DNA of 64,000 nucleotides from Thiocystis minor (GTDB taxonomy: Bacteria > Pseudomonadota > Gammaproteobacteria > Chromatiales > Chromatiaceae): NCBI RefSeq assembly GCF_016653465.1, contig NZ_NHSQ01000159.1, forward strand, positions 1 through 64,000, written 5' to 3'. Positions 1 through 64,000 of this stretch are shown one piece after another. Made by a program: the position numbers and the translations under genes. The notes under the pieces were generated by a model that was not told the DNA's origin, did no database searches, and was given only the letters and a program-made list of their open reading frames with translations. Numbering within the stretch: position 1 is the first letter of the stretch; every line of letters starts with the position of its first letter.

Positions 1-84
1 CGCAAGGGCGATGGCGAGCCCGGTTTGAAGACGATCTGGCTGGGCATGCAGCGCATCATGGACTTCGCCGCCGGGATCAAATAG
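1..84 (+). CDS. C-terminal end of an IS4-like transposase (partial)
   Basis: The first reading frame is open from the window edge to a TAG at 82-84 and encodes 27 residues. They include GEPGLKTIWLGMQRIMDF, which resembles the conserved C-terminal tail of IS4-group DDE transposases (glycine-glutamate-proline-glycine followed by an aromatic-rich helix). The catalytic domain lies outside the window. The sequence just downstream, around 110-130, could be the right terminal inverted repeat of the element, but the left end is not available to test this. Family assignment rests on a short tail and is moderate. Confidence 0.6.
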   Translation, partial: RKGDGEPGLKTIWLGMQRIMDFAAGIK

Positions 85-162
85 GCCAGGGAGATGCCGG
101 ACACGGAAAGTTGTGTGTAATGGGATGCCTTCAGGCCCATTCCGCTGGAGATCCCGGAGGGC

Positions 163-1326
163 ATGAAGCCCAATGAATTTTTCAACAGTACGGAGAATCT
201 CAACGATCTGGTGAACCGCAACGGACTGCTGGTCAATCAGGAAGACCTGCTGCTCTATCGCAAGGCACTGGGGCATTCGCTCGCGTTCGACGGCTCCATT
301 CTCTATAACACCTCCAAGCGCATCCTCAATCCACTGGGGCGCCCGGTGCGTCGCACCCAGGTGCCCGAACCGGTCAAGCGGGTCTGGGATCGGATGAACC
401 AGATCCTCATCGGCTACATGATCGAGCAATACCCGGATCCGAACGAGGCTTTGGTGCTGGCGGGCGAGGCCAGCCTGGACGCCACATGGCCTCTGACCTC
501 GCCGGGGGTGCCCAGCATCCGCATGCTGCACAACCATTTCATCGTCTTCCCGATGGCCGACCTGCGCGCGGCGCCACTCGCGCGGCGGGAGAATCCCAAC
601 CTCACCGATGGCGGCCAACACAGCCTGTTTCAGGCGCACATGCGCGAGGTCTATCAGCGCTTCTTCGACGAGGCGCTGGATTTGCGCATTCTGCGCGCGG
701 CGGATGCCCCGGAATCTCGGCTGGCACTCACCGGCTATCCCGAAGGGCTGCCCTGCTGGGAAATCGTCGGCGGGGTGGAGGCATTGAAGGAGGTGCGGTT
801 CTGGCGCGAGTACGACGCCATCCTTGAAGGCTTCCTGGATTTTTACCGGACTTTCTTTTCGCAGGTCTCCACCCGCAACGCCCCGATCCTGCCAGATGTC
901 CGCTTTCGGCAACCGGTGGAGGAAGTACTGCTGTTCAACCGCGATTTCATGGCCACCGCCAAGAAGGTGCGCGACCGCTGCATCCGCGAACCGGCCTATG
1001 CCAATTCGATCCGCTGGGAGCCGGCCTTCAAGCAAATCATTTTCCGGAACGAGACCGGCCGACTGCTGGTAACCATCAGCCAGAATTCCATCGGCAACGC
1101 TATCACCGAGCTGCTCGGCGTGGTGGTGAAGCGGGTACCGGACGCCATCGGGTATGGACTCGCGGAGCCCGCGCTAATCGAGCGGCTGCTGGAGGTGCGT
1201 CAGCGTCTGATCGACGCCGATCTGGGCGACGGGATCGGCACCGAGCATTGGACCGCTCCGCTGGTTGGGCAAGCCGGCAATCCGGATACCGGCTCCGACG
1301 TTACTGCCCCACCATCTGCCCCATGA
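163..1326 (+). CDS. conserved-looking hypothetical protein, 387 aa
   Basis: I do not recognise this protein. It looks cytosolic: no signal peptide, no membrane segment, many charged residues, good codon use. ATG at 163 is preceded by a GGAGG-like ribosome binding site (about 155-160) and an in-frame stop lies at 118-120. One stretch, MLHNHFIVFPMADL near residue 120, loosely recalls histidine-rich motifs of HIT/GalT-like nucleotidyl enzymes, but this is too weak to assign a function. The C-terminal 25 residues are low-complexity (Gly, Pro, Thr). It sits directly after the IS4-like element and its 3' end overlaps the convergent gene by 26 bp. Confidence 0.75.
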   Translation: MKPNEFFNSTENLNDLVNRNGLLVNQEDLLLYRKALGHSLAFDGSILYNTSKRILNPLGRPVRRTQVPEPVKRVWDRMNQILIGYMIEQYPDPNEALVLAGEASLDATWPLTSPGVPSIRMLHNHFIVFPMADLRAAPLARRENPNLTDGGQHSLFQAHMREVYQRFFDEALDLRILRAADAPESRLALTGYPEGLPCWEIVGGVEALKEVRFWREYDAILEGFLDFYRTFFSQVSTRNAPILPDVRFRQPVEEVLLFNRDFMATAKKVRDRCIREPAYANSIRWEPAFKQIIFRNETGRLLVTISQNSIGNAITELLGVVVKRVPDAIGYGLAEPALIERLLEVRQRLIDADLGDGIGTEHWTAPLVGQAGNPDTGSDVTAPPSAP

Positions 1327-1807
1327 TGGCCTGAATCGTCGGGTGCGCCATCAGTCGCTGGATGCGCGCATCCCCGCGCAGCCGCTCCAGGTCGCCGGAC
1401 ATGATCAGGCGCGTTAACTCGGGGTCCGATAGAACGGCCTGGATCTCGGGATCATTCTGAAGCGCCGAGACCTGCCCCATCAGTCCTGGATTGCTCGCCA
1501 GTTGTTGTTGGATGGCGGCAATCTCCGTCCCGTATCCGGGAATTCCGGACGCTGGCGGTTGAGGCATCGACGCCGAACCGCCAGGCTGAATCGAGCGGAT
1601 TTCCGATTCGGGAACCAGAATTTCACCCAGGGCCGCGGATCGGATCCGATAACGCCCTCCTTCGATCGCGACCAGTTCGCCGGAAAGGACGCTGCCGTCG
1701 GCGAGTTCGATGCGGCTCGTCTCGGCCGCGACCTGGCCGCTTCCGGCAAGCAGGACACTCAAGATCGACCCCTGGAGGAGTCGGCGGATCAGCGTTACGG
1801 AAAACAT
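1301..1807 (-). CDS. small secreted protein with STI1-like C-terminal repeats
   Basis: 168 residues. The start at 1807 is chosen because it has a GGGGGTG-type binding site and opens directly into a signal peptide (basic start, hydrophobic core, cleavage near GQVAAE). The mature protein begins with a short beta-rich module (ADGSVLSGELVAIEGG...), then a Pro-rich linker, then a helical region with repeated patterns such as NPGLMGQV, DPEIQAVLSDPEL and HPTIQAIM. These recall the DP/STI1 repeats of co-chaperones. A periplasmic location is inferred. The function is unknown; a chaperone-like or scaffold role is only a guess. It is divergent from the Mrp operon. Confidence 0.7.
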   Translation of the reverse strand: MFSVTLIRRLLQGSILSVLLAGSGQVAAETSRIELADGSVLSGELVAIEGGRYRIRSAALGEILVPESEIRSIQPGGSASMPQPPASGIPGYGTEIAAIQQQLASNPGLMGQVSALQNDPEIQAVLSDPELTRLIMSGDLERLRGDARIQRLMAHPTIQAIMGQMVGQ

Positions 1808-1896
1808 CGTCACCCCCTGCAAAAGATCATTCCGAGGGATCGATGGTATCCTCACAGTTGCCATCAGAAACAGCTCCGTGTCACGGAAATTCGCGC

Positions 1897-4707
1897 ATGA
1901 ACCTGTTCTTCGTCATCCTCATCCCCTTCGTAGGGGCCGGCCTGACGGGCTGGATGTCCCGCTTCGGGCGGACGCCATCGGCCTGGACCGCGGGATGCGT
2001 GACCCTGCTTGCCCTGCTCGGCCTGCTACCGTCCGCCGCCGCGCCATTCCTCGGCGAGACCCTCGTGCAGCGCTGGCCGTGGATACCGGACATCGGCCTG
2101 GATCTGGCCTTGCGTCTGGACGGACTCGGTCTTCTGTTCGCCCTGATGATCCTCGGGATCGGTCTGCTGATCATCCTCTACGCCCGTTATTACCTGTCCG
2201 AGCGCGACAGTCTGGGCCTGTTTTATGCTTATCTGCTGCTCTTCATGGGCTCCATGCTCGGCATCGTGCTGTCGGAAAATCTGATTCTGCTGCTGATGTT
2301 CTGGGAGTTGACCAGTCTCACGTCCTTTCTGCTGATCGGCTTCTGGCGCGAGCGCGAGGACGCCCGCAAGGGCGCGCGCATGGCGCTCACCATCACCGGT
2401 CTGGGCGGACTGGCGCTGCTCGGCGGTTTCCTGCTGCTGGGCGAGATGGCGGGCAGTTACGATCTGTCGACGATCCTGGCGTCCGGCGACCGGGTCCGCG
2501 CCCATCCGCTCTACACCCCGATGCTGGTCCTGATCCTGCTCGGCGCCTTCACCAAATCGGCGCAATTCCCTTTCCATTTCTGGCTGCCGCACGCGATGGC
2601 CGCACCCACGCCGGTGTCCGCCTATCTGCATTCGGCCACCATGGTCAAGGCCGGGGTCTTTCTGCTGGCGCGCCTGTTTCCGGTGTTGTCGGGCACCCCC
2701 GAATGGTCCTGGCTGGTCGGCGGCGCGGGGCTCGCGACTCTGCTGGTGGGCGCCTGGTTCGCGCTCTACAAGCATGATCTCAAGGGGCTACTGGCCTATT
2801 CCACCATCAGTCATCTGGGACTGATCACGCTCCTGTTCGGGATCGGTACGCCCCTGGCGGCGGTCGCCGGGGTCTTTCACATCATCAATCATGCGACCTT
2901 CAAGGCGTCGCTCTTCATGGCGGCCGGGATCATCGATCACGAGTGCGGCACCCGTGACATGCGCCGCGTCAACGGTCTATGGAAATTCATGCCCTATACC
3001 GCCACCCTGGCGATGGTGGCGGCGGCCGCGATGGCGGGCGTGCCGCTCTTTAACGGGTTTTTATCCAAGGAGATGTTCTTCGCCGAAACGGCGACCTTTT
3101 ACACCGAACATGACTGGGGCTGGCTGCTGCCGCTGTTCGTGGTGATCGCCGGCATGCTGGCGGTCGCCTACTCGCTGCGCTTCATCCACGATGTCTTTTT
3201 CAATGGCGATCCGATCGATCTGCCGCGCACGCCCCACGAGCCGCCGTTCTGGATGAAGGCTCCGGTGGGGGTGCTGGTGGCGCTCTGCCTGCTGGTGGGC
3301 ATTCTGCCCATGCTCACGGTGGAGCCGATCCTCACGGTGGCGGTGGCGAGCGTGCTGCAAACGTCTTCGCCGGTCCATAGTCTCGCCATCTGGCACGGCG
3401 TCAATCTGCCCTTCCTGATGAGCATTGCCGCGCTCATCGGCGGTCTGCTGATCTATGCGGCCAGACGCCCGCTGTTTGCCCTGGCCGCACAGTTGGAGGG
3501 GCGGCTGGATGCACAGGCGATGTATCGCTGGACGCTCGGTCGGGTCATCGCTTTCGCCGCTTGGATCACCCGACATCTGGAGACCGGATCGCTGCAACGC
3601 ATGCTCCTGCTGTTCGTCCTGTCCGTCCTGACCCTGAGCGCGGCGGGGTTCGTCGGCAGCGGCTCGCCGCTGACCGGCATCCGCGCGACGCTCCCGGTCG
3701 ATATCCTCGGCGTGCTCGTCACGGCGGGGATACTGTCCGCGGCCATCGGCACCCTGGCGCTGCATCGCCGCCGGTTGACGGCCCTGATCGTCATGGGCGC
3801 GCTGGGTCTGCTGATCGCGCTGATCTTCGTTCAATTTTCCGCGCCGGATCTGGCTCTGACCCAACTAACGGTTGAGGTCGTGACCATTGTCCTGCTGTTG
3901 CTGGCGCTCTATTTTCTGCCGCAGCGCAGTCCGGTCGAATCCAGCCGAGCGACACGCATCCGCGATCTGGGCGTCGCGGCACTGGCCGGTGCCGGAACCG
4001 CGGCGCTGACCTGGGCGATGCTGACGCGCCCCTTCGCGAGCATCTCCGACTACTTTCTAGCCAATAGCCTGCCGGGCGGCGGCGGCACCAATGTGGTCAA
4101 CGTGATCCTAGTCGATTTTCGCGGCTTCGACACCCTGGGGGAGATCACCGTGCTGGCGCTGGCCGGTCTTGGGATCTATGCCATGCTCCACGATCTGCGT
4201 CTGCAAGGCCCCACCCAGGATGCCGACGGGCGACCCTGGAACTGGGACATGCATCCCAGCATCATGGCGGCACTGACGCGGCTCCTGCTGCCGCTCGTAC
4301 TGCTGGTGTCGGTGTTCATCCTGCTGCGCGGTCACAACCTGCCGGGCGGCGGCTTTATCGCCGGACTCATCGCCGCCGTCGGCCTGATCATGCAATATCT
4401 AACCAATGGCGTGGAATGGACCCACCGCCGACTCTCCGACAACCTGCATCCGGTCATCGGCGCGGGTCTGCTAATTGCCCTGATCACCGGCCTGGCAAGC
4501 CTGGTGCTGGGTTATCCCTTCCTGACATCGACCTTCACCCATGTCCATTGGCCCATCGTCGGCGATTTCGAGCTAGCCTCGGCGATGGCCTTCGACCTGG
4601 GCGTCTATCTGGTGGTAGTGGGCGCAACCCTGCTGATTCTGATCCATCTGGGTCTGATGCATCGGGCCAGCCATCCCACGTCTTCCAACCCAATGGAGTC
4701 ACGCTGA
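1897..4707 (+). CDS. mrpA: Mrp-type Na+/H+ antiporter subunit A, fused to subunit B
   Basis: Large membrane subunit of the multi-subunit monovalent cation/proton antiporter, related to complex I NuoL. About 936 aa with many membrane helices. The antiporter core carries the conserved FTKSAQFPFHFWLP stretch near residue 220. The C-terminal third contains an MnhB domain (RGHNLPGGGFIAGLIAA near residue 810), so subunit B is fused rather than separate. ATG 1897 (MNLFFVIL) is preferred over an upstream ATG at 1843 because subunit A proteins begin directly with a membrane helix. First gene of an operon with C, D, E, F and G, all touching or overlapping. The complex exports Na+ in exchange for protons. 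Confidence 0.95.
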   Translation: MNLFFVILIPFVGAGLTGWMSRFGRTPSAWTAGCVTLLALLGLLPSAAAPFLGETLVQRWPWIPDIGLDLALRLDGLGLLFALMILGIGLLIILYARYYLSERDSLGLFYAYLLLFMGSMLGIVLSENLILLLMFWELTSLTSFLLIGFWREREDARKGARMALTITGLGGLALLGGFLLLGEMAGSYDLSTILASGDRVRAHPLYTPMLVLILLGAFTKSAQFPFHFWLPHAMAAPTPVSAYLHSATMVKAGVFLLARLFPVLSGTPEWSWLVGGAGLATLLVGAWFALYKHDLKGLLAYSTISHLGLITLLFGIGTPLAAVAGVFHIINHATFKASLFMAAGIIDHECGTRDMRRVNGLWKFMPYTATLAMVAAAAMAGVPLFNGFLSKEMFFAETATFYTEHDWGWLLPLFVVIAGMLAVAYSLRFIHDVFFNGDPIDLPRTPHEPPFWMKAPVGVLVALCLLVGILPMLTVEPILTVAVASVLQTSSPVHSLAIWHGVNLPFLMSIAALIGGLLIYAARRPLFALAAQLEGRLDAQAMYRWTLGRVIAFAAWITRHLETGSLQRMLLLFVLSVLTLSAAGFVGSGSPLTGIRATLPVDILGVLVTAGILSAAIGTLALHRRRLTALIVMGALGLLIALIFVQFSAPDLALTQLTVEVVTIVLLLLALYFLPQRSPVESSRATRIRDLGVAALAGAGTAALTWAMLTRPFASISDYFLANSLPGGGGTNVVNVILVDFRGFDTLGEITVLALAGLGIYAMLHDLRLQGPTQDADGRPWNWDMHPSIMAALTRLLLPLVLLVSVFILLRGHNLPGGGFIAGLIAAVGLIMQYLTNGVEWTHRRLSDNLHPVIGAGLLIALITGLASLVLGYPFLTSTFTHVHWPIVGDFELASAMAFDLGVYLVVVGATLLILIHLGLMHRASHPTSSNPMESR

Positions 4708-5061
4708 ATGGAGGCTTTGCTTGCCTTGATCGTCGGTGTCCTGACTGCCTGCGGGGTCTATCTGATCCTGCGCGGACGCACCTTTCCGCTGGTGCTGGGG
4801 CTCACGCTCCTCTCCTATGCCGTGAACCTCTTTCTCTTCGCCACCGGACGGCTCGCCATCGGTCTGCCGCCGATCATCGACCGGAACCTCGCGGAAACGA
4901 TCGGCGGTTACACCGACCCGCTGCCCCAGGCGCTGGTTCTCACGGCCATCGTCATTGGTTTCGCGATGACCGCCTTTCTCATCATGCTGGCGCTCAAGGC
5001 GCGCGCCGAGTTGGGGAACGATCATGTCGACGGTCGGCCGGACCCTGGAGACCGCGCGTGA
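4708..5061 (+). CDS. mrpC: Na+/H+ antiporter subunit C
   Basis: 117 aa, three predicted membrane helices, NuoK-like family. The start codon follows the mrpA stop without a gap, and the end overlaps mrpD by GTGA. These arrangements indicate translational coupling, needed for equal subunit amounts. The sequence CGVYLILRGRTFPLVLGLTLLSYAVNL is typical of the family, with the second helix followed by the conserved LPPIIDRN-like loop. Length matches the usual 110-120 aa. Confidence 0.93.
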   Translation: MEALLALIVGVLTACGVYLILRGRTFPLVLGLTLLSYAVNLFLFATGRLAIGLPPIIDRNLAETIGGYTDPLPQALVLTAIVIGFAMTAFLIMLALKARAELGNDHVDGRPDPGDRA

Positions 5062-6575
5062 ATCCTCTGGTCATTGCCCCCGTGCTCCTGCCGCTACTGG
5101 CGGGGACACTGCTTCTGCTACTGCGCGGCACGCTCTCGCTCCGGGTTCGGCGCGGACTGAATCTGACGCTGGTCACCATGCAGATCCTGCTTGCGGCCAT
5201 CCTGCTCATGACTGTCGGCGAAGCTGACATTCTGGTCCATACGCTCGGCAACTGGCCGGCCCCTTATGGCATCGTGCTGGTGGCGGACCGGCTGGCGGCC
5301 TGGATGCTGCTGGTGACCGCCATCCTCGCCTGGTTTGCCCTGCTGTTCGCCGTGCGCGGCACCGATGCGGGCAGCCGGCACTTTCATCCGCTGTTTCAGT
5401 TGCAGTTGTTCGGTCTCAACGGCGCTTTTCTGACCGGCGATCTGTTCAATCTCTTCGTCTTTTTCGAGATTCTGCTGCTCGCCTCCTACGGGCTGTTGCT
5501 GCATGGCGGCGGTGCCCGACGCACCCGCGCGGGGCTGCATTTCGTCGCCCTGAATCTGGCCGGATCGACCCTCTTCCTGTTCGCGGCGGGGACGTTCTAT
5601 GGCACGCTGGGGACGCTGAACATGGCCGATCTGGCGGTGAAGGTCGCCACCACCCCGCCCGAAAATCTGGGTCTGGTCCGTGCGGCCGGATTGCTGCTGT
5701 TTGGCGTCTTCGCCCTCAAGGCCGCGCTCATTCCGCTGCATCTCTGGCTGCCCGCGGCCTATGCGTCCACCTCCGCGCCGGTGGCGGCGCTCTTCGCCAT
5801 CATGACCAAGGTCGGGGCCTATTGTCTGTTGCGGGTCGGGACGCTGATCTTTGGCGAGGACGCAGGACCAGTGGCGAATCTCTATACCGACTGGCTGCTG
5901 CCGCTGGCGCTGATTACCTTGATCGTCGGCGCGCTGGGGGCGCTCTCGGCCACCGAACTGCGCCGACAGATCGCCTATCTGGTGGTGGTGTCGGTGGGGC
6001 TTCTGCTTACCGCCTTCGGACTCGGCACGTCGGCGGCGATCGGCGCCGGACTCTATTATCTCGCCCACGCCACCTTTGCCGCGGCGGCGCTCTTTCTGTT
6101 GGCCGACATCATTGCCGGCGGGCGGGGCACGTCGCTGGATCGACTGACGCCCGGCCCTGCCATCCCGCGCGCCGGACTCGTCGGCGGACTCTTCTTCGTC
6201 GCCGCTCTACTGGTCGCGGGACTGCCGCCGCTGTCCGGTTTCCTCGGCAAATTCCTGGTGCTCAAGGCCGCGCTCGCCGATCCCGCCTGGCCCTGGGCGA
6301 TGGTTCTGGTGCTGACCTCGGGACTGCTGGGCATGATCGCCCTGACCCGTTCGGGGAGCCTGTTGTTCCTGCGCGCCGACGGAAGATCCGGGGCGACGCC
6401 GGCGAGTGCCGGCGATTTGGCGCCAGTTGTCGGTTTGCTTGCACTCTGTCTAGCCTTGACGATCTGGGCCGGTCCCATCCTCGGCTTCGTGCAATCGGCG
6501 GCCGACCAGTTGCTGAGACCACAGATTTACATCCAGGCCGTGCTCGGCTCCACGATCCAGACGGAACACCGATGA
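5058..6575 (+). CDS. mrpD: Na+/H+ antiporter subunit D
   Basis: NuoM/N-like membrane subunit of the Mrp complex. The GTG at 5058 is chosen because it overlaps the mrpC stop (GTGA) and gives a protein of 505 aa starting MNPLVIAPVLLPLLAG, the standard first helix. The conserved proton-antiporter segment LKAALIPLHLWLPAAYA is followed by TKVGAYCLLR. About 14 helices are expected. An upstream extension of the same frame overlaps mrpA and mrpC and is not real. The end overlaps mrpE by ATGA. Confidence 0.94.
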   Translation: MNPLVIAPVLLPLLAGTLLLLLRGTLSLRVRRGLNLTLVTMQILLAAILLMTVGEADILVHTLGNWPAPYGIVLVADRLAAWMLLVTAILAWFALLFAVRGTDAGSRHFHPLFQLQLFGLNGAFLTGDLFNLFVFFEILLLASYGLLLHGGGARRTRAGLHFVALNLAGSTLFLFAAGTFYGTLGTLNMADLAVKVATTPPENLGLVRAAGLLLFGVFALKAALIPLHLWLPAAYASTSAPVAALFAIMTKVGAYCLLRVGTLIFGEDAGPVANLYTDWLLPLALITLIVGALGALSATELRRQIAYLVVVSVGLLLTAFGLGTSAAIGAGLYYLAHATFAAAALFLLADIIAGGRGTSLDRLTPGPAIPRAGLVGGLFFVAALLVAGLPPLSGFLGKFLVLKAALADPAWPWAMVLVLTSGLLGMIALTRSGSLLFLRADGRSGATPASAGDLAPVVGLLALCLALTIWAGPILGFVQSAADQLLRPQIYIQAVLGSTIQTEHR

Positions 6576-7066
6576 AACTCCGGCTTTTCCCGCATCCCGT
6601 CCTGACCCCGCTCCTCGCCTTGATCTGGCTGCTTCTGGCCAACAGCCTGGCGCCCGGACAGATTCTGCTCGGCCTGCTGTTGGGCTGGGCGATTCCCATC
6701 TTCACCCTGCGCTTCTGGCCGGAACGCATCCGCATCCATCGACCGCTGACCCTGCTCCGTTTTCTGCTCCTGGTGCTCTATGACATCCTGGTCGCCAATC
6801 TCAACGTCGCCTTTCTTATCCTGCGCGGACCGCGCCGGCTGACCCCGGCCTTCGTGACGGTCTCGCTCGATCTGCGCTCGGAGCTTGGAATCAGTCTGTT
6901 CGCCAACACCATCTCGCTGACCCCCGGCACCGTCTCGTCCTGGCTGAGTCCGGATCGGCGCACTCTGGTGGTGCATGGTCTGCATGTCCGCAATCCGGAC
7001 GCCCTCGCGGCAACCCTAAAGCGCCGTTACGAGGCGCCACTGCTCCAGGTCTTCGAGCCATGCTGA
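6572..7066 (+). CDS. mrpE: Na+/H+ antiporter subunit E
   Basis: 164 aa with two to three N-terminal membrane helices followed by a cytoplasmic domain. The family signature is visible in the N-terminal GQILLGLLLGWAIP and in FANTISLTPGTVSSWLSPDRRTLVVHGL, which is highly conserved in MnhE proteins. ATG 6572 overlaps the mrpD stop (ATGA). The gene ends seven bases into mrpF. It belongs to the accessory set E, F and G needed for a functional antiporter. Confidence 0.94.
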   Translation: MKLRLFPHPVLTPLLALIWLLLANSLAPGQILLGLLLGWAIPIFTLRFWPERIRIHRPLTLLRFLLLVLYDILVANLNVAFLILRGPRRLTPAFVTVSLDLRSELGISLFANTISLTPGTVSSWLSPDRRTLVVHGLHVRNPDALAATLKRRYEAPLLQVFEPC

Positions 7067-7329
7067 ATCTCGCCGTCATGATCGCCCTGGGGCTGGTCTC
7101 CGCCGCCTTCGCGTTGACCCTCTGGCGTCTGCTGCGCGGACCGGATCAGCCGGACCGCATCCTCGCGCTCGACACGCTCTATGTGAATGCCATCGCCCTG
7201 CTGGTTCTACTCGGTATCCATCTCGATTCCTCGCTTTATTTCGAGGCGGCGCTCCTGATCGCCATGATGGGCTTCGTCGGAACGGTCGCGCTCTGCAAAT
7301 ATCTGTTGCGCGGCGACATCATCGAATAG
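7060..7329 (+). CDS. mrpF: Na+/H+ antiporter subunit F
   Basis: 89 aa, three short membrane helices. The segment LLRGPDQPDRILALDTLYVNAIAL is the characteristic MnhF motif (GP..DR..ALD). The start lies inside the 3' end of mrpE, so translation is probably coupled. Usual family length. Confidence 0.93.
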   Translation: MLNLAVMIALGLVSAAFALTLWRLLRGPDQPDRILALDTLYVNAIALLVLLGIHLDSSLYFEAALLIAMMGFVGTVALCKYLLRGDIIE

Positions 7330-7337
7330 GTCAAGCC

Positions 7338-7682
7338 ATGCTGGAAATCCTGCTGTCCGCGCTCATCCTGATCGGCGCCCTCTTCACCTTCATCGGCTCG
7401 CTGGGACTGGCGCGTCTGGGCGATTTTTATACCAGGTTGCATGGCCCGACCAAGGCCACCACGCTGGGCGTGGGCAGTCTGCTGATCGCCTCCATGCTCT
7501 ATTTCAGCGCCCAAGGGAAGGGCGTGAGTTTTCACGAAATTCTGGTTACATTGTTTCTCTTCATCACCGCCCCGGTGAGCGCCCATCTGCTGTCCAAGGC
7601 CGCGCTGCATCTGCGGGTGAAGTCGCTGGCGAACGTGCCCCCACGGATTGACGAGACCGATTCAGATCCGGACAGTCGCTAG
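7338..7682 (+). CDS. mrpG: Na+/H+ antiporter subunit G
   Basis: 114 aa, three membrane helices. It contains the MnhG pattern GSLGLARLGDFYTRLHGPTKATTLGVG. It begins eight bases after mrpF and is the last gene of the operon. The C-terminal tail is hydrophilic (PPRIDETDSDPDSR). No hairpin terminator is evident after it. Confidence 0.93.
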   Translation: MLEILLSALILIGALFTFIGSLGLARLGDFYTRLHGPTKATTLGVGSLLIASMLYFSAQGKGVSFHEILVTLFLFITAPVSAHLLSKAALHLRVKSLANVPPRIDETDSDPDSR

Positions 7683-7804
7683 CTCGATGTCTTTATTCAC
7701 CGCAATGGCGAGTGCCAATGGCCCAGTCTCATTCGCGCCGACACAGGGTCTCCCGTGTCGCCATTTGCATTTGCCTCCCGTCCACACGTCATGGAATGCC
7801 AAGA

Positions 7805-8713
7805 ATGACCAAGCTTGTTTTCGTTCGCGGCGCACACGCGCTTGCCGCAGTGATGTTAGCTGGAAGCACGGCCGTCTTCGCAGAGTCATCTCCGACGAAT
7901 ATCAGCGCCTCACTCACCCTGCTACAGCATGTCGAGAGCGATCTTGACGCTGGCGGAGAGGCCGGTTTCACGGGGGTTTTCGCCACCGTCGGAGGGCTCT
8001 GGACACGCGGTCCGCGTTCGTCGCTCGGCTTGCGACTGAAAATCGACTTCGAGGACTGGAATTTTGACCATGTCGGCGGCTTCGGCGGCGCCACGCCTTG
8101 GGGCGATCTCTACCGGGTCGGCCTCTCGGTTCCCTACGGCTATGTGACCGAGGGCGGTTGGCGCCTGGGCTTGACGCCCACCGTCGAGTATTCGGGAGAA
8201 GCGGACGCGCGTCTTTCCGATGCGTTGGAGTACGGGGCCACCGTGACGGCGGCACGCCGCATCCGTTCCGATCTGACGCTGGGGTTTGGTGTCGGCGTCT
8301 ACGCGCGCATCGAGGAGACCAGCCTCTTTCCCTTCCTGATGGTCGATTGGCGGATCACCGATCGCCTGCGCCTCACGAATCCATTGGTTGCCGGCCCGAC
8401 CGGTCCGGCTGGACTGGAACTCTCCTATGCGCTGAATTCTGGCTGGGAGGTCGGCATGGGCGCCGCTTATCGCTCCTATCGCCATCGGCTCGACCGGGAT
8501 GGCCCCTTCCCTGGCGGCGTCGGGGAGAATCGCTACATTCCCGTCTTTGTGCGCGTCGGCCGAGAGTTTTCCGAGACCTTGAAAATCAACCTCTATGCCG
8601 GGGCGGCGATGGACTCGATGCTGCGGGTCGAGGACGCGAACGGCAACCGGCTGTATGAAGAGGATCAGGATCCGGCGGCCATGCTGGGCCTGTCGCTGAG
8701 CGGTCGCTTTTGA
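7805..8713 (+). CDS. outer-membrane beta-barrel protein, function unknown
   Basis: 302 aa starting at MTKLVFVRG. The signal peptide ends near AVFAES. The mature part is made of alternating amphipathic strands rich in Gly, Tyr and Trp (for example YGYVTEGGWRLGLTPTVEY) and ends in LSLSGRF, a terminal phenylalanine typical of BamA-targeted barrels. It resembles DUF6268/OmpV-like barrels, without a specific match I can name. An upstream extension of the frame to 7712 lacks signal-peptide character before the chosen start. It is separated from mrpG by 122 bp, so it is probably transcribed on its own. Confidence 0.75.
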   Translation: MTKLVFVRGAHALAAVMLAGSTAVFAESSPTNISASLTLLQHVESDLDAGGEAGFTGVFATVGGLWTRGPRSSLGLRLKIDFEDWNFDHVGGFGGATPWGDLYRVGLSVPYGYVTEGGWRLGLTPTVEYSGEADARLSDALEYGATVTAARRIRSDLTLGFGVGVYARIEETSLFPFLMVDWRITDRLRLTNPLVAGPTGPAGLELSYALNSGWEVGMGAAYRSYRHRLDRDGPFPGGVGENRYIPVFVRVGREFSETLKINLYAGAAMDSMLRVEDANGNRLYEEDQDPAAMLGLSLSGRF

Positions 8714-8719
8714 ACCCTG

Positions 8720-8914
8720 TTAAACCGCGTCCAGCGCGATATGCGTAATTTTCAGTTTGTGTTTGGCTCTGGATATTTCACCAGCCTCACGAGAGACGCG
8801 GTTTAAAATTTTATATTTTTTAATATCTTAAACCGCGTCCGCTCCAACTATCCTAGATGCGGCCAAGGTTAATCCAATCCAAAAACATCGCATACCGCAC
8901 TGGACGCGGTTTAA
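8720..8914. repeat. two inverted 87-bp elements bounded by TTAAACCGCGTC
   Basis: TTAAACCGCGTC occurs at 8720-8731 and 8828-8839, and its reverse complement at 8795-8806 and 8903-8914. This makes two units of exactly 87 bp (8720-8806 and 8828-8914), each with 12-bp terminal inverted repeats and separated by a 21-bp AT-rich spacer. Unit 2 is inverted relative to unit 1. Their outer ends (8720-8745 and 8889-8914) match at 24 of 26 positions as reverse complements, while the unit interiors have diverged. It lies in the gap between the barrel gene and the convergent moaE. It could be a miniature inverted-repeat element pair or a structured transcription end. Confidence 0.8.
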
Positions 8915-8987
8915 TCCTGTCTATTTGCCTTGGGTATGGGTATGAGTTTTCCCGGAAATCGCCTGAATCCCCACACGGCTGGATGTG

Positions 8988-9437
8988 TCACCAACGCCGG
9001 GCGGCGGCGTCATCCGATTCCCTTGACTCGACCCAGCGTTCGCCCTGCTCGGTCTGCTCCTTTTTCCAGAAGGGCGCTCGGGTCTTCAGAAAATCGATCA
9101 GGAATTCACAGGCGCGGAAGGCATCGCCACGATGATGGCTGGCAACACCGACAAAGACAATGGGATCCAACGGCTCCAGCTTCCCGACCCGGTGAACAAT
9201 GGTCATGCCCTCCAGCTTCCAACGCGCGTTAGCCTCCTCGGCGATCTTGGCTAGCGCCTTCTCGGTCATGCCGGGGTAATGTTCCAGGGTCATGCGGGAC
9301 ACCGCCACCCCCTCGTGGAGATCGCGCATCAGCCCGACGAAGGTGACGAGCGCGCCCACGCGCGGATTGTCGCGCCACAACGCATCCTGTTCGGCGGCGA
9401 TATCGAAGGGTTCGGTCTGGATCCGGATGCGCGGCAT
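8988..9437 (-). CDS. moaE: molybdopterin synthase catalytic subunit MoaE
   Basis: 149 aa, the large subunit of molybdopterin synthase, which transfers sulfur from thiocarboxylated MoaD to precursor Z in molybdenum cofactor synthesis. Family motifs include GALVTFVGLMRD, LEHYPGMTEK, IVHRVGKLEPLD and VASHHRGDAFRACEFLIDFLKTRAPFWKKE, which holds the catalytic lysines. moaD and the other moa genes are not in the window. It is followed on the same strand, upstream, by nnrU at a 57-bp distance. Confidence 0.95.
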   Translation of the reverse strand: MPRIRIQTEPFDIAAEQDALWRDNPRVGALVTFVGLMRDLHEGVAVSRMTLEHYPGMTEKALAKIAEEANARWKLEGMTIVHRVGKLEPLDPIVFVGVASHHRGDAFRACEFLIDFLKTRAPFWKKEQTEQGERWVESRESDDAAARRW

Positions 9438-9494
9438 CAGAACGCTCCAGGGGCACGTCTTCCCGATTCCTCTGACGCCGCTCGAACTGCGTCG

Positions 9495-10067
9495 TCAACC
9501 AATGGGTGCAACCCCCATCAGCGCGCGGTGCAGCCAGAACAGGAAGAGCAGATAGACACCCAGTCCGCCGACGATGGCGATGGCGTCGTTGGTCTGACTC
9601 GGCGGCGCGCCGGGAACCGGCGGACCCGCCCGACGCTTGAGCGAAATCCGATCCGCCACGGCCCAGGCCAGGAAGGCGCCGAACAGGAGCAGATCCGCGA
9701 GAGTGCCGTTGGCCAACAGGTGACCAAAGGCCCAGATTTTGACCGCAAGCAACATGGGATGTTTGGCGGCGGTCTGGATGCGCCCCGGCAGATAGGCCGC
9801 GAACAGCAAGGGAAAGATCGGCAGCATCAGCAGCAGATTGAGGTGTCTCATCCAGCCCGGCGGCTCATAGAGGACGATGGCCGACTGGCGCGCCTCTCCA
9901 TAACCCGAGACGATCAGGAGAAATCCCGCCAGCGAGAGCACGCTGTAAACAGCCTGCCAGGGGATGACGCCAAAGCGTTCGACGACAGTGGTCCGCAACC
10001 CCGGCTTGACGATGGAGACCGAGTGAACCCCCAGAAACAGAATCAGACCTAGAATCAGTACTGCCAT
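9495..10067 (-). CDS. NnrU family membrane protein
   Basis: 190 aa with about five membrane helices. It begins with LGLILFLGVHSVSIV, which matches the conserved NnrU start (FLG.HS). It also has WQAVYSVLSLAGFLLIVSGYGEAR and a central AKHPMLLAVKIWAFGHLLANGTLADLLLF. NnrU proteins are linked to denitrification or heme-related membrane functions (methyltransferase-like NnrU/PEMT-like fold), but the exact activity is unsettled. No denitrification gene is nearby. Confidence 0.88.
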   Translation of the reverse strand: MAVLILGLILFLGVHSVSIVKPGLRTTVVERFGVIPWQAVYSVLSLAGFLLIVSGYGEARQSAIVLYEPPGWMRHLNLLLMLPIFPLLFAAYLPGRIQTAAKHPMLLAVKIWAFGHLLANGTLADLLLFGAFLAWAVADRISLKRRAGPPVPGAPPSQTNDAIAIVGGLGVYLLFLFWLHRALMGVAPIG

Positions 10068-10172
10068 GCGTCAACTGCTCCGATTGAGTTTAGGTGTGTT
10101 TATCCTGAAAAGAGCTGTCAGCTTCCAGCTCTTGGAAATCATCAAATTCGCCATTGGGCAAGACTTGCCTTA

Positions 10173-10191
10173 GTTCACCCATTGGGTGAAC
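10173..10191. repeat. 9-bp perfect inverted repeat GTTCACCCA / TGGGTGAAC
   Basis: The arms GTTCACCCA (10173-10181) and TGGGTGAAC (10183-10191) flank a single T. The site lies in the 198-bp gap upstream of nnrU and downstream of yaiI. It could be an operator for a dimeric regulator or a short hairpin. There is no T-run after it, so it is not a typical terminator. Confidence 0.4.
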
Positions 10192-10265
10192 GCCTCAATC
10201 AGCGAAAACCTCGACAAACCAACGGCTGGAGGCTGGTCGCTGGCGGCTGACTGCTCTTTCTAGGT

Positions 10266-10742
10266 TTATCGCTTCCAGGATTCCGCCGCCGGATGACACC
10301 CCTGCCTCGCAAGAAAGCCATCCAAGGCATTCGCGAATGCCTGCCGGTCGCGCGCGTCCAGTGTCGCGGGACCGCCGGTGTCCACGCCAGTCGCGCGTAA
10401 GGTGTCCATGAAGTCGCGCAGGTTCAGGCGTTCGCGGATATTGTCCTTGGTATAGATCTCGCCACGGGGATTCAAGGCATGGGCCTCCTTGGCGATGACC
10501 TCGGCGGCCAGCGGGATGTCGGCGGTAATCACCAGGTCACCCGGTTCCAGACGTTTGACGATCTCGTTGTCGGCGACATCGAATCCCTGCGCGACCTGGA
10601 TCGCGCGGATGAGTCGCGATGGCGGCAGATTCATGGGCTGATTGGCGACCAGGGTTACTCGGACGCCAACCCGTTCGGCGGCGCGAAACAGAATGTCCTT
10701 GATGACCCTTGGGCAGGCGTCGGCGTCGACCCAGATGTGCAT
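10266..10742 (-). CDS. yaiI: YaiI/YqxD family protein (DUF188)
   Basis: 158 aa. The ATG at 10742 starts [16 protein letters not shown], the hallmark N-terminus of this family (DADACP), and is preceded by CAGGAGG. The middle has [28 protein letters not shown], which recalls a PIN-like or Toprim-like metal-binding nuclease fold. The role in the cell is unknown. It starts inside the 3' end of the DUF2288 gene. Confidence 0.9.
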
Positions 10743-11080
10743 GCGGCCTCCTGAACCAGTACCCAGGGTTTGACGACCACCGCCCAGAGACTGGCGTCGG
10801 TCTCGAACCAATCTCGGGCCTGTCGATCCGGAACCGGGACGATGCCCCCGCGCGCCATCTCGGCGTCAATGGTCGGGGCGTCATCGCGTGCGATCAAGAG
10901 GGCGGTTTCGATGAGGTCGAGACCGTCCCGGACCCAGATCACCTTGCCTTGCGCGAAAAAGCGTTGCAAATCCCGCCAGGGAATCCGCGCCGTCTCCTGA
11001 TTGAGTGTGCGGCGCGCATCGCCTGCGGGGTCGATCACTGCGGTTGCAGAACCGATTCGACGGTCCTCAATCGGCCTCAT
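10655..11080 (-). CDS. DUF2288 family protein with an extended C-terminus
   Basis: The conserved DUF2288 core is clear: [38 protein letters not shown] and [21 protein letters not shown]. Family members are near 100 aa and usually stop about at VLVQE. Here the frame runs on for some 34 low-similarity residues, overlapping yaiI by 88 bases. ATG 11080 is used; it overlaps the end of glgB by 14 bp, and a GTG further in would also be possible. The function of DUF2288 is unknown. Confidence 0.75.
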
Positions 11081-13349
11081 CGGTCCGATCCGCGGGAAGC
11101 TCGGCAGCGGTCGATGCGACAAGGCTGTCCTCTTCGACGGACTCGGACACGGCGCGCGCTGGCTCATGGACCATGATCAATCCGCCAAGGGGCGGGAGCG
11201 CGATCGGGATCGAATAGGGACGCCCCATCCAGCTCACGGGTTCCGCTTCCACGCCACCCTGATTGCCGACATTGCTGCCGCCATAGACCTCGGCGTCCGA
11301 ATTCATGGCCTCCCGATAAAAACCGGGCTCGGGTACGCCGATCCGGTAGTTGTTGCGCGGCACCGGCGTGAAATTGAACGCGGCGGCAACGAGATCCCGG
11401 CCGGATTTGCTCTTGCGGATATAACTCAGCACCGACTGCGAGCTGTCGTGACAGTCGATCCATTCAAACCCCGAGGCGTCGAAATCGATTTCGTGCAGCG
11501 CGGGCAATTCGCGGTGCAGACGATTCAGATCGGAGACCAGCGTTTTCAGACCCAGATGCTGGGGACGTTTAAGCAACTCCCAGTCCAGCGACGCGGAAAA
11601 ATCCCACTCGGTTCCCTGTCCGAATTCGCAGCCCTGGAACAGGAGTTTCTTGCCGGGGTAACTAAACATGAAGGTGTAGAGCAGACGCAGACTGGCGAAT
11701 TTCTGCCAGCCGTCACCGGGCATCTTGTCCAGCATGGATTTTTTGCCGTGCACTACCTCATCGTGCGAGAAGGGCAGCACGAAGTTCTCGGTGAAGGCGT
11801 ACAGCAGGCCGAAGGTCAGCAGGTCATGATGGAAATGACGGTAGATCGGATCCTTCTGCATATAGGACAGGGTGTCGTGCATCCAGCCCATGTTCCATTT
11901 CATGCTGAATCCGAGACCGCCGAGATAGGTCGGGCGCGAGACCGCCGGCCAGGCGGTGGATTCCTCGGCGATCATCAGGGTGCCGGGATGCTGTTCGTGG
12001 GTCACGGTATTGAGCTGGCGGACAAAGTCCACGGCTTCGAGATTCTCGTTGCCGCCGTATTTGTTCGGGATCCATTCGCCAGCGTTGCGCGAGTAGTCCA
12101 GATAGAGCATGGAGGCAACGGCATCGACGCGCAGCCCGTCAAGATGGAATTCATCGAGCCAGTAAAGCGCGCTGGAGAGTAGGAAGTTCTTCACCTCGTT
12201 GCGTCCGAAGTTGAAGATCAGGGTGCCCCAATCCTTGTGCTCGCCCATGCGCGGATCGGCGTGCTCATAGAGCGCCGTACCATCGAAACGCGCCAGCGCG
12301 TAGGCATCCTTGGGAAAATGGGCCGGCACCCAATCGAGCAGCACGCCAATGCCTTGTTGATGGAGATAATCGACGAAAAAGCGGAAATCGTCCGGCGTGC
12401 CGAAACGCGCGCTGGGCGCGAAATAGCCGGTGCACTGATAGCCCCAAGAGGCGTCGAGCGGATGCTCGGTGATCGGCATCAGCTCGATATGGGTGAAGCC
12501 CAACTCGGTGACGTAATCGCCAAGTTGTTTGGCCAGGATTCGGTAATTGAGGAAATTGCCATCGGCATCCCGCATCCAGGAACCGAGATGGACCTCATAG
12601 ACCGAGAATGCCTGATGCTGCCAATCGGATTCCGCGCGCGCCTTCAGCCACGGGGCATCGGACCACTTGAAGCGACTTTCGGGGCAAATCAGGCCGGCGG
12701 TCTGCGGCCGTTCCTGGAAAGCCTGGGCATAGGGGTCGATCTTGATGTGGATATTGGTGTCGCGATCGCGGATCTCGTATTTATAGAAACCGCCAGTCTC
12801 TAAACCGGGAATGAATAGTTCCCAGATGCCGCTGCCGCCGCGCACGCGCATGGAATGCACGCGACCGTCCCATTGGTTAAAATCGCCAACGACGCTCACC
12901 CGCTCCGCATTCGGCGCCCACACCGCGAACTGAACCCCGGAGATTCCTTCGACCTCGCGCGGATGCGAACCCAAAAAACGATAGGCATGCCAATGGCGCC
13001 CCTCGCCAAACAGATGGATGTCGAAATCCTCAAGCTGGAGCGGAAAACAGTAGGGGTCATGGGCGCTGTACGTGGTCCCGGCCGCATCCTGCCACGCGAT
13101 GCGATAACGCTCGGGAACCTTCGCGGCCGCGCCTTCCCAGATAAAGAAATCGGAGCCTTCGATCCGGTTGAGCGCCTCGCCCGCTTCCACCAGAATCGCG
13201 CTTTCGGCCATGGGCAGAAACGCGCGGACCACCGCCTGCTGTTCGTTGACGTGACGGCCCAACACCTCGAAAGGGTCGTAATGGCGCGCCTCGACGATAC
13301 GCAGCAGGGGTTCCGGGAGCTTTGATGCGGAGCCTTTTGCGGATGCCAT
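11067..13349 (-). CDS. glgB: 1,4-alpha-glucan branching enzyme
   Basis: 760 aa, glycoside hydrolase family 13 with an N-terminal CBM48 module. It makes alpha-1,6 branches in glycogen. The start at 13349 ([10 protein letters not shown]) follows an AGAGGA binding site; an in-frame upstream extension of 166 codons overlaps glgC and is not coding. Visible motifs: [16 protein letters not shown] with the nucleophile aspartate, [10 protein letters not shown] with the acid/base glutamate, and [14 protein letters not shown]. The C-terminal beta domain holds RNNYRIGVP. It is divergent from glgC with a 127-bp shared promoter region. Confidence 0.97.
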
Positions 13350-13476
13350 GTCGTTCGTGTTCCTCTGCTGTTTCTGAGCCGGCCCCGATCCCAAGATCCA
13401 GGGGTTGCAAGTAATCTTAATGGTATCATAGGGTGATCGTTCAAATGCTGACTCGTCCTTGACGACAGGAGAAAAG

Positions 13477-14748
13477 ATGCCCCACTCCAATCCCAGGTTC
13501 ATTAGTCGCCTGACCCGTGACACGCTGGCGCTTATCCTGGCCGGCGGGCGGGGTTCCCGGCTGAAGCACCTGACCGCCTGGCGCGCCAAACCCGCCGTTC
13601 CCTTTGGCGGAAAGTTCCGCATCATCGATTTTCCGCTGTCCAACTGCATCAATTCGGGCATCCGCCGGATCGGCGTGCTGACCCAGTACAAGGCGCATTC
13701 GCTCATCCTGCATATCCAGAAAGGCTGGGGATTTCTGCGCGGCGAGTTTGGTGAGTTCGTGGAACTGTGGCCGGCCCAACAGCGGGTCGCGGAGACCGCC
13801 TGGTATGCCGGAACCGCGGACGCCGTGTTCCAGAATCTGGACATCATCCGCGATCACAATCCCGAATACATCCTGATCCTGGCCGGCGACCACATCTATA
13901 AGATGGATTATGGCGCCATGATCGCCTACCACGTCGAAAGCGGCGCGGATATGACGGTTGGCTGTCTCGAAGTCGAGGCCGATCGGGCGAGCGAGTTTGG
14001 CGTTATGTCCGCGGATGAGAGCAACCGGGTCCGGAGCTTTGCGGAAAAGCCGGCCAAACCCGAGACCATTCCCGGCAAACCGGGGCAATGCCTGGCGTCC
14101 ATGGGCATCTATGTCTTCAATCGCGCCTTCCTGTTCGAGCAACTCATCAAGGACGCCGACACGCCCGGCTCAAGCCACGATTTTGGCAAGGACATCATTC
14201 CTACCGTCATCAAACTCTATCGGGTGATGGCCTATACCTTCCGCGATCCGATTAGCGGCGAGCAGGCCTATTGGCGCGACGTCGGCACGCTCGATGCCTT
14301 CTGGGAGGCCAATCTGGAGTTGATCGGCGTTACCCCGCCGCTGAATCTCTATGACAAAAACTGGCCAATCTGGACCTATCAGGAGCAGTTGCCGCCCGCC
14401 AAGTTCGTGTTCGACGACGAGGCGCGCCGCGGCATGGCTGTCGATTCCATGGTCTCTGGAGGCTGCGTCATCTCCGGTTCCACGGTGCGTCACTCACTCT
14501 TATTTTCCAACGTGCGGGTGAACTCCTATGCCTATGTGGCGGATTCAGTGGTGCTGCCCGACGTGACGATCGGGCGCAACTGCACCGTCCGGAACGCCAT
14601 CCTCGACCGCTACTGTCATCTTGAGGAAGGAACGGTGATCGGTCTGGATCCCGAGGCCGATCGAAAGGCCGGATTCCTGGTCAGCGAGGGCGGCGTGACG
14701 CTGGTCACCCCGGAAATGCTCGGTCAAGACGCCAATCACGTTCGCTAA
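13477..14748 (+). CDS. glgC: glucose-1-phosphate adenylyltransferase
   Basis: 423 aa; it makes ADP-glucose, the committed step of glycogen synthesis. ATG 13477 has a CAGGAG binding site. The N-terminal nucleotidyltransferase domain starts [30 protein letters not shown] (nucleotide loop and allosteric region). It continues with [22 protein letters not shown] (metal and substrate site) and a C-terminal left-handed helix with hexapeptide repeats. With glgB it forms a divergent glycogen locus; glgA is not in the window. Confidence 0.97.
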
Positions 14749-14749
14749 G

Positions 14750-14950
14750 ATGAAGATCGTTCTGAATGGATCTCCCCAGGAGATTGCCGACGGAACTCTG
14801 GTGTCCGAGCTTGTCGAAGCCTTGGCCCTTGGCGGCCAGCGTTTCGCCGTCGAGATCAATGCCGAGCTGATTCCGCGCAGCCGTTTCGCCGAGCATCGTC
14901 TCAACCACGACGACAAGGTCGAGATCATCCAGGCCGTTGGCGGCGGATGA
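14750..14950 (+). CDS. thiS: sulfur carrier protein ThiS
   Basis: 66 aa, ubiquitin-like fold, ending in the Gly-Gly tail (VGGG) that is adenylated and thiocarboxylated to supply sulfur for the thiazole of thiamin. The sequence DGTLVSELVEALAL and FAVEINAELIPRSRF fits the family. It starts one base after the glgC stop and precedes thiG by 58 bp. No TPP riboswitch is evident upstream. Confidence 0.95.
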   Translation: MKIVLNGSPQEIADGTLVSELVEALALGGQRFAVEINAELIPRSRFAEHRLNHDDKVEIIQAVGGG

Positions 14951-15008
14951 CACCAGGCGTCAAGCCTCTCTCCTACTCAACCTTTAGCAAGCACCCTTCA
15001 ACAGCCTC

Positions 15009-15806
15009 ATGTCTAACGTGACTCAGAACAGCGACCCACTCATCATCGCCGGCAAGGAATACCGCTCGCGCCTTCTGGTCGGTACCGGCAAATACAAGGA
15101 TATCGACGAAACCGCCAGCGCCATCGCGGCCAGCGGCGCCGAAATCGTCACCGTCGCGGTACGCCGCACCAACATGGGCCAGAACCCCGGCGAGCCGAAT
15201 ATCCTGGATGTCCTGACGCCCGACCGCTACACCATCCTGCCCAACACCGCCGGTTGCTACGACGCCGAGACCGCCATTCGCACCTGCCGGCTGGCGCGTG
15301 AACTGCTCGACGGTCACAACCTGGTCAAGCTGGAAGTGCTGGGCGACGAAAAAACCCTCTTCCCGGACGTGATCGCGACCCTCAAGGCCGCCGAGGTTCT
15401 CGTCAAGGACGGCTTCGATGTCATGGTCTATACCAACGACGACCCCATCGTCGCGCGCGAACTCGAAGCCATCGGCTGTCTCGTCATCATGCCGCTCGCC
15501 GCACCCATCGGCTCGGGCCTCGGCATCCGCAATCCGCTCAACATCCGCACCATCGTCGAGAACGCCAAGGTGCCAGTGCTGGTCGATGCCGGCGTCGGCA
15601 CCGCCTCGGATGCGGCCGTGGCCATGGAACTCGGTTGCGACGGCGTGCTCATGAACACCGCCATCGCCGCCGCCAAACATCCGGTGCTGATGGCCAGCGC
15701 CATGCGTAAGGCCATCGAAGCCGGGCGCGAGGCCTTCCTTGCCGGGCGCATGCCCGCCAAGCGCTTTGCCTCGGCTTCCTCGCCAATCGAAGGGCTGTTT
15801 TTCTAA
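15009..15806 (+). CDS. thiG: thiazole synthase ThiG
   Basis: 265 aa TIM-barrel enzyme that builds the thiazole phosphate from deoxyxylulose phosphate, a glycine-derived imine and ThiS-thiocarboxylate. Motifs: [12 protein letters not shown] at the N-terminus, [16 protein letters not shown] with the Schiff-base lysine, [15 protein letters not shown] phosphate site, [22 protein letters not shown]. It forms an operon with thiS. Confidence 0.97.
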
Positions 15807-15847
15807 GGTGATTTCCTGAAAACAATCGGCCCACGGAGATGTCGTCA

Positions 15848-15944
15848 ATGGACAGGATGAACAGGATTTCGCAGGATAAACAGGATTTCGTAAAGCTGTT
15901 CTTGAATCCTGTCAACCTTGAAAAATCTTGTAAATCCTGTCCAT
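15848..15944. repeat. ACAGGAT-rich palindromic intergenic element
   Basis: A 97-bp element with perfect 11-bp ends, ATGGACAGGAT at 15848-15858 and ATCCTGTCCAT at 15934-15944. Inside, CAGGAT recurs (GAACAGGATTT, GCAGGATAAACAGGATTTCG) on the left half and AATCCTGT on the right half, so the whole can fold on itself. It lies in the 249-bp gap between thiG and trmB. Elements of this CAGGATNNACAGGAT type occur as dispersed repeats in several gammaproteobacterial genomes; that family statement is from general knowledge. Confidence 0.75.
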
Positions 15945-16055
15945 TTGAAGCGTTGACTCTGATTAGAAACATGCCCGGAAACCGCCTGCGGCCATGACCG
16001 ACCGCCATCCGGCCGTCAGCGCCACACCCTCCGATCGCCTCGTCGAGACCCGCCC

Positions 16056-16766
16056 GTGAACCCGTCAACCGATTCGTCCACCCACTCCTGGCATCGCGCT
16101 ATCCGCAGTTTCGTGCTGCGCGAGGGTCGCCTGACCCTCGCCCAGGAACGCGCCTTCCGCGAACTCTGGCCGCGCTTCGGCCTGGACTGGAGTCCCGGCG
16201 ACTCGCTCGACTTCGTGGCGATTTTTGGCAACGACCGGCCGGTGGTGCTGGAGATCGGCTTTGGCAACGGCGATTCGCTGGCCGAGATGGCGGAGCAGGA
16301 TCCCGCGCGCAACTGGCTCGGGATCGAGGTCCATCGCCCCGGCGTGGGTCATCTGCTGCTGGAGATCGAGCGGCGCGCGCTCACGAATCTGCGGATCGTC
16401 CGGCATGACGCCGTCGAGGTGCTCGCGCGCGGCATCCCGCCCGCCAGTCTCGACGCCGTGCAGTTGTTCTTTCCCGATCCCTGGCCCAAACGGCGTCATC
16501 ACAAGCGACGCATCCTGAGTCCTGATCTTGTGGCCCTGCTGGCGCGGACAATCCGTCCGGGCGGGATCTTCCACGCCGCGACCGATTGGGAACCCTATGC
16601 CGAACAGATGCTGGAAACCCTGGACGCGGCCGCCGACCAGTTCGAGAACACCGCCGGCCAGGGCCAATTCGCGCCCCGTCCCGTCTTGCGTCCACTGACC
16701 CGGTTCGAGCTGCGCGGCGAGCGGCTCGGCCATCGGGTTCGCGATCTACTGTTTCGGCGTCGCTGA
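16056..16766 (+). CDS. trmB: tRNA (guanine-N7-)-methyltransferase
   Basis: 236 aa SAM-dependent enzyme that methylates G46 of tRNA. Motifs: PVVLEIGFGNGDSLAEMA (SAM loop), NWLGIEVHRPGVGHLL, NLRIVRHDAVEVL, and VQLFFPDPWPKRRHHKRRIL, the TrmB signature. ATG 16056 was taken; the N-terminal 15 residues are variable in the family. The stop overlaps the start of the ABC gene by one base (TGATG). Confidence 0.96.
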   Translation: MNPSTDSSTHSWHRAIRSFVLREGRLTLAQERAFRELWPRFGLDWSPGDSLDFVAIFGNDRPVVLEIGFGNGDSLAEMAEQDPARNWLGIEVHRPGVGHLLLEIERRALTNLRIVRHDAVEVLARGIPPASLDAVQLFFPDPWPKRRHHKRRILSPDLVALLARTIRPGGIFHAATDWEPYAEQMLETLDAAADQFENTAGQGQFAPRPVLRPLTRFELRGERLGHRVRDLLFRRR

Positions 16767-17404
16767 TGGCCGGATTGCGACTCGACGCCATCGGTCATCG
16801 CCTGCTGGCCCCAGTGGATCTCACACTGGCGGCCGGTGAGCTGGTCTTCCTATCCGGTCCCTCCGGTTCCGGCAAAAGCCTCTTGCTGCGTGCGGTCGCG
16901 GATCTGGATCCCAACACTGGCGAGGTCTGGCTGGGCGACGCGGCGCGTTCCTCGATGGCCCCGCCACACTGGCGCCGCCGGGTTGGTCTGTTGCCGGCGG
17001 AATCCTTCTGGTGGGCCGAGTCGGTCGGCGAGCATTTCCCCGTGGCAAAGACGGCCACCGCATCCGCGACAGCGGCGATTCTCGGCTGGCTCGATCAACT
17101 CGGATTCGGCGCGGATGTCCTGAACTGGTCGATCGCTCGGCTCTCGACCGGCGAGCGTCAACGACTCTCGCTCATTCGGCTCCTGACTCAGCAGCCCGAA
17201 GCGCTGCTGCTCGACGAAGCAACCGCCAATCTTGACCCTCTGGGACGCGATCGCGTCGAAACCCTGATCGACACCTATCGTCGCAACGCGCGGGCCGCCG
17301 TGCTCTGGGTCAGTCACGATCCGGAACAACGCCGACGGCTCGCCGCGACCAGCGGTGGACGTTGCTTCGTCATTCGCGACGGTCATCTGGAGCCAGAGTC
17401 ATGA
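16766..17404 (+). CDS. fetA: ABC transporter ATP-binding protein, FetA-like
   Basis: 212 aa ATPase. Walker A GPSGSGKS, signature LSTGERQRLSLIR, Walker B ALLLDEATANLD and the switch histidine in WVSHDPEQ are all present. The Q-loop region is in VGLLPAESFWW. The partner permease follows with a 4-base overlap. The pair matches E. coli FetA/FetB, an iron exporter protecting against oxidative stress; the substrate is inferred from family. Confidence 0.88.
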   Translation: MAGLRLDAIGHRLLAPVDLTLAAGELVFLSGPSGSGKSLLLRAVADLDPNTGEVWLGDAARSSMAPPHWRRRVGLLPAESFWWAESVGEHFPVAKTATASATAAILGWLDQLGFGADVLNWSIARLSTGERQRLSLIRLLTQQPEALLLDEATANLDPLGRDRVETLIDTYRRNARAAVLWVSHDPEQRRRLAATSGGRCFVIRDGHLEPES

Positions 17405-18210
17405 CCCTGATCCATCTGACGCCCTGGGATCTGACGCTGGCCTCGGTCCTGGTGCTCCTGCTGGCGGCCATGTCCTGGCGGCTGCGCCTGGGAGTCGAGC
17501 GCCGGGTGTTGATCGCGGCGACACGCAGCGCGGTCCAACTCATGCTCGTGGGCTTCGTGCTCAAATTTCTGTTCGCGCAAACCAGCCTGCCGCTGATCGC
17601 GCTCATGATGCTGGTCATGCTATCGGCGGCCGGGTTCGAGGTGATGCAGCGCCAGAAACGACGCTATCGCGGTCTCTGGGGCTACGGCATCGGCACCTTT
17701 TCCATGTTTCTCTCCTCCTTCACCGTGACCCTCTTGGCGCTCACGGTCATCATCGGCGTCGAGCCCTGGTATCAGCCGCAGTACCTAATTCCACTGCTCG
17801 GAATGCTGCTCGGGAACGCCATGAGCGGGGTCGCCATCGCGCTCGACAACCTGACCCGTCAGGCCTGGGAGTCGCGCGGCAAGATCGAGGCGCGACTGCT
17901 GGCGGGCGGAACCTGGGAAGAATCCATCGAGGACATTCGCCGCGAGTCGCTGCGCGCTGGGCTGATTCCCATCGTCAACGCCATGGGCACAGCCGGTCTG
18001 GTGAGCCTGCCGGGCATGATGACCGGGCAGATCCTCGCCGGCAGCCCGCCCCTGGAAGCCGCGAAATATCAGTTGCTCATCATGTTCCTGATCTCGGCTG
18101 GCACCGGCCTGGGCTCGGTGGCCGCCGTCTGGCTGGGTTCCAGACGGCTGTTCGACGACCGCCAAAGACTGCGGCTGGACCGGCTGGCCGAGGCGGACGG
18201 GCGGCGCTGA
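17401..18210 (+). CDS. fetB: ABC transporter permease, FetB-like iron exporter
   Basis: 269 aa with about six membrane helices, UPF0014/FetB family. Typical elements: RRVLIAATRSAVQLMLVGFVLKF, FEVMQRQKRRY, LLGMLLGNAMSGVAIALDNL and ALRAGLIPIVNAMGTAGLVSLPGMMTGQILAG-like region near residues 190-220. ATG 17401 overlaps the fetA stop. A gene inside an operon with trmB and fetA. Convergent with hemE. Confidence 0.9.
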   Translation: MTLIHLTPWDLTLASVLVLLLAAMSWRLRLGVERRVLIAATRSAVQLMLVGFVLKFLFAQTSLPLIALMMLVMLSAAGFEVMQRQKRRYRGLWGYGIGTFSMFLSSFTVTLLALTVIIGVEPWYQPQYLIPLLGMLLGNAMSGVAIALDNLTRQAWESRGKIEARLLAGGTWEESIEDIRRESLRAGLIPIVNAMGTAGLVSLPGMMTGQILAGSPPLEAAKYQLLIMFLISAGTGLGSVAAVWLGSRRLFDDRQRLRLDRLAEADGRR

Positions 18211-18265
18211 CGCGCGCAAACGCCATCCTTGCGCACGTTACGCAGAAATATCGCCGGACTTTGAT

Positions 18266-19330
18266 TCAGGCGTGATACGCAAGGCTCAATTCATGCACCG
18301 CGGCAACCATGGCGCCGGCGTGTTCCGGATTGACGTCCGGCGTAATTCCGTGGCCAAGGTTGAAGACATGCCCTGGACCCTGGCCATAGCTGGCCAGCAC
18401 CCGCGCGACTTCCTCGCGAATCCGCTCCGGGGAAGCGTAGAGGGCGCAGGGATCGAGATTGCCCTGGAGCGCGACCCGATCCCCGACCAGACGACGGGCA
18501 TCCGCCAGATCCGTGGTCCAATCCACCCCGAGCGCGTCGCAGCCGGTGTTGGCCATCTCGCCCAGCCACTGTCCGCCATTCTTGGTAAAGAGGATGACGG
18601 GAACCCTCCGACCCTCGGCCTCGCGGGTCAGACCTGCAATCACTCGCTGCATATAGGCGAGCGAAAAGTCACGATAATTCGCCGGTGCCAACGCGCCGCC
18701 CCAGGTATCGAAGATCATTGTCGCCTGCGCCCCGCGGGCAATCTGCGCATTCAGATAGACCGTCACCGCATCCGCGGTCTTGGCCAGCAAACGATGCAGC
18801 AGATCCGGGCGATCAAACATCATCCCCTTGATCTGCGAAAAAGTCTTCGCGCCACCGCCTTCGACCATATAGGTGGCCAAAGTCCAGGGACTGCCCGAAA
18901 AACCGATCAGCGGCACGCGCCCCTGAAGTTCGCGCCGGATCGTGGAGACCGCATCCATGACGTATTTCAGCTCGTCTTCCGGATCCGGTATCCCGATCCG
19001 ATCGACATCGGCCTCGGATCGGACCGGACGCTCGAAATGCGGTCCCTCGCCCTCCGAGAAATAGAGTCCCAGACCCATGGCGTCGGGCACCGTGAGAATG
19101 TCCGAGAACAGGATGGCAGCATCCAACGGAAAGCGTTCCAGCGGTTGCAGAGTCACCTCACAGGCCAGTTCCGGATTCTTGCAAAGATCCATGAAGCTGC
19201 CGGCCTTCGCGCGGGTCGCACGGTACTCGGGCAGGTAGCGGCCTGCCTGGCGCATCATCCACACCGGAGTGTAATCAACAGGTTCGCGCAGCAGTGCGCG
19301 CAGGAAGGTGTCATTGGTCAGTGATGTCAT
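18266..19330 (-). CDS. hemE: uroporphyrinogen decarboxylase
   Basis: 354 aa; it decarboxylates uroporphyrinogen III to coproporphyrinogen III in tetrapyrrole synthesis. Motifs: [17 protein letters not shown] near residue 25 (substrate arginines), [16 protein letters not shown] with the catalytic aspartate, [18 protein letters not shown], and [20 protein letters not shown] at the end. Its 5' end faces the AT-rich candidate origin region, as in Caulobacter where hemE borders the origin. Confidence 0.97.
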
Positions 19331-19490
19331 GAAGCGTGCCCGAGCAGTGTTTTAGGTTGAATGTCTCGCATGATTCGGCTGGGCATTCTACTACGGGATG
19401 AGCTTCGCGGGATCTCTCCATCCGTAAGCCTGCATCGAACAAAATGTGTTTTTTATGTGCCATCCTACGAAAAACACTCAATTTAATTAT

Positions 19491-19706
19491 ATAAGTTATT
19501 GATAAATAAAATTAAAATAGAAGCTGTTGAAATCTAACAGAGGAACTTGTGGATAATCCGCGAAAAAATCTCCAGGTCAATATTAGACACCTGTTATCCA
19601 CAGCTTCAATAGTCACCGGCGCACCCTTTTTATTTTATACAAGAATTTGATTTTTATTAAATTTTATCCGTTAAAAAGGTTATGCACAGAGCTTATTACT
19701 ACAGTT
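19491..19706 (+). repeat. DnaA-box module, copy A
   Basis: Order of landmarks: ATAAGTTATTGAT (19491-19503), AACTTGTGGATAATC (19544-19558), TTATCCACA (19594-19602), a C-rich to T-rich transition, TTATGCACA (19680-19688) and CTTATTACTACAGTT (19692-19706). Every landmark reappears in copy B, at an offset of 454 bases for the first and 455 for the rest. The third box of this copy has a G in place of C at position 5. Confidence 0.8.
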
Positions 19707-19836
19707 TTATATAAATAAATATTTGATGTTGTATATTTTCGCGCGAACACCCCCCGCACCGCTGTTTGAGCAAGCAGCAGTCCGTACCACTTAACGTGTC
19801 TGCCTCTCGCCATCTCGATGCTGGACTTGATTATCT

Positions 19837-19959
19837 TTAACCGGCGAGGGCATCGCAGACGAACAATTCCTCGCAGGTGTCTTCGCGGAAGGCTACGACT
19901 TGATGATCGTAGATGCCTCTATCTTCCAGTGCACGGATATAAACATAAGTTATTGATTG
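19837..19959 (-). pseudogene. possible remnant of a protein gene between the two modules
   Basis: The 200 bp between the copies are GC-richer. On the minus strand one frame is open from 19959 to a TAA at 19837-19839, about 40 codons, and reads like protein near its end (ALEDRGIYDHQVVAF, then REDTCEELFVCDALAG). It has no start codon and upstream in-frame stop lies inside the AT-rich module. I do not recognise the family. It may be the tail of a decayed gene or chance. Confidence 0.3.
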
Positions 19960-20161
19960 TTAATTGATAAATAATAACCTGACAAAAACCGCTGGAGCAA
20001 CTTGTGGATAATCTGTGCGAAAAAATATCAAGCATTGTTGCGCACTGCTTATCCACCGTTTCAAAAGGTCTCCACGCACCCCTTTTGTTTAATCTAAGCT
20101 TATGTTTTTAAAATAATTTAGATGATAAAAAAGTTTATCCACAACACTTATTACTACAGTT
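19945..20161 (+). repeat. DnaA-box module, copy B
   Basis: Second copy: ATAAGTTATTGAT (19945-19957), AACTTGTGGATAATC (19999-20013), TTATCCACC (20049-20057), TTATCCACA (20135-20143), CTTATTACTACAGTT (20147-20161). Sequence between the landmarks has diverged from copy A while spacing is kept, which suggests selection on box spacing. It lies nearest to uvrD. Confidence 0.8.
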
Positions 20162-20271
20162 ATTTTTACTTAATCTTTTTTTATTAAAGAAAGCAGGCCA
20201 GAACCATCGAATCCCAGATCCAGCGGGATTTTTATCCCGCGATCCACGAATGACGGGTATAAAATGCCTTG

Positions 20272-22443
20272 ATGGACGTTTCCCTTCTGCTCGACTCACT
20301 CAATGCGGCCCAGCGCGAGGCGGTTTCCGCCGAAGCCGGCAATCTGCTCATCCTAGCTGGCGCGGGTTCCGGCAAAACCCGCGTACTGGTGCATCGTATC
20401 GCTTGGTTGATTCAGGTCGAGCAGGTACCGCCCTGGGCGGTACTGGCGGTGACCTTCACCAACAAGGCGGCACGGGAAATGCGCGGGCGCATCGAGGAAA
20501 TGCTCGGAGAACCGGTCGGCGGCATGTGGGTCGGAACCTTTCATGGTCTTGCCCATCGCTTTCTACGCGCGCACTGGCAGGATGCCAAACTGCCCCAGCA
20601 CTTCCAGATTCTGGACGCGGACGATCAGTTCAGGTTGGTCAAACGTATTCTGAAGGCAATGCAACTCGACGAAGCGCGCTGGCCGCCGCGTCAGGTACAG
20701 GGCTTCATCAACAAACAGAAGGACGAAGGTCTGCGGCCCCAGCATCTGGATGCTGGCGGCGATTTTTTCCTGGACAAAATGATCGGCGTCTATCGTGAGT
20801 ACGAGTCGTTGCGTACCCGCGGCGGCCTACTGGATTTCGCGGATCTGCTGCTCTCGGCGCTCGAACTGCTGCGCGAACGACCGGACATTCTGCACCACTA
20901 TCAGGAGCGTTTCCGTCATATCCTGGTCGACGAGTTTCAGGATACCAACGCCATTCAATATGCCTGGCTGCGACTACTCGCGGGGCGCAACGACAACCTT
21001 TTCGCGGTCGGCGACGACGATCAATCCATCTATGGCTGGCGTGGCGCGAAGGTCGAAAATATCCAGTCGTTTCAGCGTGACTATCCCAATACCCGCACGG
21101 TTCGGTTGGAGCAGAATTATCGTTCGACCGGCAACATTCTCGCCGCGGCCAACGCCCTGATCGATCACAATCCGACCCGTCTGGGGAAAAATCTCTGGAC
21201 CGAAGACGGCGCGGGCGAGCCCATCCGCCGCTATACCGCCTTCAACGAGGTGGACGAGGCGCGCTTCGTCATCGAGCGCATCCGCCGTTTCGTCGAGACC
21301 GATGGCTATCGGCGCGACGAGTGCGCGATCCTCTACCGCACCACGGCACAATCGCGGCTGTTCGAGGAATCGCTGATCCAGGCCGGAATCCCCTATCGAG
21401 TCTATGGCGGACTGCGCTTTTTCGAGCGGGCAGAAATCCGTGACGCGCTCGCCTATCTGCGTCTCGTGGCCAACCCGGACGATGACGCCGCCTTCGAGCG
21501 CGTCATCAATACGCCGACCCGCGGCATCGGCGAGCGCACGCTCGATCTGTTGCGTCAGCAGGCACGAGAATCCCGCGTCTCGCTCTGGCGGGCCGCGCTG
21601 GATCTGACCGCCACCGACGCGCTGGGACCGCGGGCGAGCGGTGCGTTGCGTAAATTTATCGCACTGATCCAGGCGCAGACCGCAGACAACGACGGCCGGA
21701 CGCTGGCCGGACTCGCCAGACATCTGATCGATGTCACCGAACTCCCCGCTTTCTATCAAAAAAACAAAGACGGCAAGGGTCAGGATCGGATCGAAAATTT
21801 GGAACAGTTGGTGGAAACGGTCACGCGATTCGAGCGTGAACTGGACGATGAGTCGGGCGATGCGCTCGGCGCCTTCCTCGCCCATGCCGCGCTGGAGGCC
21901 GGCGAGACCCAGGCCGACCGCTCGGAGGACGGCGTTCAACTCATGACCCTGCACAGCGCCAAGGGTCTGGAATTCCCGATCGTCTTTCTGGTGGGCGTCG
22001 AGGAAGGTCTTTTCCCGCACAGTCTTTCGGCCGAGGATCCGGCCCGGCTCGAAGAAGAACGGCGCCTATGCTACGTCGGCATGACCCGCGCCATGAAGCA
22101 GTTATTCGTCACCCATGCCGAGAGCCGCCGTCTCTACGGACGCGAGGACTATCCCGCGCCGTCGCGTTTTCTGCGCGAGATTCCGCCAGAACTGGTGGAA
22201 GAGGTGCGCGGCGGCGGTGTCGCCCGTCGCCCGGCTGCGGTAATCCCGATACGGGGCCAGGCCGGGACGCCGGTCGCCGGCGGCTTTCAACTCGGTCAGC
22301 GCGTTCGGCATCCCAAGTTCGGCGACGGGGTGGTCCTGCAACAGGAGGGTAGCGGTACCAATGCCCGTATCCAGGTTAAATTCCAGGACGTCGGCGCAAA
22401 ATGGCTGGTGCTGGCCTATGCACGCTTGGAGCCTGCGGGATAG
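20272..22443 (+). CDS. uvrD: DNA helicase II (UvrD)
   Basis: 723 aa superfamily 1A 3'-5' helicase for mismatch and nucleotide excision repair. All motifs are visible: AGAGSGKT (Walker A), TFTNKAAREM (Ia), LVDEFQDTN (II), GDDDQSIYGWRGA (III), LEQNYRST (IV), LMTLHSAKGLEFPIVFLVG (V) and CYVGMTRA (VI). The C-terminal HPKFGDGVVLQQEG tudor-like segment marks UvrD rather than Rep. ATG 20272 is preferred over a TTG one codon before. It reads away from the candidate origin. Confidence 0.96.
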   Translation: MDVSLLLDSLNAAQREAVSAEAGNLLILAGAGSGKTRVLVHRIAWLIQVEQVPPWAVLAVTFTNKAAREMRGRIEEMLGEPVGGMWVGTFHGLAHRFLRAHWQDAKLPQHFQILDADDQFRLVKRILKAMQLDEARWPPRQVQGFINKQKDEGLRPQHLDAGGDFFLDKMIGVYREYESLRTRGGLLDFADLLLSALELLRERPDILHHYQERFRHILVDEFQDTNAIQYAWLRLLAGRNDNLFAVGDDDQSIYGWRGAKVENIQSFQRDYPNTRTVRLEQNYRSTGNILAAANALIDHNPTRLGKNLWTEDGAGEPIRRYTAFNEVDEARFVIERIRRFVETDGYRRDECAILYRTTAQSRLFEESLIQAGIPYRVYGGLRFFERAEIRDALAYLRLVANPDDDAAFERVINTPTRGIGERTLDLLRQQARESRVSLWRAALDLTATDALGPRASGALRKFIALIQAQTADNDGRTLAGLARHLIDVTELPAFYQKNKDGKGQDRIENLEQLVETVTRFERELDDESGDALGAFLAHAALEAGETQADRSEDGVQLMTLHSAKGLEFPIVFLVGVEEGLFPHSLSAEDPARLEEERRLCYVGMTRAMKQLFVTHAESRRLYGREDYPAPSRFLREIPPELVEEVRGGGVARRPAAVIPIRGQAGTPVAGGFQLGQRVRHPKFGDGVVLQQEGSGTNARIQVKFQDVGAKWLVLAYARLEPAG

Positions 22444-22526
22444 ACGCGATTGAATCGGGCTGGGGTAACCGGCCAATCCGCCCTACAATAGATCGGATCA
22501 TCACAACCCTGCGACACCCGCCTATC

Positions 22527-23741
22527 ATGTCCGACACCGAAAACTTCGAAGATCTGCTCAAACAATTCGACCAAGCTCACCCGCAAACTCAGAAGGGCGA
22601 GCCGGCCATCGGCGACAAGGTGAGCGGCACCCTGGTCGCGATCGGCGAGGACTATGCCTTTGTCGATCTGGGCGCTAAGTCCGAGGGACGCCTGGAAATC
22701 GCGGTCCTCAAGGACGCCGAGGGGCAGCTCAAGCATGCCGTGGGCGACATCATCGAGACCCTGGTGACCGGCAAGGACGAGGACAGCGGCATGCTGCTGC
22801 TCGGCAGCCAGCAGGGCCATCGTTATCATGGCGTCGAAGAGGTGGAACACGCCTACCGTCAGGGCCTGCCGGTGCAGGGTCAGGTGAGCGCCGCCGTCAA
22901 GGGCGGGGTCGAGGTCCAGGTGGCCGGGATCCGGGCCTTTTGTCCGGCCTCGCAGATTGATATCCGCTTTATCGAAGATCTGTCGGAGTTCGTCGGCCAG
23001 CGTTTCGATTTTCGGATCACGAAATTCGAGGGCGGTCGTCGGCCTAATCTGGTGGTCTCGCGCCGCGCCATTCTCGAAGAAGAGCAGCGTCTCCAGGCCG
23101 AGCAGACTCGCGCCCAGCTCACGGAAGGCGCCGTTCTGACCGGTACGGTGACGTCGCTCAAGGACTATGGCGCTTTCGTCGACATCGGCGGTCTGGAGGG
23201 CATGATCCACATCAGCCAACTCGCCTTCGGTCATGTCAAGCACCCGAAGGAGGTGTTGCAGGTTGGTCAGAAGGTCGAGGTGAGCGTGCTACGGATCGAT
23301 CCGCCGGGCGAGAAAAACAAGTGCGAAAAAATCGCGCTTTCGATCCGCGCCCTCGGTCGCGATCCCTGGCAGGACGCGCTCGACAGTTTTCCGGTGGGGA
23401 CTCGTGTCAGCGGCACGGTGTCGCGTCTTCAACCCTTCGGCGTCTTCGTCGAGCTGGCCCCTGGAATCGACGGACTGGTGCATATCAGCGAGTTGGGCGC
23501 CGGTCGGCGCATCAATCACCCGAGCGAGGTCGTCAATCCAGGCGACCAAGTCGAGGCGACCGTGCTGGGGGTGGATCTTGAGCGCCGCCGGATCAGTCTT
23601 TCCCTGGATGAAAAACGTCAGGCCGACGAGATTCCAGACGCGCGTACTTTCGCCTCGACTCAGGCGTCGGCCAAGGCACCCGAAAACCCCCTGGGCAGTT
23701 TTGGCGAACTCCTGAAGGCAAGCATGAACAAAGGTCGTTGA
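22527..23741 (+). CDS. S1 RNA-binding domain protein (ribosomal protein S1-like)
   Basis: 404 aa with four S1 repeats: near residues 26-95 (GDKVSGTLVAIGEDYAFVDLG), 110-180 (GLPVQGQVSAAVKGGVEVQV), 200-275 (GAVLTGTVTSLKDYGAFVDIGGLEGMIHISQL) and 290-365 (GTRVSGTVSRLQPFGVFVELAPGIDGLVHISEL). It is shorter than the 550-aa ribosomal S1 and is probably a paralogue acting on mRNA or ribosomes. ATG 22527 is chosen at the start of the conserved acidic N-terminus. It follows uvrD by 83 bp. Confidence 0.88.
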   Translation: MSDTENFEDLLKQFDQAHPQTQKGEPAIGDKVSGTLVAIGEDYAFVDLGAKSEGRLEIAVLKDAEGQLKHAVGDIIETLVTGKDEDSGMLLLGSQQGHRYHGVEEVEHAYRQGLPVQGQVSAAVKGGVEVQVAGIRAFCPASQIDIRFIEDLSEFVGQRFDFRITKFEGGRRPNLVVSRRAILEEEQRLQAEQTRAQLTEGAVLTGTVTSLKDYGAFVDIGGLEGMIHISQLAFGHVKHPKEVLQVGQKVEVSVLRIDPPGEKNKCEKIALSIRALGRDPWQDALDSFPVGTRVSGTVSRLQPFGVFVELAPGIDGLVHISELGAGRRINHPSEVVNPGDQVEATVLGVDLERRRISLSLDEKRQADEIPDARTFASTQASAKAPENPLGSFGELLKASMNKGR

Positions 23742-23744
23742 GCG

Positions 23745-24974
23745 ATGCGGGTTTGCTGGATGCGAGAGGACGCGACCGGAATCCCGGGCGCTATCGAGCC
23801 GCCGCCGCTCGCGCTCTATATCCACACCCCCTGGTGTGTCCGCAAGTGTCCCTATTGCGATTTTAATTCGCACGCCGCCGATCGATCGCCGCCCTTCGAT
23901 CGCTATGTTGACCAACTGCTGGCCGATCTGGACATGGAACTCCGCGAGCCGGCGGCGCAACGTCCGCTCTCGTCCATTTTCATCGGCGGCGGGACGCCAA
24001 GTCTCTTTCCCGGTCCCGCGATCCGGACGTTATTGGATGGTATCCGCGCACGCGCGCGGCTGGCGCCCGAGATCGAGATTACCCTGGAGGCCAATCCAGG
24101 GGCGGCGGATGCGCACCGATTTGGTGCCTATCGCGTGGCGGGCGTCAACCGTCTGTCGATCGGCGTGCAAAGTCTGTCGGATCGCCAGTTGGCGCGACTG
24201 GGTCGGATCCACCGTGCCGCCGAAGCGCGGGCCGCGGTCGCGGCGGCGCGGACCGCCGGTTTCGATAATCTCAACCTGGACATGATGTTCGCGTTGCCCG
24301 ACCAGACTCTATCCGAAGCCGCGGCCGACTTGGATGCCTTGATCGAAGTCGAACCGGAGCATGTCTCCTACTATCAGTTGACGCTGGAACCGAAGACCGA
24401 CTTTTATGCCCATCCGCCTGCCCTTCCCGATGGCGATCTGGCGGCGGATCTGGCCGCCCAGGGGCTGGAACGTCTGTCCCAGGCCGGATATCCTCAATAC
24501 GAGGTGTCCGCGTATTCCCGCGCCCAGCGGCAATGCCGGCATAATCTCAACTACTGGCGCTTTGGCGACTATCTCGGGATCGGCGCCGGTGCTCATGGTA
24601 AACTCACGGTGTCGACCGAGGAGAGCGGCGGCTGGCGTATCCGGCGATCCGTCAAGGATCCTCGCCCGCGGAACTACCTTGAGGCGACTTCCGAGTTACT
24701 GCTCGGAAGTCGGTCCGAGTTGACCGAACAAGACGGCGTGTGCGAGTTTGCCTTGAACGCGATGCGACTCACCCAAGGCTTCGAGCCTGGGCTGTTCAGC
24801 CAGACCACGGGGCAGCCGATCGCGCGCATCGCGGATCGTTTGGAGCGCGCGGCGGCGGATGGGTTGCTGATCTTGAGCACGGACCGGATTCGGCCCACGA
24901 GGTTGGGCCGCGATTTCCTCGACGATCTGGTGAGCCGATTTCTGTTCCACGACTCTCAAGCCGATGCGGGATAA
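23745..24974 (+). CDS. hemW: HemW radical SAM protein (putative heme chaperone)
   Basis: 409 aa. The radical-SAM cluster motif [17 protein letters not shown] carries the three cysteines plus the extra one of the HemN/HemW group. [13 protein letters not shown] and [22 protein letters not shown] are family signatures. The N-terminal substrate residues of true HemN are absent, so heme trafficking (HemW) is more likely than coproporphyrinogen oxidation. It begins three bases after the S1 gene; MREDATG at 23760 is an alternative start. Confidence 0.92.
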
Positions 24975-25171
24975 GTTCCGCCGGCATGCGCTTTTCGCCT
25001 ACACTGCCGATCACGCCCAAGCCCCCTGTCGTTTTCGATAAAGGCATGGCATCGGCTGAAAAGGTGTTTTTTGCTCGGGACGCGGTCGTCAAGTTGCAGC
25101 CTGGCAACCTCAATGGTAACCTCGCCCGTTTTCCTAGAATTCTAAAGCCCGAGCTGGGCAAAAAGGTCATC

Positions 25172-25372
25172 ATGAAAGAAGGAATCCACCCGGAATACAC
25201 CGATGTCAAGGTGGTATGCAGCTGCGGCAACGAATTTACGACGCGCTCCACCAAGGGGAAAGACATGCATGTGGAGGTTTGCTCCGCCTGCCATCCCTTT
25301 TATACCGGCAAGCAGAAAGTCCTGGATACCGCTGGGCGCGTTGACAAATTCCGCCGCAAGTATTCGCGCTGA
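25172..25372 (+). CDS. rpmE: 50S ribosomal protein L31 (zinc-binding type)
   Basis: 66 aa from ATG 25172, the length of L31. [18 protein letters not shown] is the standard N-terminus. Cysteines in VCSCGNEF and [14 protein letters not shown] form the C+ zinc ribbon. The longer frame upstream overlaps hemW and is not real. In Pseudomonas rpmE also lies close to the pilM-Q region. Confidence 0.96.
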
Positions 25373-25650
25373 AATCTCCCGCGCGGAGAGTTGTACTCGG
25401 CGCTTTGTCCGTCCGACGAGTGCTCCGCGCGTCCTCCCTGGGACTCATGAGACCCTGCTTGAGCCAGGCCGTGCGATCCCAATCCCTCTATTTCGATCTC
25501 TATAAGCCGCATTCGGCGCGGGATGCGCCATTTCGAGCGATGATCAAGGTTACCATCAATACTGCCCGGGCGGACTTAGCCAAGCGGCCTCTCGCGTGGC
25601 CGCATCCTGTTAAAGCCCCGGGTACCGCATGGAAACCACCGATCTCTGAC

Positions 25651-25669
25651 AGGAGGTAAAACGAACTTG
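25651..25669 (+). promoter_or_regulatory. AGGAGG ribosome binding site and TTG start of mdh
   Basis: AGGAGG (25651-25656) is ten bases before TTG (25667-25669). The coded sequence [14 protein letters not shown] matches the family N-terminus exactly, so the rare start is well supported. It may tune translation. Confidence 0.8.
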
Positions 25670-26647
25670 AAAAAAGTTGCCATCATTGGTGCCGGACGCG
25701 TGGGCGAGACAACCGCTCAAATTTTAGCGGAGAAAGAACTCTGCCGCGAAATCGCATTGTTCGACGTGCGCAAGGATGTGCCGGAGGGAGTTGCGCTCGA
25801 CATTCTGCAGACAGCCCCTTTTTTCGGGTTCGACTGTGCCCTCGAAGGAAGCAACGATCCGCGCATTATTCGAAATTCAGAATTGGTGATCGTCACCGCT
25901 GGCTTGCCGCGCCAACCCGGAATGTCGCGCGCCGACGTGCTGAAAAGCAATGTCGTCGTTATCGATGAAGTCACCGACCACATCATGGCGTATGCTCCGG
26001 ATGCCATGATTCTCATCGTTTCCAATCCGGTCGATACACTCACCTATCGAGTGGCTCAACGCACCGGTTGGGAGCGCGGTCGTGTCTTCGGTCAGGCTGG
26101 CGTGCTCGATGCCTCGCGCATGGCGAGTTTCCTCGCACAGGAAACGGGTTTTTCGGCCCTGGATATCACCACGATCGTGATGGGCGGTCATGGCGACACC
26201 ATGGTGCCCGTCACTCGGTTTTGCACCATCAATGGGATTCCGATCTCGCATTTTCTGTCGGAGGAGCGTATCGAGGCAATCGTCGACCGCACCCGCGGGG
26301 GGGGCGCCGAGATCCTCTCGTTACGCAAAAATTCCACTGCCTACGACGCCCCTGGCGCGGCGGTAGCTACCATGGTTGACGCCGTCGCCAACAATCGGCG
26401 GAGGCTGCTGTCCTGTGTCGCCGTGCTCGAGGGCGAATATGGCGAAACCGATATCGCCATGGGTGTACCCTGCATCATTGGCGAAAAGGGGATCGATTCG
26501 ATCGTCGAACTGGAGTTGAATCTGCGTGAACGGGCTGATTTCCTCCGTTCTGCCGCCGCCGTGCGCTCTGAAATCGAGAGTCTGGACGCTAACCAGAAAC
26601 CCCATGGCTCGCTTTTTCATCGCATCCAAGCTAACGCGGGCACATAA
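25667..26647 (+). CDS. mdh: malate dehydrogenase, LDH-like type
   Basis: 326 aa, NAD-dependent. The start is a TTG at 25667, with a perfect AGGAGG at 25651-25656 ten bases ahead and no suitable ATG. Motifs: [15 protein letters not shown] (NAD loop), [17 protein letters not shown] (substrate arginines), SNPVDTLTY, and [16 protein letters not shown] with the catalytic histidine. Insertion of an arginine in the mobile loop points to malate rather than lactate. The 294-bp gap upstream to rpmE shows only weak hairpins. With gltA next, it is a two-gene TCA cycle cluster. Confidence 0.93.
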
Positions 26648-26802
26648 AATGCCTTATCTTTACCCGAGTGGGCGTGAGATGGGGAACGTTGGCGTCAAGA
26701 CGTTCACGCAAAGGTGTCAAGTCGGCGTCCCCCGTCTCGCATCTCAACACTGACTGCCTTGAAGGTGATGGCACCCCAGGCGGCATGGCCAGGAGCGAGC
26801 GT

Positions 26803-28098
26803 ATGGCGAACGAAACCATCACCATTACCAATAACGCCACCGGGGAGAGCTTCGAGTTCCCCCTGAAACAAGGGACCATCGGACCTTCCGCGGCTGACAT
26901 TACATCCCTCTACAAGGAAGCGGGGATTTTCACCTTTGATCCTGGATTTATGTCCACGGCAAGTTGCCATAGTGCGATCACCTTTATTGATGGCGAAAAG
27001 GGCGTCCTGCTGTATCGCGGTTATCCGATCGAACAACTGGCGACCAAGGCGAGCTTTCTGGAGGTCGTCTATCTGCTGCTCTATGGCGAGTTGCCCAACG
27101 AGAAATCCCTGGTCGGTTTCGAGAAGATGGTCAGCCGCCACACCATGCTGAATGAGAACCTGAAAAATTTTCTCGACGGGTTCCATTATGACGCCCACCC
27201 CATGTCGATCCTGATCGGGGTGGTTGGTTCGCTCTCCGCCTTCTACCATGATTCACTGAGCGTCAACGAATACCATGATCGCGAGATTTCGGCCCATCGT
27301 CTGATCGCCAAGCTTCCCACCATTGCCGCCGCCGCCTACAAGCACAGCATCGGCGAACCCATCATGTACCCGCGCAACGATCTACGTTTCTGCGCGAACT
27401 TCCTGTACATGATGTTCGCCACCCCCTGCGAGGACTATAAACCGCGCCTGGTTGCCGAGAAGGCATTGAATCTCCTGTTTATCCTGCACGCCGATCACGA
27501 ACAGAACGCCAGCACCTCGACCGTGCGTCTGGCGGGCAGTTCGGGGGCCAATCCCTTCGCCTGTCTCGCCGCGGGTATTGCCTCGCTCTGGGGGCCGGCG
27601 CATGGCGGTGCCAATGAAGCCGTGCTCGACATGCTGCTGGAGATCGGCAGTGTCGACAATGTCCAGCGCTATATCGAGAAGGCCAAGGACAAGGACGATC
27701 CTTTCCGCCTGATGGGATTCGGTCACCGCGTCTATAAAAACTACGACCCGCGCGCCAAGATCATCCGCGAGGTCTGTCATCAGGTACTCGAAGAACTCGC
27801 CGAGGCGAATAATCCGCTGTTCGATCTAGCGATGAAGCTGGAGGATATCGCGCTCAACGACGAGTATTTCGTCGAGCGCAAGCTGTATCCGAATGTGGAC
27901 TTCTATTCCGGCATCATTTATCAGGCGCTCGGCATCCCGCGCAACATGTTCACCGTCATGTTCGCGATCGCGCGCACCGTTGGCTGGGTTTCTCACTGGA
28001 TGGAAATGATGTCCGATTCAAGTAATCGGATCGGCCGGCCCAGACAGATCTATTGCGGGCCAAGTCAACGGGATTATTTGCCGATCTCGCGACGTTAA
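26803..28098 (+). CDS. gltA: citrate synthase
   Basis: 431 aa, type II hexameric citrate synthase. ATG 26803 has AGGAG 12 bases upstream; the frame extends 45 codons further with no family similarity. Motifs: [33 protein letters not shown] at the N-terminus region, [14 protein letters not shown] and [13 protein letters not shown] with catalytic histidines, and [15 protein letters not shown] with the substrate site. The 3' end overlaps the convergent gene by 4 bp, so no terminator can lie between. Confidence 0.96.
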
Positions 28099-28709
28099 GC
28101 CGAATCGACAGACGCGAGCAAGCGCTCGACTTCTTCGCGAGTGGCGCCGCGCAATGGACGCTCGGTGATGGAATCGAGTGGCGGGTTTCGCAGGGCGCGT
28201 GTTGGCAGCACGATTAATTGTACTGGCATCCCGCCGGCAATGAAGCGGAAGAGCGGGTGGGCGTGGCGCTGACCGTCGGGATAGCGGAAGCCGCGTTCGG
28301 CTTCCTGCCAGGGGATCCGTTGTTCCATCAGCGCAAACAACACATCTTCCGGACGCTCGGCGAACAACAGCAATTCGATACCGGTTTGCCGGTCACCCGC
28401 ACCGGTGAGCGCGGAGCCGACGAGTCGCGGCGCAAAGTTGCGAAAAGTTTTCATGGCCTCTAGCGCCTTCTCGCGCAAATCCAGACAATCACGTTCATGC
28501 GTGTGACCGAGAAAGAGCCTGCGTTGCGTCAGAATCGCCTCCTGAACCGCTTCATTGGAGGGCCACTGGCGTCGATCGAGGATTCCCATTCTCGCCGCGG
28601 CCTTGCGTCTTGCCCGATCATAGTCTGACAGCCCCTGTTCGGCCATGATGCGCGCGGCTTCATAGGCTAGGCGCTCTTTGGTTGAACTGGTTCGCGCTCG
28701 TGCGGACAT
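28095..28709 (-). CDS. nucleotidyltransferase-fold hypothetical protein
   Basis: 204 aa. The start has a strong GAGGAAAG binding site. N-terminal helical part ([31 protein letters not shown]) is typical of a widely conserved proteobacterial family. The middle [25 protein letters not shown] resembles a minimal nucleotidyltransferase (GS..G..D...EL), although the usual acidic pair is not clearly complete. Its target is unknown. In relatives ponA often lies beside pilM; here this gene takes that side. Confidence 0.75.
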
Positions 28710-29111
28710 CGATCTTTCCTCAAGGCATGGTCGGCCCAGAGCCTCAAACGATCATCGTTTCCCCACTGTCTCTGGCACTGGGATCAAGGTTGGGACTTTG
28801 TAACGGGATCCTGATATTTTTCGATCCAAGGGTAGTCGATCACGTTTCTGGAATCACGCGGGGAAGACACTAGCTCTGATCATGATCGAAGTGACTATAA
28901 TCTCAAATGCTGTCGCTTGACTGTCACAGCACATGTATACCCGTAGTACAGTTCAGGCAGGAGGCAACCCATTCAGGCGAACTTTGTGTCGTCAGCCCTA
29001 AAATTTACACATTATGGCGTTCGCGAAGTCAGCCAGATTTGTTATCTTAACGCCTCAGGGTTGGATTAAGGTTATTCTTAGCCTCAAGAGAACAGACCCA
29101 GCGAGATATTT
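28710..29111. other. 402-bp intergenic region before pilM
   Basis: It must contain the divergent promoters of the nucleotidyltransferase-like gene and pilM. TATAAT occurs at 28896-28901 but without a recognisable -35 at the right spacing. No ORF, tRNA or clear hairpin was found. The last 30 bases before pilM carry no strong binding site (AGCGAGATATTT). Confidence 0.5.
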
Positions 29112-30206
29112 ATGTTTGGCTTCAGCCGCAAAAATAGCCCCCTCCTGGGGATTGATATCAGTTCGACCGCGATCAAATTGGTCGAACTTTCAAAAAGCAC
29201 TGGAACCGCTTCCACTTTATTTCGAGTCGAGCATTCCGCCATCGAGCTACTGCCCTTGAATGCCGTGGTGGAAAAAAAGATCGCGGATCCGGAGTTGGTC
29301 GGTCAGAGCATACGCAAGACGCTGGTCAAGGCTGGCACCAAAACGAAGCGAGCGGCCATTGCCGTCGCGGGCTCGGCCGTCATTACAAAAGTGATCTCGA
29401 TGTCGGCATCGCTCAGCGATGCGGAGATGGAGAGCCAGATTCAGCTAGAGGCCGACCAGTACATTCCCTATCCCCTGGAAGAAGTCAATCTCGATTTCGA
29501 GGTGATCGGCACATCCTCGGCCAGTCCCGAAATGGTCGACGTTCTGCTGGCCGCCTCCCGCCGCGAAAACGTCGATGACCGCGTCGCGGCGCTCGAAATC
29601 GCTGGATTGACGGCGATCGTGGTGGATGTCGAGGCCTACGCCATGGAAAACGCCTGCTCCCTTTTACTGATGAAGTCGCCTGCCGATGAAGGAAACCATC
29701 GAACGGTTGCGATCGTGGATATCGGCGCGGCCACGACGACACTGCATGTCCTCCACAAAGGCCAGATCATCTATACCCGAGAGCAGAATTTCGGTGGCCA
29801 GCAATTGAAAGACGAAGTTCAGCGCCGCTATGGCCTCTCTCGCGAGGAGGCAACACAGAAGATTCTGAACGGTGACGTTTCGGAGACCTATGAAGCGGAG
29901 GTTCTGAATCCTTTCAAAGAGGCTCTGGCACAACAGATCGGACGCGCGCTCCAATTTTTTTATTCCGGAACGACCTTCAACCGGGTCGATCAGATTTTGC
30001 TCTCAGGCGGCCCCGCCAGTATCCGCAAGATCGATGTCCTGGTCGAGGACCGGCTTAAACTGCCGACTGTCGTCGCCAATCCCTTCAGCCAGATGTCTCT
30101 GTCTCCCAGCATCCAATCGCAGGAACTCATGCGAGAGGCGCCCGCCATGATGGTCGCCGTCGGTCTTGCCCTGCGAGGATTCGACGACCCGCGAGGATTC
30201 AATTAA
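29112..30206 (+). CDS. pilM: type IV pilus assembly protein PilM
   Basis: 364 aa, actin-like ATPase of the inner-membrane alignment complex; it sits in the cytoplasm and binds the PilN tail. Motifs: LLGIDISSTAIKLVELSK (phosphate 1), AVAGSAVITKVI, VAIVDIGAATTTLHVL (phosphate 2) and DQILLSGGPASIRKID (adenosine). It opens the pilMNOPQ operon, and the stop abuts the pilN start. Confidence 0.96.
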   Translation: MFGFSRKNSPLLGIDISSTAIKLVELSKSTGTASTLFRVEHSAIELLPLNAVVEKKIADPELVGQSIRKTLVKAGTKTKRAAIAVAGSAVITKVISMSASLSDAEMESQIQLEADQYIPYPLEEVNLDFEVIGTSSASPEMVDVLLAASRRENVDDRVAALEIAGLTAIVVDVEAYAMENACSLLLMKSPADEGNHRTVAIVDIGAATTTLHVLHKGQIIYTREQNFGGQQLKDEVQRRYGLSREEATQKILNGDVSETYEAEVLNPFKEALAQQIGRALQFFYSGTTFNRVDQILLSGGPASIRKIDVLVEDRLKLPTVVANPFSQMSLSPSIQSQELMREAPAMMVAVGLALRGFDDPRGFN

Positions 30207-30854
30207 GTGGCACGGATCAATCTACTTCCCTGGCGCGAAGCGGCGCGTCAACAACGGCAGAAGGAGTTTTTGATCGCCGGCGGCATCGCCCTCGGTCTCA
30301 CTCTCGCCGCCGCGGTACTGGTCCATCTTTTTTATGAAGACAGGATCGGTGGTCAACAATCGCGCAATCAATATCTCGAAAGCGAAATCGCCCGTCTGAA
30401 TATCAAGATCAAGGAAATCCAGAACCTGGAAAAGACCAAGGCCGACCTGTTGTCGCGCATGGAGATCATCCAGCAGTTGCAAAAAAGCCGTCCCGAAATC
30501 GTCCGGTTATTCGACGAATTGGTCACGGCGATCCCCGAGGGCGTTTATCTGACGAAAATCGAACAGGCTGGACGTTCGGTCGTCATCGAGGGCCGCGCCC
30601 AATCGAACGCGCGCGTTTCCGCCTTCATGCGCAAGGTCGAAGCCTCCCGATCGATCGGCAACCCGCGTCTGATGCTGATCGAAACGAAAGAAAAGACGGA
30701 TACCGGTCTCAGTCATTTCCGTCTCTCCTTCGATCAGATCAGCCCGAGTTCGGAGTCTGAAGCAAATGACGGGAAAGTATCCGCATCCACAATCGGAGCT
30801 GCCGGACGGCAGCTTGTCCATGTCACACCGCAGAGCATTCGGTCATGGACTTAA
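30207..30854 (+). CDS. pilN: type IV pilus assembly protein PilN
   Basis: 215 aa. GTG start immediately after the pilM stop. The N-terminus MARINLLPWREAARQQRQKEF is the conserved PilM-binding peptide, followed by one membrane helix (residues about 23-42) and a periplasmic ferredoxin-like domain. The 3' end overlaps pilO by 10 bp. Confidence 0.95.
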   Translation: MARINLLPWREAARQQRQKEFLIAGGIALGLTLAAAVLVHLFYEDRIGGQQSRNQYLESEIARLNIKIKEIQNLEKTKADLLSRMEIIQQLQKSRPEIVRLFDELVTAIPEGVYLTKIEQAGRSVVIEGRAQSNARVSAFMRKVEASRSIGNPRLMLIETKEKTDTGLSHFRLSFDQISPSSESEANDGKVSASTIGAAGRQLVHVTPQSIRSWT

Positions 30855-31462
30855 ACGAACTCAATCAGCTTGATGTCAACAACTTTGGCGAATGGCCCAA
30901 CCCGGCCAAGGCCGTCATTGTCCTCATCGCCTGCCTTGCCCTCGGCGGTCTCGTCTATTATCTCGACACTAAGGATCAGCTTGCTCGTCTCGATCAGGCG
31001 CAGGCGTCCGAGCGCGATCTGCGTGCCAGCTTCGAGGCCAAGCAGCGCAAGGCGGCCAACCTGGACGCCTATCGTCAGCAGCTCGCCGAGATGCAGGAGT
31101 CATTTGGCGCCATGCTGCGTCAGCTCCCCAACAAAACCGAGGTCGCCTCGCTGCTGGTCGATGTCTCCCAGACCGGGCTCGCCAACGGGCTCGAGTTCCA
31201 GCTTTTCCAGCCGGAAGACGAACGAACGAAGGATTTCTACGCGGAGCTGCCCATCCGGATCCGCGTGACCGGTACGTATCATGATTTCGGGCGTTTCATC
31301 AGCGGTCTTGCGGCGCTGCCTCGCATCGTGACCGTCCACGACGTACAGATCACCGGTACGGCCGCCAAGCCCGGCACCCAGCCTCGCGCGGAGGACAGCA
31401 AGCTGACCCTTCAGGCAACCGTGAAGACGTATCGATATCTTGACGAGGAGGCGGCGCCATGA
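30845..31462 (+). CDS. pilO: type IV pilus assembly protein PilO
   Basis: 205 aa: short cytoplasmic part (MDLNELNQLDVNNFGEWP), one membrane helix, a coiled-coil and a ferredoxin-like periplasmic domain (FGAMLRQLPNKTEVASLLVDVSQTG). It pairs with PilN as a heterodimer. The family position, size and operon order are all typical. Overlaps pilP by ATGA. Confidence 0.95.
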   Translation: MDLNELNQLDVNNFGEWPNPAKAVIVLIACLALGGLVYYLDTKDQLARLDQAQASERDLRASFEAKQRKAANLDAYRQQLAEMQESFGAMLRQLPNKTEVASLLVDVSQTGLANGLEFQLFQPEDERTKDFYAELPIRIRVTGTYHDFGRFISGLAALPRIVTVHDVQITGTAAKPGTQPRAEDSKLTLQATVKTYRYLDEEAAP

Positions 31463-31989
31463 ACCGCCATCGCATCGGGACGGTCTTCCTGCTGACACTG
31501 TCGTCCATCTTGATCGGCGGCTGTGGCGGAAACGGGATGAGCGAGCTTGAAGCCTACGCCCAGTCGATCAATGCGCGTCCTCCGAGCCCGATCGAGCCGC
31601 TTCCGGAAATCAAACCGATCGAAACTTTCGTGTATGTTCCGGGAGAACGTCGGGATCCCTTTACCCCCGATGCTCAAGCCATGCCGCCCGAACCGGTGAT
31701 CGAGGATAACGGCCTGGCACCGAATCCCAATCGGCGCAAGGAGGAACTGGAGAGCTTTCCGCTGGACTCGCTGCGCATGGTGGGCACGCTCGATCAGGAC
31801 AACATACGCTGGGGACTGGTCCGAACCAAGGAAGGCATCATTCACCGCGTGACGGTGGGGAACTATTTGGGCATGAACAATGGGCAGATCACCAATATCG
31901 GCGAGGATGCCATCCAACTGACCGAAATCGTCTCCGATGCGCCCGGCCAGTGGCGGGAACGTCCGGCTACGGTTGCGCTGACTCAATAA
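31459..31989 (+). CDS. pilP: type IV pilus lipoprotein PilP
   Basis: 176 aa. A lipobox is visible at LIGGCGGN, so it is a lipoprotein. The Pro-rich linker (RPPSPIEPLPEIKP) and the C-terminal beta domain beginning FPLDSLRMVGTL are typical. It connects PilNO to the secretin PilQ. The pilQ start follows 19 bases after the stop. Confidence 0.95.
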   Translation: MNRHRIGTVFLLTLSSILIGGCGGNGMSELEAYAQSINARPPSPIEPLPEIKPIETFVYVPGERRDPFTPDAQAMPPEPVIEDNGLAPNPNRRKEELESFPLDSLRMVGTLDQDNIRWGLVRTKEGIIHRVTVGNYLGMNNGQITNIGEDAIQLTEIVSDAPGQWRERPATVALTQ

Positions 31990-32008
31990 ATTCGTGGAGG
32001 GAAGACCG

Positions 32009-34369
32009 ATGATCAGCCTGTTTCAAAGAGATCGAGGGGGCAAATCCTGGCTCAACGGGTCCGCTCGAATGATGGCGCGAGCCTATGCCCTCGGCCTTCC
32101 GATTCTCTTTTTGATCATCAGCGCTCAAGCGACGGCGGCCGATTTAACGGACGTTCAGTTCGCCGCGCTCCCCGGCAATCGCGTTGAGATTCAGCTCATC
32201 CTCTCCGGATCCGTGGCCGCGCCCGAAACCTTTTCGACCGAATCGCCGGCGCGGATCGCGCTGGATTTCCCCGGCGTGACCAGCAAGCTCGCCAGCAAGT
32301 CGGTTCCGATCGGCGTGGGCGCGGTGCATAGTCTGGTCGCGGTCGATGCGAGCGACCGCACCCGCGTGGTTCTCAATCTGACCGATTCGGTTCCTTACGA
32401 GGTCAGCACGGCAGGCAATCGCGTGACGATCAAGGTCAATACGCAAAGCGATGTCGTCAGCGTGCCGCCCGAGGCGCCGCCCTCCGCCAGTCAGGTGGAC
32501 GATGCGGGGACGAGTCAACCGCCGCCCGCCTGGAACCCTCGATCGCGTCCCTCGCGGTCCGCCGCTTCCGGACCCGCGTTGCGGGATGTCGACTTTCGGC
32601 GCGGCACCAGCGGCGAGGGTCGGGTCGTCATCCGACTGCCGAGTTCGGACACCAGGGTTGCGGTGCGCGAACAGGGTAGCCGCGTTTTTGTCGACCTCCA
32701 CGATACCTCGCTCCCCCAACGGCTCTTTCGCCGGCTCGATGTCATGGACTTCGCCACGCCGGTCACGGCTATCGAGTCCCGTCCCAACGGACGCAATGTC
32801 GAAGTCGAGGTCCAGACCGAAGGCGATTTCGACTATATGGCCTACCAGACCGACGAACTCTTTACCCTGGATTTTCGTCCGCTGACGCCCGACGAAAAGG
32901 AGGAGATGGCGCGGCAGAAGGTGGTGTACGAAGGCGATCGTCTGTCTCTGAATTTTCAGGATATCGAGGTGCGCGCGGTGCTTCAGGTGCTCGCCGATTT
33001 TACCGATATGAACCTGGTCGCCAGCGATAGCGTGCAGGGCAACATCACGCTGCGGCTCAAGAATGTGCCCTGGGATCAGGCGCTCGACATCATTCTTAAG
33101 ACCAAGGGTTTGGCCATGCGTCAGACCGGCAATGTCATCATCGTCGCGCCCGCCCAGGAGCTTGCAGCTCAAGAACAATTGCAGATGGAGTCGCTGCAAA
33201 AAGTCGAGGAACTTGCGCCATTGCGAACTGAGTATATTCAGATCAATTATGCCAAGGCGTCGGAAATTGCCGCTGTGCTTCAGGGAGCCTCGAAATCGAT
33301 GTCGGCACAGGTGAGCCAGACGGGAGGTTCCAGATCGACGGCCGGCTCCGCCAATCGTGGTTCTTCTGGCGTTCAGCCAGTCTCCGCCAGCGCATCCAGA
33401 TCCAATCAGGGGATTCTGTCGCCGCGAGGATCAGTGACATTCGACGCGCGGACTAACACTTTGATCGTTCAGGATACATTAGCCAATCTTGAGGAAGTAA
33501 GACGCGTTGTCAGCCTGCTCGACGTACCCGTTCGACAGGTCATGATCGAATCGCGGGTCGTGATCGCGAACAACGATTTCGTCCGCGACCTGGGCGTGCG
33601 TTTTGGTGTCTCCGGCTCGATGGGTTCGATTAACAATCATGAATTGCTGATTGCCGGTGGTCAGCCCGGAAGCCTCGCCGTTGGCGGCTTCGATAAAGGA
33701 CCATTCGGACTCAATGCCGACACGGGAACTCCCTATAATTCCGGGCTAATCGATGCCGCAGGTAATCAGACGCTGATCACGAACTTACCCGCGAATACGA
33801 TTTTCACCCCATCCGGTTCACTGAATTTCTTGCTCGGCAAGGTCGGCTCCTACCTGCTCCAACTGGAACTTTCCGCGATGCAGCGAGAGGGTCGAGGCGA
33901 GATCATCTCGAGCCCCAGGGTGATTACATCAGACCAAAGTCAGGCGACAATCAAAGTCGGAACGGAGATCCCCTATCAGGAGGCCACTGGAGAAGGAAAT
34001 ACCACCGTGGCGTTCAAGGAGGCCGTGCTTCAACTGGATGTCACGCCCCATATCACTCCGGATGATCGGATCATCATGGACCTCAAGGTGAACAAGGATT
34101 CGCCGAGCGGCATAATAGTGCTGGGTGTCCCCGCAATCGATACGCGAGCGGTGGAAACCAATGTCTTGGTCGAGAATGGCGAAACCGTTGTTCTTGGAGG
34201 TGTTTTCGAGCGTGAAAAGACCTTCAGCAAGGAACAGGTACCCTGGCTCGGCGATGTTCCGGTACTTGGTCGCTTGTTCAAGCAGGAGGCGCGTCAGGAC
34301 AACAATTCTGAACTTCTGATCTTCGTTACACCCAAGATTCTCAAAGGCGACGTTGCGGCGGCGCCTTAG
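32009..34369 (+). CDS. pilQ: type IV pilus secretin PilQ
   Basis: 786 aa outer-membrane secretin. ATG 32009 is favoured because GGAGGGA lies just before it and would otherwise be inside the coding region of a GTG start at 31994. Signal peptide ends near ATAADL. Two AMIN domains (residues about 40-140 and 185-280) bind peptidoglycan. An STN/N0 domain starts at VVYEGDRLSLNFQDIEVRAVL. N1 and the secretin core follow, with a Ser-rich linker and VPWLGDVPVLGRLFK near the end. Confidence 0.96.
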   Translation: MISLFQRDRGGKSWLNGSARMMARAYALGLPILFLIISAQATAADLTDVQFAALPGNRVEIQLILSGSVAAPETFSTESPARIALDFPGVTSKLASKSVPIGVGAVHSLVAVDASDRTRVVLNLTDSVPYEVSTAGNRVTIKVNTQSDVVSVPPEAPPSASQVDDAGTSQPPPAWNPRSRPSRSAASGPALRDVDFRRGTSGEGRVVIRLPSSDTRVAVREQGSRVFVDLHDTSLPQRLFRRLDVMDFATPVTAIESRPNGRNVEVEVQTEGDFDYMAYQTDELFTLDFRPLTPDEKEEMARQKVVYEGDRLSLNFQDIEVRAVLQVLADFTDMNLVASDSVQGNITLRLKNVPWDQALDIILKTKGLAMRQTGNVIIVAPAQELAAQEQLQMESLQKVEELAPLRTEYIQINYAKASEIAAVLQGASKSMSAQVSQTGGSRSTAGSANRGSSGVQPVSASASRSNQGILSPRGSVTFDARTNTLIVQDTLANLEEVRRVVSLLDVPVRQVMIESRVVIANNDFVRDLGVRFGVSGSMGSINNHELLIAGGQPGSLAVGGFDKGPFGLNADTGTPYNSGLIDAAGNQTLITNLPANTIFTPSGSLNFLLGKVGSYLLQLELSAMQREGRGEIISSPRVITSDQSQATIKVGTEIPYQEATGEGNTTVAFKEAVLQLDVTPHITPDDRIIMDLKVNKDSPSGIIVLGVPAIDTRAVETNVLVENGETVVLGGVFEREKTFSKEQVPWLGDVPVLGRLFKQEARQDNNSELLIFVTPKILKGDVAAAP

Positions 34370-34761
34370 TTGGGATGGGAGAACGGCCCGCCCTATGCGC
34401 CAAGGATGGCGCGGCTCGGACCTGTCCACGAAAAATCGGAAGATTGCGGTTTTTTTCGATAGCGCCGGGCCTCATGTCCGGTTTAGCGATCTCCGGTATG
34501 ATAGGCGTTGTTTTGAATGAAGGCATCGGCCATCGTTCTGGCCAGACGCCCGAAAGGGCGGGCGAGGCAGACGCCCTCGGTCGATCGACCTGAACACGGT
34601 TCAATCTCGCTAGAATGGTCAAAGTGGCGACCCGTTGACGGCCGCTCCCGATCCACCCGTCGCTGGACAGGCTGAGTTACGCCCGCCCCCTCCATCCAAT
34701 GCGCGCGGGTATGGGCTACGTGCCCTTGCCCGCGTGCCGAAAATCTGGCATATCGTTCGCT
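34370..34761. other. 392-bp region between pilQ and aroK
   Basis: No gene recognised. A weak AT-rich hairpin with a T7 run (about 34431-34459) could end pilQ transcription. TAGAAT near 34612 could be part of an aroK promoter, but a matching -35 is not clear. In relatives the spacing is often shorter. Confidence 0.4.
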
Positions 34762-35286
34762 ATGATGCGTGCACAGAATATATTTATCGTCGGCCCCATG
34801 GGCGCCGGCAAAAGTACCGTCGGTCGGCAACTCTCCGAGTCGCTGTCGTATACCTTCAAGGACAGCGATCAGGAAATCCAGCGCCGTACCGGCGTGGACA
34901 TCCCGACCATCTTTGAATTTGAGGGCGAGGAAGGTTTTCGTAACCGCGAGCGTCAGGTCATCGAGGAATTGGTGAGCGAGGAACGGATCGTGCTGGCCAC
35001 CGGGGGCGGGGCGATCCTGAATGCGGAGAATCGTCAGAACCTCTCTTCCCGAGGGGTGGTGATCTATCTGCATTGCAGCCCGGAGCAGCAATACGCCCGC
35101 ACCGCCCGTGATCGCAACCGTCCCTTGCTCGACACCGAGGATCCGCTGGCCAAACTGCGCGAGATCATGGAAGAGCGCGAACCGCTCTACCGCCAGGTCG
35201 CCGACATGGTGGTCTCCACCGAGAAACGCGGCACCAGTTCGGTGGTCAAGGAAATCTGCCGCAGACTCGCCTCCGAAGAGATCTGA
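34762..35286 (+). CDS. aroK: shikimate kinase
   Basis: 174 aa. The start at 34762 ([18 protein letters not shown]) gives the standard length; an upstream ATG at 34699 adds non-conserved residues. P-loop [44 protein letters not shown] (shikimate site), ATGGGAIL and the lid arginines [12 protein letters not shown] are present. It phosphorylates shikimate in aromatic amino-acid synthesis. Followed by aroB, 17 bp away. Confidence 0.96.
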
Positions 35287-35303
35287 ACGGGGAGAACAGG
35301 ATC

Positions 35304-36383
35304 ATGAAAACGCTCTCGGTGGCCCTTGGGGCACGCACCTATCCTATCCAGATCGGGAGGGATTTGCTGTCGGATCCGGAGCTGTATCGGCCCTATCTCC
35401 AGGGCGCTCAGGTGATGATCGTCACCAACGAGACGTTGGCGCCGCTCTATCTGGAGCGCACCCGGCAGGCTCTGACCGATTATCAGGTGCGCGAGGCGAT
35501 CCTGCCCGATGGCGAGCAATATAAGACGCTCGATGTCTGGAACCGAATTTTCGACGCCCTGCTGGATGCCCGGTTTGGACGCGACTGCACACTGATCGCC
35601 CTGGGTGGCGGGGTGGTCGGTGACATGGCCGGCTTCGCGGCGGCCTGCTATCAGCGCGGCGTGGCCTTCATCCAGGCGCCAACCACCCTGCTCGCCCAAG
35701 TCGACTCGTCGGTCGGCGGCAAGACCGGCATCAACCATCCGGCCGGCAAAAACATGATCGGCGCCTTTTATCAGCCGCGCGCCGTGATCGCCGATACCGC
35801 AACCCTCGAAACCCTGCCCCAGCGCGAATTGTCCGCCGGTCTGGCCGAGGTCATCAAATACGGTTTCATCCGTGACGCGGCCTTCCTCGATTGGCTGGAG
35901 ACGCACCTGTCGGAAGTGCTCGGCCGGGAACCGGACGCCCTGTCGCATATCATCCTGCGCTCCTGCGAGATCAAGGCGGAGATCGTCGCCGCGGACGAAC
36001 TGGAAGCCGGTCAGCGCGCGCTGCTCAATTTCGGTCACACCTTCGGGCACGCCATTGAGACCGGCATGGGCTACGGTCAGTGGTTGCATGGCGAGGCGGT
36101 CGGGGTAGGCATGTGCATGGCCGCCGACCTGTCGGCGCGGCTGGGTTGGCTGTCGGGCGCGGAACTCGAACGGGTGCGTCGGCTCGTGGCCAGCGCGGGT
36201 TTGCCCGTCGACCCGCCGCCCGAGGTCTCCGCGGAGCGTTTCCTGGAATTGATGGCCGTGGATAAAAAGGTGCTGAATGGCCAGTTGCGCCTGGTGCTGT
36301 TACGCCAGCTTGGCGAGGGTGTGGTCACCGGGGATTTTGACCCCGATTTGTTGAGTGCCACGCTCTACGCTTGGGATCGCTGA
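35304..36383 (+). CDS. aroB: 3-dehydroquinate synthase
   Basis: 359 aa, NAD- and metal-dependent. Motifs: [65 protein letters not shown] and [17 protein letters not shown] with metal-binding histidines. The aroKB pair is the classic partner of pilMNOPQ in gammaproteobacteria. GGGGAGAA precedes the start. Confidence 0.97.
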
Positions 36384-36897
36384 GGATTCGCGGCGGCGTC
36401 GCTTGCCATCGGATGGTGCGATTTGATCCAGAATGGTGCGAATTTTAGGCGGCGACGAGACCTTCGGGTGTGTCATCAATTCTCGGGATGCCTGTAGGGG
36501 CGAATGAATTCGCCCCGACGGCGATGCCGCGCAACACCCGCGTCGAGCGCATCGATCCGAGCCCCGGACAGTGGCGCGGCGGCGATGGTCCCACACGAAT
36601 ACAATGGATGACACGCCTTGGACGATTTCCGGAAAACGCATCAAGATCTCCTGTCTGTGGTACGGCTCATGCTTAAGCGTTATCCTTGGCGGTTCTTCGA
36701 TGGCGAGATGTTTTCCCCGCGGCCCTGGTGCGCTTGCGATTGAATCATCCAGACCACCGGAACACAGGATTGTGCTGTCCAATGACTGGTTGGGGCGTTG
36801 CCTGACGGTTGATCGCTCGCGCGTTCGACTGACAGCGCCCGCCGTCAATGGCGCCACAATCGGAACCCTTTACCCCCAGGTATCAACGAGGTCAGAG
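36384..36897. other. 514-bp region between aroB and gltB
   Basis: No gene supported. The gltB frame is open upstream for 109 codons but that part has no glutamate-synthase similarity and unusual composition. A palindrome is present at 36497-36516. In Pseudomonas a SPOR-domain (DamX-like) gene sits here; nothing like it remains. The direct repeat ATGGTGCGA occurs at about 36413 and 36433. Confidence 0.5.
36497..36516. repeat. palindrome GGGGCGAAT-GA-ATTCGCCCC
   Basis: Arms of nine bases (36497-36505 and 36508-36516) with a 2-base centre, preceded by TGTA. Such GGGGCGAAT palindromes are known as dispersed intergenic repeats in several bacterial genomes. Only one copy occurs in this window. Confidence 0.6.
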
Positions 36898-41545
<4,648 letters not shown>

Positions 41546-41553
<8 letters not shown>

Positions 41554-43012
41554 GCCAACCGGATTCATGGAATACGACCGTCGCGACCGGCGCTATCAGC
41601 CGGCCGCCGATCGGGTCGTGCACTACAACGAGTTCGTGATTCCGTTGAAGGAGAACGAACTGAGCGAGCAAGGCGCGCGCTGCATGGATTGCGGCATTCC
41701 TTTCTGTCATCAGGGCTGCCCGGTCAACAACATCATTCCGGACTGGAACGACCTGGTGTATCGCGGGGACTGGCAGGCCGCCATCGAGGTGCTGCACTCG
41801 ACCAACAACTTCCCCGAGTTCACCGGACGCATCTGTCCCGCGCCCTGCGAGACCGCCTGCACCCTGAACATCGACGACACGCCGGTCACCATCAAGACCA
41901 TCGAATGCGCCATCGTCGACCGCGCCTGGGCCGAGGGTTGGATCAAGCCCCAGGTTCCTGAGCGGCGGACCGGCAAGCGGGTAGCGGTGGTCGGTTCCGG
42001 TCCAGCCGGGCTGGCGACGGCCCAGCAACTGGCGCGTGCCGGTCATCAGGTGTCGCTGTTCGAGAAGGCCGACCGGATCGGTGGGCTACTGCGCTACGGC
42101 ATCCCGGACTTCAAACTGAGCAAGTCGCTGATCGACCGCCGCATGGCGCAGATGCGCACCGAGGGGGTGGAATTCCACACCAACGCGCACATCGGCGTCG
42201 AGATTCCGGTCAGCAAACTGCGTGCGGACTATGACGCCGTGGTTCTTGCTGGCGGTTCGGAGCAGCCGCGCGATCTGCCGGTGCCGGGGCGCGAGCTTTC
42301 CGGAGTGCATTTCGCGATGGATTTCCTGACTCGCAACAGCAAGCGGGTACAAGGCTCTCCGGTGCCCGACAGCGATTTCATCAGCGCGCAGGGCAAGCAT
42401 GTCGTCGTGATCGGCGGCGGCGACACGGGGTCGGATTGCATCGGTACTTCCAACCGGCATGGTGCCCGCTCGGTCACTCAGATCGAGATCCTCGATCGTC
42501 CTCCCGTGAAAGAGGACAAAGGGCTGACCTGGCCCGACTGGCCGAACCGGATGCGTACCTCCAGTTCGCAGGAAGAAGGTTGCGAGAGGATGTGGAATGT
42601 CGCGACCAAGGGCTTCCGGGGCGATGCCGAAGGTCGGGTCGCGGCGCTCCAGTATTGCCTGGTGCGCTGGGAGAAAGACGCCGAGGGACGCTGGAAAATG
42701 GAAGAAATTCCGGGCAGCGAGGGCGAACTCAAGGCGGATCTGGTGCTGCTGGCGATGGGCTTCATGCATCCCGTGCATGCCGGCATGCTCGACGAACTCA
42801 AGACGACAGCCGGGTTGGAACTGGACGCTCGCGGCAACGTCAAGGGCGTGACGGAGGGACCGAACGCCTACCGCACCTCGGTCGATGGCGTGTTCAGCGC
42901 GGGCGACATGCGGCGCGGTCAGTCGCTGGTCGTCTGGGCCATTCGCGAAGGCCGCCAATGCGCCCGCGCGGTCGACGAGTGGCTGATGGGGGCAACCGGT
43001 CTACCACGATAG
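41546..43012 (+). CDS. gltD: glutamate synthase small subunit
   Basis: 488 aa, FAD- and NADPH-binding. Cysteine motifs [17 protein letters not shown] and CPAPCETAC bind two 4Fe-4S clusters. Then [18 protein letters not shown] (FAD) and [21 protein letters not shown] (NADPH). ATG 41546 lies inside the end of gltB, so translation is coupled. A strong hairpin terminator follows. Confidence 0.97.
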
Positions 43013-43037
43013 GGGCCGCGGGTTTTCGGCGATGACA

Positions 43038-43068
43038 AAAGGCGGCCATTGGGCCGCCTTTCTGTTAT
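43038..43068 (+). terminator. rho-independent terminator after gltD
   Basis: Arms AAAGGCGGCC (43038-43047) and GGCCGCCTTT (43052-43061), 4-base loop ATTG, a 10-bp perfect stem followed by CTGTTA. It lies 26 bp after the gltD stop and should end the gltBD transcript. Confidence 0.85.
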
Positions 43069-43107
43069 CGGAAGTACACTCGATCCTTGACCGTGATGGA
43101 GATCGTC

Positions 43108-43242
43108 ATGACGACACTCTACGAATCCGATTTTTTTGCCTGGACCAATCGACAGGCCGCTCTACTGCGCGCTGGAGACCTCGGCACGGTGGACATCGAA
43201 CGGATTGCCGAGCTGATCGATCCGGATTTCTGGCCTGGTTAA
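43108..43242 (+). pseudogene. truncated DUF29 family protein
   Basis: 44 codons from ATG 43108 read MTTLYESDFFAWTNRQAALLR, the N-terminus of DUF29 proteins (usually about 140-150 aa, with AWxxxQAxLLR). The family then continues with a long helical region that is missing: the frame ends at FWPG and TAA. Only the N-terminal part survives. The function of DUF29 is unknown. It sits between the gltBD terminator and pilU. Confidence 0.65.
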
Positions 43243-43338
43243 GCACTGCGCCCTGAGTCAACAAATCCATCGCCGGAGCTTATCATAGTGACCGAGCCCC
43301 GCCGCCGAGACGGGGCCGGTTTCGCACGCTGTCGTCGC

Positions 43339-43355
43339 GGCGATTGCGAATCGCC
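43339..43355. repeat. inverted repeat GGCGATT-GCG-AATCGCC
   Basis: Seven-base arms at 43339-43345 and 43349-43355 with a 3-base centre, 24 bp before the pilU start. A second hairpin, GCCCCG...CGGGGC, is just upstream (about 43296-43316). Possible operator or leader hairpins. No other gene signal is in 43243-43378. Confidence 0.4.
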
Positions 43356-43378
43356 AATCAGAACCTCCGGAGTACCTC

Positions 43379-44629
43379 ATGGATCGTCAGCAAGCCGCCC
43401 ATTTCATGCTCGAATGTCTGCGCAAGATGATTGCTAAAAAAGGTTCCGACCTCTTCATCTCCGCCGGCTTTCCCCCCGCCTGCAAGATCGACGGTCGCAT
43501 GACGCCCATGAGCAGCCAAATCCTCAGCGGCGAGCAGACCAATGTCCTGGTGCGTTCGATCATGAACGACCGTCAGGTGCGCGACTTCGACGCGCACAAG
43601 GAATGCAACTTCGCGGTCAGCCCTCAGGACATCGGGCGTTTCCGGGTCAATGCCTTCGTGCAGCAGGGGTTGTGCGGCGCGGTGTTGCGGACCATCAACG
43701 CCGGGATTCCGACCCTGGAGGAGTTGAATCTGCCGCATGTGCTGAAAGAGATCGTGATGAACAAGCGCGGTCTGGTGCTGCTGGTCGGCGGGACGGGATC
43801 CGGCAAATCGACCTCGCTGGCGGCTATGCTCGGCCATCGCAACGAACACAGCTATGGCCACATCATCACGATCGAGGATCCGGTCGAGTATGTGCATCCG
43901 CATCGGAACTGTCTCATCACCCAACGCGAGGTCGGCGTCGATACCGAGAGCTGGGATGCCGCGCTGATCAACACGTTGCGTCAGGCCCCGGATGTGATCC
44001 TGATCGGTGAGATCCGCACCCGTGAGACCATGGAGCATGCGATCAATTTTTCCGAAACCGGACACCTCTGTCTGTCGACGCTGCACGCGAACAATGCCAA
44101 TCAGGCACTCGATCGCATCATTAACCTCTTTCCGGAAGAACGCCGGAGTCAGTTGCTGATGGATCTTTCGCTCAATCTCAACGCGGTCATCTCGCAACGT
44201 CTGTTGCCCTGTACCGACGGCGGACGCATCGCGGCGGTCGAGGTCATGATCAATTCGCCGCTGATCCAGGACATGATTTTCAAGGGCGATGTCGGAGGCA
44301 TCAAGAGCATTATGAAAAAGTCCCGCGAACTCGGCATGCAGACCTTCGATATGTCGCTGTTCGATCTCCATGAAGCGGGCAAGATCAATTACGAGGACGC
44401 CCTGCGCAATGCCGATTCCATGAACGGACTGCGCCTGGCGATTAAATTGGAAGGTCGGGAGGCGCGCGGCAAGAACCACTTCGCCGAGACGGATGGCTTG
44501 ACCATGGTCGGCGACGAAGAAGAGGATGTCTTCGACTCGACCCTGTTTGGCGAGGCGCTGCCCGTCTCCCGGATCGAGGAACCGCCGGCGGGTCTCGTCA
44601 ATCCGGCCGGATCGAAAGCGAGACGATAA
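43379..44629 (+). CDS. pilU: PilU-type twitching ATPase with acidic C-terminal tail
   Basis: 416 aa PilT/PilU family. N-terminal PAS-like part KKGSDLFISAGFPPACKIDGRM, Walker A GGTGSGKSTSLAAM, ITIEDPVEYVHPH (Walker B), LIGEIRTRETMEHA and LSTLHANNANQALDRI. HANNANQ is characteristic of PilU rather than PilT. The last 50 residues (GDEEEDVFDSTLFGEALP) are acidic and extend beyond PilT; Pseudomonas PilU also has an extra tail. It powers or assists pilus retraction from the inner membrane. RBS: CTCCGGAG upstream. Confidence 0.92.
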   Translation: MDRQQAAHFMLECLRKMIAKKGSDLFISAGFPPACKIDGRMTPMSSQILSGEQTNVLVRSIMNDRQVRDFDAHKECNFAVSPQDIGRFRVNAFVQQGLCGAVLRTINAGIPTLEELNLPHVLKEIVMNKRGLVLLVGGTGSGKSTSLAAMLGHRNEHSYGHIITIEDPVEYVHPHRNCLITQREVGVDTESWDAALINTLRQAPDVILIGEIRTRETMEHAINFSETGHLCLSTLHANNANQALDRIINLFPEERRSQLLMDLSLNLNAVISQRLLPCTDGGRIAAVEVMINSPLIQDMIFKGDVGGIKSIMKKSRELGMQTFDMSLFDLHEAGKINYEDALRNADSMNGLRLAIKLEGREARGKNHFAETDGLTMVGDEEEDVFDSTLFGEALPVSRIEEPPAGLVNPAGSKARR

Positions 44630-44655
44630 CGCAGTCAACAGGCAGACAGTCACCG

Positions 44656-45711
44656 ATGGACATCAATCCTTATCTCGAAATGATGATCCGCCATAAGGCG
44701 TCGGATCTCTTTTTTACCGCTGGCGCGCCGGTCAAGATCAAGATCGAGGGCGTCATTCGCTCCATCGGGGACACGGTCCTGACGCCGGCATTCTGTCGCG
44801 AGGCGCTGGCGTCCGTGATGGACGAACAGCAACTGCGGGAACTGGAACAGGAGCGTGAACTGGACTTTGCCATCGCCCTGGAGGAGCGCGCCCGTTTTCG
44901 TGTGAATGCCTATTATCAGCGCGGCCAGACCGCCATGGTGCTGCGCTACATTCGCGCCGAGATTCCCACCCTGACCGAGCTTGGCTTACCCCCGCTGCTG
45001 TCCCAACTCATTATGAACCGGCGCGGGATCATCCTCATGGTCGGCGCCACCGGCTCCGGCAAGACCACGACGCTGGCGGCCATGCTCGACCATCGCAACG
45101 CGAGCGCGTCGGGGCATATCATTACGATCGAAGACCCCATCGAATTCGTGCATCCGCACAAGCAGTGCATCATCAGTCAGCGCGAGGTGGGGCTCGATAC
45201 CAAAAGCTATGCCCACGCGCTGAAGAGCGCGCTACGCGAGGCGCCGGACGTCATCCTGATCGGCGAAATCCGCAACCGCGAGACCATGGAAGCGGCGATC
45301 GAGCTGGCGGGAACCGGCCATCTGGCGGTTTCCACGCTGCATGCGAACAACGCGCATCAGGCCATGGAGCGGATCGTCAATCTGTTTCCTCAAGAGATGC
45401 ACAAAACCCTGTTCATGGATCTGTCGATCTACCTCAGGGCCATCCTCTCGCAACGTCTGGTGCGCACCAAGGCCGGGACGCGCCGCGCCGCGATCGAGAC
45501 GCTGGTCAACACGCCCCACATCGCCGATCTCATCCGGGAGGGTCGCGTCGACGCGATCAACGAGGCCATGCAGCAGAGCGGTCACGAAGGAGTCAAGACC
45601 TTCGACGACGCGCTCCTGGAACTCTATCGCGAGGGCGTGATTACCCTGGAAGAGGCGCTGGCCAACGCGGATTCGGCGCCGAACCTGGAGGCGAAGATCC
45701 ACTTCGGTTAG
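44656..45711 (+). CDS. second PilU-type pilus retraction ATPase
   Basis: 351 aa paralogue of the preceding gene, 26 bp downstream. KASDLFFTAGAPVKIKIEG, Walker A GATGSGKTTTLAAM, ITIEDPIEFVHPH, LIGEIRNRETMEAA and STLHANNAHQAMERI are all intact, so it should be an active ATPase. It lacks the acidic tail. HANNAHQ places it nearer PilU than PilT. A classic pilT is not in the window. Its 3' end overlaps gspD (convergent) by 4 bp. Confidence 0.9.
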   Translation: MDINPYLEMMIRHKASDLFFTAGAPVKIKIEGVIRSIGDTVLTPAFCREALASVMDEQQLRELEQERELDFAIALEERARFRVNAYYQRGQTAMVLRYIRAEIPTLTELGLPPLLSQLIMNRRGIILMVGATGSGKTTTLAAMLDHRNASASGHIITIEDPIEFVHPHKQCIISQREVGLDTKSYAHALKSALREAPDVILIGEIRNRETMEAAIELAGTGHLAVSTLHANNAHQAMERIVNLFPQEMHKTLFMDLSIYLRAILSQRLVRTKAGTRRAAIETLVNTPHIADLIREGRVDAINEAMQQSGHEGVKTFDDALLELYREGVITLEEALANADSAPNLEAKIHFG

Positions 45712-47930
45712 AACTTGAAATTCAGACCACGCACCTTGGAGCGAAAGTCTTCCGTGACCGATTCGATGTCCTGGTCGCTTGAGATGACCTTGGGCGTCAG
45801 TACCACGACTAACTCGGTCCGGTCGGCCTGCTTGGTGCGTTCGCCGAAGAGCGCTCCGACAAAAGGCAGACTGTAGAGCCCCGGAACGCCTTGCTTGCCA
45901 TCGGTGCGCTGGTCCTGGATGAGTCCGCCGAGCACCACCGCCTGATTGGAACGTACCGCCACCGAGCTGGTGATGTTACGGGTTTGGAAGGTCGGCGAAT
46001 CGAGAGAGGAACTTTTGGTTGGCGCTACCGTGCTGACCTCCTGCTCGATCTCCATCTGGACAAGCCCGCCCGGAGTGACACGCGGTTTGACCGACAGCAT
46101 CACTCCAGTATCCCGGTATTCGATGGTGTTAATCACGCGATCCGTCGTCGAGGTGCTTTGCTGTTGCGAAGTCGCCACGGGGACTTCCTGGCCGACCTGT
46201 ATTTTCGCGGTTTGGTTGTCCAACACCATGACGGATGGGGAAGACAGGACATTGACGAGATTCTCGCCCGCCAGGGCGCTTAAGGTGGCGCGAATGGTTC
46301 CGGGGTTCGAGATCAAGGCCCAGTTGAATCCGGGAAACGAGGTCTTGATGCCCGCCGTGGTTGCATCGTCGAGACTGCCGTCGAGCGAAGCAAAGGCTTT
46401 GCCTTTAACCGAGGGACCAAAGAGTTCCCACTGGACGCCGTACTGGAGATTGCCAGTGAGTGTGATTTCGACAATGGTTGCCTCGACCAAAACCTGAAGC
46501 GGTACGATATCGAGTTGCTTTAAAGCATCCAGTATTTTCTTGAAATCACGCGGATTGGATCTGACCAATAAAGAGTTGTTGACGGCATCGGCGACGATAC
46601 TGACGCTCGAGGACAGCTCGATTTCGCGCGATGAAGCCTTCAGGGGTTGATTGGATTGACTGCTATCGGAATCCGTATTGGTGGCATCCGTTGTCTTATT
46701 CCTGGATCCGATGCTCGAATTCTTGGATCCGATGCTCGAACGCTCGAGTCCAGGTGCGACGCTGCCCTTGGACTGATTGCGGTCGCTACTGCTCTCGCCA
46801 CCGAACAATTCGGAGAGGATGTCGGCAAGCGCTCCGGCGTCTCCGTGCTTGACACGATAGACAAACAGACGTTCCGCGGCATCGCCGCTGGCTTCCGCCA
46901 TATCCAGCCGTTCGATCCAGTTGCGGGCCTGTTGGATGTAACTCTCCTGCGGAGAGACGACTAATAGAGCATTGGCGCTTTCGATCGGGACGAACCGGAA
47001 GAGCCCTTTGAGCGGATTGTTTCCGCCCTCGTCGGCCAGCAGGCTTTGAAGTTGTGTCACGACTTCGTTGGATTTGGCGAATTCAAGGACAAAAAAACCA
47101 ACCGAGAGCCCGGACATCCAATCCACATCGAAGACCCGAATGGTATCGAGCAGATTCCCCATCTCAGGGCTGGTTCCCGCGATCACCACCAGGTTACGCA
47201 GATTATCGATCCGAATGACGCTGCCTTCCGGCGCCAATGGTTGAAGGATGCTACTCATTTCCTCGGCGCCAATGTAGCGCAGCGGGACGACCTGAATACT
47301 GTAGCCTTGAGGAAGCGCTCGCGTTGACTCGCCAAGCTGTGGAACCACTTTTCCTTGCATGGCATTGGCGATCGGCACGACTTCGTAGGTGCCGTCGCGA
47401 AAAACGATGGCCGCATTATTCATCCGCAGCAAGGTTTCCAGGGTCGGGATGAGATGCTCGCGTCGTAATGGCCGTCCGGTCTGCAAGGAGGTGACCCCCT
47501 GAACCGACGGGTGAAGGACATAGTTGACCTTCAATAAATCTCCCAGGATAACCTTGACGACCTCGCGGATATCGGTGCCGTCGAAATTCAGGGTCACATC
47601 GCCGGGTGTGGTATCGACGCTGGGTGGCGTGACCTTACGGACAAAGGTGCCGGTTCCTCTTTGCAGCGAATCGACGGTTTTCGGCGCCAGTGCATCGTCA
47701 CCGCCAAGCGCGATGGTCTCGGCGCCCATGCCGCCACGTTCTTTGAATGCATCCCGCTTGAGTGCCTGATCGCGATCGACGATGTGTCCCGCTGGATCGC
47801 CAACTTTGACGGTCGGATCCCAATAACTGCGTTCGCATGCGCTCAGGTAAAGTGTCAGACCGACCAGCACGATGGCTCGCAGCCAGCGTCCGTCCTGGAT
47901 TTGGCGGAGATGGTAAGTGTTGGAATACAT
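45708..47930 (-). CDS. gspD: type II secretion secretin GspD (lipoprotein form)
   Basis: 740 aa. The N-terminus ends in the lipobox LYLSAC, so this secretin is probably lipidated, as in Xanthomonas and Pseudomonas Xps/Hxc-like systems. N0 (VTLNFDGTDIREVVKVIL), N1-N3 and the secretin domain (VPVATSQQQSTST, VPGLYSLPFVGALFG) are recognisable. The N3 region includes a Ser/Asn-rich loop with a 7-residue tandem repeat (SSIGSKN/SSIGSRN). Last gene of the operon. GAGG precedes the start. Confidence 0.94.
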   Translation of the reverse strand: MYSNTYHLRQIQDGRWLRAIVLVGLTLYLSACERSYWDPTVKVGDPAGHIVDRDQALKRDAFKERGGMGAETIALGGDDALAPKTVDSLQRGTGTFVRKVTPPSVDTTPGDVTLNFDGTDIREVVKVILGDLLKVNYVLHPSVQGVTSLQTGRPLRREHLIPTLETLLRMNNAAIVFRDGTYEVVPIANAMQGKVVPQLGESTRALPQGYSIQVVPLRYIGAEEMSSILQPLAPEGSVIRIDNLRNLVVIAGTSPEMGNLLDTIRVFDVDWMSGLSVGFFVLEFAKSNEVVTQLQSLLADEGGNNPLKGLFRFVPIESANALLVVSPQESYIQQARNWIERLDMAEASGDAAERLFVYRVKHGDAGALADILSELFGGESSSDRNQSKGSVAPGLERSSIGSKNSSIGSRNKTTDATNTDSDSSQSNQPLKASSREIELSSSVSIVADAVNNSLLVRSNPRDFKKILDALKQLDIVPLQVLVEATIVEITLTGNLQYGVQWELFGPSVKGKAFASLDGSLDDATTAGIKTSFPGFNWALISNPGTIRATLSALAGENLVNVLSSPSVMVLDNQTAKIQVGQEVPVATSQQQSTSTTDRVINTIEYRDTGVMLSVKPRVTPGGLVQMEIEQEVSTVAPTKSSSLDSPTFQTRNITSSVAVRSNQAVVLGGLIQDQRTDGKQGVPGLYSLPFVGALFGERTKQADRTELVVVLTPKVISSDQDIESVTEDFRSKVRGLNFKF

Positions 47931-47965
47931 TGGGCCTCGATATTGGACGGTCGCCGCATCACGAG

Positions 47966-48547
47966 CTATCGATCAATGACTGGGGGTTCCGCGCGTGCTG
48001 GTGCCCTGGATGGGCGCCGCGGGATCGGCGTCGGTGCTGTCGGGGTTGCTTTGCTATAGTCGCGCAATATTAGCGCATACTCTTCACCCTGTCGCTCCAA
48101 TAGGACACGGTCCTCTAGAATGTCGCGGACAGACCACCCTTCGAGATCGTCACCGATGCGCAGACGCCGCAGGTTTGGTTGATTGGGATCCTTTACCCAA
48201 GCGGATACGATCATCGGCGTGAGCATCACGGCACTTAAATCCAGGGTATCCAATTCAACGCTCGTCCCTGGATCAGCCGTTGCCGGCGGTGATTCATCCG
48301 GGGGCGGTTCGGGTTTTCGGTCAGGCCGGAACAGCGGACGCTCGATGATACTCGCGAAATTGTCTCTGTCGTCGGGTGGTTTTAAGTTGGCCAGAGGATC
48401 CTGTCCCGGTTTTCCTGTCGTGCCTTCGTCCGCGGCCGATGTCTCATCAAGGCCGGCACTCGAGAGAGGTGGAGGCCAATCTTTCCACTGCAGGATTAGG
48501 AGCGCTAGCAGCGCTAATGTGAGCATGCCAGGCAGAATCTTCGTCAA
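47966..48547 (-). CDS. type II secretion protein GspN/GspC-like (XpsN type)
   Basis: 193 aa: one N-terminal membrane helix, a Pro-rich linker, then an HR-like domain LSAVMLTPMIVSAWVKDP...LRRLRIGDDLEGWSVRDILEDRVLLERQGEEYAL. This matches the periplasmic homology region of GspC and XpsN, which contacts the secretin. Position between gspM and gspD is that of xpsN. No PDZ domain or coiled-coil follows. Confidence 0.8.
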   Translation of the reverse strand: MTKILPGMLTLALLALLILQWKDWPPPLSSAGLDETSAADEGTTGKPGQDPLANLKPPDDRDNFASIIERPLFRPDRKPEPPPDESPPATADPGTSVELDTLDLSAVMLTPMIVSAWVKDPNQPNLRRLRIGDDLEGWSVRDILEDRVLLERQGEEYALILRDYSKATPTAPTPIPRRPSRAPARAEPPVIDR

Positions 48548-49161
48548 GTGTCACCTCCGGCGAGCGCAAAGCCAAAAATATCCAGCCTGACCGTCAATTC
48601 TCCGGCCGGATTCGTCGGTGCGCGACGCATGATCCGGCCATTCGCATTCTGCGTTGGAAGCTGCGGGCGCGCCGAGGAACGAACCGATATCTGCTCCACG
48701 AAAAGGAAGGGACGGGCTTGCTCGAGCTGAAGCAGTACATCGAGCAGCGCCTCGGTCGTGCCCTGAATCTGGGTGCGAACACGCACAATTGGCGGATCCT
48801 GGTTTTTGTCTTCCGGAAGCAGCTGGGTACTGACTAACCGGCCCTTGGCGGCCACCACGATTTCCTGAACCTGGCTTTGGAGTTGGGCTCCGGCGAGCGA
48901 GGGTGTTGGCGCCTTGAAATAAAATTCTTTAAAGGCTTCATTCTTCCGCACGCGTTCCAATTCAGCGTTTAGACTGGGTAGCGTTTGCACCAACCGCCGA
49001 TAGCGGGTCAGTTGTTCTTCGCTGGTGGCAATGCGCTGGTCCAGACTCGCGAGCTTGTTCGCCCATGGAATCATGATGCCCGCGAGGAGCGTCAGCGGAA
49101 CCATGACCACGAGCATCCAGACGAGTGCGCAGAAGATCCTTGGAGAAGGATTTGGCATCAA
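48544..49161 (-). CDS. gspM: type II secretion protein GspM
   Basis: 205 aa with one membrane helix (about 12-32), a coiled-coil and a ferredoxin-like periplasmic domain of the GspM_b (XpsM/PilO-like) type: LLPEDKNQDPPIVRVRTQIQGTTEALLDVLLQLEQARPFLFVEQISV. It overlaps its neighbours by 4 bases on both sides, as expected for coupled T2SS genes. Partner of GspL. Confidence 0.88.
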   Translation of the reverse strand: MMPNPSPRIFCALVWMLVVMVPLTLLAGIMIPWANKLASLDQRIATSEEQLTRYRRLVQTLPSLNAELERVRKNEAFKEFYFKAPTPSLAGAQLQSQVQEIVVAAKGRLVSTQLLPEDKNQDPPIVRVRTQIQGTTEALLDVLLQLEQARPFLFVEQISVRSSARPQLPTQNANGRIMRRAPTNPAGELTVRLDIFGFALAGGDT

Positions 49162-50258
49162 TCTTCCCCCTGATTGGTAAAACGGAATGAAATATTGAAG
49201 CGTTCCCCGCCGGTGCGGGCGATTTGCGTGACTGGGGACTTAAACGTAACGCCATCAATTCCGGGTGCCTGTTCGAGGATGGCGATCAGGGCCGTTGCCT
49301 GTCCCGATTCGCCGCGCAGATCGACCTGACCCTGGTTGTATTCAAAACTCTGAATCCAGGTGTCATCTGGGAGACGGTCAGTCAGTTCGCGCAGCATTTT
49401 CAGAATTGGCGGCTGATCCCACTTTTGTTGGAGAACCGCGGTGCTGCCCCGGCGGGCCTGTTCCAGCTCCTGACGCAATTCATCGACGGCAACGGCTTGG
49501 GCACGGGTGTTGCGCACCTCCGTCTCCAATGCCTGGGCGATGCGGTTCTTTTGCCACACCGGGGTCAGTAGAATGCTCAGGGCCAACAGAAACGCCATGA
49601 TGGCCAATACACCGTTCATGCCGAATGCATGTTTGCGACGGCTTGGACGCTCCTGCAATGGCAGCAGATTGGCGCGTGGCCAGGCGCCCCGCCAACTGAT
49701 CCGATCAATCGGCGAGCCTGCATCGGCCATGCGTTTGATCCAGCCCTCAAGACGATCACGTCGACAAAGCACCAGGTCGAGGGTTACGCGGCTGGCTTGT
49801 TTGGAGCCGGGCTGAAGCGTGTAATCGAAGACGACTTCCTGTGCCTGAAAGGGCGAGAGACGATCCAGTTCGTGTTGCAGTACCTGATGCAGATTGCTTC
49901 GCACCTGAGCGGGAAACGAGACGGTTCTGGTCAGAATGGCATCTTGGGGCAGCAAAAGGACCGTCGTATGTTCATGTTCCCTACCCCGTTCATCGACAAC
50001 GCCAGGCAAGGGCGTGGTGGCGTTGAGATCGAATTCTCCGATGGCCTCTTGTTCCTGGCCGGTCGCTAGAAATAAATGCCCCGTCGCGGCATCGACCTCG
50101 ACAATCAGACGCCGATTGCGATGCGCGAGAGCTTGCCTGACGAACGTCGGCAGGCAAACCGCAAGCCGCTCCAGGAGATCCTGGAGCCCTTCGGGGGTGG
50201 CTGGTCCCGTTCGGGGCAGACCCTGGAAAAGGCGGTTCAAACGATCAGTGAGCGTCAT
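49158..50258 (-). CDS. gspL: type II secretion protein GspL (PilN-domain type)
   Basis: 366 aa. The N-terminal cytoplasmic part binds GspE (actin-like remnant with VLLLPQDAILTRTVSFPAQVRSNLHQVLQHELDRLSPF). One membrane helix (MNGVLAIMAFLLALSILL) is followed by a PilN-like periplasmic domain (LRELTDRLPDDTWIQSFEYNQGQVDLRGES). Fused architecture equals PilM plus PilN. The 153-bp gap to gspK shows nothing else. Confidence 0.9.
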   Translation of the reverse strand: MTLTDRLNRLFQGLPRTGPATPEGLQDLLERLAVCLPTFVRQALAHRNRRLIVEVDAATGHLFLATGQEQEAIGEFDLNATTPLPGVVDERGREHEHTTVLLLPQDAILTRTVSFPAQVRSNLHQVLQHELDRLSPFQAQEVVFDYTLQPGSKQASRVTLDLVLCRRDRLEGWIKRMADAGSPIDRISWRGAWPRANLLPLQERPSRRKHAFGMNGVLAIMAFLLALSILLTPVWQKNRIAQALETEVRNTRAQAVAVDELRQELEQARRGSTAVLQQKWDQPPILKMLRELTDRLPDDTWIQSFEYNQGQVDLRGESGQATALIAILEQAPGIDGVTFKSPVTQIARTGGERFNISFRFTNQGED

Positions 50259-50411
50259 GAGCGGAATGCGGCTCCAAACAGAACTTGAACAGGGTTTTGG
50301 CGATGGCTCGTGAGCGTTCGCGATGATCGAAACCGCACCTAATGTGTACTGCGCCGTTGCGAGCGATCCGCCAGGTTCGCCAGCATACAGGATCGTTCAG
50401 GTCGACTCGGT

Positions 50412-51362
50412 TTAACCATTCTCTGACTCTAAGGGCGGAGCGGATGAGGCTTTGGAATCGAGTCCGAAACGCCGCCAGTGAACCAGATAAGGCGGTTGCT
50501 GACCAGGCATCAGTTCCATCAGCGCTTCCATACGACGTCCCGGTTGTCCGCTCAATTGTTCGGTCACCTGGATGCGATAGAGCGGTCCGCCACGATCCAG
50601 TGTGAGCGGTCCTTGCGCACCGGGAACGGTCGTCGAATCCCGCTCGGCAATCTGAAGTTGGGCATCCTCCAGCGAGAGCCCCTGAGTCGCGGCAAGGACG
50701 GCAGGGGAAGCAAACTCGATGACCAGGCTTTCTCCCTCGCCTGCGAGGGTGACCTCTGGAGCCAGCCGCCGGTAGACATCCTGGGTCATCCCGAAAACCT
50801 GTCGTAATTCTTCGATGGCGATAAAGGGTTCATCCTTGGCGCCGAAAGCGATCCCCGCGTTTTGATAGTCGCCATCTTCCGCGCCGTTGAGCAGCACGAG
50901 ATCGTCCTCGTCGCGCCAGTCGACGATGGCTGCCGCCAGCGGTTCCGCTTGATCCTCGGGTACCTGAAGCACCTCCAGCAGGGTGGCAAGCAGTGCCGGC
51001 TCGGCCTGATTCAGATTGATCCGGGACAGCTCATTAAACACCGAGATCGTCATTTCCGCGCCTGCGAAATGCCAGATTCGCGGCGAGCCATTCGGCCGCC
51101 AAACCGACATTTTCGCCTCTTCGTCATCTGCGGGCGACGGCGATTCGTCCGGAGCGGAGTCGAGGGACATGAACTGTAAGGCCGTATACGCGATCGCGGC
51201 ATCGCTCAAGACTCGGAAACGGGTTTCCGCGACATGATTGTCGGTCAGTGCGATTTCGGTGCGCTGGACGGCGGTCATGCTGACCGCCATGACCGTGAGC
51301 AGGGTCAGTACCCACATGACCAGCATCAAGGCAATGCCGCGTTGGCGAGTCGGGTGAGGCAT
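50412..51362 (-). CDS. gspK: type II secretion minor pseudopilin GspK
   Basis: 316 aa. The start 51362 overlaps the gspJ stop by one base (TGATG), which fixes it. The prepilin-like N-terminus QRGIALMLVMWVLTLLTV lacks the +5 glutamate, as GspK usually does. Then a large globular domain with SRINLNQAEPALLATLLEV and DWRDEDDLVLLNGAED (calcium-type loop). Tip of the pseudopilus with I and J. Confidence 0.92.
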   Translation of the reverse strand: MPHPTRQRGIALMLVMWVLTLLTVMAVSMTAVQRTEIALTDNHVAETRFRVLSDAAIAYTALQFMSLDSAPDESPSPADDEEAKMSVWRPNGSPRIWHFAGAEMTISVFNELSRINLNQAEPALLATLLEVLQVPEDQAEPLAAAIVDWRDEDDLVLLNGAEDGDYQNAGIAFGAKDEPFIAIEELRQVFGMTQDVYRRLAPEVTLAGEGESLVIEFASPAVLAATQGLSLEDAQLQIAERDSTTVPGAQGPLTLDRGGPLYRIQVTEQLSGQPGRRMEALMELMPGQQPPYLVHWRRFGLDSKASSAPPLESENG

Positions 51363-52069
51363 CAGCTTGGTTGTGCTGGAAGGGCGATGACGAGATCGGG
51401 CCATGCTCGGGAGATCGTGGTCAGACGGATGCGTATTTTGATCGGTAAACTCGATTGATCGAACCAGTCCGGATGCCAGTCGGGGTCCGTCTCTTCATCG
51501 CGAACGCCATAGTAGGCGATGTCGAAAGCATCGATCTTTTCAACCAATAGGGTCCGACCGAAGGCCCCATCGGCGGCATCCATTTCGGATGGAAGGTCGT
51601 TCATCGACATGGTCTGGTCTTTTTCCAGTGGCTCCCAGGGTGGGAACTCGTCGCCGCCCTCCAGGATCTCCGGGTGCAACAGCCAGCGCGTCAGGATGAG
51701 TGCGTGATCGTCCCCTTGGTCTTCAAGCGTCAGACGGAGAATATAGAGGCCGGAAACGCCGACATGTTGCGACAAGGGTGCGGTAAATTCGATCTGTTGC
51801 GCATCTCCGCCGAAAATCACGACCGATTCGGCATCGATGGTGGTGGTCACGAACCGGGCCTGACTCAGGGTGCGGCTCAAAAAGCCATGCGCGAGACGGA
51901 GTGCGCCAACTTGCTCGGCGGAGGCATTGATGCTTTCCCAGGTGCGCGAGCCGAGGCGGAGTCCCGAAAACAGCAGTAGAGTAATCAGGCTGATCATGGC
52001 CAAGGCAATCAAAAGCTCGACCAGGGTGAAGCCGTGGATCTGTTTCGCTTGCCGCGCTGAGCGAATCAT
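51362..52069 (-). CDS. gspJ: type II secretion minor pseudopilin GspJ
   Basis: 235 aa. Prepilin cleavage site HGFTLVELLIALAMISLITLLLFSGLRLG, then beta-rich domain (LSQARFVTTTIDAESVVIFGG). Overlaps gspI by 4 bases. Confidence 0.92.
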   Translation of the reverse strand: MIRSARQAKQIHGFTLVELLIALAMISLITLLLFSGLRLGSRTWESINASAEQVGALRLAHGFLSRTLSQARFVTTTIDAESVVIFGGDAQQIEFTAPLSQHVGVSGLYILRLTLEDQGDDHALILTRWLLHPEILEGGDEFPPWEPLEKDQTMSMNDLPSEMDAADGAFGRTLLVEKIDAFDIAYYGVRDEETDPDWHPDWFDQSSLPIKIRIRLTTISRAWPDLVIALPAQPS

Positions 52070-52500
52070 TCGACGAGTGACCTATCGTCCCGTTCGCCGA
52101 GACGCAGGGTGGAGACGGTCAAGCGGCGAACTTGACCGGTATCCTGCCAGAGAGCGGTCGCATTCACGCGGTACGGAGTGGACGGCAACTCCAATTGCCC
52201 TAAGTGAAGTCCAGAGGTGATGACTCCCTCCGTGAACTCGAACGGTGTCATGGTCACCTCCCAAGCGAAGCCGTCCTCGGTTTCGCCCGAAAAAGCGCCT
52301 TCCTCTAATGGAACCTCGACACCGACAGCGGCGAGCTTTGACTCGACAAGCGATGCCGCTTGACTGTACCGGGACGAAACGATGGTGGCCAGGCTCGCGC
52401 GGGAAAAGATTTCCATGAGCGCGCCCAGCGTGATGGCCAGGATCGCGAACGCCACCAAGACCTCCAGTAGCGAGAAGCCACGCTGACGGTGGATGTTCAA
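52066..52500 (-). CDS. gspI: type II secretion minor pseudopilin GspI
   Basis: 144 aa. Prepilin N-terminus QRGFSLLEVLVAFAILAITLGALMEIFS with +5 glutamate. Short globular part (ASLVESKLAAVGVEVPLEEG). Overlaps gspH by 4 bases. Confidence 0.92.
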   Translation of the reverse strand: MNIHRQRGFSLLEVLVAFAILAITLGALMEIFSRASLATIVSSRYSQAASLVESKLAAVGVEVPLEEGAFSGETEDGFAWEVTMTPFEFTEGVITSGLHLGQLELPSTPYRVNATALWQDTGQVRRLTVSTLRLGERDDRSLVE

Positions 52501-52979
52501 GGTGCCTCCCAGGGGCCCAGCTCGATCCGTCCAGTCAGCCAGATCACCCCGATCTGATAGCCATGCCCCTGATTTTCCACGATGATGCGCCCGCCGGTCG
52601 AGCTTCCATCCGAGAAAAAGCGGATGACACCGCGCTGATCGTCCAGCATCTCGCGGCTGGCCGTCTCCAATTTGACCGTCAGCCGCGAGGGAAAAGTGAA
52701 ACTGCGATAGCCTTGGAGATCGAGTCGGCGCGCTTCCACGTCGATCAGCAGCTCGGTATCGGTTCCCTGGCGAATGGCCGATTCCCTCGCCAGTCGCAGG
52801 GTGGCGGCGGTACGGCGTGCTGCCGACTTCATTTCAAGTCCTGGAAATGAGGCCGAAAACAGTGATGGAACTGCCGTCATCATGAGTGCGGCGATGGCGA
52901 GCACCACCAGCAGTTCGACGATGGTGAAGCCAGAGTGCCGGGTGCGTGAAAACGCGATGGCAGGTGTATTGACTGACAT
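52497..52979 (-). CDS. gspH: type II secretion pseudopilin GspH
   Basis: 160 aa. Cleavage site HSGFTIVELLVVLAIAALMM after a 16-residue leader. The GspH-like domain has ARRTAATLRLARESAIRQG and FFSDGSSTGGRIIVENQGHGYQI, the family signature. It lies 64 bp downstream of gspG. Confidence 0.93.
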   Translation of the reverse strand: MSVNTPAIAFSRTRHSGFTIVELLVVLAIAALMMTAVPSLFSASFPGLEMKSAARRTAATLRLARESAIRQGTDTELLIDVEARRLDLQGYRSFTFPSRLTVKLETASREMLDDQRGVIRFFSDGSSTGGRIIVENQGHGYQIGVIWLTGRIELGPWEAP

Positions 52980-53043
52980 GGAGCTGATGGGTTGCGCGGC
53001 GCCCTGCGACCTGGCTTTGGATAAACGCTAGCGATTCGACGCG

Positions 53044-53463
53044 CTATTCCCAGTTGCGGATATCGGCGTTCTCGCCTTCGCCGCCATCTCGATTGTCGGC
53101 ACCGAGGGACCAGATGTCGAAACTGCCGTTTTCTCCTGGATAGCGGTATTGATATTCAAAGCCCCAGGGATCTTTCGGGATGTCGCCTTTTTTCAGATAC
53201 GGTCCATTCCAGTTCGGCACGTCGCCAGGCTTTTCGACCAGTGCCTTGATGTCAGTGGGATAATAGCCGAGTTCCAGCCGATACAGATCGAGCGTCGCCG
53301 CAAGGTCTTCGATCTGAAGCTTGGCCGTCTTGGTCTTGGAACTGCCGAGAAACTTCATCACCTGTGGGCCAACCAGACCGGCGAGCAGCCCGAGGATGGC
53401 GAGCACGACGAGCAGTTCGACCAGTGTGAAGCCGCGGCGACGTCTGGAGTTGATTGAATGCAT
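53044..53463 (-). CDS. gspG: type II secretion major pseudopilin GspG
   Basis: 139 aa. Cleavage site RRRGFTLVELLVVLAILGLLAG. C-terminal GspG signature GYYPTDIKALVEKPGDVPNWNGPYLKKGDIPKDPWG and the calcium-binding end FDIWSLGADNRDGGEGENADI. It forms the body of the pseudopilus. Confidence 0.96.
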   Translation of the reverse strand: MHSINSRRRRGFTLVELLVVLAILGLLAGLVGPQVMKFLGSSKTKTAKLQIEDLAATLDLYRLELGYYPTDIKALVEKPGDVPNWNGPYLKKGDIPKDPWGFEYQYRYPGENGSFDIWSLGADNRDGGEGENADIRNWE

Positions 53464-53556
53464 CTGGATACCTCGATTCCCGTGCTTGGTTTGAATGATT
53501 GTGCGCGGGTATTTTAGGACGCAAGGGTGGAGTGGCCAAGAGTGGATGCGGGCCAG

Positions 53557-54765
53557 TCAAAAGACCAGCTCGTTGGCCCCCAATATGGCCATCAGAATGG
53601 ACATGATGATGCCGGCTACGATCACTCCAAGTCCGATGATCAGCATCGGCTCCAGCATGGTAAGCATACTCTGAACGCTGGTTCGAGTCTCCCGATCATA
53701 GATGTTTGCCACCTTGGCCAGCATGGCGTCCAGACTACCCGACTCCTCGCCGACGCGGATCATCTGGAGCGCCAGATCCGGCAGCGCCTGAAGTCGCACC
53801 AGTGGCCCGGCAAGCCCCCGGCCATGTTTGAGGTCGTCGCCCGCTTCGTTCAGCAGGCCGGACAGTTTGCGATTGGACACTACCTCCCGGGCCAGCGTGA
53901 GTGCGTTGAGCAGCGGCAGGCCGTTTTTCAGCAATGTCGACAATGTGTGGCAGAGCCGGGCGGTCTCCATTTTCCAGATCAGATCGCCAAACAGGGGTAG
54001 GTCAAGTACCTTGTGATCGAACCGCTCGCGAACCACGGGATTTTGCATCCAGCGTTCAAGAACCACCGCGATCAAGGCGATCGCACACAGCATGGCCCAC
54101 CAATAGTTTCGAAACAGATCGCCCGCCGCGACCACGATTTGTGTCGGCAACGGCAGAGCCTCGCCCATGTCCTCGAACAGCACCGTGAACTGCGGGACCA
54201 CGAACACCAGCAGCATGATGACCGAGAGCGCGGCGACGAACAGCAGAATGGCGGGGTAAACCAGAGCGGAGGTGACGGTCTGGCGCAGTTCGGCGACCCG
54301 CTCCAGATAATCGGCCAGACGATCGAGCACCTGATCCAGTGCTCCGCTCGCCTCGCCAGCCTTGACCATGTTGACATAGAGCCGCGGAAACTGACCGTCC
54401 TGGACATCCAACGCGCTGGAAAAGGTGGACCCTCCACGCACCCGTTCCTGAAGGTCCGAAAGGACGTAGACCAGGTGTTCCTGCTCGGTGAGATCCACCA
54501 GAATCTGCAGCGAGCGGTCCAGGGTCATGCCTGCTTCCAGGAGCGTTGCCAGCTCACGGGTTAGAATACCGATCTCTTTTTGGCTCAGCCGCCGCCGCCG
54601 CGCACGTCTCAGCTGGGTAAACAGGCTTTTGGATGTGCGGGCCTGGATCAGGATCAACCCATCCTTTTGCAGCCGACGCATCACGTCCGCCTCGTCCGTG
54701 GCCTCAAGCTCGCCCTCGAGGTACTCGCCATCGAGTTTGACGGCCTTATAGAAAAATTTTGGCAT
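53557..54765 (-). CDS. gspF: type II secretion inner-membrane protein GspF
   Basis: 402 aa. Start at MPKFFYKAVKLDGEYLEGELEA (54765). Two T2SSF domains, each helical and followed by membrane helices: first with ILTRELATLLEAGMTLDRSLQIL, second with ETARLCHTLSTLLKNGLPLLNALTLARE. The C-terminus ends MLTMLEPMLIIGLGVIVAGIIMSILMAI. Platform for the assembly ATPase. Confidence 0.95.
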   Translation of the reverse strand: MPKFFYKAVKLDGEYLEGELEATDEADVMRRLQKDGLILIQARTSKSLFTQLRRARRRRLSQKEIGILTRELATLLEAGMTLDRSLQILVDLTEQEHLVYVLSDLQERVRGGSTFSSALDVQDGQFPRLYVNMVKAGEASGALDQVLDRLADYLERVAELRQTVTSALVYPAILLFVAALSVIMLLVFVVPQFTVLFEDMGEALPLPTQIVVAAGDLFRNYWWAMLCAIALIAVVLERWMQNPVVRERFDHKVLDLPLFGDLIWKMETARLCHTLSTLLKNGLPLLNALTLAREVVSNRKLSGLLNEAGDDLKHGRGLAGPLVRLQALPDLALQMIRVGEESGSLDAMLAKVANIYDRETRTSVQSMLTMLEPMLIIGLGVIVAGIIMSILMAILGANELVF

Positions 54766-54840
54766 TGCAACCGCGTCCGGAGTGATCTGCGATCTTTTGA
54801 ATGAATCCTGTCTCACCGTCAGTGATCGGCAAGCTGAGGT

Positions 54841-56619
54841 TTAGTTGTCCTCGGCCACGCGCAGGACTTCTTCGATGGTCGTGCGGCCATCGAGCGCTTT
54901 ACGCAGCCCATCCTGGTACATGGTTTCCATCCCCTCGTCGACGGCAATCCGCCGGATCTCGGTTGCGGTGGCGTGGCCGAGCACCGCCTTGCGGATCTGA
55001 TCCGTCATCATCAAGACCTCGGTGATGACCAGACGGCCACGATAACCGGTGCCGTTGCAAGCCTCGCAGCCAACCGCTCGATGCAGATCGATGTCATTGG
55101 AGACGCCAGCCATATGGGCGAAGCGCTCGGCCAGCTCGGGGAGTGCGCGATAGGACGCCCGACAGTGCGGACAGAGCCGGCGCACCAGACGCTGGGCGAG
55201 GATGCCATTGATGGTGGAGGTGAGCAGATAATCCTCGACGCCCATGTCCAGCAGACGGGTGACGCCGCTGGCGGCATCGTTGGTGTGCAGGGTGGAGAGC
55301 ACGACATGTCCGGTCAACGCCGACTGCACCGCGATCCGCGCGGTCTCCAGGTCGCGCATTTCGCCGACCATGATGATGTCGGGATCCTGCCGGACGATGG
55401 CGCGCAGCGCGCCGGAGAAGGTCATGCCGATCGCCGCCTTGACCTGGATCTGGTTGATGCCCGGCAACTGGTACTCGACCGGATCCTCAACCGTGATGAT
55501 CTTGCGTTCCTCGGTGTTGAGACGGCTGAGCGCGGTATAGAGGGTGGTGCTTTTGCCCGAACCGGTCGGTCCGGTCACCAGCAGGATGCCGTAAGGCTGC
55601 TCCAGAATCACCCGGAGACGTTCGCGCGGCGAGCCATCGAACCCGAGCGCGTCAAGATCGAAGCGCACGCTTTCCTTGTCGAGCAGACGCATCACCACGC
55701 TCTCGCCGAACATGGTCGGCACCGTCGAGACGCGCAGATCGAGCTCCTTGCCCTGGATGCGGATCGGGATGCGTCCGTCCTGGGGCAGACGGCGTTCGGC
55801 GATATTGAGCTTGGCCATGATCTTGACCCGCGAGATGACGGCGGCGGTGGAGCGCACGGGCGGCGCGTCGACCTCTTTCAGGATGCCGTCAACCCGATAG
55901 CGTACCTTTAATGCGTCGGCGAACGGTTCGATGTGGATGTCCGAGGCGCGCGATTCCACCGCTTTCTGAATGAGCTGATTGACCATGCGGATGACCGGCG
56001 CCTCGCTGGCCAGATCCTTGAGATGTTCGATGTCTTCTTCATCGAAATCGCCGAAGTCGGCATCCGGATCCGTGGGCGTCTCCTCGACCTTTTCATAGAG
56101 ACGCTCGATCGCGGCCTCGATCTCGGTCGGCAGGGCCACCGAGGCTTGCACCGCTTTGCCCGCCGCCATCTGGATTGCCGCAATGACAAAGCCGTCGATA
56201 GGGTTGGCCAGCGCGACCTCGATGTGCCGCTCATCGTCGGCCAGTGGCAGTACGCGGGAGTCCTTGAGGAAGCGTAATGAAAAAAGGTCTTCGCGCACTG
56301 GCTCGCTTGGAAAGGTCGTGGCGTCCGCGAGTGGCAGTTGCAGTACCTCGGACATGGTCCGGGCCATGTCACGCTCCGAGATCAAGCCCAGACGCACCAG
56401 CATCGGCAGCAAATTGTCGCCGCCATCCTCGGCCAGGCGCCGCGCCCGCGCGAGATCGCCGGGCGTCAGTTTACCCTGCGCCTGGAGCGAGGCGACCACG
56501 CCTGCCTCGGGACTGATGTCATGAGTTACGTGCGATGTCTCGTCGAGAGAGGCATCGCCTGGATCGTCGCGCAACGCGCGGATGACGGGGGCTTCGTCGA
56601 TGGTGGTGTCGTCTTGCAT
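54841..56619 (-). CDS. gspE: type II secretion ATPase GspE
   Basis: 592 aa. Start MQDDTTIDEAP (56619) with an AAGGGA binding site. N-terminal GspE_N/XpsE-like domain, Walker A LVTGPTGSGKSTTLYTAL, IITVEDPVEYQLPGINQIQV, DPDIIMVGEMRDLETARIA and HTNDAASGVTRLL. The CPHC and CEAC pairs form the zinc-binding motif. First T2SS gene, so the promoter should lie upstream of 56619 or of the sugar-transferase gene. Confidence 0.96.
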   Translation of the reverse strand: MQDDTTIDEAPVIRALRDDPGDASLDETSHVTHDISPEAGVVASLQAQGKLTPGDLARARRLAEDGGDNLLPMLVRLGLISERDMARTMSEVLQLPLADATTFPSEPVREDLFSLRFLKDSRVLPLADDERHIEVALANPIDGFVIAAIQMAAGKAVQASVALPTEIEAAIERLYEKVEETPTDPDADFGDFDEEDIEHLKDLASEAPVIRMVNQLIQKAVESRASDIHIEPFADALKVRYRVDGILKEVDAPPVRSTAAVISRVKIMAKLNIAERRLPQDGRIPIRIQGKELDLRVSTVPTMFGESVVMRLLDKESVRFDLDALGFDGSPRERLRVILEQPYGILLVTGPTGSGKSTTLYTALSRLNTEERKIITVEDPVEYQLPGINQIQVKAAIGMTFSGALRAIVRQDPDIIMVGEMRDLETARIAVQSALTGHVVLSTLHTNDAASGVTRLLDMGVEDYLLTSTINGILAQRLVRRLCPHCRASYRALPELAERFAHMAGVSNDIDLHRAVGCEACNGTGYRGRLVITEVLMMTDQIRKAVLGHATATEIRRIAVDEGMETMYQDGLRKALDGRTTIEEVLRVAEDN

Positions 56620-56680
56620 CAGGGTCTTTCCCTTGGTGCGTTCAGGATCAGGCAGTTGAGTGAACCCTTGCAAGCGTGCC

Positions 56681-56818
56681 TCACCGGACGAAATCCGGCG
56701 CAATCCGATCGAGATTGAAGCGCAGCCAATAGGCCAGGAACCAGCTTGCCGGGATGGTCAACAGGTCATGGGCAAAGACCGCGATCCGGGATCGCAGCCG
56801 GTCGATCATCGGATTCAT
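56681..56818 (-). pseudogene. N-terminal remnant of a CapD/WbpM-like nucleoside-diphosphate-sugar epimerase
   Basis: 45 codons from ATG 56818 (ATGA overlap with the preceding gene). They read RLRSRIAVFAHDLLTIPASWFLAYWLRFN, the first membrane helix region of CapD/WbpM-type polysaccharide biosynthesis proteins, which are near 600-650 aa. After FVR comes TGA, and the following sequence is not epimerase but the upstream region of gspE. The overlap shows the original operon position. Probably non-functional. Confidence 0.7.
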
Positions 56819-57936
56819 GGGCGATTCGGTGTCGACCTTGGGTTGTGCGGAGTCGTAGCTCTTGCGCTGAGCGGAGTCGAAGTGCGCTCGATCAGCCCCA
56901 CCTTGATGTGAATCAGGATATAGATGGTCGTCCAGGCCCCGAGCAATAACCATTGCTCGTGCACTTGCAATCGGGGCGATGCAACTGCGCAGGCGGCCGC
57001 GGCCGCCATGAGCAGATAACCACGCAGCAGGGTTTTGCGATGACCCCAGCCAGCGAGAACCAGGCGCTGGTAGTGATGGGAGCGGTGCGGCTCCCAGATG
57101 TGCTCATGCCGCATCAGTCTGGCCAGAAGCGTCCAGGTTGCGTCGACGATGAAAGGCGAGAAGGCAAGCCAGGCGGTCCAGAGTGGAAACAGGCCGAGCT
57201 GGACGCCCCAGAGCGATAGACCAGCGGCCAGCAAGCCGAGGCTTGAGGAGCCTGCGTCGCCAAGAAAAATGCGTGCCGGCGGATAATTTACGAGCAGAAA
57301 TCCTGCGGCGGCGGCGGCGATACAGGTGGCGACGAGACCGAACAGCGGCTCGCCGCCTGACCAGCCCAGAATCGCCAGTGCCGCGAAACCGAAGACCGCC
57401 ATGCCGCCAGCGAAACCATCCATGCCGTCCATGAAATTATAGAGATTGATCATCCAGATAATGTAAAGGAGGGTCAGGCCGCCGCCCACCAGCGCGGGTA
57501 GGGTCAGCATGATTCCTGGCAAGTCGAGAACCGCCCAGTGCAAGCCGCCAGCGATCAGGAGCAGTGCCCCCGACAAATGGGTCAGGAGTCTCATCCAGGG
57601 TGACACATCGCCCAGATCGTCGAGAAACGAAATGGTGGCCACAAGTGCCAGTGCCGCGCACAGCCAGGCGTATTCAAGTGCGTAAATACCCAGTCCTGCC
57701 AGTATGAACAGTGGCACGAGCACGCTCGACAAGACCGCCAGGCCGCCGGTGCGGGGCACCGGGGTACTGTGGAGCGAGCGGTGGTTCGGCAGATCCATGG
57801 GGCCACGGCCAGCCGTCGCGCCAGATGCGAGCCAGCCAGCGACGAGCGCACTAAAGAACAACGAGGCGATGGGCGCGGCGGCCAGAGTCGGCAGCGCCAT
57901 GCCGTCGAGGACAAGCATTGGCCGCTCAGGATTCAT
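56815..57936 (-). CDS. WecA/WbpL-like undecaprenyl-phosphate glycosyltransferase
   Basis: 373 aa, about 10 membrane helices, MraY/WecA/WbpL family, which attaches the first sugar phosphate to undecaprenyl phosphate for O-antigen or other surface glycans. Motifs: PNHRSLHSTPVPRTGGLAV, SFLDDLGDVSP, NLYNFMDGMDGFAGGMA and FLGDAGSSSLGLLAAGLSL (metal and uridine site), and HEHIWEPHRSHHYQRLV in the cytoplasmic loop typical of WbpL. The last 25 residues are encoded by a repeat and look unlike the family. Confidence 0.9.
   Translation of the reverse strand: MNPERPMLVLDGMALPTLAAAPIASLFFSALVAGWLASGATAGRGPMDLPNHRSLHSTPVPRTGGLAVLSSVLVPLFILAGLGIYALEYAWLCAALALVATISFLDDLGDVSPWMRLLTHLSGALLLIAGGLHWAVLDLPGIMLTLPALVGGGLTLLYIIWMINLYNFMDGMDGFAGGMAVFGFAALAILGWSGGEPLFGLVATCIAAAAAGFLLVNYPPARIFLGDAGSSSLGLLAAGLSLWGVQLGLFPLWTAWLAFSPFIVDATWTLLARLMRHEHIWEPHRSHHYQRLVLAGWGHRKTLLRGYLLMAAAAACAVASPRLQVHEQWLLLGAWTTIYILIHIKVGLIERTSTPLSARATTPHNPRSTPNRP
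56862..56887. repeat. CTGAGCGGAGTCGAAG dispersed repeat inside the 3' end of the glycosyltransferase gene
   Basis: TTGCGCTGAGCGGAGTCGAAG begins at 56862 and a degenerate copy (GTGCGGAGTCGTAG) precedes it at about 56846-56859. The motif is a well-known short dispersed repeat in many bacterial genomes. Here it encodes STPLSARATTPHNP at the tail of the protein. Confidence 0.55.
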
Positions 57937-58030
57937 CGCGCCCGTCCCGAGCGAAGCCGACGGGATGGATCGAAAAGCAAAACGGGTTCGCAGCGGGCGG
58001 TTCGGGTGACAAAAGCACCGCCGTATCGGT

Positions 58031-58588
58031 TCATACGGCAGCTCTGACCAGGGCGTTGTCCACTTGATCGCGACAGTCGCGGCCCCGCAGCAACTCGATC
58101 AGTTGTAGTGCAAAATCCATGGCGGTTCCCGGACCGCGACTCGTCACCACCAGCCCGTCCGCTACCACGGGTGTATCGACGAACTGGACGCGCGGATAAG
58201 CGTTCGCGTTCACCGATCCCGGATAGCAGGTCGCCGTCTTGTCATCGAGCAGACCGGCGCGCGCCAGTACCTTGGGGGCGGCGCAGATCGCCGCCGTATA
58301 GCGCCCGGCGGACTGCTGACGGCGCAACAGGGCGATGACCCGCTCATCCTTTTCCAGATGGTCGGCGCCGGGCAGTCCACCGGGCAGCACGATCATTTCG
58401 AAGCCCTCGTCCAGGACGGCGTCAAGCGTGGTATCGGCCAGCAGCACCGTACCGCGACTGGCGGTCACGGGGCCATCCTGCAGACTGGCCGTGACCACGT
58501 CGATGTCGGCGCGACGCAGCAGGTCGATGATGGTCACGGCCTCCAGCTCTTCACAACCTTGCGCGAGGGGAACCAGTACCCGGGGCAT
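58031..58588 (-). CDS. yajL: DJ-1/PfpI family protein (YajL-like)
   Basis: 185 aa. Conserved N-terminal glutamate in QGCEELEAVTIIDLLRRA and nucleophile cysteine in YTAAICAAPKVLARAGLL. GGLPGADHL and the RGPGTAMDFALQLIELL tail are typical of the YajL/DJ-1 branch. Proposed roles are oxidative-stress chaperone or deglycase. A 94-bp gap separates it from the glycosyltransferase gene. Confidence 0.92.
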   Translation of the reverse strand: MPRVLVPLAQGCEELEAVTIIDLLRRADIDVVTASLQDGPVTASRGTVLLADTTLDAVLDEGFEMIVLPGGLPGADHLEKDERVIALLRRQQSAGRYTAAICAAPKVLARAGLLDDKTATCYPGSVNANAYPRVQFVDTPVVADGLVVTSRGPGTAMDFALQLIELLRGRDCRDQVDNALVRAAV

Positions 58589-58608
58589 GTTTTGTCTCCG
58601 ACAAGAGT

Positions 58609-59937
58609 TTACTGATTGACAGACCGTCCGAGGATATTCAATCCCTTGAGCACATTCAACGCCTCCGCCAGTTGGAAATCCTCGGCGACAAGCGGCGACT
58701 TTGCGGTTTTTTCCTTGGCTTGATCCGCTGGCGTTTCCTGACCGAGGTGACGAATCAGATCCGCTTCTTTCAGTGCGCTCATATCCTGTTCGGTGAGCGG
58801 TTTGAATTCGCCGCGTTCGAGCTTGATGTCCGGCGTGATGCCTTGGGCTTGAATCGAACGCCCCGATGGCGTGTAGTAGCGCGCTGTCGTCAGTTTGAGC
58901 GCGCTGGTGTCGTCGATCGGAACGATCGTCTGGACCGAGCCCTTACCGAAGGTTTGGGTGCCCATAATGACGGCGCGCTTGTTATCCTGCAGGGCGCCGG
59001 CGACAATCTCGGAGGCAGATGCACTACCGCCGTTGACGAGTACGATGATGGGCGCGCCTGCCAGGACATCGTCGGGACCAGCCTTGAACTGCATTTTGCT
59101 GTCTTTAACGCGTCCTTGGGTATAGACGATCAGACCGCCCGTTAAAAAGGCATCGCTGACCCCCACCGCGCCGTTCAGGACTCCGCCAGGATTATTGCGC
59201 AGATCCAGTACCAGTCCATTCAGGACGCCGTCGTTCGCGCGCTTCAATTCCTCGATGGCCTTCAGCATGTCCTCGGTCGTGGGGCCCTGGAAATTCGCGA
59301 GTCGCACGTAACCAAAACCCGGTTCGAGCGTTCGGCTTTTGACGCTCGCGACCTGGATCACCGCGCGCTCGATGGTCAGCTCGAAGGGTTTTTGATCTGG
59401 TCCACGCAAAATTGTGAGTTGGATTTTGGTTCCGGGCTCCCCGCGCATCAATTTAACCGCATCGTTCAGACTCAAACCTTTCACTGGCTTGTCATCGATA
59501 CGGATGATCGTGTCTCCCGCCTGTACGCCAGCCCGGTGGGCGGGTGTGTCGTCAATGGGGGCGATCACCTTGACGAAGCCGTCTTCCAAGCCAACCTCAA
59601 TGCCGAGACCGCCGAATTCTCCGCTGGTTCCGACTTGCAAGTCGCGGTATTCCTCGTCGTTAAGGTAGGCGGAGTGAGGATCGAGTCCGGCGAGCATTCC
59701 ACGAATAGCATTTTCGATCAAGGACTTGTCTTCCGCCTCTTCGACATAGTCCGCTTTAATCCTGCCGAAGACATCGGCGAATGTCCGTAACTCATCAAGG
59801 GGTAGATTCTGCGCTTGTGATGGGGGACTCGCCGGAGCGGGCAGCGTCCCCTCGGCGTGTGCTATCCCGCTGTGACGGTTTGCTGCGCTGACAAGGATTC
59901 CAACGCTAAACAGCAATGCAAACTGAGGGCGCATCAT
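58609..59937 (-). CDS. ctpA: C-terminal processing protease, S41 family
   Basis: 442 aa periplasmic protease. N-terminal signal sequence (LLFSVGILVSAANRHSGIA), a PDZ domain (GLGIEVGLEDGFVKVIAPIDDTPAHRAGVQAGDTIIRID), and the S41 catalytic part with VNGGSASASEIVAGALQD (serine) and GTQTFGKGSVQTIV (lysine). Downstream of envC in the same order as Pseudomonas. Confidence 0.95.
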   Translation of the reverse strand: MMRPQFALLFSVGILVSAANRHSGIAHAEGTLPAPASPPSQAQNLPLDELRTFADVFGRIKADYVEEAEDKSLIENAIRGMLAGLDPHSAYLNDEEYRDLQVGTSGEFGGLGIEVGLEDGFVKVIAPIDDTPAHRAGVQAGDTIIRIDDKPVKGLSLNDAVKLMRGEPGTKIQLTILRGPDQKPFELTIERAVIQVASVKSRTLEPGFGYVRLANFQGPTTEDMLKAIEELKRANDGVLNGLVLDLRNNPGGVLNGAVGVSDAFLTGGLIVYTQGRVKDSKMQFKAGPDDVLAGAPIIVLVNGGSASASEIVAGALQDNKRAVIMGTQTFGKGSVQTIVPIDDTSALKLTTARYYTPSGRSIQAQGITPDIKLERGEFKPLTEQDMSALKEADLIRHLGQETPADQAKEKTAKSPLVAEDFQLAEALNVLKGLNILGRSVNQ

Positions 59938-60162
59938 GGTGTCGATAAATTCTAGCCAGTTTTAGAGTGTGTGCCATTTGGATCAGACACACTTTCTTGG
60001 GGTGGGTCGGGGGATATGGGCCGAGACCGCCGTAGGATCGCATGTTTTCCGGCCGATCAAAAGATCGGCTTAAGACGTAAATGGCGTGTGTTAGGGCTGC
60101 CAGGAACTCGCCGGGCACAAATGTCGATGTTGCATTGATTGAGATGGCAGGTCAGCGAACGA

Positions 60163-61446
60163 TCACGGGTTCGCTACGGCTTCCTGCCTGCCAGGTCCGT
60201 CGCACCAGGCGACCGGGTCGTATGGGTGTCCGTTATGTCGGATCGCAAAATACAGCATTGGCTTGTCGCGTCCGCCACTGTTCCCGCTGAGGGCAATCTC
60301 CTCGCCGGTCGCAACCCACTCGCCAAGTTCCCGGAGCAGCGCTTGATTGTGGCCATACAGTGTCATGAAGCCATCGCCGTGATCGATCACCAGGAGCAGC
60401 CCGAAGCCGCGCAGCCAATCAGCATATACTACTCGTCCGCCGTTCACCGCTCGCACCTCTTCACCCTCGCGCGCTTCCAGCAACACGCCGTCCCAACGCA
60501 GTTCCGAGTCTTCCTTCCGGTCGCCAAAATTCGTCAGGAGGCGGCCTTCCAGGAGGGGCCAGGCAAGTTTGCCCTTACGCTCCCGAAACGGTGCGCGATC
60601 AATGTCCAGTTCGGCCCGTATCTGTGCCCGCTGTCGCAAATGTTCAACCAACAAGCGGAGCGAGTCGGCGTCTTTATGCAGGGTTTGCAGGTTTTCCGCC
60701 CGGCTTGCAATGGTTTCCTCCAGTTGTGTCAAGACCAGGGCGCGTTGTTGCTTGGCCTGTTCCAACCGCAGACGGGTTGCCTCTTGACTCCGGGCCAGCT
60801 CGGCGAGACGCGCCGCCTCCTGTTCGGCATCGCGCGCCAGATCGGCAAGACGTTCCGCGCGCTGCTGGACCGACAGAATCCGCCGTACCCGCTCCCGATT
60901 GAAGTATGCAAAATAGGACATGACCCGGCTGGCCTGGGTTGGATCCTCCTGATTGAGGAGCAGCCGCAACCGGTCCGCGCGTCCAATCACATAGGCCATG
61001 CGCACCAGTTCGGTCAAGAGATCCTGTTCCTTGCGCAAGGCTTGACGTTCCTCTGCCTGGCGCGTCCTGAGTGCGGTGGCCACGCGTGTTTGTTCTCGCA
61101 CAAGACGTTCGAGTTCACGATTGGCCAGGCTTAATTCGGCAACATTTCGCTCACGCGCTTCCAACTCGGCGATGAGCGCTCGCCGCTCGGCCTCATGTCC
61201 GATCAGTTCTGCACCGATCGTTTCGCGCTGCCGCTCCATATCGATCAATTCCTGCTCGCTTCGTTCGAGACTGGGATCGTCCTCGGCACTCACTGCGGGA
61301 GACGGCCCAGCCAACAAGATGCAGAGTAGCCAAAGAGACAGGTGGTGCTGGAATCGTCGGTGCAGAAGCAAATCGTGTATGATTGATGGCTTTGTGATGC
61401 ATTCCGCGCGGAATACAGCAAAGCGGTAACGAGAGACATTGAGCAT
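60163..61446 (-). CDS. envC: EnvC-like murein hydrolase activator
   Basis: 427 aa. Start at MLNVSRYRF (61446); an in-frame extension to 61932 overlaps the divergent regulator gene. Signal peptide ends near SPAVSAED. A long coiled-coil (residues about 60-280) precedes a LytM/M23 domain whose first metal ligands are missing (RWDGVLLEA instead of H.G.D.A) and whose last is LYFAIR instead of LHFEIR; only MTLYGHN keeps a histidine. This fits EnvC, which activates amidases rather than cutting peptidoglycan. The 225-bp gap to ctpA shows no gene. Confidence 0.93.
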   Translation of the reverse strand: MLNVSRYRFAVFRAECITKPSIIHDLLLHRRFQHHLSLWLLCILLAGPSPAVSAEDDPSLERSEQELIDMERQRETIGAELIGHEAERRALIAELEARERNVAELSLANRELERLVREQTRVATALRTRQAEERQALRKEQDLLTELVRMAYVIGRADRLRLLLNQEDPTQASRVMSYFAYFNRERVRRILSVQQRAERLADLARDAEQEAARLAELARSQEATRLRLEQAKQQRALVLTQLEETIASRAENLQTLHKDADSLRLLVEHLRQRAQIRAELDIDRAPFRERKGKLAWPLLEGRLLTNFGDRKEDSELRWDGVLLEAREGEEVRAVNGGRVVYADWLRGFGLLLVIDHGDGFMTLYGHNQALLRELGEWVATGEEIALSGNSGGRDKPMLYFAIRHNGHPYDPVAWCDGPGRQEAVANP

Positions 61447-61572
61447 CGGAGAGACCAAGGTGATCGGAACCCGAACGTTCATGGACCATTTGTCGATGGT
61501 GCGAACTCTTCGCAGTCGGCAAGGAAAGAGTTTATTATTGTATGGTGATACATTAATCAGATACGTTTTCAA

Positions 61573-61941
61573 ATGGTGACAAACCTGAGCCATTCTTCCC
61601 AACCGATTCTGAACCGACCCGAGAACGACCGAGACGACATCGAGCTCTTCGCGGATGACGACGATATCGAACGAGCTTCGCGTTCCCTGAAAGCCATGTC
61701 TCATCCTCTGCGACTCAAGATCCTCTGCACGCTTGGAGATCGAGAGATCAGCGTGCAGGAAATCGTCGATCATGTCGGGACATCCCAGAGCAACATTTCT
61801 CAGCATCTTGCCATTCTTCGTGACAAGGGGATCCTGGCCTCCCGTAAGGATGCTAATCGTGTCTATTATCGGGTTAGCGACGGACGTACCCTGCGCTTGA
61901 TTGGGATGATGCGTGAGGTTTTTTGCCATCACGTCGGCTAG
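61573..61941 (+). CDS. ArsR-family transcriptional regulator
   Basis: 122 aa winged helix protein: SRSLKAMSHPLRLKILCTLGDREISVQEIVDHVGTSQSNISQHLAILRDKGILASRKDANRVYYRVSD. An acidic N-terminal extension (RPENDRDDIELFADDDDIE) precedes it. The metal-binding ELCVCDL motif is absent; the cysteines are at LCTLG and near the end (VFCHHVG). The effector is unknown. It is divergent from envC by 126 bp and followed by a terminator and a rhodanese gene. Confidence 0.9.
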   Translation: MVTNLSHSSQPILNRPENDRDDIELFADDDDIERASRSLKAMSHPLRLKILCTLGDREISVQEIVDHVGTSQSNISQHLAILRDKGILASRKDANRVYYRVSDGRTLRLIGMMREVFCHHVG

Positions 61942-61963
61942 CGTCCTTGTCCGATCCGGGATG

Positions 61964-61986
61964 ACGCGCGCGGGCGCGTTCTTTTA
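61964..61986 (+). terminator. terminator after the ArsR-family gene
   Basis: ACGCGC (61964-61969) and GCGCGT (61974-61979) form a GC-rich stem with loop GCGG, followed by TCTTTTA. It is 22 bp after the stop, so the regulator is probably transcribed alone. Confidence 0.65.
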
Positions 61987-62142
61987 TACTTGAAAAATTC
62001 GCGGCAAGCTGATTTTGCGGTGTACGTGAACGCGTAGGGCGTTCGCGGATATCGGGTCGATCACGCGACTTTCCTCGTCGCTTTATATCTGAATATCTAA
62101 AGCGGCGCTTCAACCCTAAATGCTAAATGAGACAGCAGAGCG

Positions 62143-62574
62143 ATGCCGCTATTAGACCAACTCGTCGAGTTCGTAGGGAATCACTGGTACCTGTTTTTGG
62201 CGTTGGCCGTGATTCTCGGGCTGCTGACCCATAATTTAATCGTTGGCGGCAAGGGCAGCGTCGATCCTCTGCAAGCAACCGAGATGATGAACCACCGCGA
62301 TGCCGTGGTCATCGACGTTCGACCGGCGGCCGATTTCGCTAAAGGCCATATTATCAATGCCCTGAACATCCCAATGAATGGATTCAAAAATCAGATGGCT
62401 ACCCTGACGAAGTATAAAGGCAAACCAATGATCGTCAGTTGTCGATCGGGTTCTCAGTCGTCCATGGCGTGCAGCCAGCTTCGCAAGGAAGGTTTCGAGG
62501 AGATCTACAATCTGCGAGGCGGTCTCATGGCCTGGGAGTCCGCCAATCTACCGCTTACCCGCAAAAAGCGCTGA
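62143..62574 (+). CDS. yibN: membrane-anchored rhodanese (YibN-like)
   Basis: 143 aa. One N-terminal membrane helix (WYLFLALAVILGLLTHNLIVG) and a rhodanese domain: VIDVRPAADFAKGHIINALNIPM and active-site cysteine in IVSCRSGSQSSMACSQL. Rhodanese transfers sulfane sulfur. In E. coli and Pseudomonas yibN precedes grxC and secB; here secB follows directly. Confidence 0.92.
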   Translation: MPLLDQLVEFVGNHWYLFLALAVILGLLTHNLIVGGKGSVDPLQATEMMNHRDAVVIDVRPAADFAKGHIINALNIPMNGFKNQMATLTKYKGKPMIVSCRSGSQSSMACSQLRKEGFEEIYNLRGGLMAWESANLPLTRKKR

Positions 62575-62631
62575 TTCTGGGTTGGCATTGTGATCATTTA
62601 ACTTAATCCCTCATCGCATCAGGAATCCGGT

Positions 62632-63114
62632 ATGGCCGAACACGAGCAACAACCACCCGAACGTCAATTCTCCGTCCAGCGCGTTTACACCAAGGATGTC
62701 TCTTTCGAATCCCCGAATGCGCCCGCGATCTTCCGTGGTGAATGGAAACCGAAACACGACATCAACATCACGACCAAGATCGATCGTCTCGATGAGTATC
62801 TCTACGAGGTGGTCCTCTCGGTCACCGTGTCCGCCCTGGTGGAGGAAAAGACAGCCTTCATCGTGGAAGTCCAGCAAGCCGGCATCTTCAGTATGAGTGG
62901 TTTTGCGGAGGCGGAGCTTGGTCCAATGCTCGGCGCCTACTGCCCGACATTGCTTTTCCCCTATGCGCGGGAAGTGGTTTCCGATCTCGTCGTCAAGGGT
63001 AGTTTTCCGCAACTCGTGCTGCAGCACGTCAATTTCGATGCGCTGTTCGCCCAGCATCAACAGCAGGCTATGGAACAGGCATCAGAGGGCGGCGTCAAGC
63101 CGAGCCAGCATTGA
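62632..63114 (+). CDS. secB: protein-export chaperone SecB
   Basis: 160 aa tetrameric chaperone that keeps preproteins unfolded for SecA. Signature: QFSVQRVYTKDVSFESPNAPAIF, and the C-terminal part MLGAYCPTLLFPYAREVVSDLVVKGSFPQLVLQHVNFDALFAQ. The stop overlaps the gpsA TTG start. Confidence 0.97.
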   Translation: MAEHEQQPPERQFSVQRVYTKDVSFESPNAPAIFRGEWKPKHDINITTKIDRLDEYLYEVVLSVTVSALVEEKTAFIVEVQQAGIFSMSGFAEAELGPMLGAYCPTLLFPYAREVVSDLVVKGSFPQLVLQHVNFDALFAQHQQQAMEQASEGGVKPSQH

Positions 63115-64000
63115 GCGAATCCTCCGTCGCGACCATTGCGCTCCTCGGCTCGGGCTCCTGGGGGACCGCGCTGGGCATCTTGCTGTGTCGTCATGGTCAT
63201 CGGGTGCGCCTCTGGGGACATGAAAGGGCTCAGATCGAGGCGCTTCGTCGGGATGGCGAAAACCGCCAGTTTCTTCCAGGTTTTCCCTTGCCGGCGGGCC
63301 TGACGCCGACCGCGTCGCTGGACGAAGCGCTCGCGGGGGCGACGGACTGTCTGATTGTGGTTCCAAGCCACGCCTTTGGACAGGTGATCAAAGACGTGGC
63401 TGCGCGGTTGTCGGATGAGATCGGTATCGCCTGGGCCACCAAAGGTCTTGATCCAACCACCGGGCAACTCCTTCACATGGTGGCTCAAGCCAAGGTCGGA
63501 TCGCGGCCGCTTGCCGTGATCTCCGGTCCCAGCTTTGCTCAAGAGGTTGCGCGGGATCTTCCGACCGCGGTCACGGTTGCATCCAACGAGGCCGCCTTCG
63601 CCGAACGAATCGCCAGCCTTCTGCGCGGCGAACGTTTCCGTGCCTATACCAGCGAGGATATCGTGGGAGTCGAAGTCTGTGGTGCCGCGAAGAATGTGCT
63701 CGCGATCGCCACCGGCATTGCCGACGGTCTGGGCTTCGGCGCGAATACCCGTGCCGCCCTGATTACTCGTGGCCTGGCGGAGCTTATTCGCATCGGTACC
63801 GCACTGGGCGGGCGCGCCGAAACCTTTACCGGACTTGCTGGGGTGGGCGATTTGGTGCTGACCTGCACGGATAATCAATCGCGTAATCGTCGCATGGGTT
63901 TAGCTCTCGCGCGCGGGCTGGACGTTACCGAGGCGTTGGCTGAAATTGGCCAGGAGGTCGAAGGGGTGGTGACGGCGTTATCGATTCGCGCCATGTCCGA
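63111..64000 (+). CDS. gpsA: glycerol-3-phosphate dehydrogenase [NAD(P)+] (partial, cut by window end)
   Basis: About 296 residues of the usual 330-340. NAD motif IALLGSGSWGTALGILLCRHGH, then IAWATKGLD, VISGPSFAQEVA, EVCGAAKNVLAIATGIADGLGFGAN and ETFTGLAGVGDLVLTCTDNQSRNRRMG. The start appears to be TTG 63111, overlapping the secB stop (TTGA), as no ATG or GTG is suitably placed. secB-gpsA adjacency is conserved in gammaproteobacteria. Confidence 0.93.
   Translation, partial: MSESSVATIALLGSGSWGTALGILLCRHGHRVRLWGHERAQIEALRRDGENRQFLPGFPLPAGLTPTASLDEALAGATDCLIVVPSHAFGQVIKDVAARLSDEIGIAWATKGLDPTTGQLLHMVAQAKVGSRPLAVISGPSFAQEVARDLPTAVTVASNEAAFAERIASLLRGERFRAYTSEDIVGVEVCGAAKNVLAIATGIADGLGFGANTRAALITRGLAELIRIGTALGGRAETFTGLAGVGDLVLTCTDNQSRNRRMGLALARGLDVTEALAEIGQEVEGVVTALSIRAMS

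Follow-up and report, generated by a model that had tools for sequence, protein, structure and literature searches.

The locus described here is best compared with the oriC that occupies the dnaA–dnaN gap and carries a basal unwinding system, as presented in PMC8287927. In that account, which covers Bacillus subtilis and other species, a DnaA filament extends from a DnaA box onto adjoining DnaA-trios and thereby opens the DNA; the rule given for recognizing a trio element asks for at least three trinucleotides with a central A, 0–16 bp from a box with at most two mismatches.

Some described chromosomes have origins that are double in one sense or another. The bipartite origins of B. subtilis and Helicobacter pylori, in the description of PMC4285127, comprise two neighboring DnaA-box clusters of which a single one holds the unwinding region, separated by a spacer gene that in most cases is dnaA. 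For Ralstonia pickettii and Ochrobactrum anthropi, an origin at dnaA and a second one at hemE have been predicted, at distances of 291 and 882 kb in the two species (Gao 2015, PMC4403523). Pseudomonas aeruginosa has two autonomously replicating elements, one perhaps dispensable, which are not described as a tandem pair where PMC4403523 presents them. Finally, Mycobacterium bovis BCG Pasteur has acquired two oriC copies by large tandem duplication; by the accounts in PMC2448323 and PMC4403523 the duplicated stretches are 29.7 and 36.2 kb long, and the copies of the dnaA region are identical.

The window, i.e., the whole 64,000-nucleotide stretch of DNA from the purple sulfur bacterium Thiocystis minor analyzed here, holds a locus whose anatomy resembles that of a DnaA-dependent oriC. 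It shares the box, the short gap, the trios and the AT-rich tract with the dnaA–dnaN origin, but its core is found between hemE and uvrD, is absent between dnaA and dnaN, and is a tandem double. Two neighboring box clusters also recall the bipartite origins; here, however, both clusters have a putative unwinding part and the spacer of about 0.2 kb contains no recognized gene, so the label "bipartite oriC", one of the options in the first-pass annotation, is the wrong one. In contrast to the dnaA/hemE double origins, there is no copy on the dnaA side and there are two on the hemE side, 455 bp apart. Compared with BCG Pasteur, the unit is only 455 bp long and its filler is strongly diverged. The smaller of the BCG Pasteur duplications is the one that we take to contain oriC. 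In the open-access literature we found no account of a hemE–uvrD origin in purple sulfur bacteria, nor of a tandem-doubled short origin core.

Architecture of the Locus

The left neighbor of the locus is hemE (uroporphyrinogen decarboxylase; 18266–19330, minus strand; NCBIfam TIGR01464, E = 2.6e-133) and the right neighbor is uvrD (DNA helicase II; 20272–22443, plus strand; NCBIfam NF008743, 1140.8 bits, above the cut-off). The gap between them contains two modules with the same direction, A on the hemE side and B on the uvrD side. The dnaA gene of this genome (G000) is located on another contig (G000:C85, locus L001), near the contig end, and has what by eye is a transposase-like fragment upstream.

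Each module holds three DnaA boxes in the order reverse–forward–forward, with spacings of 46 and 86 bp. Boxes A1 (19548–19556, minus strand) and A2 (19594–19602, plus strand), 46 bp apart, are both exact copies of TTATCCACA, and A3 (19680–19688, plus strand; TTATGCACA, one mismatch) follows 86 bp from A2 and adjoins a trio run. In module B, B1 (20003–20011, minus strand) is again exact, B2 (20049–20057, plus strand) reads TTATCCACC with one mismatch, and B3 (20135–20143, plus strand) is exact and adjoins the second trio run. Four of the six boxes are thus exact, with a single mismatch in the other two. All three box pairs are offset by 455 bp, just as the first-pass annotation had described them, and its coordinates hold throughout.

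The identical flanking word of 15 bases that it had pointed out is present at 19692–19706 and 20147–20161, and the contrast that it had drawn between conserved boxes and diverged filler is equally clear. At the offset of 455, identity amounts to 25/27 in the boxes and 15/15 in the 15-mer, versus 72/127 in the rest of 19538–19706. The difference is significant for the boxes alone (Fisher p = 1.9e-4); including the 15-mer, which was chosen for being identical, gives p = 6.7e-7.

Six boxes with at most one mismatch within 820 bp compare with a mean of 0.25 and a maximum of 4 in 500 dinucleotide shuffles. When the pattern TGTGGATAA-N37-TTATCCACA was sought with up to three mismatches in the 5,297,929-base assembly, it was found at two places, which are A and B, while the reversed control pattern had no match in this assembly. 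At the thresholds used, A and B are therefore the sole such sites in the 5.3 Mb genome. Weaker half-boxes, about 11 bp inside the facing boxes (19548–19602 and 20003–20057), can be seen in many relatives; together with the facing boxes they make up a near-palindrome, and the module model matches its minus strand too.

DnaA-trios, AT-rich tracts and IHF-consensus sites can be added to the first-pass description. The trio-like runs, on the plus strand and 4 bp after the third box, are located at 19693–19704 in module A (TTA TTA CTA (CAG)) and at 20148–20159 in module B; on the complementary strand, read 3' to 5', both give AAT-AAT-GAT. With the central A on that strand, A3 and B3 and their runs conform to the box–trio rule as stated in PMC8287927. 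The shared 15-mer, which holds the trio run, is likely to be the unwinding element. It is followed by AT-rich tracts at 19706–19740 (89% A+T) and 20161–20195 (86% A+T), putative unwinding regions called from base composition alone. Taking WATCAANNNNTTR as the IHF consensus, we located minus-strand sites with no mismatch at 19492–19504 (56 bp left of A1) and 19640–19652 (between A2 and A3) in module A, and at 19946–19958 (57 bp left of B1) in module B. With its trio run, AT-rich tract and IHF-consensus site, either module has the look of a complete origin core.

The GC-richer spacer between the modules (19741–19945) showed no significant match elsewhere in the genome or in the relative loci compared, and any ORF in it is shorter than 60 aa; two frames were without a Pfam match. 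A mobile gene fragment was considered for the spacer and rejected, given the lack of matches in these searches. Some short open frames within it have a coding-like look, and match nothing.

Distribution of the Module

Scanning 1.41 Mb of DNA for a reverse box, a forward box 46 bp away, and another forward box after a further 70–89 bp, followed by a trio, yielded 93 matches with 40 distinct sequences; the DNA scanned was partly overlapping, and much of it had been chosen for holding such sites. The same DNA, reversed, yielded none. The 40 distinct modules have the geometry R-46-F-(72–88)-F-3nt-CTTATTA, in which 46 as the first spacing was a requirement of the scanner and was then learnt by the models; it recurs also in a free listing of boxes, where some relatives differ. 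The second spacing is 84–86 bp in 29 modules, 72–73 bp in 8, and other in 3. The two main classes are about one helical turn apart. An IHF-consensus site with at most one mismatch is present between boxes 2 and 3 in 16 of the 40 modules, versus 3.4 expected from base shuffles.

A sequence-only model built from the modules of the family, A and B included (R1), matched 73 of 210 family genomes at E ≤ 1e-8. One module was found in 41 of these, and two or more non-overlapping ones in 32 (7 of 117 rows had been dropped before counting, for overlapping another match). At the level of the class, R1 matched 43 of 185 genomes at E ≤ 1e-6, the Thiocystis genome included; the 42 outside the family did so at one place each, after merging of overlaps. 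Outside the family, true copy numbers may be higher than counted, because R1 is family-built and few candidates were scored per genome (13 in the family search, 15 in the class search, 46 in another), so that second modules may be missed. Among nine loci from other families, seven had C-terminal motifs of dnaA, N-terminal motifs of dnaN or both next to the module, oriented as expected; of the remaining two, one was ambiguous and one was without such motifs.

A module was found upstream of hemE in 20 of 80 named loci (the best 80 of 520, from Thiocapsa, Thiocystis, Thiorhodococcus, Allochromatium, Marichromatium and others; 4 of the 80 had less than 300 bp upstream), and it was single in 19 of them and double in one, L040. 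In other relatives the module fills the dnaA–dnaN gap, and in two it is also located 3' of an mnmE-like gene (named by eye). Judged by sequence, the putative origin core occupies the dnaA–dnaN gap in other families of the class and, in Chromatiaceae, is usually found once upstream of hemE.

Diverged pairs with the same direction occur in four other genomes of the family (G164, G008, G021 and G108). The pair in G164, identical to L040, is at hemE–uvrD with an offset of 380 bp, and both members are full-length; it falls within a Thiocapsa clade (UFBoot 99) and hence looks independent of the pair in the window. In G008 and G021 both members are in the dnaA–dnaN gap, scoring 43.0 and 32.5 bits in the former and 41.6 and 26.8 bits in the latter. 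In G108 the 3' end of dnaA and the dnaA–dnaN gap are doubled at an offset of 285 (204/285 identical), with weak model scores. We rejected a helical-phase link between copies, since 455 and 380 bp correspond to 43.3 and 36.2 turns, which are not both whole. In G095 (L338, G095:C223, 2360–3688), two modules separated by 1.15 kb form an inverted (divergent) pair; in G027, of the same genus, two contigs each have a single module close to their start, which may represent the same locus.

Probable Position of the Origin

The dnaA–dnaN gap of the Thiocystis genome (L001, G000:C85, 1682–1797, about 0.12 kb) contains no box of at most one mismatch. This genome is one of eight examined with their sole full-length module beside uvrD (G000, G005, G024, G028, G054, G060, G099 and G101), and in all eight the dnaA–dnaN gap is short, about 85–222 bp, and free of such boxes. 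The uvrD-side module is between hemE and uvrD in seven of the eight, the two genes being apart in G005. These box-free gaps are the best evidence that a hemE–uvrD module can serve as an origin, and the missing core at the dnaA–dnaN gap of this genome implies that the pair A + B is probably the chromosomal oriC. That the locus is the chromosomal oriC of this Chromatiaceae bacterium, and consists of two complete origin cores in tandem with the same direction, is the reading we favor, if by a narrow preference.

Modules at both dnaA–dnaN and hemE–uvrD were found in six genomes (G029, KS1, G058, G076, G096 and G113). In the genus that holds Thiocapsa sp. KS1 (g24), seven genomes have two modules 63–67 kb apart on one contig, which in G029 and KS1 were checked to be the hemE–uvrD and dnaA–dnaN ones; the arrangement is similar to that of R. 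pickettii and O. anthropi, with an origin-like region beside hemE in addition to the one at dnaA. In the module tree, the hemE–uvrD modules (Marichromatium-type excepted) separate weakly from the dnaA–dnaN modules (UFBoot 55). As for the direction of the move, we infer that the core was probably ancestral in the dnaA–dnaN gap and that a hemE–uvrD copy took over in this clade. The dnaA–dnaN gap of several genera, this one included, would then have lost its core, and the hemE–uvrD core would have doubled later.

Proposed Mechanism and Alternatives

We propose that DnaA would bind the facing boxes, 46 bp apart, in each core. DNA bending at the IHF-type sites may assist, and the third box may be drawn into the complex, by analogy with Escherichia coli as described in PMC5742627. 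From the third box, DnaA would pass as a filament onto the DnaA-trio strand, and the filament on the trios would open the adjoining AT-rich tract for helicase loading; these unwinding steps are patterned on the known DnaA-box/DnaA-trio system, as laid out in PMC8287927. Two cores in a row could let initiation start from either one or from the two together. Both copies would have remained functional, and most likely they are initiation sites that are redundant with each other or cooperate.

A bolder version, which we put forward tentatively, is that of a double-barreled origin, in which two complete, separately evolving box/trio cores in one gap would both be opened in vivo. Such doublings would have been repeated in the family (at hemE–uvrD in two genomes of different clades, at dnaA–dnaN in three), on top of the move from dnaA–dnaN to hemE–uvrD. 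An old pair of complete cores would make it possible to test directly why one unwinding site normally suffices, and likewise whether a single locus can accommodate two active DnaA filaments and by what steps an origin is relocated from dnaA to some other gene. A comparison series in purple sulfur bacteria is at hand, since single-copy relatives exist alongside others whose two copies are dispersed or in tandem.

The modules of the two closest relatives compared, G004 and G005, help to weigh these readings. They form one clade with A and B (UFBoot 99), within which B groups with the two relatives (UFBoot 100) and A falls outside. On this best tree, the doubling would be older than the split from G004 and G005, which would keep the uvrD-side copy only. 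A recent tandem duplication giving A and B may also be entertained, as the AU test does not reject the two as sisters (p = 0.23–0.38). Both relatives retain the module on the uvrD side only, hemE and uvrD being 56 kb apart in G005 and on different contigs in G004. Transposase-like sequence was noticed by eye near some of these breaks.

That G004 and G005 live with the uvrD-side module alone, and that B is about 73% identical to their modules versus 59–62% for A, would fit a situation in which just one module, probably B, is active and the other binds DnaA mainly for titration or loading help, as a regulatory partner. P. aeruginosa, where just one of the two replicating elements is essential in typical laboratory growth according to PMC4403523, may be a precedent. 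We consider this division of labor unlikely, if deserving of attention, because A retains a trio run and an AT-rich tract, which are needless for titration. Furthermore, A outscores B in R2, a model from which every sequence of this genus was held out, used here because R1 contains A and B; the scores are 72.1 bits for A, 66.3 for B, 68.8 for the G004 module and 63.0 for the G005 module. The fit of both copies to R2, and the geometry that relatives share with different filler, support the earlier suggestion of selection on the spacing of the duplicated core.

A could alternatively be a disappearing remnant of an origin that underwent duplication or rearrangement; the first-pass annotation had listed a duplicated-origin relic among its options. 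It has the longest terminal branch of the four modules of the genus (0.313), and rearrangements did separate hemE from uvrD in both relatives. On such a branch, however, neutral decay would be expected to leave 8.5 mismatches at the 34 key positions of A, against one observed (p = 7e-4, weakening to p = 0.04 if the true branch is half as long). The spacing in A is unchanged, and its top score in R2 means that A is not visibly decayed, all of which makes a relic improbable.

The modules are not singled out as the origin by GC skew, which is uninformative, or slightly against them. The raw cumulative minimum of the 81.5 kb module contig is at 32.9 kb, on a plateau of 20–40 kb, and after correction for orientation the third-position skew favors a step close to 63 kb (LLR 8.6), a step at the modules reaching 2.7. 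In local stretches of G029, KS1, G166 and G005, neither hemE–uvrD nor dnaA–dnaN is the best skew step, and in G166 the fitted step is negative at both candidate sites, opposite to the expectation for an origin. The first-pass annotation would have given up an origin here if the skew minimum were elsewhere, for example at dnaA–dnaN, and the modules were lacking in relatives; the relatives do have the module and the dnaA–dnaN gap of this genome is box-free, whereas the skew lends no specific support. In G029:C1 and the KS1 chromosome, with about 67 kb between the modules, the cumulative skew is W-shaped and dnaA is near a local maximum.

The skew result would be compatible with A and B being DnaA-control sites of the DARS/datA kind, which promote release of ADP from DnaA or hydrolysis of ATP by it, with the origin elsewhere. 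As described in PMC5742627, DARS cores likewise have three boxes, with the first inverted relative to the rest, and IHF is employed by datA and DARS2. The box order is thus shared, but the compactness is not, the three boxes spanning 141 bp here versus 101 bp for the whole of DARS1 in the same source. Moreover, the modules contain a DnaA-trio and an AT-rich tract, the same module fills dnaA–dnaN gaps, and no further module was found in the Thiocystis genome. We therefore regard control sites as a little less probable even than a relic. Lastly, a draft in 198 contigs, with a contamination estimate of 1.86% and a spacer without known relative in the genome and relative loci compared, might conceivably have joined the origin regions of two strains, but such an artefact is very improbable, given that hemE and uvrD were each found once at the thresholds used, that the copies are too different for a repeat-collapse error, and that diverged pairs occur in four other genomes.

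Two genomes show further arrangements of the module. In G126, four origin-like modules are seen on three contigs (C10, C44 and C74; L343–L346), one at dnaA–dnaN (by eye) and the others beside unrelated genes. In G058 (contig C10; L193, 11064–12383), an ORF that by eye is integrase-like is present between an mnmE-like gene and a third origin module.
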